The position numbers were made by a program, and so were the translations under genes. Below, piece after piece: positions 1 to 47,647 of a stretch of 47,647 nt of DNA; positions within the stretch are counted from its first letter, which is position 1, and each line of letters begins with the position of its first letter. Under the pieces are notes generated by a model. The model was not told where the DNA came from. It worked only from the letters and a program-made list of their open reading frames with translations, and ran no database searches. The DNA comes from a virus. The DNA is taken from the IMG/VR virus record IMGVR_UViG_3300027730_000044, positions 1 to 47,647 of that record; one strand, written 5' to 3'.

Positions 1-174
1 CTTTTTAAAGGTTTTATCAATACCATTTAGTGCTTCATTTATAAGACCAGAGGCAAATATTCTATTATATTGTTCCTTGGTTACCTTTAATGTAGGTTTT
101 TTATTAGTAGATTCTTTAATAGTACCTATACCTAATAATCTAGCTTGCTTATTGGTGATTATTATTTTTTTCAT
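1..174 (-). CDS. Partial small phage protein (C-terminus beyond window)
   Basis: Open reading frame starting at the ATG complement of 172-174 and running off the left window edge; 58 codons are visible. It begins MKKIIITNKQARLL and is lysine- and isoleucine-rich with no recognisable domain. The start lies two bases after the stop codon of the next gene upstream (177-419), so the two are probably co-transcribed from the late-type motif near 439-448. Short proteins with this kind of basic N-terminus are common in tailed phages, but I do not recognise a function. Confidence 0.6.
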   Translation of the reverse strand, partial: MKKIIITNKQARLLGIGTIKESTNKKPTLKVTKEQYNRIFASGLINEALNGIDKTFKK

Positions 175-176
175 AT

Positions 177-419
177 TTAACTATTTTTATTACTTAAACC
201 ACTCTTCCAAACAGCTCTTTTAATCCAAAGTTGTTTGTAAAGTTGTGTTAGTACGTTACTTGTTATGTCAACTACTTTATCTTCAAGGTCTTTATCATTC
301 TTAAGTTTATCTTTAATGATTTTTTCAATCTTTAATTTGAACTCATTACTATTAACATAAACTTTCAATTCTTTAGATATGTCAGCCTTGGTTAAATCTT
401 CATTTATACGTTCTTTCAT
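177..419 (-). CDS. Small charged protein, unknown function
   Basis: 80 residues, strongly charged (Lys/Asp/Glu) and predicted mostly helical, beginning MKERINEDLTKADISKEL. No membrane segment, signal peptide or known motif is visible. It is the first gene after the terminator at 460-488 and has a late-promoter-like TATATTTATA motif (coding strand, 439-448) about 20 bases before the ATG, so it starts a new transcription unit that includes the truncated gene at the window edge. Late timing is an inference from the motif. I do not recognise a family. Confidence 0.7.
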   Translation of the reverse strand: MKERINEDLTKADISKELKVYVNSNEFKLKIEKIIKDKLKNDKDLEDKVVDITSNVLTQLYKQLWIKRAVWKSGLSNKNS

Positions 420-438
420 TATAAGAATATTTGTTCTA

Positions 439-448
439 TATAAATATA
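439..448 (-). promoter_or_regulatory. Late-promoter-like motif (ATATTTATA class)
   Basis: Coding strand reads TATATTTATA about 20 bases before the ATG at 419 and just after a terminator. It matches the core of the motif seen before gp6, gp25 and other virion genes in this window. Confidence 0.45.
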
Positions 449-459
449 AGTATAATAAG

Positions 460-488
460 AAAAAAAGCCCACTAGTGGGCTTTTTTTT
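460..488 (-). terminator. Rho-independent terminator
   Basis: Perfect 14-base palindrome GCCCACTAGTGGGC (467-480) flanked by seven A on one side and eight T on the other, so it can terminate on either strand. On the minus strand it lies 22 bases after the stop of the spanin-like gene (510-980) and gives a U-tract. Confidence 0.85.
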
Positions 489-509
489 ATCTTATATTAT
501 ATACCTATA

Positions 510-980
510 CTAACGAGTTGTTAATGTTAAGGCTAAAACAATAGATGGTAACACTACAGAGCCAACAAAGCCTATTATTTTAAGGGTTTTTTGCTTTCTA
601 ACCTCTCTTTTTAATCGCTTAATTGTTTCTTCATATATCTTTATTTCAGAACCCTTATTTTCAAGCAATAATCTTAAATTATCAGCTAAGTTTTCTTGGT
701 TGGCCGATTTATGTTGAAGAATCTTTATTTCTTCAAGCTGTAGTTCAATGGTATGACTCTTTAGTGAATCACTAATAACGTAGTTATTTATTATGCTATC
801 AGCAATATCTTTTTCTAAAATTGCAATTAAGATAATCTTAGCATCAGCTAAGCTCATCTCAATTGTTGTATCACCATTATTTACGTGTGTCTGTACTCTT
901 GGTGTTGTTTTCGAGATATTTTGTGATACCATCGGCAACGCCATTAGCAGACAACCTATTAACATTATTAGGTATCTCAT
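510..980 (-). CDS. Spanin-like envelope protein (N-terminal export signal, coiled coil, C-terminal TM)
   Basis: 156 residues. Residues 1-20 form a hydrophobic export signal (MRYLIMLIGCLLMALPMVSQ), with a lipobox-like LIGC very early at Cys10. Residues 65-130 are a charged, heptad-like helical region, and residues 132-153 form a hydrophobic C-terminal membrane segment. An N-terminal export or lipid signal plus a C-terminal transmembrane helix joined by a periplasmic helix is the topology of unimolecular spanins, which fuse inner and outer membranes in the last step of lysis. The 5' 104 bases overlap the 3' end of gene 877-1269 in another frame, as in Rz/Rz1 pairs. Function is inferred from topology and context only; the hydrophobic stretch after Cys10 argues against a classical lipoprotein. 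Confidence 0.6.
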   Translation of the reverse strand: MRYLIMLIGCLLMALPMVSQNISKTTPRVQTHVNNGDTTIEMSLADAKIILIAILEKDIADSIINNYVISDSLKSHTIELQLEEIKILQHKSANQENLADNLRLLLENKGSEIKIYEETIKRLKREVRKQKTLKIIGFVGSVVLPSIVLALTLTTR

Positions 981-1269
981 TTTTTCTATTTTTTAGGCTA
1001 TCTAATTTTGATTGAATCAAAGCTATTTCAATCATTGTTATTTCTATTTCCTTTTGAATAACAACCAATTTAGTATCTAGTATCTTATTGACTAGAATTA
1101 AGCTATCATTCTTTTTGGTAATTAATATATTTTGCGCTTCTAGGGCTTTAATTTCAGATTTTTTATAATCTATATTACTACGCTGACCGAAAAAGAAGCT
1201 AATTATTAAACCAATAGACAAGACTGCTATAAAGACAAGTTTTATGTCAATTTTTTTAATGTCTATCAT
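877..1269 (-). CDS. Spanin-like inner-membrane protein (N-terminal TM plus coiled coil)
   Basis: 130 residues. A short basic N-terminus is followed by one transmembrane segment at about residues 11-27 (LVFIAVLSIGLIISFFF), then a long charged helical region (residues 35-95) with heptad-like spacing. This is the architecture of i-spanin (Rz-type) subunits, anchored in the inner membrane with a periplasmic coiled coil. The gene overlaps the next one downstream (510-980) by 104 bases in a different frame, an arrangement well known for two-component spanins. Spanins are hard to recognise by sequence, so a different membrane-anchored role is possible. Confidence 0.6.
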   Translation of the reverse strand: MIDIKKIDIKLVFIAVLSIGLIISFFFGQRSNIDYKKSEIKALEAQNILITKKNDSLILVNKILDTKLVVIQKEIEITMIEIALIQSKLDSLKNRKNEIPNNVNRLSANGVADGITKYLENNTKSTDTRK

Positions 1270-1277
1270 CTTTTATA

Positions 1278-1703
1278 TTAATTAAATTCTGTTGTTATTT
1301 TTTTTGCCCATTCGTCTTTCCAATTTTTAAAATAACCCTGCAATTTTCTAAGTATTTCGTTATTCGTATCATTTAAACCAATTGAATCGGTATCTATTTG
1401 TACTTCATCCTCACGTAGCACCATTCGATATTTAACACGACCATTTAGTAGCGTACCCTCAATGATAACATTATTATCAACTGGGTATATCTTAAAGTTT
1501 GTTATTTGAACGCTTGGGTCTATCATCTCAGATAATTTTTTATATTCATCATTAAATATAGAATTACCTTTTGTCGGTGAAATTGTATCATTATCGTTAG
1601 ATGTTGTTTGGTCAACGGCTTCCGTTAAGACTTTCTTGTAACCACCTCGAATCATTAGCATCATCTTCTTGGTCATGTCAAATTCATTAATCTGTTCTTT
1701 CAT
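1278..1703 (-). CDS. Hypothetical protein
   Basis: 141 residues with no recognised domain. The N-terminus (MKEQINEFDMTKKMMLMIRGG) is amphipathic and helix-like; the middle looks beta-rich (FKIYPVDNNVIIEGTLLNGRVKYRMVL region); the C-terminus is a Trp/Lys-containing helix. No signal peptide or convincing membrane helix. The start overlaps the 3' end of the amidase-like gene by 17 bases, which suggests translational coupling, and the spanin-like pair follows nine bases downstream, so it sits inside a probable lysis/envelope operon. A role there is only a guess from position. Confidence 0.65.
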   Translation of the reverse strand: MKEQINEFDMTKKMMLMIRGGYKKVLTEAVDQTTSNDNDTISPTKGNSIFNDEYKKLSEMIDPSVQITNFKIYPVDNNVIIEGTLLNGRVKYRMVLREDEVQIDTDSIGLNDTNNEILRKLQGYFKNWKDEWAKKITTEFN

Positions 1704-2310
1704 CTTCTAGGTTTTTTTTAAATAACTCAAAATCCCACGTAGGGTTTAAATCAGTATAATATCGTTCAATGTTACTTCGGTATAACACACCAGTATAATC
1801 ATACACACCGTTAACCTTAGTATTATGCCCCATGGCTGTTTTAGGTATATCAAACCTATCACATAGTGTCACCACTAACTCACTAACGGCTTCAAATTGT
1901 TCCTGAGTATATTGAGGCCAATAATTATAACCTCTCCACGTTTTATCAATAACATTGTTCGATTGACTATAAATATCACCTAACCATGTAATAAGTTCAT
2001 TCTCATTTGAATTATTTTTAATAAGATAACTATCATTTTCTACAACTATTATAATGTTACCATTATTAAAATTTTTATCTTTAAAAAACTCACTAGTGTA
2101 TTTAGGGTTAAAGTGCATATATATCAAACCACTTGTTGTAACGGTAAATGACGCAGTTTTTGTGTATCTACCATTGTATCTACTTAACCAACCAATAACA
2201 TGACGCATATCATTATTATTACTATTTGTTAATATAATACGTTTTTTATCATGTTCGATTGGAATATAATTAGACGTTGGTAACGGATAGGTTTTATCAT
2301 CAATTATCAT
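1687..2310 (-). CDS. Amidase_2/PGRP-like protein, probably lacking a full zinc site
   Basis: 207 residues resembling the N-acetylmuramoyl-L-alanine amidase (T7 lysozyme/AmpD) fold. The C-terminal half fits well: YTQEQFEAVSELVVTLC, then GH at His162 and TDLNPTWDF with Asp187 in the position of the AmpD-type zinc-binding Asp before Pro and Phe. The N-terminal half carries IILTNS (residues 25-30) where active enzymes have I-V-L-H-H-T, so the first zinc-ligand histidine appears replaced. It overlaps gene 2307-3416 by four bases and gene 1278-1703 by 17. It may be a degenerate endolysin, a peptidoglycan-binding derivative, or an enzyme with a rearranged metal site. Family assignment is by eye from the motif pattern. 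Confidence 0.6.
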   Translation of the reverse strand: MIIDDKTYPLPTSNYIPIEHDKKRIILTNSNNNDMRHVIGWLSRYNGRYTKTASFTVTTSGLIYMHFNPKYTSEFFKDKNFNNGNIIIVVENDSYLIKNNSNENELITWLGDIYSQSNNVIDKTWRGYNYWPQYTQEQFEAVSELVVTLCDRFDIPKTAMGHNTKVNGVYDYTGVLYRSNIERYYTDLNPTWDFELFKKNLEDERTD

Positions 2311-3416
2311 GAATTTCGTTTAAATATTACCTTATCAGTGTTACCATTCTTGACTATCTTATTAGAACCTATACGCTCAATTGAGCTTGACTTAGGGTTT
2401 GGAACATTCACTGAAAACCCTCTATCATTAACACCTCTAATATCGTCTAAGGTTACTTTACCAGTCGGTATAACTGGATTTCTTTGTTTTAACGATGTTT
2501 CTGGGGCTTCTGTTGGTGTTTCTGTTACTATAGGTATGGTAACGGCTTTTGTTAGTGTTTCTAGCGCTAGAGGCTCTGTAATGGGTTCTTTAGGTTTTAC
2601 GACCAATACTGGTTGTTCGTATTTTTTGCTTTCAACCTCAAAAATTCTATTGGTTATTAATATCAACGCTATTGCAAATGGGTCAAAAACAAATATTAAT
2701 AATAATATTAGTATATTAACAACCTTATCTATTGGTTGGTTGGTTAAATTTGAGATATATTTTAATGGCCCGATTTCACCAGCAACATCACTATTAGTAT
2801 TTAAGGTTAATATTTGTATGTTATAATTACCAATAGAGTCAGATAATGCAGCGTTTTTAATATTTATTGCATCTGTCTCAGCTGATAATTTATCAATCTC
2901 AGTATTAGCAATCATAATATCATTTCTAGCTCTAGACTTAGATGTATTGGTGGTCGATTCATCTAAACGCTTTTCTTGTGTCGCCCTAAGTTCTATTAAT
3001 TGGTCAATGCGTCTATTTTTATTGGTTATAATTTTTTCATTATCGGTAATTGTTTTTTCAAATAATATTTTCTTATTATCTAATACACCAATCTCACCTT
3101 CATGTATTTCAACCTTATTGGCTGTTTTTTGGTAAGCATTTGATAGGAAGCCGTAAATACCAGCTGACGTTATTACCATCATTACTATAACAGCAACCGT
3201 TGCATACGCTTTCAACACTCCTTTTAGGTCACCCCAATATCTATGTAATGCTGTTGTCGCAGCAATCTTACTAATTTCTAAAACACTAGCCATTATAATA
3301 ACAGCAGTACCAGCACCAGCAAATAACTGGCTTAAACCAAAAACTGAAAAATATCCAGCACAACCAGCAACCGCTAGGGCTAATATTAACATTAAATACC
3401 CAAATTTATATTTCAT
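2307..3416 (-). CDS. Multi-pass membrane protein with central coiled coil
   Basis: 369 residues. Three hydrophobic segments at the N-terminus (about residues 6-25, 31-48 and 70-92), a soluble charged coiled-coil-like region (95-195), and a fourth strong membrane segment at about 229-255 that contains FVFDPFAIALILI. The C-terminal 110 residues are Pro/Thr/Val-rich and look disordered. An LAVAGC lipobox-like string occurs in the first segment but is embedded in a multi-pass region, so lipidation is unlikely. The gene has its own late-type motif at 3433-3443 and follows the terminator of the sigma-factor gene. Its position before an amidase-like protein and spanin-like proteins suggests a lysis or envelope role, but it is far larger than usual holins. 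Not assigned to a family. Confidence 0.65.
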   Translation of the reverse strand: MKYKFGYLMLILALAVAGCAGYFSVFGLSQLFAGAGTAVIIMASVLEISKIAATTALHRYWGDLKGVLKAYATVAVIVMMVITSAGIYGFLSNAYQKTANKVEIHEGEIGVLDNKKILFEKTITDNEKIITNKNRRIDQLIELRATQEKRLDESTTNTSKSRARNDIMIANTEIDKLSAETDAINIKNAALSDSIGNYNIQILTLNTNSDVAGEIGPLKYISNLTNQPIDKVVNILILLLIFVFDPFAIALILITNRIFEVESKKYEQPVLVVKPKEPITEPLALETLTKAVTIPIVTETPTEAPETSLKQRNPVIPTGKVTLDDIRGVNDRGFSVNVPNPKSSSIERIGSNKIVKNGNTDKVIFKRNS

Positions 3417-3432
3417 ATATTATTCTTTATGC

Positions 3433-3443
3433 ATTATAAATAT
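3433..3443 (-). promoter_or_regulatory. Late-promoter-like motif ATATTTATAAT
   Basis: Coding strand ATATTTATAAT, 17 bases before the ATG at 3416 and directly after the terminator at 3451-3476. Exact copy of the motif found before 11386, 18625, 40625 and 45544. Confidence 0.5.
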
Positions 3444-3450
3444 CTAAAAC

Positions 3451-3476
3451 TAAAAAAGGATGCTAAACTGCATCCT
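3451..3476 (-). terminator. Rho-independent terminator after the sigma-factor gene
   Basis: Inverted repeat AGGATGC / GCATCCT (3457-3463 and 3470-3476) with a six-base loop. On the minus strand it is followed by a T-tract (the A-run at 3452-3457). It lies nine bases after the stop of the sigma-factor gene. Confidence 0.85.
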
Positions 3477-3484
3477 AATTTAAT

Positions 3485-4315
3485 TTATTCGTTTATTAGA
3501 TTGTATAGGTCGTGACTATTAAAACGTAATTTCATTAAGGCTTTATTTTTTACTTGTCGAATGCGTTCTTTGGTTAGGCCGTATCGTTCACCAATGGCTT
3601 CAAGTGTCATAGTCTCGCATTCGGTGTTTAAACCAAAATACGATTCGATAATCTCTCTTTCCCTCTCATCTAATAATGATAAAACATTATCTAATCCAGC
3701 TTTAATTCTGTCATCAACTACCAATTTATCCTCATCGTCAACCTCACTAACTAATAGTTCAATAAATTCAGTACCATCTTCACCAAGAACATCATTTAAT
3801 GACGAGTGTCTTGGATAATTAATTATTGAGACAGGTATGTTATTTCTATCCAATATATCACCATATACTGGTTCCCTTTCATTTAGGGCCTCAAACTTTA
3901 AAATTTCTTTATTTTGTGCTGATATTTTATTAATAATATTAGCTGGCAACCTAACAACCCTAGCATTTTCATTTAGACTTTGTAGTATTGATTGTTTAAT
4001 CCACCATACGGCATATGATATAAATCTAAAGCCTTTCTTATGGTCAAATCTAGTGGCAGCTTTTATTAAGCCATAATTACCCTCGTTGATTAAATCCGAT
4101 AAGGGTAACCCCTGACCCTGATACTCTTTAGCTATTGAAACTACAAACTTTAGATTTGCATTTACTAAGGTATCAATTGCTTTTTGGTCCCCTTTTACTA
4201 TTCTCTTAGCTAAGCTAAGCTCTTCTTTTTGTGTTAGAATAACTGATTTTCTAACATCTTTAAAATATATTGCAATGCTATCCTCAGCATCAAAACTTAC
4301 AAATCTTTTACTCAT
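3485..4315 (-). CDS. RpoD-like sigma-70 family sigma factor
   Basis: 276 residues, close to full length for the short primary sigma factors of Bacteroidetes, which lack the long region 1.1. Region 1.2 is at about residues 13-40. Region 2 is at about 50-120 (NLKFVVSIAKEYQGQG, DLINEGNYGLIKAATRFD, FRFISYAVWWIKQSI). A region 3-like segment follows, and region 4 is at about 212-268 with the helix-turn-helix TLEAIGERYGLTKERIRQVK. It should bind host core RNA polymerase and direct it to phage promoters. Unlike T4 gp55 it has a recognisable region 4, so it could recognise both promoter elements. It follows the UVR-motif gene and ends at a strong terminator. Family assignment is firm; promoter targets are inferred. 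Confidence 0.95.
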   Translation of the reverse strand: MSKRFVSFDAEDSIAIYFKDVRKSVILTQKEELSLAKRIVKGDQKAIDTLVNANLKFVVSIAKEYQGQGLPLSDLINEGNYGLIKAATRFDHKKGFRFISYAVWWIKQSILQSLNENARVVRLPANIINKISAQNKEILKFEALNEREPVYGDILDRNNIPVSIINYPRHSSLNDVLGEDGTEFIELLVSEVDDEDKLVVDDRIKAGLDNVLSLLDEREREIIESYFGLNTECETMTLEAIGERYGLTKERIRQVKNKALMKLRFNSHDLYNLINE

Positions 4316-4398
4316 TGTACTATCGCACTTTCATCTTTATTTTTGTTATTGTAGTTATTAAATATAAGCATTTTTTTTTAAAAGTCAAGCTTTTTAGC

Positions 4399-4863
4399 TT
4401 ATTTTCTTTGTTTTATTAGGTCTCTTAACTCAGCCGCCTTCATGTAATCTTCACGAACTAAAGCCTCATTTAGTTGGTCGTCTAAGCTTACCTTAATCTC
4501 AGTCCTTTGATAAGAATCTTTTTTCGATGATGTATCAACATCATGAATCAATTTATTCGTCATAGACTCAATATCTACCTTATTTAGAAACCCAAACAGA
4601 CCATCTGTTATTTCATCCTTTATAAAGCCAAATGCTGAAGTTTTAGAATCTAATTCAAAGATTAGAAAATTACGTTTGTTATCTGTGAAAAAATGCCTTA
4701 ACTCCACTGGTGTCATCACTGACACGAAGGTTGCAATCATTAACCCACCATGCATAACGGTATTGGGCTTAATTTCACTAATTGATTCTATTTCAACAAC
4801 ACCACCAGTTGTATTGCCTATCATTACAATACAGTAGTTCCTAAATTTACTATTATTAGTCAT
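4399..4863 (-). CDS. Small protein with C-terminal UVR motif
   Basis: 154 residues. The first 115 show no known domain and look alpha/beta. The C-terminus from about residue 126 (SLDDQLNEALVREDYMKAAE, then LRDLI) matches the UVR motif, a helical hairpin found in UvrB, UvrC, ClpC and McsA that mediates protein-protein contacts. Its partner is unknown; possibilities include host UvrABC or Clp components. The gene has a Bacteroidetes-type promoter (4884-4914) about 20 bases before the start and lies upstream of the sigma-factor gene, so it is probably expressed early. The motif is clear; any function is inference. Confidence 0.7.
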   Translation of the reverse strand: MTNNSKFRNYCIVMIGNTTGGVVEIESISEIKPNTVMHGGLMIATFVSVMTPVELRHFFTDNKRNFLIFELDSKTSAFGFIKDEITDGLFGFLNKVDIESMTNKLIHDVDTSSKKDSYQRTEIKVSLDDQLNEALVREDYMKAAELRDLIKQRK

Positions 4864-4883
4864 AGAGTTCCAATTTTATTTAT

Positions 4884-4914
4884 CAAAGGTACGATAATTT
4901 TATCGTATAACCAA
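4884..4914 (-). promoter_or_regulatory. Bacteroidetes-type promoter (TTG-N20-TACCTTTG)
   Basis: On the coding strand TACCTTTG (4891-4884) matches the -7 consensus TAnnTTTG, with TTG 20 bases upstream (4914-4912). It lies about 20 bases before the ATG at 4863. Confidence 0.65.
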
Positions 4915-4937
4915 GTCTTGTACGAATAATTTTATGC

Positions 4938-7289
4938 TTACGCTATCTTAAGAGTTGAGATGTTGTTATCTTTGGTTACAGTTATATTATTGGTCGACCA
5001 ATCTTTAACAAGGTCATTATGTGTTATCAAGAAAACAATATCATACATATCTTTTATCTTATCGAATAGCAATTTCATCTTATCAATGTTTTCAGCTGAT
5101 ATTCGACCCATTATTTCATCGAAGGTTATGAAGTTTGGCATGGGCAGCGTTGATAGCTTACCTAATACACTTCTTAACGCTAAGCTAGCTGCGGTTTTTT
5201 CGAAGCCACTAGCTGATTTTAATAATCTAGAAATATCATCCTTGACAATCAAAAACTGCACGTCATTCTTATCATCTATAAATATCTCAACATCGAAATC
5301 ACAAACATCCTCAAGCAATCTACTAATCTCTGAGTTAATGATTGGTAGTACTGAACGTAGAACCAATTTACTAACACCCTTCTTACCAACCAAGTCTATA
5401 TATATCTTAAATATACGCTCAATCTCTTCTTCTCGCTTAATTGTCTCAATTAACTTCTCTTTTGTTAAGATACTATCCCTATTGCTCTGTATATCATTAG
5501 ATACTCGCTCAAGCTTAGTTATTAACTCATCTTTGGTGCGCTCATGTACTATGATATCCGTCTTAACCCTAGACAATATGATATCAACTCGTTTATTGTG
5601 CTCAATAGCGTCTAAATTAAGGTTATATTTATTTAGGTCGGCCTTTTTTACGGTAACTTGGTTTCGTAAGCTACCTATTTCAACCTCTAAGCGGTCTTTA
5701 TCTAGTTCTAACCTATTTTTAATATCTATCCTTGACTTTATTTGGTTTAACTTTACCAATTCATCATTTAAATTAGATTGCTTTTCAATTAAACTATTCA
5801 ATTCATGTTCTAGTATTGAAATTTCAGATGAATGCTTATTGATATGTTCGGTATTATCTACATCATCAAGCTTTCTATTACATGATTGACATATACCACC
5901 AGCAATTAAACCCTTAACTACTGCCTCTAGGCGCTTGATGTTAGAAGATTTAACAGCCATATCACTAGTGCATAGCGTTAATTCCCTACTTAAATTGTAA
6001 TGTAGGTCCTCATCAAATACAATTGAAGCCATTTCAGTAATTTGAATCGCTAATTCTTCCATCTTTTTCTTTATGGAAAGTCCTTTTGTTGTTAATTCCT
6101 TAATATCTAATTCTATATTAGATGGGTTTAAGGTAGTTATTTGTACATCTACCTTTTCTTTACTATTAAATAACGAATCATTTTCCTCTTTTAATTTAAT
6201 CAAATCATTCTTGGTCTCATCTAATCTATGATTCAATGATTCCCTAAGCTCAATACCATTAGTAACTTTAGATTCATGGTCAACTATATCGTTGCTTAGT
6301 GTTATCGTATCAAATTCATTAGATTTTTTCTTCTTAGAAAATTCATTATATAATTTCCTAGCAGCAGCTTCCTTCAATTCCAGTATCTCTAACCCGATTA
6401 ACCTAGTAAGTACCTTACCAGATTCGGAATTTGTTAGACCTATTAGGTCATCTAGATTTTGTTCGTTTGCTAATACCAGCATCTCAAAATCAGCTTCGGT
6501 ACCAATAGTTTTTCTTAAGTTGGTTGTTGTTTTTTTAGCATCTTCGTCATTTAGCATCTCTTCACTGCCATCTGGTAATAACTTATAATAGTTCACGTTA
6601 TTAACAACGGTCCAACCACCACCCTTCTTAGCGGTACGTCTCATCTTACGCTCTATTATGGTTTCCTCATCTTCAATTTCAATCATACCCCTAACCGTCA
6701 ACTCATTCTTATTACTAAATGAATTGAAAATTTCCTCATTTTTATCGGTCTTGGTTGTCGTACCATGTAATAGAAACTTAATAGAATCAATTGTTAGGGT
6801 AGTTTTTCCACCCATATTGCTGGGCGTTGAATTGACCACTGTTAGGCCCCTTAGCTTGCTAAATGGTACATAATTTGACTCACCAAAAGATAAGAAATTA
6901 TCTATCATAAGCCATTTTATTGACCAATGATTATGTCTAGTTTGTGAAAGGTCAATATTTAATTCACCGTTAACCTTATCATCTAATGCTATGATTCGAT
7001 TAAAATCAACAGTCTTATTATCCCTAAGTAATACCTCTTTCATCAACGCACGTTGATACGTGGTATCCATTATATTCTCAATGTTGGCACCAGTTATTGA
7101 TATCTCCTCACCCTTATCAGTAAACTTGACTGGGTGATAATTAACACTAATGTTATTCTTATTTACACCATATTTGTTTGCAAAATATGTCCTAATCTTA
7201 TTCTTAGCATCCTTTGAATAGTTTTCTGGTCTATCACTCCAATCTACCTTAATCTTTCCAGTGCTGCTTATTGTACTCCAGTTATTCAT
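4938..7289 (-). CDS. SbcC/Rad50-like recombination endonuclease subunit (T4 gp46-like)
   Basis: 783 residues. Walker A is SNMGGKTT (about 157-164). Long coiled-coil arms flank a zinc-hook motif CQSC near residues 471-474. A variant ABC signature SGFEKTAASLALR lies near 695-707 (SGGEK is more usual), followed by Walker B/D-loop FITFDEIMG and the H-loop FLITHN. With the SbcD/Mre11-type subunit encoded at 7644-8459 it should form an ATP-dependent nuclease that resects DNA ends for recombination-dependent replication. T4 gp46 is shorter; here about 125 residues with no recognised domain precede the ABC part. The order nuclease, 116-residue protein, ATPase and the tight spacing indicate one operon. 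Confidence 0.93.
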   Translation of the reverse strand: MNNWSTISSTGKIKVDWSDRPENYSKDAKNKIRTYFANKYGVNKNNISVNYHPVKFTDKGEEISITGANIENIMDTTYQRALMKEVLLRDNKTVDFNRIIALDDKVNGELNIDLSQTRHNHWSIKWLMIDNFLSFGESNYVPFSKLRGLTVVNSTPSNMGGKTTLTIDSIKFLLHGTTTKTDKNEEIFNSFSNKNELTVRGMIEIEDEETIIERKMRRTAKKGGGWTVVNNVNYYKLLPDGSEEMLNDEDAKKTTTNLRKTIGTEADFEMLVLANEQNLDDLIGLTNSESGKVLTRLIGLEILELKEAAARKLYNEFSKKKKSNEFDTITLSNDIVDHESKVTNGIELRESLNHRLDETKNDLIKLKEENDSLFNSKEKVDVQITTLNPSNIELDIKELTTKGLSIKKKMEELAIQITEMASIVFDEDLHYNLSRELTLCTSDMAVKSSNIKRLEAVVKGLIAGGICQSCNRKLDDVDNTEHINKHSSEISILEHELNSLIEKQSNLNDELVKLNQIKSRIDIKNRLELDKDRLEVEIGSLRNQVTVKKADLNKYNLNLDAIEHNKRVDIILSRVKTDIIVHERTKDELITKLERVSNDIQSNRDSILTKEKLIETIKREEEIERIFKIYIDLVGKKGVSKLVLRSVLPIINSEISRLLEDVCDFDVEIFIDDKNDVQFLIVKDDISRLLKSASGFEKTAASLALRSVLGKLSTLPMPNFITFDEIMGRISAENIDKMKLLFDKIKDMYDIVFLITHNDLVKDWSTNNITVTKDNNISTLKIA

Positions 7290-7291
7290 AA

Positions 7292-7642
7292 TTAACCCTC
7301 TCCGTATATATCTTTTTTATTTTTTATTTTTTCTTCAGCCAATTCTTTCGTTAATCTAGCTACCTCAGATTCCAATGATATATTTAAATCATTGACCTTA
7401 TTTAAATCATTAGTTAACTTTTTCATTGAGGCATCGTCCGTAATGAAGACCTCTTTTTCAACTGGCACCTCAACGATTTTCTCAACAATCTTTTCTACCA
7501 CATTAGAATTTGGGGTAGCACCAAATTTTTCTATGGTAAAGCCTTGCTTCACTAATCTTAACATGAAATCATTAACGTTTAAGATATCATTGCTACGGCA
7601 ATATTCCCAAATCTCATCCTTTAATTCCTTTGGTATTTCCAT
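7292..7642 (-). CDS. Small coiled-coil protein between the gp47- and gp46-like genes
   Basis: 116 residues, inserted between the two subunits of the Mre11-Rad50-type complex with a one-base gap upstream and a two-base gap downstream. The N-terminus (residues 1-40) looks like a short helical domain (ELKDEIWEYCRSNDILNVND). A repetitive segment of V-E-K-I-V-E units lies around residues 48-65, and the C-terminal 45 residues form a charged coiled coil. No catalytic motif is visible. Conserved placement inside a two-subunit nuclease operon suggests an accessory or regulatory subunit, which is an inference. No gene name is assigned. Confidence 0.75.
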   Translation of the reverse strand: MEIPKELKDEIWEYCRSNDILNVNDFMLRLVKQGFTIEKFGATPNSNVVEKIVEKIVEVPVEKEVFITDDASMKKLTNDLNKVNDLNISLESEVARLTKELAEEKIKNKKDIYGEG

Positions 7643-7643
7643 A

Positions 7644-8459
7644 TTATAAATTCACCAATTTTTCTGAGTTAGTCTCTAAATCATCTAAAGACTTTATTTT
7701 AAAGTGGTAAAATGGATACTGATTTTCAACATCATAAGCCGTTGGCTGCTTGGTCTCAACATCCCATAATAAAAAACCATGTCCACTTACATTCTCCCCA
7801 AAATTCTGTTGCAACAACGAGGATGGGTATGCAATTATAACACCATTATGGTTAAAAATTTGGCGCATATGTATGTCTCCAAGCATTACTAGGTCACAAC
7901 CATCGAATACATCCAATTCAACACCATGGTCTATCTCATAACCTATATCAGTCTTAGCGTTCATTATTGGAGCATGGAATAAACCAACATATGTCTTATC
8001 TGGGCCAAATTGTAATCTTGCGGCCTCAATATTAGGTCGTTTATTTTCTTCAAAGATTGAGTACGTGCACCAGACTATATTATCATCTAGATAGCACTTG
8101 GATTCCTTAAAGTAATTGATATCCTTGTCTGGTAAAAACTGTACCATAGGTGTTATGCTATCCATACGGTCCTTATTATTTTCTAATAAGTCATGGTTAC
8201 CAGCAATTATTATTAGTGGTGCTATCTTCTCTAATTCTCGTAATAACCAAGTGCCAAGTATTAATTGTTCGTTAGAAATAACAATTTTCTGATGTACTAA
8301 GTCACCAGCTATTACGATTCTAACTTCATCTCGATTGTAGTCCTTAACCAAGTCTTTGATATCATTAATCAACTTGGTGAAGACCTCTTTATACTCATCA
8401 TGTAACCTATATGTTCTAATGTGTATGTCTGCTGTATGAATAATTTTACGTATTGCCAT
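7644..8459 (-). CDS. SbcD/Mre11-like exonuclease subunit (T4 gp47-like)
   Basis: 271 residues of a calcineurin-type metallophosphoesterase with all core metal motifs: DIH (Asp11, His13), GDLVHQK (Asp53), GNHD (88-90), a His in GLFHAP (His162) and GDIH (His197). It is the manganese-dependent nuclease partner of the SbcC/Rad50-type ATPase encoded downstream and should process double-strand ends during recombination-dependent replication. It starts 10 bases after the PD-(D/E)XK nuclease gene and lacks the C-terminal capping extension of cellular SbcD, like compact phage versions. Assignment is strong from motifs and gene order. Confidence 0.93.
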   Translation of the reverse strand: MAIRKIIHTADIHIRTYRLHDEYKEVFTKLINDIKDLVKDYNRDEVRIVIAGDLVHQKIVISNEQLILGTWLLRELEKIAPLIIIAGNHDLLENNKDRMDSITPMVQFLPDKDINYFKESKCYLDDNIVWCTYSIFEENKRPNIEAARLQFGPDKTYVGLFHAPIMNAKTDIGYEIDHGVELDVFDGCDLVMLGDIHMRQIFNHNGVIIAYPSSLLQQNFGENVSGHGFLLWDVETKQPTAYDVENQYPFYHFKIKSLDDLETNSEKLVNL

Positions 8460-8469
8460 TTATTTTTTT

Positions 8470-9252
8470 TTATATTCCTTTCATTATATTATAATGATGC
8501 ATCTCAATTAATTGCTTAGCTTCTTTTTTCATATACATTATTTGTATTTTTTGAAATGTCTCCTTCTCTTTATCCCAATACAATACATAGATTTGACGGC
8601 ATTTTCGCTTAGGGTATTCCAATTCATACATATACGCATATACGCTTAATTGTAACGTATATATGGACCATTGACAGGCTTGCATATGCTCGAAAGGCTT
8701 ATGAAGTGTTTCGAAGCCATATGGATTAAAGTAATTAAATACACGATTAGTTTTATAATCACCCACGTCAAAAAATACATTATCAATATCTATTATCAAA
8801 TCAGATGTACCAGCTAGCTCATATTGCTCTGAAAATAATATTCTTTCGGGCCAAACAGCAATACCTTCATCAATATTTAATGCGTTATAGCCATCGATTA
8901 CCTTTTGTTCAAAAAGTCCTTCTTCATTATCTGGTGGATAATACCATTTTTCAGCTAATAGATACTTTTCAATCAAGTCATGGACCTTCGTACCATATAC
9001 GTTGGCCTCATCATTAAGCAGTTGCCAATAATCTAAAATTTGTTGTTGTGATAAACCAATATAACGCTCTTGCTTTGTCGAATCTGATTGTTTAGTGATA
9101 GCCAAAGCAACACCTTCCGCATCAAAATGTGGCTCAATTGACGATAACGTGGTGGTTACTGATTTATAAATCTTACCTGTTACCCTGTGATGATATTTAT
9201 GTTCTATCGGCTCTAAAAATATTACAGATTGAAACTTTTTTATCTTTCCCAT
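8470..9252 (-). CDS. PD-(D/E)XK superfamily nuclease (Cas4/RecB-like)
   Basis: 260 residues. Motifs of the RecB/Cas4-type nuclease fold are in order: GTKVHDLIEKYL with His91, LAGTSDLIID with Asp151, and DVGDYKTNR with Asp165 and Lys167, followed by a Q-x3-Y-x2-Y helix (QLSVYAYMYELE). These correspond to the H, D and D-x-K metal and catalytic residues. No Cys cluster for an iron-sulfur centre is visible. It is the first gene of the unit encoding the gp47/gp46-like nuclease and has a Bacteroidetes-type promoter upstream, so a role in DNA end processing or host DNA degradation fits. Substrate is unknown. Confidence 0.85.
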   Translation of the reverse strand: MGKIKKFQSVIFLEPIEHKYHHRVTGKIYKSVTTTLSSIEPHFDAEGVALAITKQSDSTKQERYIGLSQQQILDYWQLLNDEANVYGTKVHDLIEKYLLAEKWYYPPDNEEGLFEQKVIDGYNALNIDEGIAVWPERILFSEQYELAGTSDLIIDIDNVFFDVGDYKTNRVFNYFNPYGFETLHKPFEHMQACQWSIYTLQLSVYAYMYELEYPKRKCRQIYVLYWDKEKETFQKIQIMYMKKEAKQLIEMHHYNIMKGI

Positions 9253-9264
9253 TAGTTTTTAACA

Positions 9265-9295
9265 CAAAAATACTAATTTTTTCCTTATTAAACAA
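9265..9295 (-). promoter_or_regulatory. Bacteroidetes-type promoter (TTG-N20-TATTTTTG)
   Basis: Coding strand TATTTTTG at 9272-9265 with TTG 20 bases upstream (9295-9293), 13 bases before the ATG at 9252. Drives the PD-(D/E)XK, gp47-like and gp46-like gene unit. Confidence 0.6.
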
Positions 9296-9306
9296 GTATT
9301 TATAGT
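9296..9306 (+). promoter_or_regulatory. Late-promoter-like motif on the plus strand
   Basis: The plus strand reads GTATTTATAGT here, nine bases before the ATG of a 19-codon plus-strand ORF. It closely matches the ATATTTATAGT that precedes the gp6-like gene on the minus strand. It is the only such motif seen in this orientation just before a start codon. Confidence 0.4.
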
Positions 9307-9315
9307 AAAATAATC

Positions 9316-9375
9316 ATGAAAGACCGTATTAAGAATTTACTAAGAGAAGAAAAACTTAAAGCATTTATGGTTTAG
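9316..9375 (+). CDS. Possible plus-strand mini-ORF (19 aa)
   Basis: ATG at 9316 and TAG at 9373-9375 encode MKDRIKNLLREEKLKAFMV, a basic amphipathic peptide. The ORF overlaps the last bases of the primase gene on the other strand. What makes it worth listing is the late-type motif nine bases upstream in the correct orientation, since every other gene here is on the minus strand. It may be a genuine micro-gene, or the truncated 5' end of a displaced late gene left by recombination. Coding status is uncertain because of its length. Confidence 0.3.
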   Translation: MKDRIKNLLREEKLKAFMV

Positions 9376-10328
9376 CTTAATTCTTGTTCTGATAAATGTC
9401 TAGCACTCCTTAATAGCTTAATAATACCTTTTCTACCTAACTTTTCATGTACCTTAGATGGGTCATAACCATTAGGTGGTCTAATAATCTTTATTCTACC
9501 GAGTAAATCACCAAAATTTAGTTCTCTATATAGGTTTACAGCATCTGCATAGGCATCATCATCTAATAATATAACAATATACCCCCTTGCCTTATCGTGT
9601 AGTAACTCTAATAAATTTGATGGGAGATATTTGCCTAGTAATGGTATGGAATTAGGTACAACTATGTGGTCTGTGGCACCTTCGACTAGGTATATTGTGG
9701 CATCAAAATTTATCTTACCCTCATTAAATATTATTTCTTGTTTTTCTGCTTCTGGATTTAGATACTTTAACATGGTTTTTTCTTTACTAAACCATCTAGC
9801 TATGAAATAATTTAGCTTACCAGTATAATCATATGAGGGTATTATTATCCTATTAAAAAATTTACCTTTATAAGTATAACCTATCTTAAATTCTTTGATT
9901 ATATCATCGGTTATACCTCTTTTTCTAAGATACTGTAATGCATCGTTAGCTTTAAAGTCCTTGCTAGTACATTCACTTAACTCCTTGTAGCCTTCAGGTA
10001 ATGTAACGACTACTTCATCAACTCTTTTAACGCCTAATTCGGTTTCTGGTTTAACCAGCAAATAATCACGTAAATTCTTGGGTGTTGCGTATTTCTTTAG
10101 TAGCTTGATTATTGGGCCGTACATATTATTGGTATCCTGACAAGACCAACACTTAAAAACACCATTATTGTAATTAATTTCTAAGTTTCCTTTTCCGTCA
10201 CCTTCGGGCATACCTTTATCGGCAGAACAGGCTGGACAATCGAACGATATTTGACCTGTGTCTTCATTTAGTTTTCTGTGGTCTCCAAGAAAACTTTCTA
10301 ATACATCAACGACTAGTAAATGTGACAT
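9372..10328 (-). CDS. DnaG-type DNA primase (T4 gp61-like role)
   Basis: 318 residues. An N-terminal zinc-binding domain has two Cys pairs, CPAC (31-34) and CWSC (60-63). The C-terminal half holds a TOPRIM domain with the acidic motif YLVEGATD (around 212) and the Asp cluster ILLDDDAYAD (around 254). It should synthesise RNA primers for lagging-strand replication together with the DnaB-type helicase encoded at 39219-40625. It is compact, with no fused helicase, as in T4-like replisomes. A Bacteroidetes-type promoter lies immediately upstream (10333-10363), and a relic of a resolvase gene end overlaps that promoter region. Confidence 0.92.
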   Translation of the reverse strand: MSHLLVVDVLESFLGDHRKLNEDTGQISFDCPACSADKGMPEGDGKGNLEINYNNGVFKCWSCQDTNNMYGPIIKLLKKYATPKNLRDYLLVKPETELGVKRVDEVVVTLPEGYKELSECTSKDFKANDALQYLRKRGITDDIIKEFKIGYTYKGKFFNRIIIPSYDYTGKLNYFIARWFSKEKTMLKYLNPEAEKQEIIFNEGKINFDATIYLVEGATDHIVVPNSIPLLGKYLPSNLLELLHDKARGYIVILLDDDAYADAVNLYRELNFGDLLGRIKIIRPPNGYDPSKVHEKLGRKGIIKLLRSARHLSEQELS

Positions 10329-10332
10329 TACA

Positions 10333-10363
10333 CAAAGGTACGTATAATATCTGAGAATAACAA
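10333..10363 (-). promoter_or_regulatory. Bacteroidetes-type promoter (TTG-N20-TACCTTTG)
   Basis: Coding strand TACCTTTG at 10340-10333 with TTG 20 bases upstream (10363-10361). It lies five bases before the primase ATG, so the leader would be very short or absent. Confidence 0.6.
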
Positions 10364-10367
10364 CTAA

Positions 10368-10436
10368 TTATATCCAAATATTGTGTTTCTTCATATATCC
10401 AATACCAGCAACGTAGGCATCTGAAATTAAATTATT
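10368..10436 (-). pseudogene. Relic of a RuvC-like resolvase 3' end
   Basis: The minus strand encodes NNLISDAYVAGIGYMKKHNIWI then a stop, in the same frame along its length. This matches the C-terminus of the intact resolvase (CSDAYICGVGYM) encoded about 1.1 kb upstream, and the DNA shares blocks such as CATATATCCAA and GTAGGCATC on the plus strand. The relic begins where the homing endonuclease gene ends. It looks like the original 3' end of the resolvase gene, separated when the endonuclease gene arrived with its own flanking sequence. An ATG just upstream (MGK) gives a 25-codon frame, but translation is doubtful. Confidence 0.75.
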
Positions 10437-11386
10437 CTTTCCCATTTAAACCCGTTATAACTTTTTATAATACCGTCTGAACATTGTTTAATGTATTTAC
10501 TGCTAAATTTAGTTGTTTTGATTAATTCAGTTAATGAGTCCCATGTTTTTATTAAAACCCCGTTTAACGTATATTGTTTAACAATTATCGATGGTCTAAG
10601 ATGTTTTTCTATGAATAATTCTTCGTTTTTGAATTTCCAAATAAAAGAAGCTCCAGTTTTTTTATGACCACCACAAGCTTCCCTTATTATATTAATATTT
10701 ATACCAGTTTTTTCGCTAGCATCTTTTGTTGATGAAAATATATTTAATAATTCACCACTCAAATTATATTGTCTAACTTCTGTTAATCTCTTTCTATCAA
10801 ATAATTTTTTAATTTTATCTTTATTTATTTCAGATAATTCAAATGACCAAATAAAGTTATTTGATTGCGATTGTTTGTTTAAACAACAAGCTGATATATT
10901 TTCAGCTTTAAAACCTAAACACCTCTCAATTTCGGCAGCTGATTTCCATTCCATAACAAATTTACCTTGTAAATCATATTGATATACTTTTTTACCAGCA
11001 AAATTACCTTCTAGATTAATTCTTCTAATATTATTTTTAAATTCATCACTTCGTTTACCAGAATTATTATATTTAGCTATTTTATCTATATTATAACCTA
11101 TTCCTTTTTCATATGACTTTTTTAGGTCTAAATAATATTGCTCTCGTTGGTACAGGATAGTTTTTAACTCCTCATTAGTTTTATCGTTAGAATCAATTTC
11201 TTCTAATATCTCAAATTTAAAATTTTCTAAACCATACTTTTTAATTGCATTACCCAATAATAAACTACCTTTACCAATTCTATGACTACCCCAACGTTTA
11301 ATAATGTTTTGTGAATGCCCAATATAAATTTTACCATCAATATTATTACTTATTTGGTAAACCCCAATTATTTTTTGTTTTTTCAT
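10427..11386 (-). CDS. GIY-YIG homing endonuclease with NUMOD1-like repeats
   Basis: 319 residues. The N-terminal GIY-YIG nuclease domain has GVYQI and KIYIGHS (residues 8-24), Arg31 in the RWGSH segment, and a YGLENF motif. Three DNA-binding NUMOD1-like repeats follow at about 133-185, 203-250 and 260-319; each starts with a V-x-Q-Y-x-L/N-x-G pattern, then a helix-turn-helix, and the first two end in F-I-W-x-F, the third in G-F-K-W. It lies between the resolvase gene and a relic of that gene's 3' end, so it behaves as a mobile intron-less homing endonuclease. A late-type ATATTTATAAT motif lies 13 bases before the start. Its target is probably the resolvase 3' end of an endonuclease-free allele, by inference. 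Confidence 0.9.
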   Translation of the reverse strand: MKKQKIIGVYQISNNIDGKIYIGHSQNIIKRWGSHRIGKGSLLLGNAIKKYGLENFKFEILEEIDSNDKTNEELKTILYQREQYYLDLKKSYEKGIGYNIDKIAKYNNSGKRSDEFKNNIRRINLEGNFAGKKVYQYDLQGKFVMEWKSAAEIERCLGFKAENISACCLNKQSQSNNFIWSFELSEINKDKIKKLFDRKRLTEVRQYNLSGELLNIFSSTKDASEKTGININIIREACGGHKKTGASFIWKFKNEELFIEKHLRPSIIVKQYTLNGVLIKTWDSLTELIKTTKFSSKYIKQCSDGIIKSYNGFKWERII

Positions 11387-11398
11387 AATATTTATTTA

Positions 11399-11409
11399 AT
11401 TATAAATAT
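11399..11409 (-). promoter_or_regulatory. Late-promoter-like motif ATATTTATAAT
   Basis: Exact ATATTTATAAT on the coding strand, 13 bases before the ATG of the GIY-YIG endonuclease gene. Confidence 0.45.
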
Positions 11410-11457
11410 ATGTAACTTCCAGAAAAGACTGATAAATTGCTATGTATGGGTAAAAAT

Positions 11458-12105
11458 TTATCTAGGCCAAGCACCAATCATATTCATATATCCAACGCCA
11501 CATATGTAGGCATCGCTACAGTCAAATGATTCTTTTTTAAGTTTATTTTTCTTATCAAAGAACCAAGATGCTTGTGGTTCTAGCTCAGCCACTTTCTCCC
11601 ATAGTATGTATTTTTTATCCACATCAAATGGATAGCCACCGAATAATACTGGTGTGTTTTTAAGAATTTGTTTTTCTAGTAACGGGGTACCATCTTTCTT
11701 AAATTTACGTATTTCCATTAATTCTGGAAAGGCATATTTTCTAGCATCATAAGATGATATAAAGTCTGGTACAACACCTAATGAATCATAAATAGCTTTT
11801 GATATGATACCATTAAAGCGTAATAATGTTGCTATTGTATAGACGTTATTTGATTGTAACAATGGTTCTTCAATTACTACCCTAGTTACCCCAAAATTCT
11901 TCATTTTAATTAAAAACTCACTTTCAAAGATTTCAACCTTTTTAAATAGTTCTTCCATCTTGGTTTCTGGTAATGGCTTTACCTTAGGACTAACATATTG
12001 TAAAACCTTAAGCTCACCGCTAGTACCTAAATTCTCAAATAATGCTATACCAATGGTTGAAGTTGATACATCTAGGCTTAAGAGAAACTCTTTATTTTTT
12101 TCCAT
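11458..12105 (-). CDS. RuvC-like Holliday junction resolvase (RNase H fold)
   Basis: 215 residues. The acidic catalytic positions of RuvC-type nucleases can be placed: Asp12 in LSLDVSTSTIGIALFE, Glu79/Glu80 in RVVIEEPL, and Asp195/Asp198 in FDCSDAYICGVGY. It should cleave branched DNA formed by recombination and replication before packaging. T4 uses the unrelated endonuclease VII (gp49), so this phage appears to use a RuvC-type enzyme instead. The last 20 codons have a homologous relic at 10368-10436 on the far side of the GIY-YIG gene, so this C-terminus may have been brought in with the mobile element. A structurally related RNase H-fold ATPase cannot be fully excluded. Confidence 0.8.
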   Translation of the reverse strand: MEKNKEFLLSLDVSTSTIGIALFENLGTSGELKVLQYVSPKVKPLPETKMEELFKKVEIFESEFLIKMKNFGVTRVVIEEPLLQSNNVYTIATLLRFNGIISKAIYDSLGVVPDFISSYDARKYAFPELMEIRKFKKDGTPLLEKQILKNTPVLFGGYPFDVDKKYILWEKVAELEPQASWFFDKKNKLKKESFDCSDAYICGVGYMNMIGAWPR

Positions 12106-12151
12106 ACAAAGTTTTTTTACTAAAATATGAAAGTATTAATAAAGGTAAAGC

Positions 12152-13354
12152 TTAAAGTTGAATCTTGATATTAAGGGCTAAGAATTCATTAACATTTTTT
12201 ACAATTTGTCTATCTGGCTTAGCCAACGCTATTAAGTTACCAAGACTATCGTATAAGCCTAATTCACTTATTCTTGGTGAATCAGAACCAGTAAATGTTG
12301 GATTTGTTGAGCCACCAAATTCACCCCTACCAGCTAAGCAAGTTATATTTTGAAACACAGATGTTGATACGCTATTAAAGCTTAGTGTTGTTGCTGTAGC
12401 CGTAGCTGCACTATATGCTTGGATTATAGTTGGGTGGGTTATTACAATGCAACCTTTATCTAAGTAAGCTATACCAACGATTGTATCAGCTGTAAAACCT
12501 AAATCAGGATTAGTTTGCATATTAAATAATGATTTGTTATTATTGGTAAATGGCTTAACCGTGTTATAACCTGTTGCCCAACTCAAAGCACCAACACCAC
12601 CATTTGGTGTTTTAATACCATCAGAAAATAACATAGCAATATTCGAACCATATATATTTGTTGCCCCAGCTGTTTCACGTATGTTTGCATCCTCAACGCT
12701 TGTTGACGTTGAGCTATTTTGGAAGGTACTATAAATATTATATGTACCAGCTGTTGTTGGTAAGTCTAATTTTATTGTTTTCCCATCAATACACTCACCA
12801 TACGTAGTATCATTTATTGCTAATACCAATATATTAGTCTGAGCTAAGCCGCTTAAGGCCGTATCAGAATAACCACCATTGGCATTTGTAACACCAGTAT
12901 ACAATGTATCCTCATCTGACGATAATGAAAGGCCAAAAGAATAAAATAAATTAACTAAGCTATCAGTGTTGTAATTGTTTCTATTAACCAATACTCGTGT
13001 TAGATTGCTACCACTTACCGTTACTAGGCCATTTATTTCTTGTTCAATTGTTACGTTAATTGATTGAGTCTCAACTGATTTTACTAGCGAACCACTAGAA
13101 TTAACAATTAATGGATTTCTAATCGATACTACTTGTGGTGTACTATTACTAACAGTAGCATTGGTACCAATATTACCAGCAATTGCTGGTATTTGACCAG
13201 TTGTTAAGGGTAATACTGAATTATAATTAGCATCAGAATCACCTAACGAAAAAGTCGTTATCAATCCGTTATTTGTTGATACTAATCGTTGTCGACCAAT
13301 TGGTGTTAATCTGGCTAATAATGTTGTTGTTGTTGCTGATGATATAAATCCCAT
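12152..13354 (-). CDS. Tail fibre/collar-type virion protein
   Basis: 400 residues, Thr/Ser/Asn-rich and beta-rich. The N-terminus (LARLTPIGRQRL, then FSLGDSDANY) and the C-terminus (ISELGLYDSLGNLIALAK) match the same positions in the next protein upstream (13371-15509), so the two are paralogues sharing end modules around unrelated centres. The pattern L-T-x2-G-R-Q followed by a G-D-S/G element resembles N-terminal domains of phage tail-collar fibre proteins. It is the last gene of the tail block, 17 bases after its paralogue. Host attachment is inferred from context. Confidence 0.7.
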   Translation of the reverse strand: MGFISSATTTTLLARLTPIGRQRLVSTNNGLITTFSLGDSDANYNSVLPLTTGQIPAIAGNIGTNATVSNSTPQVVSIRNPLIVNSSGSLVKSVETQSINVTIEQEINGLVTVSGSNLTRVLVNRNNYNTDSLVNLFYSFGLSLSSDEDTLYTGVTNANGGYSDTALSGLAQTNILVLAINDTTYGECIDGKTIKLDLPTTAGTYNIYSTFQNSSTSTSVEDANIRETAGATNIYGSNIAMLFSDGIKTPNGGVGALSWATGYNTVKPFTNNNKSLFNMQTNPDLGFTADTIVGIAYLDKGCIVITHPTIIQAYSAATATATTLSFNSVSTSVFQNITCLAGRGEFGGSTNPTFTGSDSPRISELGLYDSLGNLIALAKPDRQIVKNVNEFLALNIKIQL

Positions 13355-13370
13355 TGTTTTTTGTTTTTAT

Positions 13371-15509
13371 TTAGAAATCCATGCTTAATTCAAAGCTAAT
13401 TGTATTACCAGCTGCTAATTTAACTGGATTGCTTAATTTACCTATACATACTAGGTTTTGATTTGTATCATAGATACCAATTTCAGACACTCTAATCAAC
13501 GGTGGGTTGGTGGCAGCATCTTTGCTCCTAGTTGGGTTAGATGTTGCGTTAAATTGGTTAGAATTGACTCTGATGTCAAATATCGTCTTATATATAGTCG
13601 CACCAATATAGGTTTCTAGGTTTCCGTAAAAGAATCTTTCATCACCAAATTGTAAATTAGATGGTTGTGTATTCGCTGGCATATTCAATAACGGTATCAA
13701 ATTAAACGTTGTTGACGCAGAAACCTTTAATGAATCCAACACAAAGCCTGTTACTAATGGTGATTGATTTTCTAATAAAACTGGGTCAATACTTTCACTA
13801 GCGTTTGTGGTAATTGAGGTGGTTGTAAAGTCATATTCCAACCATGCGCCCCCATCAGGTCTAATAGATGCATCTGCTACTACTTGATATAATAATTTAA
13901 ACTTGGTAGCGTAGAAGCCACGACCATCATATGAACCAGATTCTATCTTACGCATGTATGGTAATGAGCCAACATCATTGATTCTGAATACAATATCTTT
14001 AGCTAATGATGAATTATTAGTAACCTTAATGTATTCTTGACATGGCAAGCTTGATGTCAAACCAGTAGCACCACTAATTTGAAGACTATACGTTAAGTAT
14101 ATTGTTTCATTTGGTTGAACTACGCCTGTCGATGTGCCACCACTAGGTGCTTGAATGTTTGCTGCGAGTGCTGGTAGTGTCCAGTTTCGATTAGACTTGT
14201 ATGACATTGCGGCCACTATTTCATCATCATCAAAAACTATCATCTTTAATTGTGGTAATACCTTACCAACAGTTAATGGAGCTGTTGAGGTTGAACCTGA
14301 TATCTTGCTTGGGTCTTCAATCAAATCGATGTATTCAATATCTGAAGTACCAATTAACTTTGTAGAACCAGTTGCAATAAATGTCATACCCATAGTTGTA
14401 CCACTACCTGATGGACCGCCACCTCTATGATACATAATATTAGGTAAGTGAACCTTAACAATCTTATTATTTGTTGCATCAACATATAAATACTCACCAT
14501 AAAGGTTAGATATTGCATTATTTGTATAATGTATGATTGCAACTGATTTTGATACATCATCTGGATAGCTAATACCAGGCCCGTTACAATTTAAATTAGT
14601 TGTCACACCAGAACTTTCACATAGATATTCTAAGTATGGGTTCTTGGTACCTAAATACCTATAGGAACCAAACTTGGTATAGTTTTCATATAGCGTATTT
14701 GCGCTCATACCAGCCATATCCTCACACCAAACATTATTTTGGTTCCAAACTGGAACATCATGACAAGTTACGTTAACCGAAGAATTAAAGGATAAGGTAC
14801 CAGAATCCCAATATGCAGTTGTGTTGCCAGTTGCTATACTATTATATACTTCACCACCACGATAAATATACACACGTGAAGATACGCTATTGGTTGCATA
14901 GTTAGGTAGATTTCTATCAAGAGTTAGGGTTGTACCACTAATGTTTTGCACCTTAAACCATAGATTAGGTATTGCTGATGTTGTGTTGGTTGCTGGTATA
15001 GCACCTAGTGTATCGTTTGTTAATTTAAGCATTACAATATCACCGATGCTAATGTTTGCAACAGATGTTAATGTTAATAAAGTTGTACCAGATAAATTAG
15101 CGTTAGGTACATCTTGGCTATAGGGGGTTAGTTCGGTTGAATTGTCTATCGTAAATGTTGTACCACTATGAATGAAAAACCCTCTCTCAGTTGCTTCATT
15201 ATTCACGATGGCTTTAATAACATTCATATTACCAGCATTTATTGGTTGATAACTTGATGTTGAATTGCTTGGGGTAATAAAATACTTAATATTTGGTTGT
15301 CTATCAAAAGGACGCATAATGACACTACTCCCAGATAATGATACGTCAGTTGGGTTTGCATCTACAATCGCCTCACGACCATAATTTATTTCAGAGTCAC
15401 CAATAGCCCAAGAACTGAAATTAAGTTGGCCCAAGGCTAGTTGTTGTCTACCCTGTTCAGTTAATTTAATACTAACCAATGGGTTTGTTGTTGGGATTAT
15501 GTAGCTCAT
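13371..15509 (-). CDS. Tail fibre/collar-type virion protein, larger paralogue
   Basis: 712 residues, beta-rich and low in Cys and Lys. The N-terminus has IKLTEQGRQQLALGQLNF and then WAIGDSEINYG; the C-terminus has IRVSEIGIYDTNQNLVCIG. Both modules recur in the 400-residue neighbour (12152-13354). The centre is Ser/Thr/Asn-rich without enzymatic motifs, as expected for an extended fibre. A late-type motif (ATATTTATAAC) lies about 31 bases upstream, consistent with late expression, and the gene leads the last two-gene unit of the tail block. The exact position of the protein in the virion cannot be told from sequence. Confidence 0.7.
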   Translation of the reverse strand: MSYIIPTTNPLVSIKLTEQGRQQLALGQLNFSSWAIGDSEINYGREAIVDANPTDVSLSGSSVIMRPFDRQPNIKYFITPSNSTSSYQPINAGNMNVIKAIVNNEATERGFFIHSGTTFTIDNSTELTPYSQDVPNANLSGTTLLTLTSVANISIGDIVMLKLTNDTLGAIPATNTTSAIPNLWFKVQNISGTTLTLDRNLPNYATNSVSSRVYIYRGGEVYNSIATGNTTAYWDSGTLSFNSSVNVTCHDVPVWNQNNVWCEDMAGMSANTLYENYTKFGSYRYLGTKNPYLEYLCESSGVTTNLNCNGPGISYPDDVSKSVAIIHYTNNAISNLYGEYLYVDATNNKIVKVHLPNIMYHRGGGPSGSGTTMGMTFIATGSTKLIGTSDIEYIDLIEDPSKISGSTSTAPLTVGKVLPQLKMIVFDDDEIVAAMSYKSNRNWTLPALAANIQAPSGGTSTGVVQPNETIYLTYSLQISGATGLTSSLPCQEYIKVTNNSSLAKDIVFRINDVGSLPYMRKIESGSYDGRGFYATKFKLLYQVVADASIRPDGGAWLEYDFTTTSITTNASESIDPVLLENQSPLVTGFVLDSLKVSASTTFNLIPLLNMPANTQPSNLQFGDERFFYGNLETYIGATIYKTIFDIRVNSNQFNATSNPTRSKDAATNPPLIRVSEIGIYDTNQNLVCIGKLSNPVKLAAGNTISFELSMDF

Positions 15510-15539
15510 ATTTTAAATCTTTGTGTTTTACTTATTTTA

Positions 15540-15550
15540 GTTATAAATAT
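15540..15550 (-). promoter_or_regulatory. Late-promoter-like motif ATATTTATAAC
   Basis: One-base variant of the ATATTTATAAT motif on the coding strand, 31 bases before the ATG at 15509. Confidence 0.45.
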
Positions 15551-15566
15551 CCAATAGTCAACAATT

Positions 15567-16988
15567 CTAATATGAATTTATTGAATTAGTTTGGATTATT
15601 ACTGGTATTGTATCACTATATTTTATATCGGTAATAATATTACCGCAAAATGTTTCGTAATTCTTTTGATTTTTGACCCTATAATATAGAGTCGTACCAA
15701 CAGTTCCACTAGCTATGAAATCATCAGAATAAATGGTTTGACCAATCAAATAATCTGTAGCCCCCGTATAATAAAACGTTGAGAAAGATGTCCCACTACT
15801 AACTTCTAAGGTAAATACACCATTGGCTAATTGTGGTGGGTTTTCTATACTCCAAGATACTGTTGGGTTGTTAGTTATTAATCCGTTTACTGCCGATACA
15901 AATGGAAAATATACTATTGTTATAATATCACCATCTAATAATTCACCCTCTAGTATAATTCTCTTTGGATTTGATGTTGATTGATAATAGTCTATACCAC
16001 TAGCTAAAGTGGCACCGTTAATCATTACCAATATTGAACCGTTTAATGCTGGTGTTATACTGGTAAATATTTCATATTTTGTTGTTGTTGTATTATAATA
16101 AATTGTATTACTACCTTGACCATTAGTAGCACCGCTGCTAATTGGTGCAGATACTGCATAATTATCCCCAATTAAATTATTACCACCAGTAGTTGTATAA
16201 ATAATACTAATAATATCATCCTCTGCGGTTTCACTATTTAATGTAACTACGTTTCCACTAAACGTATAGTCATAATCTGGTGATAAGACTAATCCATTTA
16301 AGGTTACAACGAAAAACCCTGCGTATTGTTGTGATATGATGATATTTGTTATATTTGGTTCTGGAAGAATTATTTGCTGAACCAGTTTGTTTGATGGAGC
16401 ATTATTGCTATTATTTTGTAATAGGTATGGCACATCTGCTGGACGGATAGCCGCAAAATAAAAATCCAAATCATTATCATATAATCCATATTGCGTACCT
16501 GATATAAATGACCTAGTATTAATCGTTTTACCAAGTTCTTTTAAAAATCTAGTACAACTATCAAAGGTAAAGTAGCATTTAATGATAAATTCACCATCTA
16601 AGGGTAATGAATCGCTTTGTACTACATCCGTAATTAAATAAGATGAACTCGTGCCTGAAAATGGTATTGTAGCGGATTTATATACAGCTGGTATTGTAAA
16701 CATACTAGCAGTATCACTATACTTATAAATTTCATAATTAAACGTGGTATTCATACCAGTTAAGGTTGCTATATCACCGCTAAAACTAAAATTAAGTGGT
16801 ATACTTGAATTTTCTGCAATAACATAAGAGGTAGATGAACCAGTACAATTTATCTTTGAGGCCCCACTAACACTAATAATAGGTGCATCAAAAATACAAA
16901 TATCTGAACTCATATTCACATTTAAAATGTCCTTATTTCTAACGCCACTATGTTCGTTTTGTATATATATTAGTTCTTGGTACCTCAT
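15567..16988 (-). CDS. Tail fibre protein with repeated beta modules
   Basis: 473 residues, beta-rich. Two consecutive modules of about 75 residues (roughly 215-285 and 290-370) share the pattern V-x-L/I-N-G-x2-L, D-Y, then a D-I-I-x-I-x-Y end (LNGLVLSPDYDYTFSG and MINGATLASGIDYYQS). This N-G-x-x-L ... D-Y pattern is common in tail fibre proteins of many phages. The N-terminal 200 residues are another beta region. The start overlaps the previous stop by one base (position 16988), implying coupled translation with the 80-residue protein upstream. Placement in the virion is inferred. Confidence 0.65.
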   Translation of the reverse strand: MRYQELIYIQNEHSGVRNKDILNVNMSSDICIFDAPIISVSGASKINCTGSSTSYVIAENSSIPLNFSFSGDIATLTGMNTTFNYEIYKYSDTASMFTIPAVYKSATIPFSGTSSSYLITDVVQSDSLPLDGEFIIKCYFTFDSCTRFLKELGKTINTRSFISGTQYGLYDNDLDFYFAAIRPADVPYLLQNNSNNAPSNKLVQQIILPEPNITNIIISQQYAGFFVVTLNGLVLSPDYDYTFSGNVVTLNSETAEDDIISIIYTTTGGNNLIGDNYAVSAPISSGATNGQGSNTIYYNTTTTKYEIFTSITPALNGSILVMINGATLASGIDYYQSTSNPKRIILEGELLDGDIITIVYFPFVSAVNGLITNNPTVSWSIENPPQLANGVFTLEVSSGTSFSTFYYTGATDYLIGQTIYSDDFIASGTVGTTLYYRVKNQKNYETFCGNIITDIKYSDTIPVIIQTNSINSY

Positions 16989-17230
16989 TAATAGTCTATG
17001 TTTAGTGTTATTAATTGTAAATTTCTAGTATTTTTTAAACCAAAAGTTATTGGCTTGGTTAATGCTGACGTTACTTGAACCTCAGATAGGTCCTGTAAAT
17101 AAGCTATAAAACCATTTATATTAATATAGTCTTCTCGTTGTATTTCACCAATAACCGATTTAACACAAATAACATTATCTGTGATTTCATCAATTAAACT
17201 ACCTTCTACTATTTTAACTAATTGTGTCAT
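16988..17230 (-). CDS. Small protein in tail cluster, unknown function
   Basis: 80 residues, beginning MTQLVKIVEGSLIDEITDN, mixed alpha/beta with no membrane segment. It lies between the YadA-head-like fibre gene (three-base gap) and the 473-residue fibre gene (one-base stop/start overlap), so it is almost certainly translated as part of the tail operon. It could be a small connector or fibre chaperone. No family is recognised. Confidence 0.65.
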   Translation of the reverse strand: MTQLVKIVEGSLIDEITDNVICVKSVIGEIQREDYININGFIAYLQDLSEVQVTSALTKPITFGLKNTRNLQLITLNIDY

Positions 17231-17233
17231 ATA

Positions 17234-18625
17234 TTATGGTTTTCTATATACTGCTCTGCCTGTTGCTCCACTAGTTGTATACAAACCACCAGCGGCTAAT
17301 GTCGCATCAGCATCAGCTGCTGCATCATCTGCGTAATCCCTAACGGTTGTTAGTGCTAACGTTTCAACATACATTGTATTATCAATGGTACCAATTATAT
17401 CATTACCAAAAACCATAGTTGAGTTACCGCTAGCCGTTGAACCACTACCATGTACAAAACTATTGTTACCCCCAGCTATTGTTTGAATCCCTCCAGCATG
17501 ACTAGTAGCACCACTAGCTATAGTCAAATAACCCTCAGCGTGTGAAAAATTACCACTTGCCGTTGTATGATTACCCTCGGCATGTGAATAATCACCACTT
17601 GCTGTTGTTCCAGAACCCTCAGCATGTGATATAGTACCACTTGCAGTTGTATTAGCACCCTCAGCGTGTGATATCAAGCCAGATGCTAGTGTTTGATAAC
17701 CCTCAGCATGACTAGTAGCACCGCTTGCCGTTGTTTCTTGGCCCTCAGCGTGTGAATTAGTACCAGATGCTATTGTATCGGAACCCTCAGCGTGAGACGC
17801 TATACCAGATGCAAGTGTTACGGAACCTTCAGCATGTGAAAAATTACCACTGGCTATTGATTCTTGACCCTCAGCATGTGATGAATTTCCACTTGCTATT
17901 GTATTAGAACCACTGGCGTTTGAATATAAACCACTTGCTATTGTTTGATAACCACTAGCATGTGAATAAGCACCACCAGCTATTGTTTGATAACCGCTGG
18001 CATGTGAAGTAGTCCCAGATGCAATTGTTAATTGCCCTTCAGCATGACTGGCAAATCCACTAGCCGTTGTACTACGACCTTCAGCATGTGAGCTTTCACC
18101 CTGAGCAAATGTATCATTACCCTCAGCATGTGAATAATTACCACCAGCTATTGTTAAAGTACCCTCAGCATGACTCGTAATGCCACTAGCTATCGTGTTA
18201 CGACCTTCAGCGTGTGATGTTGCACCACTAGCTGTTGTATTACGACCTTCAGCATGGCTTGCTAGGCCACTAGCAGTTGTTCCAGAACCCTCAGCATGAC
18301 TTCCACCACCACTAGCTATTGTACCAACACCCTCAGCAACTGATGCAAATCCACTAGCAGTTGTTCCAGAACCAATAGCAAAAGCATAGGAGCCAGTAGC
18401 GTCTATTGTTGTTCCATTATTCGCCTTAACTGGGTAGTTTGAACCATTCCATGTTGAACCAGATATAAAATATTCAGCCGCTGGTGTGGATAAACCAGCA
18501 ACCAATGATAATGGAATTGCATATGAACTACCATCAGGATTTTGTGATGTGTCGCCAGTAACAACAATATGTATTAAATCCGTTAAGCTTGCTGCTGAAT
18601 ATTTGGTTCTTTGTGTTAATTTCAT
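17234..18625 (-). CDS. YadA-head-like tail fibre/adhesin with 23 tandem 14-residue repeats
   Basis: 463 residues. After a 78-residue N-terminal segment come 23 consecutive 14-residue repeats (residues 79-400) of consensus SHAEGxxTxASGxx, then a 63-residue tail ending GLYTTSGATGRAVYRKP. The SHAEG/ASG repeat is the left-handed parallel beta-roll repeat of YadA/Hia-type trimeric autotransporter heads (Hep/Hag repeat). In a phage this suggests a trimeric rod that binds the host surface. The C-terminal AAADADATLAAGGLYTTSG segment resembles ends of other phage fibre proteins. A late-type motif sits 13 bases before the start. The repeat array is near-identical at DNA level in places and could change length by recombination. 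Confidence 0.85.
   Translation of the reverse strand: MKLTQRTKYSAASLTDLIHIVVTGDTSQNPDGSSYAIPLSLVAGLSTPAAEYFISGSTWNGSNYPVKANNGTTIDATGSYAFAIGSGTTASGFASVAEGVGTIASGGGSHAEGSGTTASGLASHAEGRNTTASGATSHAEGRNTIASGITSHAEGTLTIAGGNYSHAEGNDTFAQGESSHAEGRSTTASGFASHAEGQLTIASGTTSHASGYQTIAGGAYSHASGYQTIASGLYSNASGSNTIASGNSSHAEGQESIASGNFSHAEGSVTLASGIASHAEGSDTIASGTNSHAEGQETTASGATSHAEGYQTLASGLISHAEGANTTASGTISHAEGSGTTASGDYSHAEGNHTTASGNFSHAEGYLTIASGATSHAGGIQTIAGGNNSFVHGSGSTASGNSTMVFGNDIIGTIDNTMYVETLALTTVRDYADDAAADADATLAAGGLYTTSGATGRAVYRKP
17426..18391 (-). repeat. Tandem 42-bp coding repeats (23 copies)
   Basis: DNA underlying the 14-residue SHAEG repeats (residues 79-400), 23 units of 42 bases in frame with no indels. 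Copies vary at third positions and at variable residues, so the array is old or under selection but still similar enough for recombination. Confidence 0.9.
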
Positions 18626-18637
18626 TTTATTTTCTTT

Positions 18638-18648
18638 ATTATAAATAT
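18638..18648 (-). promoter_or_regulatory. Late-promoter-like motif ATATTTATAAT
   Basis: Exact ATATTTATAAT on the coding strand, 13 bases before the ATG of the YadA-head-like fibre gene; the intervening leader is A-rich. Confidence 0.5.
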
Positions 18649-18664
18649 GTGTTATACCTTTAAA

Positions 18665-21094
18665 TTATTCACTTGTTTTAAATACCGTTACTTGTCCAAC
18701 AAACTCAGACCCATGATTCATTTGTGCTAAACAAAGTGATGTGTATATACTTTGCGGATTTGTTACGTTAGTAATTGTTGATACTTCTACACCTACCGTA
18801 GTACATTGTCCACTAACACCATTTATTGGACTTAGGACTTTTTCACCATCAAACGGGTTGGTATTAAACAATGAAGAATAAGACCTATACTTAAATTTTT
18901 GTTGGTCAAATATAGTGTTTGAATATACCCTGACACTACCCCATATTGTTGTTGCTGGTATCACTTGCTCAACTAAATCAACCCAATAACTTCCAATAAG
19001 GTCACTAAACTGCTCCATTGACATATAGTTAAATGCTGAACTATTATTACCACAATACAGATTGCTATTTAAATATCTATCATATAACGCCCTTAATGTT
19101 GCATAGCTAGAAATTGTTTGTCTATTCTTTGCATCAATAAGTTCTGAAGATATTATGTATTGGAAATCTTCTAAGACAACGGTATTAGTTAAAGATTGTG
19201 TTAATAATAAATTAAAATCTATTTGGTCACCACAACATATTGATGGTAAACCGCCAGAATTATCTATTGAACCACCATCCATAAATTGATATGGTTCATC
19301 ATCCATAAATTCAAAATATTCATCATCTTGGAACTGTTTATAACCGCAAGGAGCACAATATGTCTCACCAGTCAATAAACAAGCATTATCGGTAGCGTAA
19401 CACCAAATATCTGTTTCTATTGCCGATGCCATTTTTATATCTAAATCTATTTCTTTAGTATTTAAGACTAAACGCTCATCGGTTACATCATAGTTTGTCT
19501 GACGGATAGCATTATTACCCTCAAAGTCTAGTATTCTAAAATCTCTATTTAGTGGGGTTGTTGTAGAAATCCATGATTTTTTATTATCACGAATTCTTTC
19601 TAGTTCAAAGCCTGGGCATTTTGTAACAAATATATTTGTTTTATCTACAGATGTACAAGTCTTATTAAGCTTTATATTGTCCAATAATATACAAATATCA
19701 CCACAAGTATGGTTAAGATTTAATGTCAATTTAACCTTGTTACCAATTAATTGTGATATTATTTGTGGGTCAGTTATTGAAAGCCTATAGGTTAACCAAT
19801 TTGACGCAAAAGAATTTATTGGTAAACTATCATAAAAAGTAACAGTGTTTGCTAAGCCACTAGGTAAACCAGATTGAATATATAAATCATCAATTAAAGA
19901 ATCACTAACCGTAGAGCAAATGCCTTGTGCATTTGAACCATTTTGAGATATTTGAAGTGGGTCACAAGCGGAATTTGTGCAAACATAAAAACCACTATCT
20001 GTATTACCTGTTAAATATTCATATAAATTACCAACACCAATTGCTGAAAAGAAATCATATATTTGAAGTACGCTTGTGGTTACATTTGACGAATCCGTTA
20101 TATCTAACGATAGGGAAGCATCTAGAGTTTCAAACATATCAATTGGTCTATTACAAAGCGTTTGTATCGGTGTTTCTTGAAAATCACCTAATTGTTGTTG
20201 TAACTTACTTAATGAATTTTGACAACTTGATAGTTGTGTTGTTATATCCAATAATTGATTTTCAAGTGTTGTTCTACTACCGATAGGTGTTGAACAAACA
20301 TTTGTTAAGATAGCTGAAGACGTATTGTCTATTGCCAATAACGTTGTAATATCAGCACATGTATAAGATGAAGTATCACCATTTAAAAAATTTTGATACC
20401 TTAATGGTCCCAAGATATTTGACCAAATGTTTAATCCATCTTGTGTTAAACAATAAATATCATTATTTAAAGGGATTAGTGGTTGTTGTGTGATACCTGA
20501 TACTTGACCAAGGCCAGTACCAAAACCTGTATTACTAAAACCACTTACAGCTGATGGTGGTAGTGTGCCTATTGATGTTTGTGTTGTTGATGGTTGACAT
20601 GAAATTGAATACAGTGTTCCTGATATTTGAGATTCAATTAAATCTTTTTGATTTGTTAATGTTGTACATAATGTTGTTTGGTATTCTACATCTTGAACTA
20701 ATTGACTATATATTGCCTTACTTTCTGATGTAACAAATGTGTTTAGTGTTGGATTTTGAGTATTTAATATACTATATAATCCTTTACAAGTGAATTTAAA
20801 TAAATAATCAAATTCTATATCAAGTGTGCAAGTTTCATTATCAGCGGTAAAAAACAAAGCACCATCATTACCAACAGGGTTTAGTGTTATCTTAAATGGA
20901 TTTTCGATATCACAGGGTACTGGCTCAGTCCAATAACATTTTTGCTTATCTGAATCAAAGGTAAAACCACTATAAGAACAACATTGAAGTGTTGGGGCCA
21001 ATGGATTAACACCTTGGAAAATAGATACAGTCCTGTCAGAATTTTTGACATATGTTAAAGATTGACAATCGTTAATTTTACCGTAGTAATTCAT
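18665..21094 (-). CDS. Cys-rich virion (tail/baseplate) protein, unknown function
   Basis: 809 residues with unusually many cysteines for a phage structural protein, including pairs such as CCSY near the N-terminus, CAPCGYKQF and ICCGDQ. No enzymatic motif. The N-terminal 80 residues (NYYGKINDCQSLTYV) begin a Cys-bearing beta region; a heptad-like segment lies around residues 275-300. It starts one base inside the stop of the 801-residue gene upstream (position 21094), which also has a Cys-rich C-terminus, so the two products may interact, possibly through disulfides or bound metal. The tail-cluster location makes a baseplate or fibre role likely. Confidence 0.65.
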   Translation of the reverse strand: MNYYGKINDCQSLTYVKNSDRTVSIFQGVNPLAPTLQCCSYSGFTFDSDKQKCYWTEPVPCDIENPFKITLNPVGNDGALFFTADNETCTLDIEFDYLFKFTCKGLYSILNTQNPTLNTFVTSESKAIYSQLVQDVEYQTTLCTTLTNQKDLIESQISGTLYSISCQPSTTQTSIGTLPPSAVSGFSNTGFGTGLGQVSGITQQPLIPLNNDIYCLTQDGLNIWSNILGPLRYQNFLNGDTSSYTCADITTLLAIDNTSSAILTNVCSTPIGSRTTLENQLLDITTQLSSCQNSLSKLQQQLGDFQETPIQTLCNRPIDMFETLDASLSLDITDSSNVTTSVLQIYDFFSAIGVGNLYEYLTGNTDSGFYVCTNSACDPLQISQNGSNAQGICSTVSDSLIDDLYIQSGLPSGLANTVTFYDSLPINSFASNWLTYRLSITDPQIISQLIGNKVKLTLNLNHTCGDICILLDNIKLNKTCTSVDKTNIFVTKCPGFELERIRDNKKSWISTTTPLNRDFRILDFEGNNAIRQTNYDVTDERLVLNTKEIDLDIKMASAIETDIWCYATDNACLLTGETYCAPCGYKQFQDDEYFEFMDDEPYQFMDGGSIDNSGGLPSICCGDQIDFNLLLTQSLTNTVVLEDFQYIISSELIDAKNRQTISSYATLRALYDRYLNSNLYCGNNSSAFNYMSMEQFSDLIGSYWVDLVEQVIPATTIWGSVRVYSNTIFDQQKFKYRSYSSLFNTNPFDGEKVLSPINGVSGQCTTVGVEVSTITNVTNPQSIYTSLCLAQMNHGSEFVGQVTVFKTSE

Positions 21095-23499
21095 TATTTT
21101 CCAATTATATTTTGTGGATTTATTATTTGTGGATTCACTATTTGTGTATCATATATTTTTTTACACCTTTCATTTTTACAACATACATAACCAGAATTAA
21201 TAACATTGTTATTTAAGTCTTTATATTCATAAAAAAATGGTTCTCCACCTAAAAATAAACAACATTCTTGTGATATATATTTTGATTGATTCAGTATTGG
21301 CTGACCAAAATAGTTAACCAATAAATTACCATTAATGTCATATTGTTTATAACCAAAAATCATAGATGAACCAACAACATTTACGTCAGGATTGACCTCA
21401 GCTGGTATTTCTACAACATCACATCTTTGTGCTATCGGATTTACTTTATCTATACAAAGACTCATTACGTTATCTGAATTAGGTATATCACAACCACAAT
21501 CATTTAATTCTGGTGACGGATTAGGGTCTGGAATGATACTAGGTCTGAATATAATACAATCATCAATATCGGTGCCATCACTATTTGTTATATCTACGCT
21601 AGTAACTGTTGTTGCTGTTGTTACACCAAAATTAAACTGGCCTAAATCAAAGTTTGTGTATAGATTAGCTACATCTGTTGTGTATGTTACAGAACTAAGT
21701 GTTACTGGTAAAAAGTCAGGTATTAAACAGCGTAACTGATTGAAGTACTTATACCCACCATCATAAGGACCAACGTGTGGGTTATTACCTGTTAATATTT
21801 CTATTGTAGAACCACTACCACCAGTCTCACGATACCAAAGACCATTATTTTGGAAATACATATCATCTGTATTCTGGAAAAATCTTGGATAACCCTCGGT
21901 ATCTATTGGATAAAGTGAAATATCTGTATCTAGTCCATTAAGCCTTAAAACATCAAAAAATATGTCCATATTAATAGGTGCATCCGCTTTGTAGATGTAC
22001 TCATTAAATTGAATTAGACCTAATGGTGCACCTATAAAACGTAAGAAAAATTCTATAACCTTTCTAGCACCTTTAGATTTCCATATCCAAGGTGTGTTAA
22101 GGATTATTCTTCTCCAAAGTTCAATATCAGCCTCAACTGCTGTTAGACCAACAGATTGACCCGAATAGGTTGAGGGTGTCGTTGAAACGTAGCTTGCTAA
22201 TAAGTTATTATCAAAAACTGACGAAACCAATTCCCAACCTAATACTCTAGCTAGATTCTTTAAGTATACATCAGGTGTATTATTCTGTTTATCATAGGTT
22301 ACAGTATTCGCAAATTGAATGCCTAAGATGTATCGGTTTAGTTCATCAAATTCTCTACCGTATATTTGTAAGGTCTTGTTAACTTTTTGACCAGATGTAT
22401 CTTGCTGTAAATCAGAAAGATGTACTGGCATTGTATCAAACGCAGTTATTGATTCTGATACTAAGAACCTATTCATTAAATTACTAGAGAATAGGTCATT
22501 TTTTGCCGCAATGTCCAATAAACTAGTTACGTAATCAACATACGCATCCGTATCAAAATCTATATTATAACCATCAGAAACTGGCCAAGTTACACTATTT
22601 GTAATATACATTATAATACCATCATCAGATGTAACTGGGTATTTAAACGATGCTGTGTATTTTGGTACCACCATTCTGTTTAACAAGTAAGCTTCAAGGT
22701 CTAATAAGGTATTAAAAAATTTATCCTCATAAATCTTACTAGGCTTAATGTGATATTTCACATAATATGTACTTTGTGAACCAGTAAATGGATTACCTGT
22801 TACATTTAAATAGATATAATCATTTAATACATTTGTCGAAGCTGAAAAACCTACCAATGGATATTCAATATCATTATATAATACTGAATATGCGTTAAAA
22901 TTAATTGTTAAATTTCTTAAATCATTTGTTTGATTAAAGGTGTTTATGATTGTACCATTTGTAGTGTAAACAATACCAAATTTATTATTAATAAATGACG
23001 TGTTAACCTTAAACGATGATATATTAGATATACTATCATAGGTATAATCATCTACTGTCTGCCCAAATATTGTTTGACCAGCTGTGTTTTGTGTTAATGT
23101 ATCAAGATATAAAGAAGCTGGCCATTGTGTTATAATAGTCTCTAAAGAAACCCTAATGTATTCACTTAATGAACCAAATAATGCGTAATAGTCTAAGTTT
23201 CTTTTATCCAAGTTTAATACAACCTCAGCATTGTCAGCTAGTAGGGTATTTGCCTCGTTTAAGGTTAAATTTATATCAGATAAGGTAATAAAATTAGAGA
23301 ACTTAGCCGAATTATATGTCTTATCTAATTTTGGGTCTAAGTTTGTTGTAATAGCAAAGTTACCTAACGTAAATAACGGTGAACCACCATTACTGGTTAA
23401 TTGATTCCCCACCAAATCTGGTGTGAAATCCCTATATTCAATCCCATCAACGTAAGTAACTTTCTTGGCGTACCCAACTACCTTAATTCTATTGCTCAT
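21094..23499 (-). CDS. Tail/baseplate protein with tail protein I-like segment
   Basis: 801 residues. Around residues 465-495 the segment LWRRIILNTPWIWKSKGARK followed by VIEFFLRFIGAPLG resembles the helix of P2 tail protein I/baseplate wedge proteins in which a lysine-Gly motif is followed by a hydrophobic helix and G-I/A-P. The C-terminal 120 residues are Cys-rich (CGCDIP, CCLFLGG, VCCKNERCKK). The rest is beta-rich without motifs. It is eight bases downstream of the 307-residue gene and overlaps the 809-residue gene by one base. A baseplate-to-fibre connector is a reasonable guess; the tail protein I link is weak. Confidence 0.6.
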   Translation of the reverse strand: MSNRIKVVGYAKKVTYVDGIEYRDFTPDLVGNQLTSNGGSPLFTLGNFAITTNLDPKLDKTYNSAKFSNFITLSDINLTLNEANTLLADNAEVVLNLDKRNLDYYALFGSLSEYIRVSLETIITQWPASLYLDTLTQNTAGQTIFGQTVDDYTYDSISNISSFKVNTSFINNKFGIVYTTNGTIINTFNQTNDLRNLTINFNAYSVLYNDIEYPLVGFSASTNVLNDYIYLNVTGNPFTGSQSTYYVKYHIKPSKIYEDKFFNTLLDLEAYLLNRMVVPKYTASFKYPVTSDDGIIMYITNSVTWPVSDGYNIDFDTDAYVDYVTSLLDIAAKNDLFSSNLMNRFLVSESITAFDTMPVHLSDLQQDTSGQKVNKTLQIYGREFDELNRYILGIQFANTVTYDKQNNTPDVYLKNLARVLGWELVSSVFDNNLLASYVSTTPSTYSGQSVGLTAVEADIELWRRIILNTPWIWKSKGARKVIEFFLRFIGAPLGLIQFNEYIYKADAPINMDIFFDVLRLNGLDTDISLYPIDTEGYPRFFQNTDDMYFQNNGLWYRETGGSGSTIEILTGNNPHVGPYDGGYKYFNQLRCLIPDFLPVTLSSVTYTTDVANLYTNFDLGQFNFGVTTATTVTSVDITNSDGTDIDDCIIFRPSIIPDPNPSPELNDCGCDIPNSDNVMSLCIDKVNPIAQRCDVVEIPAEVNPDVNVVGSSMIFGYKQYDINGNLLVNYFGQPILNQSKYISQECCLFLGGEPFFYEYKDLNNNVINSGYVCCKNERCKKIYDTQIVNPQIINPQNIIGK

Positions 23500-23506
23500 T
23501 GCTTAT

Positions 23507-24430
23507 TTATATTGTTATTACAGCTGTAAATCTTTTAGTGAAGTCAATACTAGTCCTTTGTTCTCTAACTTCAAACAATGGTGTTCCAGTAAATCTATCT
23601 TTAATTTCGTATAAATCGTATTGTTTATAAATATCATTATTAAAGTTATATATAGTATAAATACCATCCTCAAGTGATTTAGTTTGGTTACCAAACAATC
23701 CAAATGCAAGTGTTTCAATATCTTGTTCTACCATCTCAACCTCAATCATAATTGGGTTAAAAAATGTATTGGTTATTATAACCCTTTGATTTGGTTGACC
23801 GATAAATGGCAAGGCGTTAGCCTTAACATTAGATGCCGATGATGGTGATACCGTACAAAATGTAAGTGATGAATTATCGTTAAATCTATAACGGATAGCC
23901 TTTTGATTGGCATTCGTCAAATTCTGATTTACAGCTTCAGCTCTATTGTTAGAAGTTATAACCCTAAAGAAATTATGTACCTTTGCGTCAGCTGCCGATG
24001 TGTTGGTATCTAAGTATTCTATTCTATAACCAACCAATCCATTATTTTCAAACTTAGTTAAAAAATCTTGTGAAACCGCTGTCGTGTCAAATAAGATACC
24101 AGATGTATCTGGGAACGCTGATAAAACACCAACATCTGTTATACTAGTTCGTATCTCAACTGGTTTAATTATAATTGTATAAATACCCTTTACTCCAAAG
24201 ACAGATGTTGGTAATTTAAGCGTATATAAGCCACCAAATAATTCAAAACCACTGACACCAGATTGGCCCTTATTTGGACTATCTATCGGTATCAAGACAT
24301 CACTAGATACCAATTTTATTAATGCGGAATTACCAATACTACCCCTAGATGGTGTATAATGATAAAAAATCTCAGCATCACTTGGTGAAATATCTGCTGG
24401 TCTTATTATTCCATATGTACCACTTGCCAT
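23507..24430 (-). CDS. Virion structural protein, unknown
   Basis: 307 residues beginning MASGTYGIIRPADISPSDAE, beta-rich with no enzymatic or membrane features. It lies in the tail block between two larger structural genes, and its product has the composition of a baseplate or tail-tube-associated protein (Thr, Ile, Asn and Phe-rich, few Cys). The stop lies seven bases before the next gene's start. No family is recognised; virion membership is inferred from context. Confidence 0.65.
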   Translation of the reverse strand: MASGTYGIIRPADISPSDAEIFYHYTPSRGSIGNSALIKLVSSDVLIPIDSPNKGQSGVSGFELFGGLYTLKLPTSVFGVKGIYTIIIKPVEIRTSITDVGVLSAFPDTSGILFDTTAVSQDFLTKFENNGLVGYRIEYLDTNTSAADAKVHNFFRVITSNNRAEAVNQNLTNANQKAIRYRFNDNSSLTFCTVSPSSASNVKANALPFIGQPNQRVIITNTFFNPIMIEVEMVEQDIETLAFGLFGNQTKSLEDGIYTIYNFNNDIYKQYDLYEIKDRFTGTPLFEVREQRTSIDFTKRFTAVITI

Positions 24431-24509
24431 TTTATTATTTTATTTACTACTATGTTATTGAGCTATGCGCTATTGTTTATCAATGTAAGTATAATTTACT
24501 TAAAGTGTA

Positions 24510-25307
24510 TTATATACGTGTAATGTTATAATATCCATTACCATACCTAGTTAATTCACCTAAATTCTTTATCTCAGATAATCTGAGATGTGTATCCATT
24601 ATACTCGTTATGCTTCTATCTATAAATACGTCACTTTTAACTTCTGGTGGAGAAATAATACCAAATAAATATTCTTCTTTCGCTAACGCTGATAATGAAA
24701 CGTTTGTTTCATTTAAACCCTGACCAATATACCTGAATGTTGTTAGTGGTTGAGAGACAAAACTACCATTAAGTAGAAATGTATTTGTCTGGGCCGAATA
24801 ATCTTCATAAAGTATACCAGTATTTTGATTTATAGTACCTATTAGTGCATCGTCATTAGCATCAAATACATATATATTTGGTTCACCTAGACTAGTTATA
24901 CGACTAACACCATTGACTAATCGATTAACATAGTCTAGATAACCCTCAGTATCTATATTAAAACCTACCTTATATCTATCAAGTTCATCATATGACATCA
25001 AATCTTCAATCTTTGTGTCAGTTTTACCTGTAATTACTTTATTTATATAGTTGTAGTAGTTGGTTTCATCTGTATCTTGAAATCTAAGCGTAACTAAATC
25101 AGTAGATGTTATAGCACTAGTCGAATAAGTTGTTGCCGTTGATGAAGGAATGTAATCAATATCAGTGAACAATCCCATATCATCAACATTCTGTGTGATA
25201 AAAACGTTAATATAAAACGTAGTTGCAGTAAGAGTACCCCAATTAGGGCTATCATTAGTCCTATCTATGTTATTTTCTAATAAAATCTTACGCTTAATTA
25301 GCTCCAT
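24510..25307 (-). CDS. Virion structural protein, unknown
   Basis: 265 residues, beginning MELIKRKILLENNIDRTND, beta-rich in the first half with YINVFITQNVDDMGLFTDID, then a helical stretch (YDELDRYKVGFNIDTEGYLD). It overlaps the upstream gene by one base at 25307, indicating coupled translation. No known motif. Its place in a run of baseplate-type genes suggests a wedge or tail-terminus component, as an inference. Confidence 0.65.
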   Translation of the reverse strand: MELIKRKILLENNIDRTNDSPNWGTLTATTFYINVFITQNVDDMGLFTDIDYIPSSTATTYSTSAITSTDLVTLRFQDTDETNYYNYINKVITGKTDTKIEDLMSYDELDRYKVGFNIDTEGYLDYVNRLVNGVSRITSLGEPNIYVFDANDDALIGTINQNTGILYEDYSAQTNTFLLNGSFVSQPLTTFRYIGQGLNETNVSLSALAKEEYLFGIISPPEVKSDVFIDRSITSIMDTHLRLSEIKNLGELTRYGNGYYNITRI

Positions 25308-26173
25308 TATAATGCATTTATTTGATAAAGTTGTACCGTAACGTCATTATAACCAGTATTGGTCGTATACGTCACGTTATTAGCGCTTAAAATAATACTG
25401 TTACCATGATAACCATCATCAATTTCATAATAATAACCATTAGCCTTACGTATAAGCTTATATCTGGTATATAATTCATGTACCAACTTATCAATTGGTA
25501 ATGGACTACGTTGAACCATAAGATTAGTACCAGTACCAGTCTTAGCATTTTTAAAGCTGGCTCTCATATATAAATACTTAAATTCACCAATTTTTAATTC
25601 ATCCTTATAGTCATACAAATGATAACCTTCAGCAAAGCCAAGCTTATTAATGCTGGGACTTTCAAGTATGAAGGTTAATGGTACTTCATTAGCTTTTTTT
25701 GCTTGCCCAACAATACCAACTGGACTACCAGATGGAATTAAGTCAGCACTAGTTAAACTAGCATATACTGTTACATTAAAGATTAAATTTTGTAAGAATG
25801 GATTTTCATTATCGTAAAAATTTAAGCTTAAGAATGTTTGTTTAAAGGCTTCGGTTTGAAACCTAATATCATCATCAGTAAAACCAATATTACCATACGT
25901 GGTACCACTAGCATTAAATGTTACCCCATAAATAACCCTATCTATTGGAATATCTGGGCCGCTTAGTTTTAAATCCAATGGTAAATATCTAACCCTCTCA
26001 TAATCAATGATTGGGTTAATAGCCTTTTCTGTTTCAACGTCAACAAATACACGTTCAACCAATTCAGATTGGTCTATCATTTGATATTCCATATTGATTG
26101 GAATATTAATCGTTGTAGCAGTTGTACCAGTACTAATTGTACTGATATTTATCTTATAATTATTAACAAACAT
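25307..26173 (-). CDS. Virion structural protein, unknown
   Basis: 288 residues beginning MFVNNYKINISTISTG. Predicted beta-rich with an Asp/Arg segment (DYERVRYLPLDLK) and a C-terminal region YELYTRY-like in which HELYTRYKLIRKANGYYYEI may be a helix-strand pair. It overlaps both neighbours (11 bases with the 599-residue gene and one base with the 265-residue gene), so these three genes are translated as a set. No family is recognised; baseplate or tail role from context. Confidence 0.65.
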   Translation of the reverse strand: MFVNNYKINISTISTGTTATTINIPINMEYQMIDQSELVERVFVDVETEKAINPIIDYERVRYLPLDLKLSGPDIPIDRVIYGVTFNASGTTYGNIGFTDDDIRFQTEAFKQTFLSLNFYDNENPFLQNLIFNVTVYASLTSADLIPSGSPVGIVGQAKKANEVPLTFILESPSINKLGFAEGYHLYDYKDELKIGEFKYLYMRASFKNAKTGTGTNLMVQRSPLPIDKLVHELYTRYKLIRKANGYYYEIDDGYHGNSIILSANNVTYTTNTGYNDVTVQLYQINAL

Positions 26174-27962
26174 CGTTGGCTGAGTTGGTTGTAAATCTAT
26201 CTGTTATTCTTTCACCGATTGGGTCTCTAGGGAATTTACCATAATATAAATCCCAATTATCAAATGGGTCCTGTCTTCTAACATAAAAACAATAATTATT
26301 ATACATGTAATGACAATTATTTGTAAATGGATAATCTAATGGAGTTGTATCAGCTTGGTTATAACCAATATCCAATAAATCTCTCCAAAAATAACGACCA
26401 TCACCCAAATCAACCGCATACTCTGGTATACCTACTGTATTCTGGTCACCTTGTTCAACATAGTTAGAGAATTGCCTTATAGTTATTTGATTATGAGGCT
26501 TATAAAAATAACCTTCTTGTCTTGGTCCTAATGAAATTGTTTCAGTGATTGCTGGTGTAATTGGTGACGTATTAGTATTCTCATTAGAAGTAATATATGT
26601 CATCGATGGTGATGTCTCTCGGTTTAACGTATTAAACCTATGTGAAACATCGGCTAGTTTAGTTTCTTTTACTTGAGCTATATTATACTCAACCAAATCA
26701 CCATAAAACTCATTATTTGGATTGTTTATTGATACGTTATTCTCTAATGGTATATGTGATGGCCATGGTAAGTTATTTAATCCGTTATGAATCTTATTAA
26801 TTACTGGTATATTAAGTAAAAATGTATCAGTTGGACTGGTATTTAATTTTGAATAGAATGGTGTTTCAATACCAGATGATACCCTAGAAAATAACCCATT
26901 GCTATTGGTTTTAATTACGGTTAAATATAACTCGCTTAGGGGTCTACCTAGATTATCCGTTAAATCCGTTACATCAATATCTTCATTAAATACAAATTGT
27001 GTTATTGTATCAGAATATATGTTCTGGCTAAATGCCGCACGATATATTTCATAATCATCAGTCTCAATAACTGGCGTATTTCTTGTTTTTATCTTTTTAA
27101 ATTTTCTAAAATAGTACTGTGATTTAAAACCGTTAACTATCTTATTCATTCTAGATAAGTTTGATATGGTACCAGTTGGTGGTAGGTCAACAACGAAGGT
27201 GTATTCCTTCAAATCACCATTATCTAACCCTGTTCTAACCACTAAATGGTCACCGTCATAACCTGTCGTACCTGTAATTCTAACTGAATCACCAGCAACT
27301 AAATTATGTTGACATGTCATTGAAAATACTGTCATAACCCTAGTTGATACTATGGCTGGATTGGCTTCTAAAATTATCAGGCCACTAAACTTATTTACTG
27401 AGTCATAAACCATTGTATGACCACTGTCAATAGCGTATGGATATGTAATAGTTAATTCCCAATTCTTAACAGGGACCGTTGTAGTTTTGTTATATGGGTT
27501 AACATCGATTAAGAATGATAATCTTTCCCTTTTTGGCTCCATATCAAAAAAGTTACAAAACCCACGTTTAGATATATCTGGGTTATAATAACCAAACCAA
27601 CCATCATTTTCCTTTAGGTTATCATTAACAACCGTAGGATAAATGGAGTCAGAAAATCTATATGTTCCGTTAGGGTTTTGATAGTTAAAACCCTTCCAAG
27701 TAAACTCATCAGCTTTAACTGTATCATCTAAATTAAACAACGCATTTGATATTGTTGAATTTATGGTGCCTAATATTCTATAGTATTTACTTCGTTGTCT
27801 TTCAACATCAAAACGTTCACTAACATCAACTACCTTATTGATAACGTCAGGCGGTAATAACCTTTGGCTATCATCTAAAGATACCTTTAGGTAAGTATCT
27901 CTATTGGTTGATTCCTTTGAAGTCTCAACACCCAATATTTGCTGTATCCTGTTAGTGCTCAT
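26163..27962 (-). CDS. Virion structural protein, unknown
   Basis: 599 residues beginning MSTNRIQQILGVETSKESTN. The N-terminal region contains LKVSLDDSQRLLPPDVINKV, which recalls the start of the 1231-residue neighbour (YLKVKLDQDFDFIEIL), perhaps a shared docking motif. The rest is beta-rich with many Tyr, Phe and Asn residues. No catalytic motif or membrane helix. The start codon shares one base with the stop of the 1231-residue gene, so the two are translationally coupled. A baseplate or tail-fibre attachment protein is likely from context only. Confidence 0.65.
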   Translation of the reverse strand: MSTNRIQQILGVETSKESTNRDTYLKVSLDDSQRLLPPDVINKVVDVSERFDVERQRSKYYRILGTINSTISNALFNLDDTVKADEFTWKGFNYQNPNGTYRFSDSIYPTVVNDNLKENDGWFGYYNPDISKRGFCNFFDMEPKRERLSFLIDVNPYNKTTTVPVKNWELTITYPYAIDSGHTMVYDSVNKFSGLIILEANPAIVSTRVMTVFSMTCQHNLVAGDSVRITGTTGYDGDHLVVRTGLDNGDLKEYTFVVDLPPTGTISNLSRMNKIVNGFKSQYYFRKFKKIKTRNTPVIETDDYEIYRAAFSQNIYSDTITQFVFNEDIDVTDLTDNLGRPLSELYLTVIKTNSNGLFSRVSSGIETPFYSKLNTSPTDTFLLNIPVINKIHNGLNNLPWPSHIPLENNVSINNPNNEFYGDLVEYNIAQVKETKLADVSHRFNTLNRETSPSMTYITSNENTNTSPITPAITETISLGPRQEGYFYKPHNQITIRQFSNYVEQGDQNTVGIPEYAVDLGDGRYFWRDLLDIGYNQADTTPLDYPFTNNCHYMYNNYCFYVRRQDPFDNWDLYYGKFPRDPIGERITDRFTTNSANDVC

Positions 27963-30900
27963 TAGAAGATTATTATTGTATTACAACCCACGCTATCAAA
28001 TAATGTTACTTGGTATTGTGTTTGTGATGAGAATGTTATTGGTGAAGTAAATGATGGTGGTGTGGTTGTAGGACCATATGTTACAGAATATGGTGGTGTT
28101 CCACCATTAGCCGAAATTCTATAGGCATTTCCAATAATAACCCCAGAACCCACTAACGGTGGCGTTGTTGGACCAACAATTGATGTTGATGTCTTAATAT
28201 TACCCATTGAATCAGTTAATGTGCTTATATATGTGTCTGGTAAAAGACCAGTAAGATTAGCCGAAGTACTTATAAAACTTGTATAAGTTGTACCTGTTGT
28301 TTCTAGGTTATATGGTGGTTGTCCACCAGCATAAGTTAATAAAATTTTACCATCGGCAACATTTGAGCATGTAGCATCTGTAACCGCTGGTGTTAATATT
28401 AATGGAGATGGCCCAGTAATCGTTAATCCAGTAGTAACACAAGCTGGACTACTTGCTGAATCTTCTACGGTTACGGTATAACCCAATACATCAGCATCTA
28501 ACCCAGTAAAGGTGTATGGTATTGATGGGCTAGCTATAGAATTTATTATAACACCTAAGCTATTTTGTAATTTAAATGTATATGGTGGAACACCACCATA
28601 TACTGAAAATACTGTAATTTCACCATCATTTGAGGTATCAGTTGTTGCATTTTTACTAACACCAACGAAACAAGTTAATGGTAATACACCACCAACCGAT
28701 ACGATTTGTGTTGCTGGATAACCAAGTGAATCAATAACATTAATAGTATATACACCCTCACACAATCCACTTAATTCATAACCTAATGACGTATTACCAC
28801 TAAAATTATAACCATTACTACTAGATACGGTATATGTATATGGTTCAATTCCACCAATTGGGGTAAAGCTAATTTTACCATCACATGGTAAAGTACCAAT
28901 AGGCTGCGTTGATGCTGATGACGTTGCATCTATAACTATACCTACCTTTTGAATAGGAACACAAGTATTAAAAAACTTATCATTCATTTTATCTAATGCT
29001 GTCTTACCTGGAAATAATCCAAAATACATATAAAATGAATGCTTAGGTTGTGAATATTTATTATCGTTAGATGGGTTAAATCCCCTAAAGCTAGCATAAG
29101 CTTCGCCATTATCGATATTATTTACATTACTATAGGGTTGATTAATATTATTATTGTTATTAATATTAAAACTACTATTTATATTACTATTAATTGAATA
29201 CGAATTTAACGATGTTGTACCACTATTTAAGATAATGTAACTATCCCTAAACTCCTTTCCAAAAGTATCATCAATATCTTTACTACCGAACACACCATCA
29301 GCAGCATCTGTTACATTATTTGTTATTGGGTCTAAGGTTGATTCATCGCCATCAACAAATACTTCACAGGCATGTCTAATATTTAAGCATTGTATTGAAT
29401 TAACGTGTAGCCCAATACAGTCTATTTCAAAGAATAAACCTTTGTAGCCTGTACCAACCATGCCAGATTCTATTAATACTTCAGTGTTATTTGAGCGTGA
29501 TTCAGTGTCAGCCGTTTCTGGTGGTAATTTATATGATGTCTCAACCAATAATGGTTGTAGCTTAGGGAAACCCTGCCAATCACAGTCAAAGACAGAACCC
29601 AAGCAAGTAATGTCAGTGGCGAATAGTTTTAAACTAGCATTATGATTTGTTGATGCGTAATATAATTCATCTTTATATTTTTTAACCAACCCCTCAGGAA
29701 CCGTATTTGTTGGTCTAGCTTCATTTTGGCAGTTTGGTGAATTACAACTAAAACAAGTATCTAATAACATTTGGTTATGGCACGTGTTATCTGGTATACC
29801 ATTATTATTACCATCTACACCACTATAATTAGGGTCATTTCTAAACTCACTACAATCATATTCGCAAAACTTTTCACTAGCTCTAAGTCTTTTTTTATAC
29901 TTTAATAAAAATGTATATAATGAACCAGTTGTCCAGTCATTGTAGAAATCAAACTGATAAATATTTAACGCTTGGGCCATTTGAAAGGCTAAACAATCGG
30001 CTAATTTACCTTCAGTAGGTGGGTCTAGCAACTCGTTATAACCTAAAGAATTTTTCCTACAACCAGGTGCATAAGTTTGAGCGTCATCTGTCGGACATTG
30101 AACCGATATACATGCAATATAGTTTGGTTCATTAATACTAAAACCAAGCTTATTTAAAAATTTAATAATTCCTTTAAGTGCTCCTATTATAATATTTATT
30201 ATTGGTATAACAACAATGTTAATAATACTTATTATTAAAGTTACTATTGTTATAATTAAACATATTATAAAAAATATTGGATTAGTTTGTGTGTTAATTC
30301 TATTAAATGGAAATGGGTTCTTATCACCGACACACGCATCAACATCTTTCATTCCAGCAAAGTTTCTAGTATTTTCATCACTACCAATTGCTTTTTGAAG
30401 CTGGTACCTTGGTATAAAGTTAGATACCGTATATATCTTATTCCAATAAAAATCCTTAAAGCTAGTTGATTTGGTTAATTCACTGAACTCGTAATCTATG
30501 TCATTTTTAGTTGGTGGATTATTTGGTACTAAATACTTAGCTCTAGTTCTAAGTCTTCCTTCACCACCATTCTCATCCATACCTATTCTAAATCTTACAC
30601 TAGACCTAGTTGGTATACCAATATTAGGGTCATTAGACGGTATCAAATCACCAGCCTCATTCGTAACTACATAGTCAAGATTCATAGGCAATTGAAAGGC
30701 CCATGTACCATCATCGTCTATAACCCTACCACCATCTACTGAAAATTCCTCAACCTCACCATCTATCGTTTTACGAAGAATTTCTATTGTGCCTTGCCCT
30801 GCTACTTGTTCGCATAATTGCCCGAATTGCTTTCTTGGACGACAACGCTTATTAACACTATTTTTGCTCTGGTCACCATAAATACTACCCATAAAGATAG

Positions 30901-31657
30901 CTGCTGGTGCGATTGTATAATTCAAATCAATATCAATACGTGTGATACCAATTTCACAATTATCTACATCACCCCAAAACGGTTGTACGTTAACACCAAC
31001 ATTTGTTGATTTTATTTGAGTTAATTTATCTAAATTAGTATCGGCCTTGAATTTGGTTGAAGAATCAAACAAATTAGCTGGTGAGCCTTGGCGAATTAAA
31101 TCATACGGTCTTTGTGATAATGGACCAATATCGGATAAATCCGCATCAACATGCAAGGTATAGGTACCTAGTGGTACACCAAATATCATAAAGTCACCAG
31201 CATAGTTAGTTGTAGTAGTGTACTTATAATATTTACAATAGATATCTAATACCGTAGCGTCATCTAAGACTTCACGCTTAGATGGAAGAGTGCCAACTGG
31301 TGTAAAGCATTCATTATCAGACTCAGCAACTTTTGGTAATAGGTTATACCTAACGCCATCACTATTTTTATCGGTAATTGTCTCATATGGATATAAGCCT
31401 CTAATTACCGAATTATTCTTATCATCATCATCTATCGGTATAAAAACACTAACCTTAGCGTTTGGTACACCAAAGCCGCTATTTACGATTACCCTACCAA
31501 CAATAACTCCATAATCAGAACAAAATTTCCGATATGTTTCTTCTTGGGTCAGCTGTAAGGATAATATTTCAATGAAATCAAAGTCTTGGTCTAATTTTAC
31601 TTTTAAATATTTATCCCCACCATTTGGTGTTGTTTTTATTCTTACTGAGTTTGACAT
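27962..31657 (-). CDS. Large baseplate/fibre protein with SprB-like repeats
   Basis: 1231 residues. The N-terminal region contains a carboxypeptidase-regulatory-like beta fold (about 50-190: GVPNAKVSVFIPID and later GDFMIFGVPLGTYTLHVD). A very hydrophobic stretch at about 459-500 (FFIICLIITIVTLIISI onward) could span a membrane twice. A Cys-rich middle includes a calcium-loop-like DGNNNGIPDN. After an Asn/Ser-rich linker come four SprB-like/Ig-like repeats (about 905-1231), each with G-G-x-x-P-Y and several ending in a Y-x-V/I-x-V/T-x-D-S element. SprB repeats are known from gliding adhesins of Flavobacteriia. It overlaps both neighbours by one base. A host-binding tail component is inferred. 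Confidence 0.75.
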   Translation of the reverse strand: MSNSVRIKTTPNGGDKYLKVKLDQDFDFIEILSLQLTQEETYRKFCSDYGVIVGRVIVNSGFGVPNAKVSVFIPIDDDDKNNSVIRGLYPYETITDKNSDGVRYNLLPKVAESDNECFTPVGTLPSKREVLDDATVLDIYCKYYKYTTTTNYAGDFMIFGVPLGTYTLHVDADLSDIGPLSQRPYDLIRQGSPANLFDSSTKFKADTNLDKLTQIKSTNVGVNVQPFWGDVDNCEIGITRIDIDLNYTIAPAAIFMGSIYGDQSKNSVNKRCRPRKQFGQLCEQVAGQGTIEILRKTIDGEVEEFSVDGGRVIDDDGTWAFQLPMNLDYVVTNEAGDLIPSNDPNIGIPTRSSVRFRIGMDENGGEGRLRTRAKYLVPNNPPTKNDIDYEFSELTKSTSFKDFYWNKIYTVSNFIPRYQLQKAIGSDENTRNFAGMKDVDACVGDKNPFPFNRINTQTNPIFFIICLIITIVTLIISIINIVVIPIINIIIGALKGIIKFLNKLGFSINEPNYIACISVQCPTDDAQTYAPGCRKNSLGYNELLDPPTEGKLADCLAFQMAQALNIYQFDFYNDWTTGSLYTFLLKYKKRLRASEKFCEYDCSEFRNDPNYSGVDGNNNGIPDNTCHNQMLLDTCFSCNSPNCQNEARPTNTVPEGLVKKYKDELYYASTNHNASLKLFATDITCLGSVFDCDWQGFPKLQPLLVETSYKLPPETADTESRSNNTEVLIESGMVGTGYKGLFFEIDCIGLHVNSIQCLNIRHACEVFVDGDESTLDPITNNVTDAADGVFGSKDIDDTFGKEFRDSYIILNSGTTSLNSYSINSNINSSFNINNNNNINQPYSNVNNIDNGEAYASFRGFNPSNDNKYSQPKHSFYMYFGLFPGKTALDKMNDKFFNTCVPIQKVGIVIDATSSASTQPIGTLPCDGKISFTPIGGIEPYTYTVSSSNGYNFSGNTSLGYELSGLCEGVYTINVIDSLGYPATQIVSVGGVLPLTCFVGVSKNATTDTSNDGEITVFSVYGGVPPYTFKLQNSLGVIINSIASPSIPYTFTGLDADVLGYTVTVEDSASSPACVTTGLTITGPSPLILTPAVTDATCSNVADGKILLTYAGGQPPYNLETTGTTYTSFISTSANLTGLLPDTYISTLTDSMGNIKTSTSIVGPTTPPLVGSGVIIGNAYRISANGGTPPYSVTYGPTTTPPSFTSPITFSSQTQYQVTLFDSVGCNTIIIF

Positions 31658-32022
31658 TAATTATCTTTTTCTTCATCTGTTATATCTACCGCATCTAACA
31701 TTACCACATCATCTTCAGTATATGAATTATATTCATCACCGACAAATATTTCATCATCATCATCGTCATTTTCTATATCTTTAAATTTTTTACCTATCTT
31801 AATAAGCAAGGGCATTATATCTACCGATTCATTTAATACTAGAGTCTTAAATATTAACCAAATTATATATACATTTAATATTGGTAACATTAATACAAAC
31901 AATATAAAAGCTAACACCTTTAACGTATATTTGATTATCGTTTCACCTGTTGGTAACGAAGGGCCTTTATTGCCTTCAAGTACTTGGTCTATATTAACAT
32001 TATTTTTACAATTACAACTCAT
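31657..32022 (-). CDS. Small membrane protein inside the baseplate cluster
   Basis: 121 residues. A short Cys-containing N-terminus (MSCNCKNN), a long hydrophobic region at about residues 30-66 (LKVLAFILFVLMLPILNVYI, then IWLIFKTLVL) that is long enough for one or two membrane helices, and a very acidic C-terminus (a run of Asp around 84-89). It lies between the gp6-like gene and the 1231-residue gene and shares one base with the latter's start. A membrane protein at this point in a baseplate operon is unusual. It might be a virion component that inserts in the host membrane or an assembly factor; neither is shown. Confidence 0.7.
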   Translation of the reverse strand: MSCNCKNNVNIDQVLEGNKGPSLPTGETIIKYTLKVLAFILFVLMLPILNVYIIWLIFKTLVLNESVDIMPLLIKIGKKFKDIENDDDDDEIFVGDEYNSYTEDDVVMLDAVDITDEEKDN

Positions 32023-32043
32023 ATTATATTATATTTATTTTAT

Positions 32044-33864
32044 TTATTTTACACGAACACGAATGTCAAGTGTCGGATATTTAATTTCAAACATACTTAT
32101 AGGGTCACCAAACAGGGTATATTCCAGAGATGTGTCTATTTGCCTTGTTGTTGGGTCAATAAATGGTTGTGATATTTCATTTAAGCTATACAAACCAGCA
32201 CCAACTTTATTATAAACCCTTAAGTCAATAACGTTTAATACACCACCAACATTATTAATGTTTTCTATTAATTGAGACAAGTAGATATTCTCACCCATTT
32301 GGAATTTATTAATATCCATGAATGATTGCACGTTGGTTATTATTTGTGTTGCTATTTGTGATTGTGGTGCTACCTTATCAATATACACATCAATATCAAA
32401 CGCTAAGTTAATTATCTTGCCATTAGATACGCTAACGTAATCATTTAACATACGATAATCGGATAGGTATGTTGCTATATTACTTCTAAGTGTACTAGTA
32501 GATGTATTTGTTAATTTAGAGTTTGAATCTAGTCCTAGAATATAAATCTTAATCTTATTTTGTTCTTCAAATACGCCACAACGAAATGGTACACCAAATT
32601 GACCTGGCATGAGACCAATTCTAGTTTGATAATCCTTGATGGTAACTGCTCTATTTTGTGAAGAAAAATTATACCTAACAAAGTTACGTATTTCCTCAAC
32701 GCTAGGTGCGTCTTTACCACCTAGTGCTGGAAATGCATTGTTAACAGTTAAAGATGCCTTAACAGCATTGTTTATTGTTTGATTTGGGCCAAATATATCC
32801 ATCGAAACTAAACCAATTGAGGTTAAGACATTTGTACCTAAATTTGTATCGGCACCGCCACCCACTCTATACTTAACAAACATAGTCTCATTAGCGGTTA
32901 GTGTTTCACCTAACGATGTATTATTAATGAAGTCACCTATTTGATTAACCAATGCCTTGTCAGCACCAAAATCACATAGGCTACTGGTATCAACGCTACC
33001 ACCACCAAATATTATCTTACAGAAACCTAAATCAGTGTATTCACGGATAAAGCGTTTGGTTGTTGTTATCCACTTACCTGACCTTATACCAGCATTATCT
33101 GATATTGTGTTATTATCCTCAATGAATACATCACTCTCAGCTAAAGCATCAACTTCAAACCATCTATTTTCTATGTTTGAGAATTGGTCTGGGGATGGGT
33201 CCTTGGTGTATGATGTGCCTTGTAATGTAATAATTGAATCAATTGATAATACGTTATCATCTGGTAATATTACTTCTAAAAATGGTCTAACATCTGTTGC
33301 TGTAATTATTCTCTTGAAGATTTTAGTAAATCCATTTAATACAACTTCTCGTTTAGTTAATGTATAGTTTACTATAACATTATTCGAATTAAAGTTTGGT
33401 ATGATTAGTCTGTTAGGTATTCCACCAATAGTAAATGGACTTGAGAAGTCAATATCATATGTTGTTTCAAATACCTTTCCACCACCAGTTGCCTGTGCAC
33501 CAGCTTTAATTATTGGGGCATATGAAATATCAAATGTACCTCCATTTGGTGGTACTGTCACCGAAAAATCAACTAGCGTGATGCTTGGTCTTTTAGCTGG
33601 AATCTTTAATCCAAAAGTCCTTGCCATAGATAACACAGACTTACGTTCTTGAGCATAATCAATTTGCGTTTCTTGGAACATCCTATCGGTATTAAACGAT
33701 AACATATCACCAACAGCAGCATTTAATTCAAGTAGCATCATACCAACAGATGCATCGTTATAATCATTAAATATTGATGGGTAATATTGTCTTACCAGCT
33801 CAATTAAATCACTTCTAATTTCTGCGAAGTTACGTGAAGAATAATTAATACCTTGATTTGCCAT
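32044..33864 (-). CDS. Baseplate wedge protein, T4 gp6-like (baseplate J family)
   Basis: 606 residues. The N-terminus matches the gp6 signature: NYSSRNFAEIRSDLIELVRQYYP, written here as two parts NYSSRNFAEIRSDL and IELVRQYYP, then FNDYNDASVGMMLLELNAAV and GDMLSFNTDRMFQE. A conserved GLMPGQFGVP region lies near residue 410, and the C-terminal domain resembles baseplate J proteins. gp6 forms the ring-like dimers that hold the wedges of a contractile baseplate together. It follows the gp25-like gene by about 60 bases and has a late-type motif seven bases before the start codon. Assignment is strong, supported by the gp25-gp6 neighbourhood typical of contractile tails. Confidence 0.92.
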   Translation of the reverse strand: MANQGINYSSRNFAEIRSDLIELVRQYYPSIFNDYNDASVGMMLLELNAAVGDMLSFNTDRMFQETQIDYAQERKSVLSMARTFGLKIPAKRPSITLVDFSVTVPPNGGTFDISYAPIIKAGAQATGGGKVFETTYDIDFSSPFTIGGIPNRLIIPNFNSNNVIVNYTLTKREVVLNGFTKIFKRIITATDVRPFLEVILPDDNVLSIDSIITLQGTSYTKDPSPDQFSNIENRWFEVDALAESDVFIEDNNTISDNAGIRSGKWITTTKRFIREYTDLGFCKIIFGGGSVDTSSLCDFGADKALVNQIGDFINNTSLGETLTANETMFVKYRVGGGADTNLGTNVLTSIGLVSMDIFGPNQTINNAVKASLTVNNAFPALGGKDAPSVEEIRNFVRYNFSSQNRAVTIKDYQTRIGLMPGQFGVPFRCGVFEEQNKIKIYILGLDSNSKLTNTSTSTLRSNIATYLSDYRMLNDYVSVSNGKIINLAFDIDVYIDKVAPQSQIATQIITNVQSFMDINKFQMGENIYLSQLIENINNVGGVLNVIDLRVYNKVGAGLYSLNEISQPFIDPTTRQIDTSLEYTLFGDPISMFEIKYPTLDIRVRVK

Positions 33865-33871
33865 TGTTTTT

Positions 33872-33882
33872 ACTATAAATAT
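33872..33882 (-). promoter_or_regulatory. Late-promoter-like motif ATATTTATAGT
   Basis: Coding strand ATATTTATAGT seven bases before the ATG of the gp6-like gene. The close spacing implies a very short leader if it is a -10 element. Confidence 0.45.
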
Positions 33883-33923
33883 AGAGTTTAATAAAAATTA
33901 CTAAATAGTTTATTTTTATTAAC

Positions 33924-34307
33924 TTAGATGTTTATTATAACGAAGTCCGTTGTTTCAAAAACATCATCCGTTATTGTGTAATCCAAACGAACTACAGCAG
34001 CATATTCACTCTCATCTGTACCATCAACGGTTATTTCGTTTATTTGTAAATTTGGTAGGTATTTTTTAACCACTGTAGTTATTTCTTCTGATATCTTGGA
34101 AAGAGTTAACGAATCATTTGGTTCGAAGATGTAACGTAATAAATCGGTACCAAAATCTGGGTTATAAAGCCTCTGCCCTTTTCTAGTTAAAATCAAATGA
34201 AGCAAATCTGCCTTTATAGCATTTTGGTCATCAGAATTCAAATCCAAGAAAAAACCCTTATTGCTATCCTTAAAGGGGTAATTTATATTTATATATCTAC
34301 TTGCCAT
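33924..34307 (-). CDS. Baseplate wedge protein, T4 gp25-like (GPW/gp25 family)
   Basis: 127 residues, the usual size for the family. Diagnostic segments are YPFKDSNKGFFLDLN at the N-terminus, the middle ADLLHLILTRKGQRLYNPDFGTDL (two parts: ADLLHLILTRKGQR and LYNPDFGTDL) and FEPNDSLTLSKI. gp25 is a wedge component that initiates sheath attachment in contractile injection systems. It precedes gp6 in transcription order, a conserved arrangement. A variant of the late-type motif lies 10-20 bases upstream and a terminator separates it from the ribonucleotide reductase gene. Confidence 0.95.
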   Translation of the reverse strand: MASRYININYPFKDSNKGFFLDLNSDDQNAIKADLLHLILTRKGQRLYNPDFGTDLLRYIFEPNDSLTLSKISEEITTVVKKYLPNLQINEITVDGTDESEYAAVVRLDYTITDDVFETTDFVIINI

Positions 34308-34316
34308 CTTCTTTTA

Positions 34317-34327
34317 TTGATAAATAT
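34317..34327 (-). promoter_or_regulatory. Late-promoter-like motif ATATTTATCAA
   Basis: Variant of the ATATTTATAAT motif on the coding strand, 10 bases before the ATG of the gp25-like gene and after a terminator, so it probably starts the baseplate operon. Confidence 0.45.
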
Positions 34328-34361
34328 AATAAGTTAAGATTTTAATAAGTAAATCACAAAA

Positions 34362-34385
34362 TAAAAAAGGCCCTAGTTAGGGCCT
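34362..34385 (-). terminator. Rho-independent terminator after nrdA C-terminal part
   Basis: Inverted repeat AGGCCCT / AGGGCCT (34368-34374 and 34379-34385) with a four-base loop and a T-tract on the minus strand (A-run at 34363-34368). It lies 29 bases after the nrdA-C stop codon. Confidence 0.88.
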
Positions 34386-34413
34386 CTTATATTTAATGTT
34401 AAAATTAATCTTC

Positions 34414-35499
34414 TTAAGCTGAACAACCAAAGCACTCAAACTGAGAATCTTTTGGTTTATTAACCACTACTTCTGACACACTTAGTTTAGAATTCGCTTC
34501 CAATTTAGACTTGGTTCTGGTATAATATACACCAGTCTTTAAACCACCTTTCCAAGCGTACATCAAAGCACTAGCTATCTTACCATACTTTGCATCCATA
34601 TGGTATACATTTAATGATTGTGATTGGTCGACAAATTTATTTCTAATTATTGATAGGTCTAATAATACCCTTTGTGGTATTTCCCAAACATCCTTGTATC
34701 TAATTCTAATATCTTCTGGTATCTCAATGATATTTTGAACACTACCCTTGTTTCTAATCACTTTATCTATCATATTTGTATCCCATAGATTATTTTGAAC
34801 CAGTTCATTAACTAGATATTTGTTAATTACTAAAAACTCACCTTGACCAACACGCCTAGTGAAAAGGTTAGATGTCACAGGCTCAAATGATTCAAAAACA
34901 CCTAATAATATAGCAGAAGATGCTGTTGGCATAAGGGCGATTAATAAGCTATTATACATGGGTATTGGTTCACCAATTGGTTTCGGAGACCACCCTTCGA
35001 TATATGTTTCTCCTTTTGAATATGGACTACCTTCCCAAGCTGGATAGTTTTCACCTAATTCTTCAGCTAACTTCATTGATTCGTCAACAGCAGCCTTATA
35101 CATTGTTTCAAATATATCAGCATTCCATTTCTTGGCTTCATCACTTTCAAACGCTATCTTTTTCTTGGCAAAAAAGTCAGCTAATCCAGCAACACCAATA
35201 GCCAAAGCACGTTGGTCAATACCAGCCGATTTACTCCACTCATCACTCCACTTGTTTGTATCAATTACACGATTTAAGGCTCGTACAAGAACCCTAGTGG
35301 TTTTTTCGATAGTATCTAAGCTAGAATGTTCAGCTAAGTTTACTGATGCTAATGTGCATTGTGGTGTATATTGGGGTTTGGAAGCTTGGAAAATTTCGCA
35401 ATTATGTACTAATACATTATTAGCATAAAAATTATTAGTATTTTCCACTTGGATGTCATATACATCCATTCTTTTTTCTAGTTTGTTAATCTTAATCAT
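34414..35499 (-). CDS. nrdA: Split intein C-half + ribonucleotide reductase alpha C-terminal part
   Basis: 361 residues. Residues 1-33 are an intein C-terminal half (MIKINKLEKRMDVYDIQVEN onward; ending NNVLVHN, then Cys34 as the +1 nucleophile). Residues 34-361 are class I ribonucleotide reductase alpha starting CEIFQ. They carry the Glu of the active-site N-x-C-x-E motif, a redox Cys in PQCTLASVNL, the PTASSAILLGVFES loop, the YY pair for radical transfer (KTGVYYTRT) and the C-terminal CFGC shuttle cysteines (356 and 359). Together with the 36763-38238 product, trans-splicing would give a 716-residue enzyme. The piece is useless as reductase alone. No strong promoter lies directly upstream; it follows the endonuclease gene by 11 bases. 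Confidence 0.93.
   Translation of the reverse strand: MIKINKLEKRMDVYDIQVENTNNFYANNVLVHNCEIFQASKPQYTPQCTLASVNLAEHSSLDTIEKTTRVLVRALNRVIDTNKWSDEWSKSAGIDQRALAIGVAGLADFFAKKKIAFESDEAKKWNADIFETMYKAAVDESMKLAEELGENYPAWEGSPYSKGETYIEGWSPKPIGEPIPMYNSLLIALMPTASSAILLGVFESFEPVTSNLFTRRVGQGEFLVINKYLVNELVQNNLWDTNMIDKVIRNKGSVQNIIEIPEDIRIRYKDVWEIPQRVLLDLSIIRNKFVDQSQSLNVYHMDAKYGKIASALMYAWKGGLKTGVYYTRTKSKLEANSKLSVSEVVVNKPKDSQFECFGCSA
35401..35499 (-). other. Split intein C-terminal half (IntC, 33 residues)
   Basis: Encodes residues 1-33 with intein block F (VYDIQVENTNNFYANN) and block G (VLVHN), followed by the Cys34 extein nucleophile. The terminal His-Asn and +1 Cys needed for trans-splicing are all present. 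Matches the N-half at 36766-37074. Confidence 0.93.
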
Positions 35500-35510
35500 A
35501 ATTTGTATTT

Positions 35511-36710
35511 TTAACTGTTAATATATTCAAATTTAAATCCTTTGTATGTCTTATTTCTACCCTTACACACCGCTAAAACAGATGTTATTTTTCCATTCAT
35601 AAATTCAGCGGCAGATTTTAACGAATCAAAAATTAATTCATTACCTTCTTTATCTATTCTCTTTAATTTCCTCCGATTATTACCAATTTTAACATCAAAG
35701 TTATAATCTTCATTTTCCCACCTAAAAATATGTTCAAATGAATTATTTGTTTTACATTTTCTTCTGATAACGCCTTGATGAAAGCCAGTAAAATTACTAG
35801 CTTCAAATACATTATTAAATATAATTTCTTGTTCGGATTCAACACTTTCCTTATAATACACTAGTTTAGTAATCCTCACAATACCGTTTTTAGTTGTTTT
35901 AAACCCTCTAGGTGAATCATCAATAGGTTTTTTATAATCTAACCGTTTAGATTTAGTGTAAACTAATTCAGTATCAATATATTTAAAAAAATAACCCTTA
36001 TAACTACCACCATATTTAATACATCTATAAATTAAAGATTTAGTTTTAAATCCATATTTATTAAGTATCTCGTTAATATTTAAAATATCTATTTCTACTA
36101 ATGTTTTAGAATCAATCATAACAATTAAATGTTTAACTCTAGATTTAAAATTTTCTTTCATATTATCTATCCGTTCTTTAGTAAATTTTTTGCCTTTATT
36201 CCAATGAACATTGTTAATCTTAGCTAAATATGATGGGTTATTTTCTATCGACCTACCATACATAGGGTTTTTTCTACCTTTAGAGTTTTCACTATGTTTC
36301 TTTCTTATTTCTTCTTTTTTAGGGTTATTAGTAAAAGTGTCACCACCAGTGCCACCTATAACAATATTAGTTAATAAACCATCTTCAGTAAATCGACCAT
36401 AATGTTCAATTAATTCCTTTTCGACTTTAAACGCTTCATCTTCATTATCGGTCTCAAATATAATTTTAAAATTAGGTTTAAACCCTAAATCAATTAATTT
36501 TTTAATTGTATTAGTTTTATATGGGTTAATTTTACTACTGTGATTGTTTTTTAATGCATCAGTATAGTGTGTTAAATGTCGTTTTCTTTTATTTTTAGCG
36601 TTATAATCACCCTTACCAATATAGAAAGGTTTATAGTTTATTTCAGAGTAATTATTACTATAATCACCCATTACTCTATCGTCTAATAAAATGTAAATAT
36701 AATATCTCAT
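35511..36710 (-). CDS. GIY-YIG homing endonuclease between split-intein halves
   Basis: About 399 residues from the ATG at 36710; an in-frame ATG at 36731 would add seven residues (MYCIFIN) but lies in the loop of a large inverted repeat, so the internal start is preferred. GIY-YIG nuclease motifs YYIYILLDD and PFYIGKG are at the N-terminus, a NUMOD3-like NPMYGRSIENNPSYL segment is in the middle, and a NUMOD1-like domain (DSLKSAAEFMNG) is at the C-terminus. It lies between the gene pieces encoding the two intein halves of nrdA. It presumably cleaves intein-less nrdA and so mobilises the split intein and itself. It shares no frame with either half. Confidence 0.9.
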   Translation of the reverse strand: MRYYIYILLDDRVMGDYSNNYSEINYKPFYIGKGDYNAKNKRKRHLTHYTDALKNNHSSKINPYKTNTIKKLIDLGFKPNFKIIFETDNEDEAFKVEKELIEHYGRFTEDGLLTNIVIGGTGGDTFTNNPKKEEIRKKHSENSKGRKNPMYGRSIENNPSYLAKINNVHWNKGKKFTKERIDNMKENFKSRVKHLIVMIDSKTLVEIDILNINEILNKYGFKTKSLIYRCIKYGGSYKGYFFKYIDTELVYTKSKRLDYKKPIDDSPRGFKTTKNGIVRITKLVYYKESVESEQEIIFNNVFEASNFTGFHQGVIRRKCKTNNSFEHIFRWENEDYNFDVKIGNNRRKLKRIDKEGNELIFDSLKSAAEFMNGKITSVLAVCKGRNKTYKGFKFEYINS

Positions 36711-36722
36711 ATTAATAAATAT
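36711..36722 (-). promoter_or_regulatory. Late-promoter-like motif within inverted repeat
   Basis: Coding strand ATATTTATTAAT directly before the preferred start of the endonuclease gene (36710). It forms one arm of the inverted repeat at 36712-36766, so an RNA reading through would pair it with the other arm. Confidence 0.4.
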
Positions 36723-36766
36723 GCAGTACATGGTATAAAGTACACAACATGCTGCATATTTATTAA
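36712..36766. repeat. 15-bp perfect inverted repeat between nrdA N-part and endonuclease gene
   Basis: TTAATAAATATGCAG (36712-36726) and CTGCATATTTATTAA (36752-36766) are perfect reverse complements with a 25-base spacer that contains a further GTAC...GTAC pair. The repeat covers the stop codon of the nrdA N-part (36763-36765) and ends one base before the endonuclease start. It could be a transcription attenuator or a translation-blocking hairpin. There is no G/C-rich stem or clean T-tract, so it is not a standard terminator. Confidence 0.8.
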
Positions 36767-38238
36767 TTAAAGTTAGTATCTAATTCATCATCTTCAAGTA
36801 AATCACAAGCCATAACATAACCTCTATTTACGGTATAGATTTGATGGTCTGGTGTACAAACTATTTTAATACCTTTTTCTTCATCAACTACTTCAATTAC
36901 TTCAGCGTTTTCTTTAGTTTTAATTGCACCTAATATTGGTTGAAAAGTATTATCTTGACTCAGTACAAATAAGTTCTTATCATTTTCAAATCTATCGGTA
37001 ATATCCCCCAAGGTTACCTTTTCAATACCCCCATTTTCGTTAATTATAGTTATAATAGTTTCACCATCCAAACAACATAAATTTGATTGTTTTATCGGAC
37101 CAATATTACTTTGCATATTACGCTTATTAGCGTTATCTTTAAACATAACATATGGTCGACCACTTTCCACCTGAGACTTTATTATTGAATCAAAGATATC
37201 TTTAGGGTTAACTTTTTTACCTAATCCTAAATCAACCGCTTTTTGGTATTCTTCATCAAATTCGGAACCCCATAGGTCATAAAGTGGTTTTAAGCCAGCT
37301 TTTTTTAAGTCATTAGGGCAAAATAAATACCAAGCTTCATTATTCTCCAATTTCTTCATGAAAAGGTCATTTATAATAACCGATGTGAATAAATCACGAC
37401 TTCTCATTTGCTCATCACCAATGGGTAATGTTAAGTTAAGGAAATCAAAGATATCCCTATGCCATAGAGATAGATATAAAGCACAACTACCAGAACGAGA
37501 ACCTTGCTTATAAAATCGCATCTTGCTCTGAACCATATCGGCTAACCTAACTACACCACCAGCGTTGCCTTGGAACGATTCTACGATACTCTCTTTGCTT
37601 CGTAATGGGTCAATCAATAGTCCAATGCCAGAACCCTCCTTAGAGGCCGCAGAAATCTTTGTAAGCGTGTTTTCAATTCCTTCAAATGAATCATCTTCTA
37701 AGTGTGTAAGATTACAACTAATCATACCACCTCTTTTATCGATACCAGCGTTTGTATATGTTGGTGTTGCAAAGTTACCTCTTTTATTGGTTAATTCTTC
37801 CAATAATGCAGACTTAGACTTATCATCGTCACCAAATAAATGATTTGCAACCCTTAGATACATACAAGAAGGTAATTCAATTGGGGTTTTCTTATCATCC
37901 CTCATTGAATACTTGCTTAAGAATGTAGTTGCGGCAAAAAAATCATATGTTAAGTCAACTGGTTGTAATTCCTTATTAATTAACTTAGATTGACGGCTTA
38001 ATAAAATACGGCCACCTAATAAAGAATAATCTGGGTGTTGTATTATCTTATCAGCCGATTTAAACGCTATTATTTCATCAATTTCCGTTGTTGTGATATT
38101 ATCACTAATCAATGGTATTACTTCTTGAAATAAAAGGTCGCTATCAACCAGTAATCCAGCAGCTTGTGTCTTGATTCTCGTAAGAATCTTATTAGGCATA
38201 AATGCCTGTGATGTTTTATCTCTCTTTAAAATTCGCAT
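36763..38238 (-). CDS. nrdA: Ribonucleotide reductase alpha N-terminal part + split intein N-half
   Basis: 491 residues. Residues 1-388 are class I ribonucleotide reductase alpha: an N-terminal ATP-cone-like region (MRILKRDKTSQAFMPNKI), the redox Cys in GGMISCNLTHLEDD, substrate-loop regions (GSGIGLLIDPLRS, GSRSGSCALYLS), ending PIKQSNLC with the catalytic Asn and Cys388. Residues 389-491 are an intein N-half starting at Cys389 (CLDGETIITI) with block B CTPDHQIY. It reduces ribonucleotides to deoxyribonucleotides with the beta subunit (38251-39204), after trans-splicing to the product of 34414-35499. It is 12 bases downstream of nrdB. Confidence 0.93.
   Translation of the reverse strand: MRILKRDKTSQAFMPNKILTRIKTQAAGLLVDSDLLFQEVIPLISDNITTTEIDEIIAFKSADKIIQHPDYSLLGGRILLSRQSKLINKELQPVDLTYDFFAATTFLSKYSMRDDKKTPIELPSCMYLRVANHLFGDDDKSKSALLEELTNKRGNFATPTYTNAGIDKRGGMISCNLTHLEDDSFEGIENTLTKISAASKEGSGIGLLIDPLRSKESIVESFQGNAGGVVRLADMVQSKMRFYKQGSRSGSCALYLSLWHRDIFDFLNLTLPIGDEQMRSRDLFTSVIINDLFMKKLENNEAWYLFCPNDLKKAGLKPLYDLWGSEFDEEYQKAVDLGLGKKVNPKDIFDSIIKSQVESGRPYVMFKDNANKRNMQSNIGPIKQSNLCCLDGETIITIINENGGIEKVTLGDITDRFENDKNLFVLSQDNTFQPILGAIKTKENAEVIEVVDEEKGIKIVCTPDHQIYTVNRGYVMACDLLEDDELDTNFN
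36766..37074 (-). other. Split intein N-terminal half (IntN, 103 residues)
   Basis: Encodes residues 389-491: Cys1 and block A (CLDGETIITI), a hydrophobic beta region, and block B with the Thr-x-x-His motif TPDH, ending DLLEDDELDTNFN then a stop. No endonuclease domain is fused. The splice junction is codon-exact between Cys388 and Cys389. Confidence 0.93.
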
Positions 38239-38250
38239 AGTTATATTTGT

Positions 38251-39204
38251 TTAAAAATCTTGTTCAAAAATACCCTCAGTACTTGTTGGTATGTCAACCC
38301 TAGTATATTCACCTTCTCTTTTCTCAAAGAAGTTATTCTTAGCTGATAAACCAATTCTAGACATATAGTCTAATGGGTTTGTAACCATAAATTCTCTTTC
38401 ACAACCGAAGTCATTAAGAACAATATCAGTAACATATTGTACGTACTTAACCATATCATTTTTTGTTAAGCCTTGTAGTCCGTCTGGCATACTATTTTCA
38501 ACAAAGACCTTCTCAACCTCATAACAACCCAATATAATATTTCGCAATTCATCCTTGGATAATTTATACTCATCTTTTAAATAATTGTTGTATAAATATA
38601 AAGCAAATTCATAGTGAGCTGTTTCATCACGTAAAATCAATTCATTCATGGCTGCAAGACCTGGCATTTTATTTCTACTTCTAAACCAGAAAACTCCAGA
38701 AAAAACGCTAGAAAAAGCTATACCCTCAACACAAGCAAACGCAACCAATCTATGTGAAAAAGACGGGTGTTGTATCCAAGTCTCAGCCCATTCAGCCTTT
38801 GTTGCAACAGCAACGTTGGTATCCATTGAATGGAAAAGTTCATCTCTTTCTGCTAGATTTTGTATAAACGTTTCAATCAATAAAGAATAACCATTTGCAT
38901 GTACTTGTTCGATAAACGTTTGGTGACCATAAAAATACTGTGCCTCTAGTATTTCAACTTCACGTAAGAAATTTGTAGCTAGATTATCAATGACCAATCC
39001 ATCAGATACCGCAAAAAATGCTAGTATATTCTTTAGGTATTGCTTCTCATTATCTTTTAGCTCATCATATTTATCCTTTGATAAATCAGTTTCTTCAGCA
39101 ACCCAAGTCTGGGATTCCGCACCTTTATATTTTTGCCATAAATCATTGTGAATGATTGGAAATATAACATATCTCTTCTTTAATGCTTTGTCTTTTAAAT
39201 ACAT
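38251..39204 (-). CDS. nrdB: Ribonucleotide reductase beta subunit, class I
   Basis: 317 residues of the ferritin-like NrdB fold. Metal and radical residues are visible: a carboxylate in WVAEETDLSKD (around residue 38), Glu99, His102 and Tyr106 in FIEQVHANGYS (E-x2-H-x3-Y), Glu in CVEGIAFSSVF and Glu/His in LILRDETAHYEF. It generates the tyrosyl radical used by NrdA. It precedes the fractured nrdA by 12 bases and follows the helicase gene by 14, so dNTP supply and replication are co-expressed. The C-terminus ends GIFEQDF, of the type that docks to NrdA. Intact, unlike the alpha subunit gene. Confidence 0.95.
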   Translation of the reverse strand: MYLKDKALKKRYVIFPIIHNDLWQKYKGAESQTWVAEETDLSKDKYDELKDNEKQYLKNILAFFAVSDGLVIDNLATNFLREVEILEAQYFYGHQTFIEQVHANGYSLLIETFIQNLAERDELFHSMDTNVAVATKAEWAETWIQHPSFSHRLVAFACVEGIAFSSVFSGVFWFRSRNKMPGLAAMNELILRDETAHYEFALYLYNNYLKDEYKLSKDELRNIILGCYEVEKVFVENSMPDGLQGLTKNDMVKYVQYVTDIVLNDFGCEREFMVTNPLDYMSRIGLSAKNNFFEKREGEYTRVDIPTSTEGIFEQDF

Positions 39205-39218
39205 TTTTTACTATTATT

Positions 39219-40625
39219 TTAATTACCGTTATTTAATGCTTCTCTTCTAAGTCTAGTTGCGTTCAACAAATCATTTACCCTTTGTTGGTTATTAACCTCA
39301 ACATCTTTTCTGTGCTCCACTTGTGTTCTTCCACTCTTAAATTCATTATTCTCAATTTGAATTGTTGAGTTATTAAATATAACATCCTCAAATATTAATC
39401 CATCCTTTCCAAATCTAGACTTTAATATTGCCATTGTTGCCGTACCGTCTTCCTTTTGGTCTAGTGACTTAGCAATGGACACGATAAAGTGGCCTATCTG
39501 TCCCTTTTTGATTGAACCACCCATTTGGTCAGATTCAACAACCGTAGCTTTAATACTTGAGCGATTTCCTTGTACAGCGGTCCAACCAGCAAGATTTAAT
39601 TCATCCAACATTGATTCAAATTCACGCATAACGCTACCCTCACCAATATTAGCATCATCATACCTTCTTGAAGGTGTCACACAATCAATATAATCTAATA
39701 AAATTATGTCAGGTCTAAAGCCTTCAGATATTTGTTTTCGTATATACTGGCGTATCATAGGTATTGTTGTACCAGCACTTGGAAATTTCTTTAGTTTAAG
39801 TGAACCTTTAGCGTTATTATTTTTTTCGTTTTTTAGATTAATTATATCATCAGTATGTAATGATAAATCATTTAAATCAATACCTGTCCAACAAGATAAG
39901 TGCTTACGCTGAATAACCTTTGGATTATCTTCAAAAAATATTTGTATAACATTATAACCATCATTCATAGCTGTATTAGCTATCTTAGTTATCATTGTGG
40001 TTTTGCCGACCCCGAATGGCGCTAAGATTAGAGCTAACTCACCCTTAGATAGACCACCATTCATTACCTCATCTAAAAAACTAATACCAGTTCTTATTGG
40101 TTGACGAAAATCATCTGATAATATTGATTCAATATTATCGAGAACATTGATAGTATCATCTTGATTATCACCATGTTCTAACGCCTTACGTAGTATTGAT
40201 TCACATTCATCATAACTCTCAAAATCACCCTTGTCAATTATTACTTGAATGGACTTTATTGATTTCTTTAACTCCTGTTGCTTACAGAACTTCATTGCAA
40301 TATCTTGAACCTTTAAGGTATCATGTAAACTGATATTCTTAATCTTGTTTAATTGAGATAAGGCATATTTTTGTTGAATATCGTCTTTAATATCGCCCAA
40401 TAATCTAAACTCAATACTACCCATATCAGGTATAATATCATCTTGTACCTTAGCATCTTTAATTGTTGCAACTATAACCCTTAAGTATGGGTCTGCAAAA
40501 TAATTTGGGTCAACAATTTCAATTATAGTCTCAGCAAACCTATTATCTGTTAATAATTGAGCAACAAATCTCATTTGGTAATCTAACCCTAAAAACCCTA
40601 AATTATCCCTATCTATTTTTGCCAT
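39219..40625 (-). CDS. DnaB-type replicative helicase (T4 gp41-like)
   Basis: 468 residues. RecA-type helicase core with Walker A APFGVGKTTM (202-211), the H1a-like segment QIFFEDNP, Walker B DIILLDYIDC (306-315), and the motif VQGNRSSIKATVVES typical of DnaB/gp41 motif H4. The N-terminal 170 residues would be the primase-interacting hairpin domain. It unwinds DNA at the fork and works with the primase at 9372-10328. A late-type ATATTTATAAT motif lies about 32-42 bases upstream, next to a hairpin formed by the end of the preceding gene. Strong assignment. Confidence 0.94.
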   Translation of the reverse strand: MAKIDRDNLGFLGLDYQMRFVAQLLTDNRFAETIIEIVDPNYFADPYLRVIVATIKDAKVQDDIIPDMGSIEFRLLGDIKDDIQQKYALSQLNKIKNISLHDTLKVQDIAMKFCKQQELKKSIKSIQVIIDKGDFESYDECESILRKALEHGDNQDDTINVLDNIESILSDDFRQPIRTGISFLDEVMNGGLSKGELALILAPFGVGKTTMITKIANTAMNDGYNVIQIFFEDNPKVIQRKHLSCWTGIDLNDLSLHTDDIINLKNEKNNNAKGSLKLKKFPSAGTTIPMIRQYIRKQISEGFRPDIILLDYIDCVTPSRRYDDANIGEGSVMREFESMLDELNLAGWTAVQGNRSSIKATVVESDQMGGSIKKGQIGHFIVSIAKSLDQKEDGTATMAILKSRFGKDGLIFEDVIFNNSTIQIENNEFKSGRTQVEHRKDVEVNNQQRVNDLLNATRLRREALNNGN

Positions 40626-40656
40626 AAAATTCTTCCATGTTAATTAAATTGTCGTT

Positions 40657-40667
40657 ATTATAAATAT
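40657..40667 (-). promoter_or_regulatory. Late-promoter-like motif ATATTTATAAT
   Basis: Exact ATATTTATAAT on the coding strand, 32 bases before the helicase ATG and right after the hairpin at 40670-40695. Confidence 0.45.
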
Positions 40668-40669
40668 AT

Positions 40670-40695
40670 AAAAGTATGGCTTAGGCCATACTTTT
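40670..40695 (-). terminator. Hairpin overlapping a stop codon, possible weak terminator
   Basis: Inverted repeat AAAAGTATGGC / GCCATACTTTT with a four-base loop that contains most of the stop codon of the 164-residue gene (40681-40683). On the minus strand the stem ends in TTTT and then TATATA, so the U-tract is weak. It separates that gene from the helicase gene. Confidence 0.55.
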
Positions 40696-41175
40696 GGTAT
40701 ATTTATTTCGACTAAGATACAATCTTATTTCAGCCATAATAGCTGGAATAATCTCTTTAATATCGACAGCATATCTAACCTTGGTTGGAAAATTATTACC
40801 ATTAAATGTTTGAAAACCAACACTTTGTTTGTCAATTTTTATCTCAAACTGAAAATTATCAAGCTTTTCAAAGTTATCTTTATATGGTTGTTCGAACGGT
40901 TCACCATATGGATTATACATAGACCATAAGTATTCTTTGCTTTTCTTCTTAAGGTAGTTTGGTATGATACCCATAGTACCAAAATCACCATTATCCATAC
41001 CGCAAATAGCATCCATTAATTCGGCCATTTCAGTAGAATTAATAGACTTATCGTTAAAATCTCGTATATCAAAATACCTCTGGCAGATGATATGGTTATT
41101 AATGTAAAGGATGAACTCAAATCTTTGCTCAACAAATTTTCTTGGTTCTGATGTTTTAGCTGTTAATGTTGCCAT
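40681..41175 (-). CDS. Hypothetical protein in the replication cluster
   Basis: 164 residues, mixed alpha/beta, with no known motif. It begins MATLTAKTSEPRKFVEQRFE, contains aromatic-rich stretches (LWSMYNPYGEPFEQPY) and ends in a basic helix (EIRLYLSRNKYTKS). No zinc motif, membrane helix or nuclease signature. Because it lies between the FEN-type nuclease (27-base gap) and the replicative helicase (55-base gap), a role in replication such as a helicase loader (the position of T4 gp59 function) is conceivable, but nothing in the sequence shows that. Its stop codon lies in a hairpin loop. Confidence 0.65.
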   Translation of the reverse strand: MATLTAKTSEPRKFVEQRFEFILYINNHIICQRYFDIRDFNDKSINSTEMAELMDAICGMDNGDFGTMGIIPNYLKKKSKEYLWSMYNPYGEPFEQPYKDNFEKLDNFQFEIKIDKQSVGFQTFNGNNFPTKVRYAVDIKEIIPAIMAEIRLYLSRNKYTKSMA

Positions 41176-41202
41176 GTTTTAGTTTTTTTTTTAAGTTAAT
41201 TA

Positions 41203-42252
41203 TTAAATGTTATTTTCTCTTTCAATTAGTTTCTTAAATGGTATTAAAAATTCGGCATATCTAGCTTCACCAAATACCCTATCTAGACCATCTCGTTTCA
41301 TCATCTTAAGGACATTCTTAAGGTCCCTACCAGAATCATTTAGAGTACCATCTATTAAGGTTTCCAATTCCTCTATCCCATTATCTGTTAACATGGGTCT
41401 AGTTAAATTTACGAGCCTTTCATTTATCTCATAAATATTTTCTTTCTGTACCCCATCGGTAATCTTATTGATGATATTGTCTAGTACCTTAAGTGGTTTC
41501 TTTTTAAGAATTAATCTTTCTGTTTGTTGTTGCTTAGCTAATTCTATTACCTCATCAATAGTTAATACTCGTTCCTTTATCTCTGGAAATAATTTAATTA
41601 GCGTATCTTCACCTAAGCCCTTGATACCTTTGATGCTATCACTTCGGTCACCGACCATGGTTTTAAGTAAGACTGAATTTCCCTTATGATGGGTAAAATG
41701 TGTTGAAAAATTGTTTGAATCTACGTAGACTTTTAAATCTAAGAAATAAATGCGTATATCATCAGATATCAGCTGTAGAAAGTCTCTATCTGACGATGCA
41801 ATTGTAATCTTTTCGTTAATATCACGGTTTAGACAATAATGAGCAATAAAATCATCGCTTTCAATGACCTCATCTTTTAGTTGTCTGATATATAAATCAT
41901 TTAAGTATTCCCAAACCAATTTGCGTTGGTTTAACTCGCTAAGGTCATCTGGTTGTGTACCATTCACGAAATCTTTACCTCGGTCACTCTTATATGGTTC
42001 ATATATCTCATACCTAAGCTTACCACTAAAGTTACCATCCCAAAAGACATATACCCTATGGTATAAGTCTTCGGTTAATATCTTGCGTAGTATAACAAGG
42101 AATGATGATAAACCACCTATGTGTTGACCATTATGGTTGTATTCGTTTTTAGCACCAAAATATCCTAACTTAAATAAGGAATTTCCGTCTACCAATAATG
42201 TATTTTGTATTTTTAATCTAGGTACACCATTACGTGGTGGTCTTTTGTTCAC
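41203..42252 (-). CDS. 5'-3' exonuclease / RNase H (FEN family, T4 Rnh-like)
   Basis: 349 residues. FEN-family motifs: LLVDGNSL with Asp22, FWDGNFSGKLRYEIYEPYKS (the arched basic region), EVIESDDFIAHYC, the helix SSDRDFLQLI, and the helix-hairpin-helix GDRSDSIKGIKGLGED. The acidic residues bind the two metal ions that remove RNA primers and 5' flaps during Okazaki fragment maturation. It lies 30 bases downstream of the recombinase gene in the same replication operon. Length fits T4 RNase H better than a fused PolA exonuclease. Confidence 0.92.
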   Translation of the reverse strand: MNKRPPRNGVPRLKIQNTLLVDGNSLFKLGYFGAKNEYNHNGQHIGGLSSFLVILRKILTEDLYHRVYVFWDGNFSGKLRYEIYEPYKSDRGKDFVNGTQPDDLSELNQRKLVWEYLNDLYIRQLKDEVIESDDFIAHYCLNRDINEKITIASSDRDFLQLISDDIRIYFLDLKVYVDSNNFSTHFTHHKGNSVLLKTMVGDRSDSIKGIKGLGEDTLIKLFPEIKERVLTIDEVIELAKQQQTERLILKKKPLKVLDNIINKITDGVQKENIYEINERLVNLTRPMLTDNGIEELETLIDGTLNDSGRDLKNVLKMMKRDGLDRVFGEARYAEFLIPFKKLIERENNI

Positions 42253-42282
42253 ATTTACTTTTTTAGTTAGTTAAAAAATAAC

Positions 42283-43398
42283 TTACACACTATCACCTTC
42301 CATTTGCCCTTCTTCTTCACCGAACTCAATCTTAGTATCGTAGCTCACGTTTAAAGCATCATGGATGAATTTTCTATTTGTTGTTTTATATGCATCTAAC
42401 TCATCTGGATTAACATACCCATGTGGAGTTGATGCAATAACACCATTTCTTTCAATACCAGTAACATGGTTTTTCTCAGCTCTAATCTTAGCTTCGGTAC
42501 CGTATTGGAAGTCTTGGCCTAGAGCCTTAGCTGTCAATTTTTTAGTACCATGTGTTAAGATACCACCCAAGTGAACAATTAGTCTAGAATTAAAGAACAT
42601 AAATTCGCCACCTTTATGTTTAATAACTGTACCATTCATGCTATCCAGCCAAATCTTTTGAACACAAATAAATGTATTTGTAAACGGACTGTCTTCAGCT
42701 CTACTTGACGGAATCTTGAAGTTAACAATCCCTTGAAAAGCACCCATAGCACCAGCGTTCCACATATTGTTACTTGAATTGGAACAAGCTGATTTGTAAC
42801 AATTAAGGGTACCAATTGAATCCCAAAGGAAGCATAGGTTCATATTGAACAGGCCCTGCTCTTGTTTTTTAATCATTTCCGAAATAAATAACGCCACATC
42901 CTCAATTACTGGTTCACCTCTTGTTGGCTTTGATTTCATCTCACTGCTTTGGTGGTCATAATTCTTATATTTATTATACAAGTCACGACTTCTTACTAAC
43001 ATGAAGCCATCTGGTTTTTCTGTTATCTCACCAGTTTCCTCATTAACAACCTCAATGAACTTAACACCAACCAATTTGGCATGTTCAGTATTCCAATTAC
43101 CCTCAGTCTCAATTACTACTGCAAAATCACCTACCTTCTGACAACCAACAATGGCCTCATAAAAAGCTGTTGACTTACCCGTGTTCGAATAACCTCTTAC
43201 AAGGCTAACATAACCTCGTGGAAAACCAGGTAGTTTTATTGCATCGTGCCAAGCTTTTGAAAGCGGAATCCAAGATAATTCTTTGTCTTTTGGTTCTGAG
43301 TTTAATCCTTCTGATTCTAAGAATCCATCTAAATCGAAAGGTACTTTATTAATCGGTGGTTTACCACCATTTACAGTTTTACTAGGTAATTTTGCCAT
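42283..43398 (-). CDS. RecA/UvsX-like recombinase
   Basis: 371 residues. Walker A RGYSNTGKST (68-77), an adjacent VVIETEGNW segment in the place of the catalytic Glu motif, and Walker B NLCFLWDSIGTL near residue 190. The overall layout and length fit T4 UvsX. It forms filaments on ssDNA and drives strand invasion for recombination-dependent replication. The very C-terminus is acidic (EFGEEEGQMEGD). It is downstream of the ssDNA-binding protein gene, separated by a terminator at 43434-43455, so it may rely on read-through or on an unseen promoter in the short gap. Confidence 0.88.
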   Translation of the reverse strand: MAKLPSKTVNGGKPPINKVPFDLDGFLESEGLNSEPKDKELSWIPLSKAWHDAIKLPGFPRGYVSLVRGYSNTGKSTAFYEAIVGCQKVGDFAVVIETEGNWNTEHAKLVGVKFIEVVNEETGEITEKPDGFMLVRSRDLYNKYKNYDHQSSEMKSKPTRGEPVIEDVALFISEMIKKQEQGLFNMNLCFLWDSIGTLNCYKSACSNSSNNMWNAGAMGAFQGIVNFKIPSSRAEDSPFTNTFICVQKIWLDSMNGTVIKHKGGEFMFFNSRLIVHLGGILTHGTKKLTAKALGQDFQYGTEAKIRAEKNHVTGIERNGVIASTPHGYVNPDELDAYKTTNRKFIHDALNVSYDTKIEFGEEEGQMEGDSV

Positions 43399-43433
43399 TT
43401 TAAAGCATTAAAAAGATATCGTTATTTTAGGAC

Positions 43434-43455
43434 AAAAAAGGGTGATTCCTCACCC
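43434..43455 (-). terminator. Rho-independent terminator after ssDNA-binding protein gene
   Basis: GGGTGA / TCACCC stem (43440-43445 and 43450-43455), loop TTCC, with a T6 tract on the minus strand. It lies 37 bases after the stop of the ssDNA-binding protein gene, suggesting that this gene is made in excess over the following replication genes. Confidence 0.85.
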
Positions 43456-43491
43456 AATTTTGACATTAATTTTTATGGATTTACTTCCATT

Positions 43492-44382
43492 TTAGAATGG
43501 CAAGTCGTCTGATTCATCATCACCATCACCATGATTTTCAGCTGGTACGGAAGCCGCTAAGATACTGGATTTAACGTTCTCAACACCCAGTGTTAACTCA
43601 GTATCAAGGTTTTCAGTTTCAGTTTTTTCAGCTACGCTTGTTTTATCAACAAATGTCTTAGCATCCTTATCCCAAACTGGAACACCACCCTTAACGATAA
43701 TCTCCAAATAGTCGTAAGTCTTAACTGAGTACACATCTTCCCAAGTTCTTGTGTCAGCTAACCAAGTTTGAGCCAAAGCAGCATCTTCACTTAGTGGTGA
43801 TGGGTCTAAAGATACCACTGATGTAACAGTTGGGTTACCTTTCTGATTTCTATTAATCGTTATGATTAAATCACGACCAGTTTCTGGATGTGTAATATCT
43901 TTTTTCAAAGCCTTTACCATACCTAAAATCTTGTCAATTACACCATTTTTAGTATAATCATGGTTAAACCTCCAAAACTTAACACCTTCAGATTCTTTAT
44001 CCCTGTCGATAATCTTAACAACGTATACTTGTTTAGCTGAATACTTTTTAGCTAGTTCTTTATCGGCCTCGTTACCTGTAGATAACAATACTTCACGTGC
44101 CTCACAAAATGGACATGCTTCGCCTTTCTCATGCTTAAGACATGCGTATTTTGTTGACTTATTATCAATATAAGTCGTATGCACATGCATTGGTGAGAAT
44201 GGCGTTCCAGATGGATTTGGTAAAATCCTAATTGTTCTAGTTGCCGAATCAACACCTACTGGTAGGTATGTGCTGAAATAATTCTTTAAATCATAAACCT
44301 TATCTTTCTTCTCATATCGAGGTTTATTATTTTGTTCGTACTGTTCTAGCATCGCTACTAGAGGATTAATTTGTTCACTCAT
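43492..44382 (-). CDS. Single-stranded DNA-binding protein, T4 gp32-like
   Basis: 296 residues, near the size of gp32. The core has a zinc-binding cluster: Cys81, His84 (CLKH) and Cys90/Cys93 (CPFC). The N-terminus is short and basic, like the gp32 cooperative B domain. The C-terminus is strongly acidic and ends DDESDDLPF, the typical SSB tail that recruits replication proteins. It coats ssDNA at the fork and during recombination and guides the helicase and recombinase. It has the best host-type promoter region of the window (44436-44465) and its own terminator, consistent with strong independent expression. Confidence 0.92.
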   Translation of the reverse strand: MSEQINPLVAMLEQYEQNNKPRYEKKDKVYDLKNYFSTYLPVGVDSATRTIRILPNPSGTPFSPMHVHTTYIDNKSTKYACLKHEKGEACPFCEAREVLLSTGNEADKELAKKYSAKQVYVVKIIDRDKESEGVKFWRFNHDYTKNGVIDKILGMVKALKKDITHPETGRDLIITINRNQKGNPTVTSVVSLDPSPLSEDAALAQTWLADTRTWEDVYSVKTYDYLEIIVKGGVPVWDKDAKTFVDKTSVAEKTETENLDTELTLGVENVKSSILAASVPAENHGDGDDESDDLPF

Positions 44383-44435
44383 TTTCTTACGTTTTTTCTT
44401 AGTTTATGTTTGTTATTTATTCTCTTTTCTTGTTA

Positions 44436-44465
44436 CAAATATACTAAATATTTGGAGAAAGTCAA
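44436..44465 (-). promoter_or_regulatory. Bacteroidetes-type promoter (TTG-N19-TATATTTG)
   Basis: Coding strand TATATTTG at 44443-44436 with TTG 19 bases upstream (44465-44463). It is 54 bases before the ATG of the ssDNA-binding protein gene, giving a leader of about 45 bases. Confidence 0.7.
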
Positions 44466-44555
44466 GTAGTTTTTTAGTACTTATCTAGCTTTCAAAAACA
44501 AAGATACTAAGATTTTTGCCAACACACAAGTTAAAATTGAAAAAAGTTTTAAAAA

Positions 44556-44580
44556 AGATAAAGCCCCGATTTCGGGGCCT
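44556..44580 (-). terminator. Rho-independent terminator
   Basis: GGCCCCGAAATCGGGGCTT on the minus strand, a G/C-rich stem (44563-44568 with 44573-44578) and a tetraloop, followed by TTATCTTTTTT. It lies 6 bases after the stop of the acidic protein gene at 44586 and precedes the promoter of the ssDNA-binding protein gene. Confidence 0.88.
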
Positions 44581-44585
44581 TATTT

Positions 44586-45347
44586 TTAATATTCTTCTTC
44601 TTCGTAATCATTTAAGTTTTCCTCATCGTAGGATTTTGGTGAAAAGGATTTTTGAATCGTTGCGTCATTATAACCAACATTGACATCATCCTTTGTTAGT
44701 ATATACTCTTTAGGTTTTTTTTCTGTATCCATAACATCATACGCACCTTCTTTTTCTGACCAATAATCACCCAATTTTTGGTTAAATGGTGCAGAACTTA
44801 AAGACCTCATCTCCAATTTTTCAACTGGTGTTGGATTACGCTTAATAAATTCTCGCTCAAGACCATCAATCTTATCGTTTAACTTCGACATAGATGCTAC
44901 TCTAGCTTCTAAATTAGTTAATTTTTGTAGTAATTCTTCACTTTTTTTATTTGCCGCATCAGCAGAATCTTTTGCCTCTTGCGAACCCTTAACAAGTGAT
45001 GTTACGTCAACTTCTACATCCTCAGATGAAGGTTCTGGGGTCATATCTGGTTCTGGCGCTTGTGCTGGTTCTGGCATATCTGTCATATTTTCTTCTGAAC
45101 CATCACTCGGTGTATCAACACCTAATTGATTGGCTACATCCGCAGCACCAGCATCGGCAGCGTCATCTACTGGTTTAAACTCATCATTTTGAGCATCACC
45201 ATCTTCTTCAGAAATAGATGAACCTAGAATAATATCCTTATACTCAGGTGCTTCTTTTTTCTCTTGGTAGAAATCATATTCACACAAAAGCCTAAACTTC
45301 TTTAATTCCTCATTTAGTAATTCTGGCTTAAATTTAGTTTTTTTCAT
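44586..45347 (-). CDS. Acidic, Pro/Glu-rich coiled-coil protein, unknown function
   Basis: 253 residues. A helical N-terminus (ELLNEELKKFRLLCEYDFYQ), then a low-complexity acidic Asp/Glu/Ala/Pro region (about 45-115), a coiled-coil segment (about 118-168), a conserved-looking NPTPVEKLEMRSLSSAPFNQ segment (about 171-190), and a very acidic C-terminus (YEEEEY). It has the composition of a scaffold or capsid-assembly protein, but this is only composition. It shares one base with the stop of the 65-residue gene upstream and ends at a strong terminator. A structural or assembly role is a guess. Confidence 0.65.
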   Translation of the reverse strand: MKKTKFKPELLNEELKKFRLLCEYDFYQEKKEAPEYKDIILGSSISEEDGDAQNDEFKPVDDAADAGAADVANQLGVDTPSDGSEENMTDMPEPAQAPEPDMTPEPSSEDVEVDVTSLVKGSQEAKDSADAANKKSEELLQKLTNLEARVASMSKLNDKIDGLEREFIKRNPTPVEKLEMRSLSSAPFNQKLGDYWSEKEGAYDVMDTEKKPKEYILTKDDVNVGYNDATIQKSFSPKSYDEENLNDYEEEEY

Positions 45348-45544
45348 TAGTATAGTAGTTGTCTTCCGTCTTCAGTTATTATCTTTTTGTTGATGCGCTC
45401 AACAATACTCTTATCGCCTTTAATGATACAAACACCTGAACTACAATCCATATCGTTTGTTTTACCGTTTTCTAACATTGCATCTAGAGCTTTGTCTAAG
45501 TCAGCTGATTTATTTACATCTAAGTTTGTTTGTTTATTTCCCAT
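45347..45544 (-). CDS. Small protein, unknown function
   Basis: 65 residues beginning MGNKQTNLDVNKSADLDKAL, with a Cys pair in MDCSSGVCIIKGD that could bind metal or form a disulfide, and a C-terminal KIITEDGRQLLY segment. An exact late-type motif lies 29-39 bases before the start. It is translationally coupled to the acidic 253-residue protein (one-base overlap), so the two may act together. No family is recognised. Confidence 0.65.
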   Translation of the reverse strand: MGNKQTNLDVNKSADLDKALDAMLENGKTNDMDCSSGVCIIKGDKSIVERINKKIITEDGRQLLY

Positions 45545-45572
45545 AAATTAATGTTTAACTAGTCGTTATCTT

Positions 45573-45583
45573 ATTATAAATAT
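45573..45583 (-). promoter_or_regulatory. Late-promoter-like motif ATATTTATAAT
   Basis: Exact ATATTTATAAT on the coding strand, 29 bases before the ATG at 45544; starts the two-gene unit of the 65- and 253-residue proteins. Confidence 0.5.
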
Positions 45584-45612
45584 CTTATAATAACAAAAAA
45601 ACCCATTAATAT

Positions 45613-46206
45613 CTAAGCATTTCTTAATGAAAATAAATAAGGTATGTATTTAGACACATTTGAAAATATTTGAAAATCATGCTTTAAATCGGTAACCTTA
45701 TCATCAGTTAATAATATATCACAACTTAGTCTTATCTTGGTCATTATCTTATCAACATCAAGTCCAATAAATTCTAATAGCTTTAAATCAATACCAAAGA
45801 CATATTCATGCCCATAGATGTATACCATCGAGCCACTTAAATAAGCAATCTTATTATTGATATTTAATATCTTCCTAATAATCTTTACTAGGGTTTTTGG
45901 CTTGTATTGTATTGGGTCAACAAAGATGTAAGATAATTTATTTAATAAATCACCATATACCTTCAGTATAAACCAATTTAAGTCTTCAGAATGCTTATCA
46001 CGCTTTTCTGTCCTCTTAAAGGTCCAATATACATTATCAGATATTAATATCTCCCCAATGTCAAAATTAGGATAGTGTTTATTAACATAGTCGTAACCAA
46101 TGACTAGTGTCGGTAATCCAACTATAATATCGTCAATAGATGACACCACATTAAACTCTTGTGGTGCAGATATTTTATCTACCGAAACTATATTTCCAAT
46201 CTTCAT
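45613..46206 (-). CDS. Hypothetical protein
   Basis: 197 residues, alpha/beta, starting MKIGNIVSVDKISAPQEFN. A basic segment (KTLVKIIRKILNINNKI) lies around residues 105-120. No membrane helix, zinc motif or nuclease signature is visible. It has the best-matching host-type promoter of the window directly upstream (TTTG-N20-TATCTTTG, 46211-46242), with the ATG only four bases after the -7 box, so it is probably an early gene with a nearly leaderless transcript. No family is recognised. Confidence 0.65.
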   Translation of the reverse strand: MKIGNIVSVDKISAPQEFNVVSSIDDIIVGLPTLVIGYDYVNKHYPNFDIGEILISDNVYWTFKRTEKRDKHSEDLNWFILKVYGDLLNKLSYIFVDPIQYKPKTLVKIIRKILNINNKIAYLSGSMVYIYGHEYVFGIDLKLLEFIGLDVDKIMTKIRLSCDILLTDDKVTDLKHDFQIFSNVSKYIPYLFSLRNA

Positions 46207-46210
46207 CTTA

Positions 46211-46242
46211 CAAAGATACGATTATTAAACTGGTTTAGCAAA
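46211..46242 (-). promoter_or_regulatory. Bacteroidetes-type promoter (TTTG-N20-TATCTTTG)
   Basis: Full match to the Bacteroidetes consensus on the coding strand: TTTG at 46242-46239, 20-base spacer, TATCTTTG at 46218-46211, four bases before the ATG at 46206. The -33 element lies inside the end of the lysin gene. Confidence 0.7.
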
Positions 46243-47595
46243 TATTTGCGATTCTATTTTTCGTCTTTTTATTAAACCATTTAAGACTTTACCCTCAGAT
46301 GTTATTGGACCCTCCCCAATTAGTTTTGCAGCAAGTATATAGTCTTCTTTCTTTACTGCATCTGATATACCTCTATCTATTAGTCTTTTTGGTCCACCAT
46401 TGTATGCATAAGAAATTAAGCTAGCTTTTTGATTATCATTTAATAATGTCCATTCATTATTACCAATATTTGAAATTACTATCGGAGCAAATCTCTCCTC
46501 TATATCATAAGATAAGGACCAAGTAGCTTGTTCAAGGGTAAATGTTGTACCTTGTAAGACATCAACTGGTGTTGCACCTAAACTTTCCACTATTCTATCT
46601 GTGCCGTAGCCACCTCTATAATTACCAGCATCTAAGATTGCAACACTTGAAAAACCCTCAAACGTCTTTATTATTGTTGTAGCTCTACTAACCCAATCAT
46701 CACTTAGGTCTTTGACCATCTCTAATTGCGATTTATCTGGTAATATATTTGGGTAAGCTGCTGATGTTATTTCACCAGTACCATCAGATTTATTAACATA
46801 CTTATCATCACAATTTATATAAACAGCTTCTTTTCCATCTAATCCAATCGGATTTAAAATATCCCCAAATATACCAAGTGTATCAGTATTTATAGTAATT
46901 GACGTAGGCTTACCTTTATATGTTGGGTTTTTTCTAATAAAACAAGGAGCCGATTTACCATGATATTCAAAATGCCAAAATTCTTCAGTACCATTACCGT
47001 CTCTTAATGGCGCTGGTATTAACCAACCATACTTATAACTATTTTCAATCAACCAAACCAATGATTCATTTACATTAAAATTAAAACCTTCTTCTACGTT
47101 TGGTTTATTATTTTCCAATTTATAATTTCGTATTATGTCACCATTTTTTTTGTAAAATTGAAAGTCAACAGCAACACCCCATCCATGCATAGATGTACCT
47201 GGTAAAGCTGCCGCCCCTTTTGGTTTTGATTTATATAGATTTTCTTGGACTTCAATAGTCCTAAACATACTGGTAATTCCAGCATATGTACCATTCTCAC
47301 CAACGAAACCATTATCTTTCATCCACGTTAACCAAGCAGTTAACATAGTATTTAACGAAGTAGCTGCTTGTGGTATCAGTAGCTTAGAGTTAGCTGTATT
47401 ATCAATACCTTTTGGTATTTCTGGTTTAACAAGTTTATTTGCATCAATTACGTTATCAAAATAACCATTAAAAGCACCAGTTTCAATTAATGTTACTACT
47501 ATTGGTGCGAAAGTACCGTTAACTCTAGGTGCTAGAGTCGTTAAGTTATTACTTAACGTTGAATCACCAGCCTTAATTGTTTCTAGGAATGACAT
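46225..47595 (-). CDS. M15 peptidase + GH24-type lysozyme fusion (cell-wall hydrolase)
   Basis: 456 residues. The first half is an M15/VanY-type peptidase with SMHGWGVAVDF (His137, Asp144) and EEFWHFEYHG (Glu205, His208), which should cut peptide cross-links. The second half is lysozyme-like: FEGF with Glu313, Asp322 nine residues on, GGYGTD, and SLISYAYNGGP near the C-terminus. At the site of the T4 lysozyme catalytic Thr the sequence reads NYRGGYG, so that residue is not Thr. Two wall-cutting activities in one protein suggest a tail-associated lysin or an endolysin. The frame stays open upstream of this ATG to the window edge (another 17 codons), so the true start may lie outside. Confidence 0.85.
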   Translation of the reverse strand: MSFLETIKAGDSTLSNNLTTLAPRVNGTFAPIVVTLIETGAFNGYFDNVIDANKLVKPEIPKGIDNTANSKLLIPQAATSLNTMLTAWLTWMKDNGFVGENGTYAGITSMFRTIEVQENLYKSKPKGAAALPGTSMHGWGVAVDFQFYKKNGDIIRNYKLENNKPNVEEGFNFNVNESLVWLIENSYKYGWLIPAPLRDGNGTEEFWHFEYHGKSAPCFIRKNPTYKGKPTSITINTDTLGIFGDILNPIGLDGKEAVYINCDDKYVNKSDGTGEITSAAYPNILPDKSQLEMVKDLSDDWVSRATTIIKTFEGFSSVAILDAGNYRGGYGTDRIVESLGATPVDVLQGTTFTLEQATWSLSYDIEERFAPIVISNIGNNEWTLLNDNQKASLISYAYNGGPKRLIDRGISDAVKKEDYILAAKLIGEGPITSEGKVLNGLIKRRKIESQIFAKPV

Positions 47596-47647
47596 ATAAA
47601 AATCGGATGTTGTGAATATTGGTGATTTTGTTGCTTTTATTCTAACG

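What the first reader, a model, noticed from the sequence alone, without database searches (positions are those of the whole stretch)
34414..38238. Fractured nrdA with a split intein and a free-standing GIY-YIG endonuclease
The reductase alpha gene is two separate minus-strand genes. The upstream piece ends in an intein N-half (Cys1, block B TPDH) and the downstream piece begins with an intein C-half (block F, HN then +1 Cys). Between them is a complete GIY-YIG/NUMOD endonuclease gene in its own frame. No reductase residues appear to be missing, so the gene should work only by protein trans-splicing. This matches the fractured-gene arrangement reported from metagenomic data by Dassa and colleagues, here seen in full genomic context with nrdB, the helicase and the baseplate genes. 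The combination of this intein, a +1 Cys and a NUMOD3/NUMOD1 GIY-YIG enzyme may be new.
Basis: partly seen in the sequence, partly recalled or inferred. Interest (0 to 1): 0.9.

Follow-up and report, generated by a model that had tools for sequence, protein, structure and literature searches.

The report
Mobile split intein breaking phage nrdA
A phage's gene for making DNA building blocks is cut in two by a self-splicing protein element that carries its own DNA-cutting gene, and relatives show the whole package recently jumping between different phages as one unit.

Summary
nrdA is two minus-strand genes: N-half 36763-38238 ending in a 103-aa split-intein N part, and C-half 34414-35499 starting with a 33-aa C part. 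A GIY-YIG endonuclease gene lies between them (start better placed at 36710). No reductase residue is missing; the break follows the radical cysteine (SNLC^CEIF), so each half lacks part of the active site and trans-splicing is the only good way to a working enzyme (inferred, not shown). The arrangement is the known 'fractured gene', and GIY-YIG examples are published. Comparison adds four things. (1) The cassette IN-hairpin-GIY-IC is at least 99% identical in three diverged phages whose nrdA flanks are 73-80% identical locally; identity ends within 6 bp upstream and 22 bp downstream, and nearest relatives have empty sites: recent homing as one unit. (2) All 80 intein relatives retrieved from IMG/VR are split; about 10 of 58 distinct loci have no endonuclease and a few hold remnants. 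GIY-YIG, HNH and TnsA-like nucleases occupy the same gap. (3) The window's clade sits one codon downstream of the related SNL^C site. (4) In at least four relatives NrdA is in three pieces. New variant of a known kind.

The parts
37075..38238 (-). nrdA N-extein, 388 aa, ends ...KQSNLC (the last Cys aligns with human R1 Cys429, the radical Cys)
36763..37074 (-). split intein N part (IN), 103 aa plus TAA; Cys1, block B TPDH
36713..36765 (-). 53-nt hairpin just upstream of the endonuclease start; z = -5.1; kept in 5 relatives (95% of pair cells)
35511..36710 (-). free-standing GIY-YIG endonuclease, 399 aa (ORF extends to an upstream ATG at 36731, unlikely to be the start)
35401..35499 (-). split intein C part (IC), 33 aa with its own ATG, ends ...NNVLVHN
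34414..35400 (-). nrdA C-extein, 328 aa, starts with +1 Cys (CEIFQAS), ends FECFGCSA
35401..37074 (-). whole mobile cassette (IN-hairpin-GIY-IC); equivalent 1.69-kb cassettes are at least 99% identical across three diverged phages

Best explanation
This is a mobile fractured-gene cassette. A class-1 split intein with a free-standing GIY-YIG homing endonuclease gene between its halves is inserted in nrdA of a T4-like phage, directly after the codon of the radical cysteine. The two nrdA pieces are translated separately; the intein halves associate and trans-splice, giving a 716-aa NrdA with Cys in place of the usual Ile after the radical Cys (inferred). The endonuclease, its translation probably damped by the hairpin before its start, cuts the empty nrdA allele of a co-infecting phage near the insertion site, and repair copies the whole cassette with about 20 bp of downstream flank (transfer and short co-conversion seen in sequence; cleavage inferred). 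When the endonuclease decays or is deleted the intein stays split, because the halves remain needed and are in different frames; other endonucleases can refill the gap.
For: Anatomy and no missing reductase residues. Catalytic intein positions (Cys1, TPxH, HN, +1 Cys/Ser) kept in relatives. Cassettes of L005, L083 and L085 are 99-100% identical in DNA while exteins are 77-78% identical (53-63% at third positions); identity ends 3-6 bp upstream and 5-22 bp downstream. Both flanks of L005 are 93-94% identical to the same empty-site phages L031/L036. Against L031 the first 18 nt downstream hold 6 differences and the next 72 none: a co-conversion footprint. Cassettes outpace flanks in most other close pairs too. 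Endonuclease losses and remnants: L003, L108, L117, L124, L139 versus L136, L004, L103, L131. GIY motif residues Y4/Y6, Y30/G32, R44, E97 and N115 invariant in 8 relatives. Hairpin.
Against: No splicing, cleavage or expression data. The endonuclease's target is not known; co-conversion is read from few loci. The AlphaFold model of the endonuclease is poor (pLDDT 57.7). A fold of the joined intein could not be run.
Confidence: 0.88

Rival explanations
1. Genes in pieces: the two NrdA fragments assemble without covalent joining, as in Aeromonas phage Aeh1, and the intein halves are inert tails.
For: Aeh1 has a split nrdA with mobE between the parts and a functional two-piece reductase (PMC2988022).
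Against: Here both tails match the two ends of one intein family, and the catalytic Cys1, TPxH, HN and +1 Cys/Ser are kept over dozens of loci. The break is directly after the radical Cys.
Confidence: 0.06
2. The intein is a dead relic and nrdA is inactive; the phage uses host reductase.
For: No expression data; Campylobacter phage nrdA genes with putative inteins have been suggested to be degenerating (PMC3653736).
Against: Exteins are mostly 76-89% identical in protein between fractured relatives at only about 48-63% third-position identity, so they are under purifying selection; the downstream half keeps its C-terminal cysteine pair (FECFGC) and its own start.
Confidence: 0.04
3. The cassette moves with general phage recombination, not by its own endonuclease.
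For: No cleavage shown; endonuclease-free copies also look mobile (L003/L115 cassette 95% versus 77-78% flanks).
Against: Boundaries of identity within 3-22 bp of the intein ends in unrelated flanks are what site-specific cutting gives, not random recombination.
Confidence: 0.1
4. Assembly artefact joining unrelated pieces.
For: Metagenomic source.
Against: Same order in contigs from many metagenomes, up to 339 kb; 100% match to a 142-kb contig; nrdB upstream in all 8 tested contigs and gp25 downstream in 7 of 8; both flanks point to the same empty relatives.
Confidence: 0.01

Closest known systems
Fractured genes of Dassa et al. 2009 (NrdA, NrdJ, gp41, IMPDH and other split inteins from ocean metagenomes)
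   Same: conserved enzyme gene broken by a split intein with a free-standing endonuclease gene between the halves; mainly phage; nrdA among the targets (7 nrdA, per PMC3653736)
   Different: here GIY-YIG with a hairpin, in a 47.6-kb phage context; cassette transfer, decay and refilling are visible in relatives (I recall half of the Dassa loci having Vsr-like enzymes; the paper is not held)
NrdA-2 split intein (recalled sequence; L124 and L121-L134 look like it)
   Same: same intein family, about 40-48% identical in IN, same region of NrdA
   Different: NrdA-2-like loci sit at SNL^C, where the +1 residue is the radical Cys itself; the window clade sits one codon on, SNLC^C/S
NrdJ-1 split intein (PDB 8ubs)
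   Same: the solved structure that matches both halves
   Different: host protein is class II RNR (from the name); only moderately similar
AceL NrdHF fractured gene (PMC7891396)
   Same: fractured phage RNR gene with a GIY-YIG endonuclease in between
   Different: RNR beta subunit; class 3 intein with Ala1, here class 1 with Cys1
Aeh1 split nrdA with mobE (PMC2988022)
   Same: phage nrdA in two genes around a homing endonuclease gene; RNA hairpin before the endonuclease
   Different: not described there as intein-mediated; the two-piece enzyme is reported functional

Membership tests
Fractured gene (split intein plus free-standing endonuclease) | one conserved enzyme gene in two ORFs, no enzyme residues lost | tested here: met
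   Pfam profile 2-213 then 213-523; human R1 alignment up to residue 430 and again from 433
Fractured gene (split intein plus free-standing endonuclease) | pieces carry the N and C parts of one intein | tested here: met
Fractured gene (split intein plus free-standing endonuclease) | separate endonuclease ORF between the pieces | tested here: met
Fractured gene (split intein plus free-standing endonuclease) | protein trans-splicing occurs | not testable with these tools
   needs co-expression
Class 1 intein | Cys1, block B TxxH, His-Asn end, +1 Cys/Ser/Thr | tested here: met
   all present in the window and kept in relatives
NrdA-2 allele (same insertion site) | insertion at SNL^C with the radical Cys as +1 | tested here: not met
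   window is SNLC^C; 13 such loci form one group, support 93/83; the NrdA-2 sequence itself is recalled, not held
GIY-YIG homing endonuclease | GIY-YIG domain with motif Tyr/Gly, Arg, Glu, Asn residues | tested here: met
   PF22945 34.5 bits over cut-off 27; Y4/Y6, Y30/G32, R44, E97, N115 invariant in 8 relatives
GIY-YIG homing endonuclease | cuts the allele lacking the element | not testable with these tools
   transfer footprints only
Mobile (homing) cassette | element far more similar than flanks between hosts, with sharp edges and empty sites in close relatives | tested here: met
Aeh1-type genes in pieces | two pieces work without being joined | not testable with these tools
   presence of intein halves argues against, not proof

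The most novel reading that the evidence does not exclude
Split-intein fractures are a self-sustaining class of mobile element in their own right. The fracture is a one-way ratchet: no contiguous form is seen among the 80 intein relatives retrieved. The unit homes between phages as IN-endonuclease-IC, swaps endonuclease families (GIY-YIG, HNH, PD-(D/E)XK) in the same gap, slides its insertion site by one codon, and stacks, so that some phages build NrdA from three chains using two different split inteins in one protein.
Probability: 0.65. Interest if true: 0.75.

Novelty: new variant of a known kind. Interest (0 to 1): 0.62.

Why it matters
How split inteins arise, spread and persist has rested largely on metagenomic snapshots. 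This family gives empty, invaded, decayed and endonuclease-free alleles of one site, with transfers so recent that the edges can be read to a few bases. That makes homing of a split intein, endonuclease turnover and the permanence of a gene break directly testable. The nrdA genes broken twice offer natural pairs of split inteins that must splice in one protein without crossing, which is useful for protein engineering.

Tried and rejected
Reading the intein as starting at the first Cys of SNLCC: rejected, since it would leave the spliced NrdA one residue short of all relatives and break the CLxG start seen in the family. AlphaFold of the endonuclease: low confidence, so no fold search was made. 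Profile of the endonuclease against solved structures: nothing significant. Cultured phages: no DNA match to the cassette and only weak protein matches. Bacterial/archaeal genomes: two weak hits, no clear contiguous ancestor. Dassa 2009 full text is not held, so its list of endonuclease families and sites could not be checked.

Full report
Observation. On the minus strand nrdB (38251-39204) is followed by an nrdA N-half (36763-38238), a GIY-YIG ORF (35511-36731), an nrdA C-half (34414-35499) and then baseplate genes. The N-half is 388 reductase residues ending SNLC, followed by a 103-aa intein N part and a stop. The C-half begins with a 33-aa intein C part and continues CEIF. The NrdA barrel profile is covered 2-213 by one piece and 213-523 by the other; both pieces match Pfam Intein_splicing, below its curated cut-off. 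Solved-structure matches are NrdJ-1 for the N part (E=6e-16) and NrdJ-1 and gp41-1-like inteins among others for the C part. The alignment to human R1 runs to SNLC429-T430 and resumes at residue 433, with E-I in between, so no residue is missing. That this Cys is the radical cysteine rests on established knowledge of class I RNR (E. coli C439, human C429). The N-half holds the cysteine and the C-half holds the glutamate two residues on, so neither half can be an enzyme alone.

The endonuclease. The start is more likely ATG 36710 (MRYYIYIL), because L083 has lost the upstream ATG. The domain is LEM-3-like GIY-YIG above cut-off; the C-terminal I-HmuI-like NUMOD is just below cut-off and NUMOD3 only marginal. 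Eight relatives keep the motif residues Y4/Y6, Y30/G32, R44, E97 and N115. A 53-nt hairpin ends about two bases before the ATG: energy -20 kcal/mol, z = -5.1. In six loci 95% of pair cells are kept, with two pairs changed on both sides. The shuffle control is not strong for covariation, so the claim is conservation of a hairpin, not proof of covariation. A different and stronger hairpin precedes the unrelated nuclease of L009 (z = -10.2) and another covers the start in L136 (z = -3.6). Hairpins that block early translation are established for T4 I-TevI, segB and Aeh1 mobE (PMC2988022). I infer the same purpose here.

Relatives. A scan with the N-half gave 80 loci. Most are uninterrupted at this site (SNLC-Ile-Glu); others carry the window-type cassette, and four carry a different split intein. 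A scan with the endonuclease gave 6 and then 19 loci. A scan with the intein N part gave 80 loci, and in all of them the ORF stops right after the N part: none is contiguous. Of 58 distinct loci, 37 with both halves sit at SNL^C and 13 at SNLC^C/S. Gaps hold long GIY-YIG (9), short GIY-YIG (20), HNH (3) or TnsA-like PD-(D/E)XK nucleases (6), truncated remnants (2), or no ORF of 60 aa (10; gaps 1-248 nt); nuclease families were scanned on representatives. L004 keeps only the last 36 codons of the GIY gene after half the hairpin. L136 and L139 are nearly the same phage (flanks 99.4-99.7%) with and without an endonuclease. On a tree of the intein halves the two sites are separated by one change, with moderate support 93/83.

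Mobility. Between L005, L083 and L085, from three metagenomes, the cassette of about 1.69 kb is 99-100% identical in DNA, while the exteins are 77-78% identical, with only 53-63% identity at third codon positions. Identity ends 3-6 bp before the Cys1 codon and 5-22 bp after the last Asn codon. L005's flanks are 93-94% identical on both sides to the same empty phages, L031 and L036; L083 points to L053 on both sides, and L085 to a set shared by both sides. nrdB lies upstream in all eight tested contigs and gp25 downstream in seven. So the contigs are not chimeras and the insertions are recent. Against L031 the 18 bases just after the insertion hold 6 differences and the next 72 none. That is a short co-conversion tract, and it brings the +1 Cys codon and a stretch coding CEIFQAS. 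Upstream differences are spread over the 90 bases looked at, so the upstream tract is not resolved. Published work says intron-encoded endonucleases cut within 25 bp of the insertion site, while free-standing ones cut hundreds to thousands of bases away (PMC2988022). The short tract suggests this free-standing gene behaves like an intein-borne one.

Site shift. In the common SNL^C allele the +1 nucleophile is the radical cysteine itself and splicing leaves no change. In the window's clade the intein lies one codon on; the +1 Cys (Ser in L117) replaces the usual Ile, so homing leaves an Ile-to-Cys scar in the spliced protein. One uninterrupted relative, L060, has Cys at that place (31 others have Ile), which could be a scar of precise loss or plain variation.

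More than one break. L083 and L085 have a second split intein, with another unclassified endonuclease, at PTAS^S. L108/L189 and L117-120/L190-193 have both split inteins without endonucleases. Their NrdA would need three chains. L085 also has a cis intein with a LAGLIDADG domain at GMISC^N.

Known versus new. The arrangement is that of Dassa et al. 2009. That paper was not available, so statements about it rest on its abstract as I recall it and on citing papers. A GIY-YIG enzyme in a fractured phage RNR gene has been reported (AceL NrdHF, PMC7891396). I found no paper in the held library showing recent transfer of a whole fractured cassette, endonuclease turnover at one split-intein site, or the one-codon site shift; most subscription papers are not in that library.

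Verdict. The locus itself is a new member of a known kind; the shifted site and the visible homing history make it a new variant and a good test system. Shown here: anatomy, conservation, transfer edges, empty sites. Inferred: splicing, cleavage, hairpin function.

Noticed in passing
L083:4648-8580, L085:4653-8590, L108/L189, L117-L120/L190-L193: nrdA broken twice: a second split intein at PTAS^S, with or without an endonuclease, so NrdA would be assembled from three chains.
   Followed up: partly
L085:2235-4964: Same nrdA also holds a contiguous intein with a LAGLIDADG domain at GMISC^N; L189 appears to have a smaller contiguous intein at the same site.
   Followed up: partly
L003:3001-5008, L040:600-2222: Replicative helicase gene also fractured by a gp41-1-like split intein (ends YANDIYTHN^S) with another endonuclease gene; in the window the helicase (39219-40625) is uninterrupted.
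   Followed up: no
window 10427-11386 (-): Second free-standing GIY-YIG homing endonuclease with three NUMOD1 repeats, between primase-like and RNase H/RuvC-like genes.
   Followed up: partly
L005/L062/L006 versus L083/L085 hairpin: The 13-base centre of the hairpin is present in opposite orientation (GTATAAAGTACAC versus GTGTACTTTATAC), an inversion inside a palindrome.
   Followed up: no
L060:6898-6930: Uninterrupted nrdA with Cys instead of the usual Ile after the radical Cys (SNLCCEI): possible scar of precise intein loss.
   Followed up: no
window 3485-4315 (-): Sigma-70-like RNA polymerase sigma factor encoded by the phage.
   Followed up: no
window 17234-18625 (-): Protein with many SHAEG..TIASG repeats typical of trimeric adhesin heads, in the tail gene region.
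   Followed up: no
L187:1502-3546: Contig binned to a Cloacimonadota MAG has an endonuclease-free split nrdA intein and an HNH gene just after the C-half; probably phage.
   Followed up: partly
L189:5577-6179: Serine-recombinase-like protein with a MerR-type N-terminus (IS607-like) directly after the fractured nrdA.
   Followed up: no

What the first reader, a model, noticed from the sequence alone, without database searches (positions are those of the whole stretch)
37066..37083. Intein insertion exactly at the radical cysteine of ribonucleotide reductase
The N-part ends QSNLC and the C-part starts CEI after the intein, giving SNLC-C-EI. In class I enzymes (E. coli NrdA Asn437, Cys439, Glu441) this N-x-C-x-E motif is the catalytic triad. 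The intein therefore separates the thiyl-radical Cys from its Glu partner by one peptide bond. Insertion at the most conserved codons protects the element from loss and means the reductase is inactive until spliced. The residue between Cys and Glu is itself Cys, as demanded by +1 chemistry.
Basis: partly seen in the sequence, partly recalled or inferred. Interest (0 to 1): 0.72.

Follow-up and report, generated by a model that had tools for sequence, protein, structure and literature searches.

The report
Split intein at reductase's radical cysteine
In this phage the gene for the DNA-building enzyme ribonucleotide reductase is cut in two right after its catalytic cysteine by a mobile split intein (two protein halves that join the enzyme and cut themselves out) with its own DNA-cutting enzyme; this kind of element is known, but relatives indicate that it rewrites the amino acid next to the catalytic cysteine when it moves into a new gene.

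Summary
On the minus strand 37066-37083 reads NLC|CLD; the splice point is 37074/37075. The spliced product (QSNLC+CEIFQ) aligns with E. coli NrdA N437, C439, 440 and E441. It is a split intein: IntN ends at a stop codon, a freestanding GIY-YIG/NUMOD endonuclease gene follows, and IntC starts the second nrdA gene. This is the "fractured gene" arrangement; the closest known intein is NrdJ-1, at the equivalent site (NPC|SEI). So: a new member of a known kind.

Comparison adds three points. (1) Of 57 intein-free relatives, 56 have Ile at +1 and one Cys; all window-type alleles with a readable C-junction have Cys, so the intein overwrites this residue (6 of 6 independent pairs). In Klebsiella phage KP13-7 the change is Gln to Cys. 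(2) Most related split inteins sit one codon upstream (SNL|C), making the radical Cys itself the splicing nucleophile; the window clade's register differs by one codon. (3) Three phages share 99-100% identical intein and endonuclease DNA in nrdA genes only 77-78% identical: recent homing of the whole cassette.

Splicing, pre-splicing inactivity and the endonuclease target are inferred, not shown.

The parts
37075..38238 (-). NrdA N-extein (388 aa): ATP cone, all-alpha domain and first part of the barrel; ends ...KQSNLC with the radical Cys (E. coli C439)
   Evidence: Pfam PF02867, PF00317, PF03477; alignment to E. coli NrdA
37066..37083 (-). The reported site: NLC|CLD, N-extein/IntN junction at 37075/37074
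36763..37074 (-). IntN, 103 aa CLDGETII...DTNFN plus stop; Cys1, block B TPDH
   Evidence: TIGR01445; NrdJ-1 E 5.9e-16
36706..36768 (-). RNA hairpin over the IntN stop and the start of the endonuclease gene (likely endonuclease start ATG at 36710)
   Evidence: -22.8 kcal/mol, z -4.4; conserved in 6 cassettes with a few compensatory changes
35511..36731 (-). Freestanding GIY-YIG homing endonuclease gene (406 aa from the first ATG; 399 aa from MRYYIYIL), C-terminal NUMOD-like DNA-binding modules
   Evidence: PF22945 E 2.5e-8, PF22083 E 9.5e-6; moves together with the intein
35401..35499 (-). IntC, 33 aa MIKINKLEKRMDVYDIQVENTNNFYANNVLVHN
   Evidence: TIGR01443; PF14890 positions 124-155
34414..35400 (-). 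NrdA C-extein (328 aa), starting C(+1)-E-I; ends ECFGCSA
   Evidence: PF02867 213-523; C462, Y730, Y731 equivalents present

Best explanation
A mobile split intein with a freestanding endonuclease ('fractured gene' element) sits in phage nrdA directly after the radical cysteine. SHOWN from sequence: two separate genes, NrdA(1-388)-IntN and IntC-NrdA(389-716), with a complete set of class-1 splicing residues (Cys1, TPDH, terminal His-Asn, +1 Cys) and a GIY-YIG/NUMOD endonuclease gene between them; the whole cassette has recently moved between diverged phage nrdA genes. INFERRED: the two proteins associate through IntN and IntC, trans-splice, and release an intact class I NrdA (SNLCCEI) that gains its active site only on splicing; the endonuclease cuts intein-free nrdA at or just downstream of this codon during mixed infection, and repair copies IntN-endonuclease-IntC and the +1 Cys codon into the recipient, replacing its native residue 440 (Ile here). 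A hairpin at the endonuclease start probably keeps its translation low or late, as for T4 endonuclease genes.
For: Junctions and splicing residues. Catalytic-site alignment. HINT fold of a relative's IntN-IntC read-through (AlphaFold pLDDT 71) with NrdJ-1 as top structure hit, E 2.8e-9. Empty sites: 57 intein-free relatives, +1 = Ile in 56, Cys in 1. Cassette sharing: L047, L073 and L085 have IntN/endonuclease/IntC 99.4-100% identical while flanking exteins are 77-78% identical. Register-b inteins are one clade (100/99) but scattered on the extein tree (at least 6 changes forced). Independent pairs: intein and Cys440 go together in 6 of 6 (sign test p 0.031). Co-conversion: L073 against its nearest intein-free relative differs by one base in the last 46 upstream but by a cluster of changes in the first ~33 downstream, the first 22 of which match L047. 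Same element in isolated Klebsiella phage KP13-7 (SNLC|C...HN|CEI with GIY-YIG between the halves), whose 90-97% identical intact relatives have Gln.
Against: No splicing, RNR or cleavage assay. One intein-free relative (L063) and yeast Rnr1 have Cys at 440 without an intein, so Cys440 alone does not prove intein history. The endonuclease AlphaFold model failed (pLDDT 49), so its target recognition is unknown. p 0.031 rests on only six pairs, on a 'quick' tree, with the trait noticed before the test.
Confidence: 0.9

Rival explanations
1. Cys440 came first: the intein invades only nrdA genes that already have Cys (or Ser) at 440, rather than overwriting the native residue.
For: L063 and yeast Rnr1 have SNLCCEI without an intein; L099's intein sits where most intein-free relatives have native Ser (40 SEI).
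Against: Nearest intein-free relatives of window-type alleles all have Ile; KP13-7's intact relatives (L253-L257) have Gln. Needing Cys first would need many parallel Ile-to-Cys changes.
Confidence: 0.1
2. The halves work as a two-piece reductase without splicing, as in Aeromonas phage Aeh1.
For: Aeh1 NrdA, split by mobE without an intein, is active (PMC2988022).
Against: Both intein halves and all splicing residues are intact and conserved across cassettes; the cut falls inside the catalytic N-x-C-x-E motif.
Confidence: 0.04
3. The locus is a decaying, non-functional nrdA.
For: Phage nrdA genes with inteins can decay (Campylobacter phages, PMC3653736).
Against: All three ORFs are open; catalytic Cys, Tyr and tail cysteines are kept; nrdB is intact next door; exteins are 75-88% identical to intact relatives.
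Confidence: 0.03
4. The intein begins one residue earlier (CCLDGET...), giving SNLCEI after splicing, that is, the same register as the majority.
For: Two Cys codons in a row make the register ambiguous by eye; most related inteins start at the NLC cysteine.
Against: The product would be one residue short and would lose N-x-C-x-E; the IntN profile and all relatives align with the second Cys as Cys1; in L099 the +1 residue is Ser, which fixes the same register.
Confidence: 0.02

Closest known systems
NrdJ-1 split intein (marine metagenome; PDB 8ubs)
   Same: Best sequence and fold hit; split in the same place; sits right after the catalytic Cys of a ribonucleotide reductase (native exteins NPC|SEI, PMC13123727)
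   Different: NrdJ-1 has +1 Ser; here the host is a class I NrdA and +1 is Cys replacing Ile; the order of origin of the two is unresolved (AU p 0.25-0.44)
'Fractured genes' with split inteins and endonuclease genes (Dassa et al. 2009, doi 10.1093/nar/gkp095; paper not held, known here from citing papers and own knowledge)
   Same: Split intein halves in two genes with a freestanding homing endonuclease gene between them; nrdA and nrdJ among the targets (cited in PMC3653736)
   Different: Here the phage contig, GIY-YIG/NUMOD endonuclease, intein-free alleles and transfer evidence are documented; no difference in principle
Inteins at SNL|C of phage NrdA (Caulobacter phage CcrSwift, annotated; Acinetobacter phage SH-Ab 15599; many viral contigs)
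   Same: Same catalytic motif; related HINT domain
   Different: One codon upstream: the radical Cys is the +1 nucleophile and no extein residue changes; CcrSwift and SH-Ab 15599 carry continuous inteins
Aeromonas phage Aeh1 nrdA split by mobE
   Same: nrdA in two genes with a homing endonuclease gene between; RNA hairpin at the endonuclease start (PMC2988022)
   Different: Aeh1 has no intein

Membership tests
Class 1 intein | Cys/Ser/Thr at position 1, block B TxxH, C-terminal His-Asn, Cys/Ser/Thr at +1 | tested here: met
   C1, T74-P-D-H77, H32-N33 of IntC, +1 Cys
Class 1 intein | HINT fold | tested here: met
   Read-through relative L068 modelled, 40 PDB hits at E<=0.001, all listed ones inteins or intein-like domains; model confidence moderate and the C-terminal 13 residues below 50
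Class 1 intein | Protein splicing activity | not testable with these tools
   Needs expression and mass spectrometry
Split intein / fractured-gene element | IntN and IntC in separate reading frames of one host gene with a freestanding endonuclease gene between them | tested here: met
Mobile (homing) element | Present and absent alleles at one site, and near-identical element in diverged hosts | tested here: met
GIY-YIG homing endonuclease | GIY-YIG domain plus DNA-binding modules | tested here: met
   PF22945 above cut-off (34.5 against 27); PF22083 just below cut-off (25.5 against 27), NUMOD3 below cut-off
GIY-YIG homing endonuclease | Cuts the intein-free site | not testable with these tools
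   Only indirect: short downstream co-conversion tract
Class I ribonucleotide reductase large subunit (NrdA) | N437/C439/E441, redox pair C225/C462, Y730/Y731, ATP cone | tested here: met
   nrdB adjacent
NrdJ-1-type register (insertion after the catalytic Cys) | N-extein ends with the catalytic Cys | tested here: met
NrdJ-1-type register (insertion after the catalytic Cys) | Common descent with NrdJ-1 of this register | tested here: inconclusive
   AU p 0.25 and 0.44; long branches

The most novel reading that the evidence does not exclude
Two lineages of related split inteins compete for the same catalytic codon of ribonucleotide reductase in registers one codon apart. One uses the radical cysteine itself as the splicing nucleophile and leaves no trace; the other, arising where residue 440 is natively Ser or by a one-codon slip, has escaped the need for a native nucleophile by carrying its own +1 Cys codon and imposing it on each new host, so that homing mutates the enzyme next to its radical site.
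Probability: 0.6. Interest if true: 0.55.

Novelty: new member of a known kind. Interest (0 to 1): 0.42.

Why it matters
Split inteins such as NrdJ-1 and gp41-1 are valued protein-engineering tools and came from this kind of element; this clade offers at least 9 further IntN/IntC pairs with a +1 Cys. The intein-bearing, intein-free and one-codon-shifted alleles in closely related phages, and in the isolated Klebsiella phage KP13-7 and its sequenced intact relatives, make two open questions testable at the bench: how an intein changes its insertion register, and whether homing can impose an amino-acid change in an essential active site.

Tried and rejected
AlphaFold of the endonuclease gave pLDDT 49 and was not searched further. 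A first independent-pairs run left residue 440 blank in intein-free rows and was discarded; it was repeated with the residues filled in. A T4-type late promoter (TATAAATA) in the window's hairpin was looked for and not found; the window has only AATAAATA there, although 7 of 26 cassettes overall have TATAAATA in this leader (1.4 expected). A T4 portal search used to type the phage found nothing, but its control rang nowhere either, so it is uninformative. Whether L063's intein-free CC is a scar left by a lost intein could not be decided. The founding paper (Dassa 2009) is not in the library.

Full report
What is there. The window's minus strand encodes NrdB (38251-39204), then nrdA in two genes. 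The first (36763-38238) ends ...KQSNLC followed by 103 intein residues CLDGETII...DTNFN and a stop. A 406-codon ORF follows (35511-36731), then a gene (34414-35499) that opens with 33 residues MIKINKLEKRMDVYDIQVENTNNFYANNVLVHN and continues CEIFQ... to the end of NrdA. The cited coordinates 37066-37083 translate as NLCCLD. Pfam and NCBIfam place the ATP cone, all-alpha and barrel domains on the two exteins and intein N- and C-terminal regions on the expected residues. PHROGs name the neighbour NrdB, and further on a DnaB-like helicase, a UvsX-like recombinase and baseplate wedge genes: a large tailed phage.

Catalytic site. The spliced protein was aligned with E. coli NrdA taken from MG1655. 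N437, C439 and E441 fall on N386, C388 and E390; residue 440 (Leu in E. coli) is Cys389. C225, C462, Y730 and Y731 also have their equivalents. In the PDB alignments human RRM1 has SNLCT and yeast Rnr1 SNLCC at this place. The roles of these residues are established RNR knowledge (thiyl radical in all classes: PMC6370689, PMC8463856).

It is a split intein. IntN's only PDB sequence match is NrdJ-1 (E 5.9e-16). A relative (L068) has lost the endonuclease so that IntN's TAA and IntC's ATG are 15 bases apart and in frame; read through, it gives a 142-residue chain whose AlphaFold model (pLDDT 71) has NrdJ-1 as best structural match and other inteins below it. NrdJ-1's native exteins are NPC and SEI (PMC13123727), the class II counterpart of NLC|xEI; this correspondence is inferred from the motif.

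Intein-free alleles. A viral-contig search with the C-part gave 73 loci. In 57 without an intein the +1 residue is Ile in 56 and Cys in one (L063). Window-type alleles with a readable C-junction (L001/L088, L024, L047, L061, L068, L073, L085/L095, L090, L097) all read SNLC|intein|CEI. On a tree of the exteins these alleles are scattered (at least six changes forced by well supported branches), while their inteins form one clade (100/99). In six independent pairs intein and Cys440 go together six times (p 0.031). One clade of nearly identical nrdA genes holds all three states: intein after the Cys (L090), intein before the Cys (L125) and no intein with Ile (L008-L012).

Recent movement. L047, L073 and L085 share IntN (99.4-100%), endonuclease (99.5-99.8%) and IntC (100%) at DNA level, but the flanking nrdA is only 77-78% identical. 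L073 against its nearest intein-free relative L038 differs at one base in the last 46 upstream, and then at a cluster of positions within about 33 bases downstream; the first 22 downstream bases equal L047's. The string TTTTTCAAGCTTC just downstream is in 5 of 8 intein-bearing alleles and 3 of 57 intein-free ones. This is what repair from an intein-bearing template with a short, mostly downstream tract would leave, and it must include the +1 codon. The endonuclease target is therefore most likely at or just downstream of the insertion point; this is inference.

Two registers. A profile search with IntN gave 80 loci kept of 194 candidates. Apart from the window clade and L099-L102, those whose start is readable are inserted one codon upstream: SNL|C...HN|CxEI, as are Caulobacter phage CcrSwift (where the record itself annotates the intein so) and Acinetobacter phage SH-Ab 15599. 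There the radical Cys is itself the +1 nucleophile and the spliced sequence equals the intein-free one. L099 has SNLC|...|SEI, and most of its intein-free relatives have native Ser (40 SEI, 10 AEI, 8 TEI, 2 VEI). L099 is sister to the window clade, and both are nested among upstream-register inteins, so a one-codon shift is likely, possibly by way of a host with Ser440. Whether NrdJ-1 and KP13-7 share that shift is unresolved (AU p 0.25-0.44). Rooting is by midpoint, so direction is inferred.

A cultured case. The only isolated phage with a related IntN in 50,697 records is Klebsiella phage KP13-7. Its nrdA, annotated in part as hypothetical proteins, has SNLC|CVTGETLV..., a GIY-YIG gene, and ...VHN|CEIDLP. 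Intact close relatives (phiKp_21, K64-1, RaK2; Escherichia phage 121Q and Erwinia phage pEa_SNUABM_50 further off) have Gln at this residue: the same overwriting in another lineage, Gln to Cys.

Endonuclease and its control. The window's ORF matches the LEM-3-like GIY-YIG domain (above cut-off) and, just below cut-off, an I-HmuI NUMOD-like domain. Other cassettes carry GIY-YIG genes of other types or genes with weak TnsA-like/phage-endonuclease-I-like matches; in several the gene is reduced or gone while both intein halves stay intact. A hairpin covers the endonuclease start in the window (z -4.4), is kept in six window-type cassettes with two compensated pairs, and hairpins of unrelated sequence occupy the same place in many other cassettes. 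T4 endonuclease genes and Aeh1 mobE are held back by such hairpins (PMC2988022); the same role here is inferred.

Verdict. Observation confirmed; interpretation right on the main point, with unproved parts (inactivity before splicing). The element is a new member of a known kind. What is less ordinary is the one-codon register difference and the imposed Cys next to the radical site, which the contigs support and the bench has not tested.

Noticed in passing
L068:3042-6562: This nrdA seems to carry three inteins: a mini-intein at the Cys225 equivalent (GMIS|C...VVHN|CNLTH), the HEase-less split intein at the radical Cys, and a third, apparently split, at PTAS in the substrate-binding loop.
   Followed up: partly
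L252:1463-6993 (Klebsiella phage KP13-7): nrdA is in pieces: a break at SCSQG with an HNH-like ORF, the split intein after the radical Cys, and a second split intein at MPGE|CQSW...HN|TSSQ with +1 Thr and another ORF between; all annotated as hypothetical proteins or partial nrdA.
   Followed up: partly
L006 (about 3105-4352), L070/L071 (about 3315-5000), L073 (about 4440-6200): Further insertions in related nrdA genes at the Cys225 or PTAS positions, contents not examined.
   Followed up: no
L117, L118, L122, L131, L137, L157, L163: TATAAATA (T4 late-promoter consensus) lies in the hairpin leader of the endonuclease gene in 7 of 26 cassettes (1.4 expected by mononucleotide shuffling), suggesting late expression as for I-TevI.
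   Followed up: partly
window 3442, 11408, 15549, 18647, 33881, 40666 (minus strand): TATTTATA lies 9-33 bases before six gene starts on the coding strand (19 copies on that strand, 7 on the other); it may be this phage's own promoter motif.
   Followed up: partly
L249 (Cloacimonadota MAG contig): A split nrdA-like gene with IntN and IntC and no room for an endonuclease gene, upstream register (GNL|C...HN|CVES), in a contig binned as bacterial.
   Followed up: partly
L001 (IMGVR_UViG_3300028581_000014, 142 kb): Identical to the window over the 11,083 bases held; the same sample yielded L047, another phage contig with a window-type cassette in a diverged nrdA.
   Followed up: partly
L063:5001: Intein-free nrdA with SNLCCEI; could be a scar of a lost intein or an independent change.
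   Followed up: no
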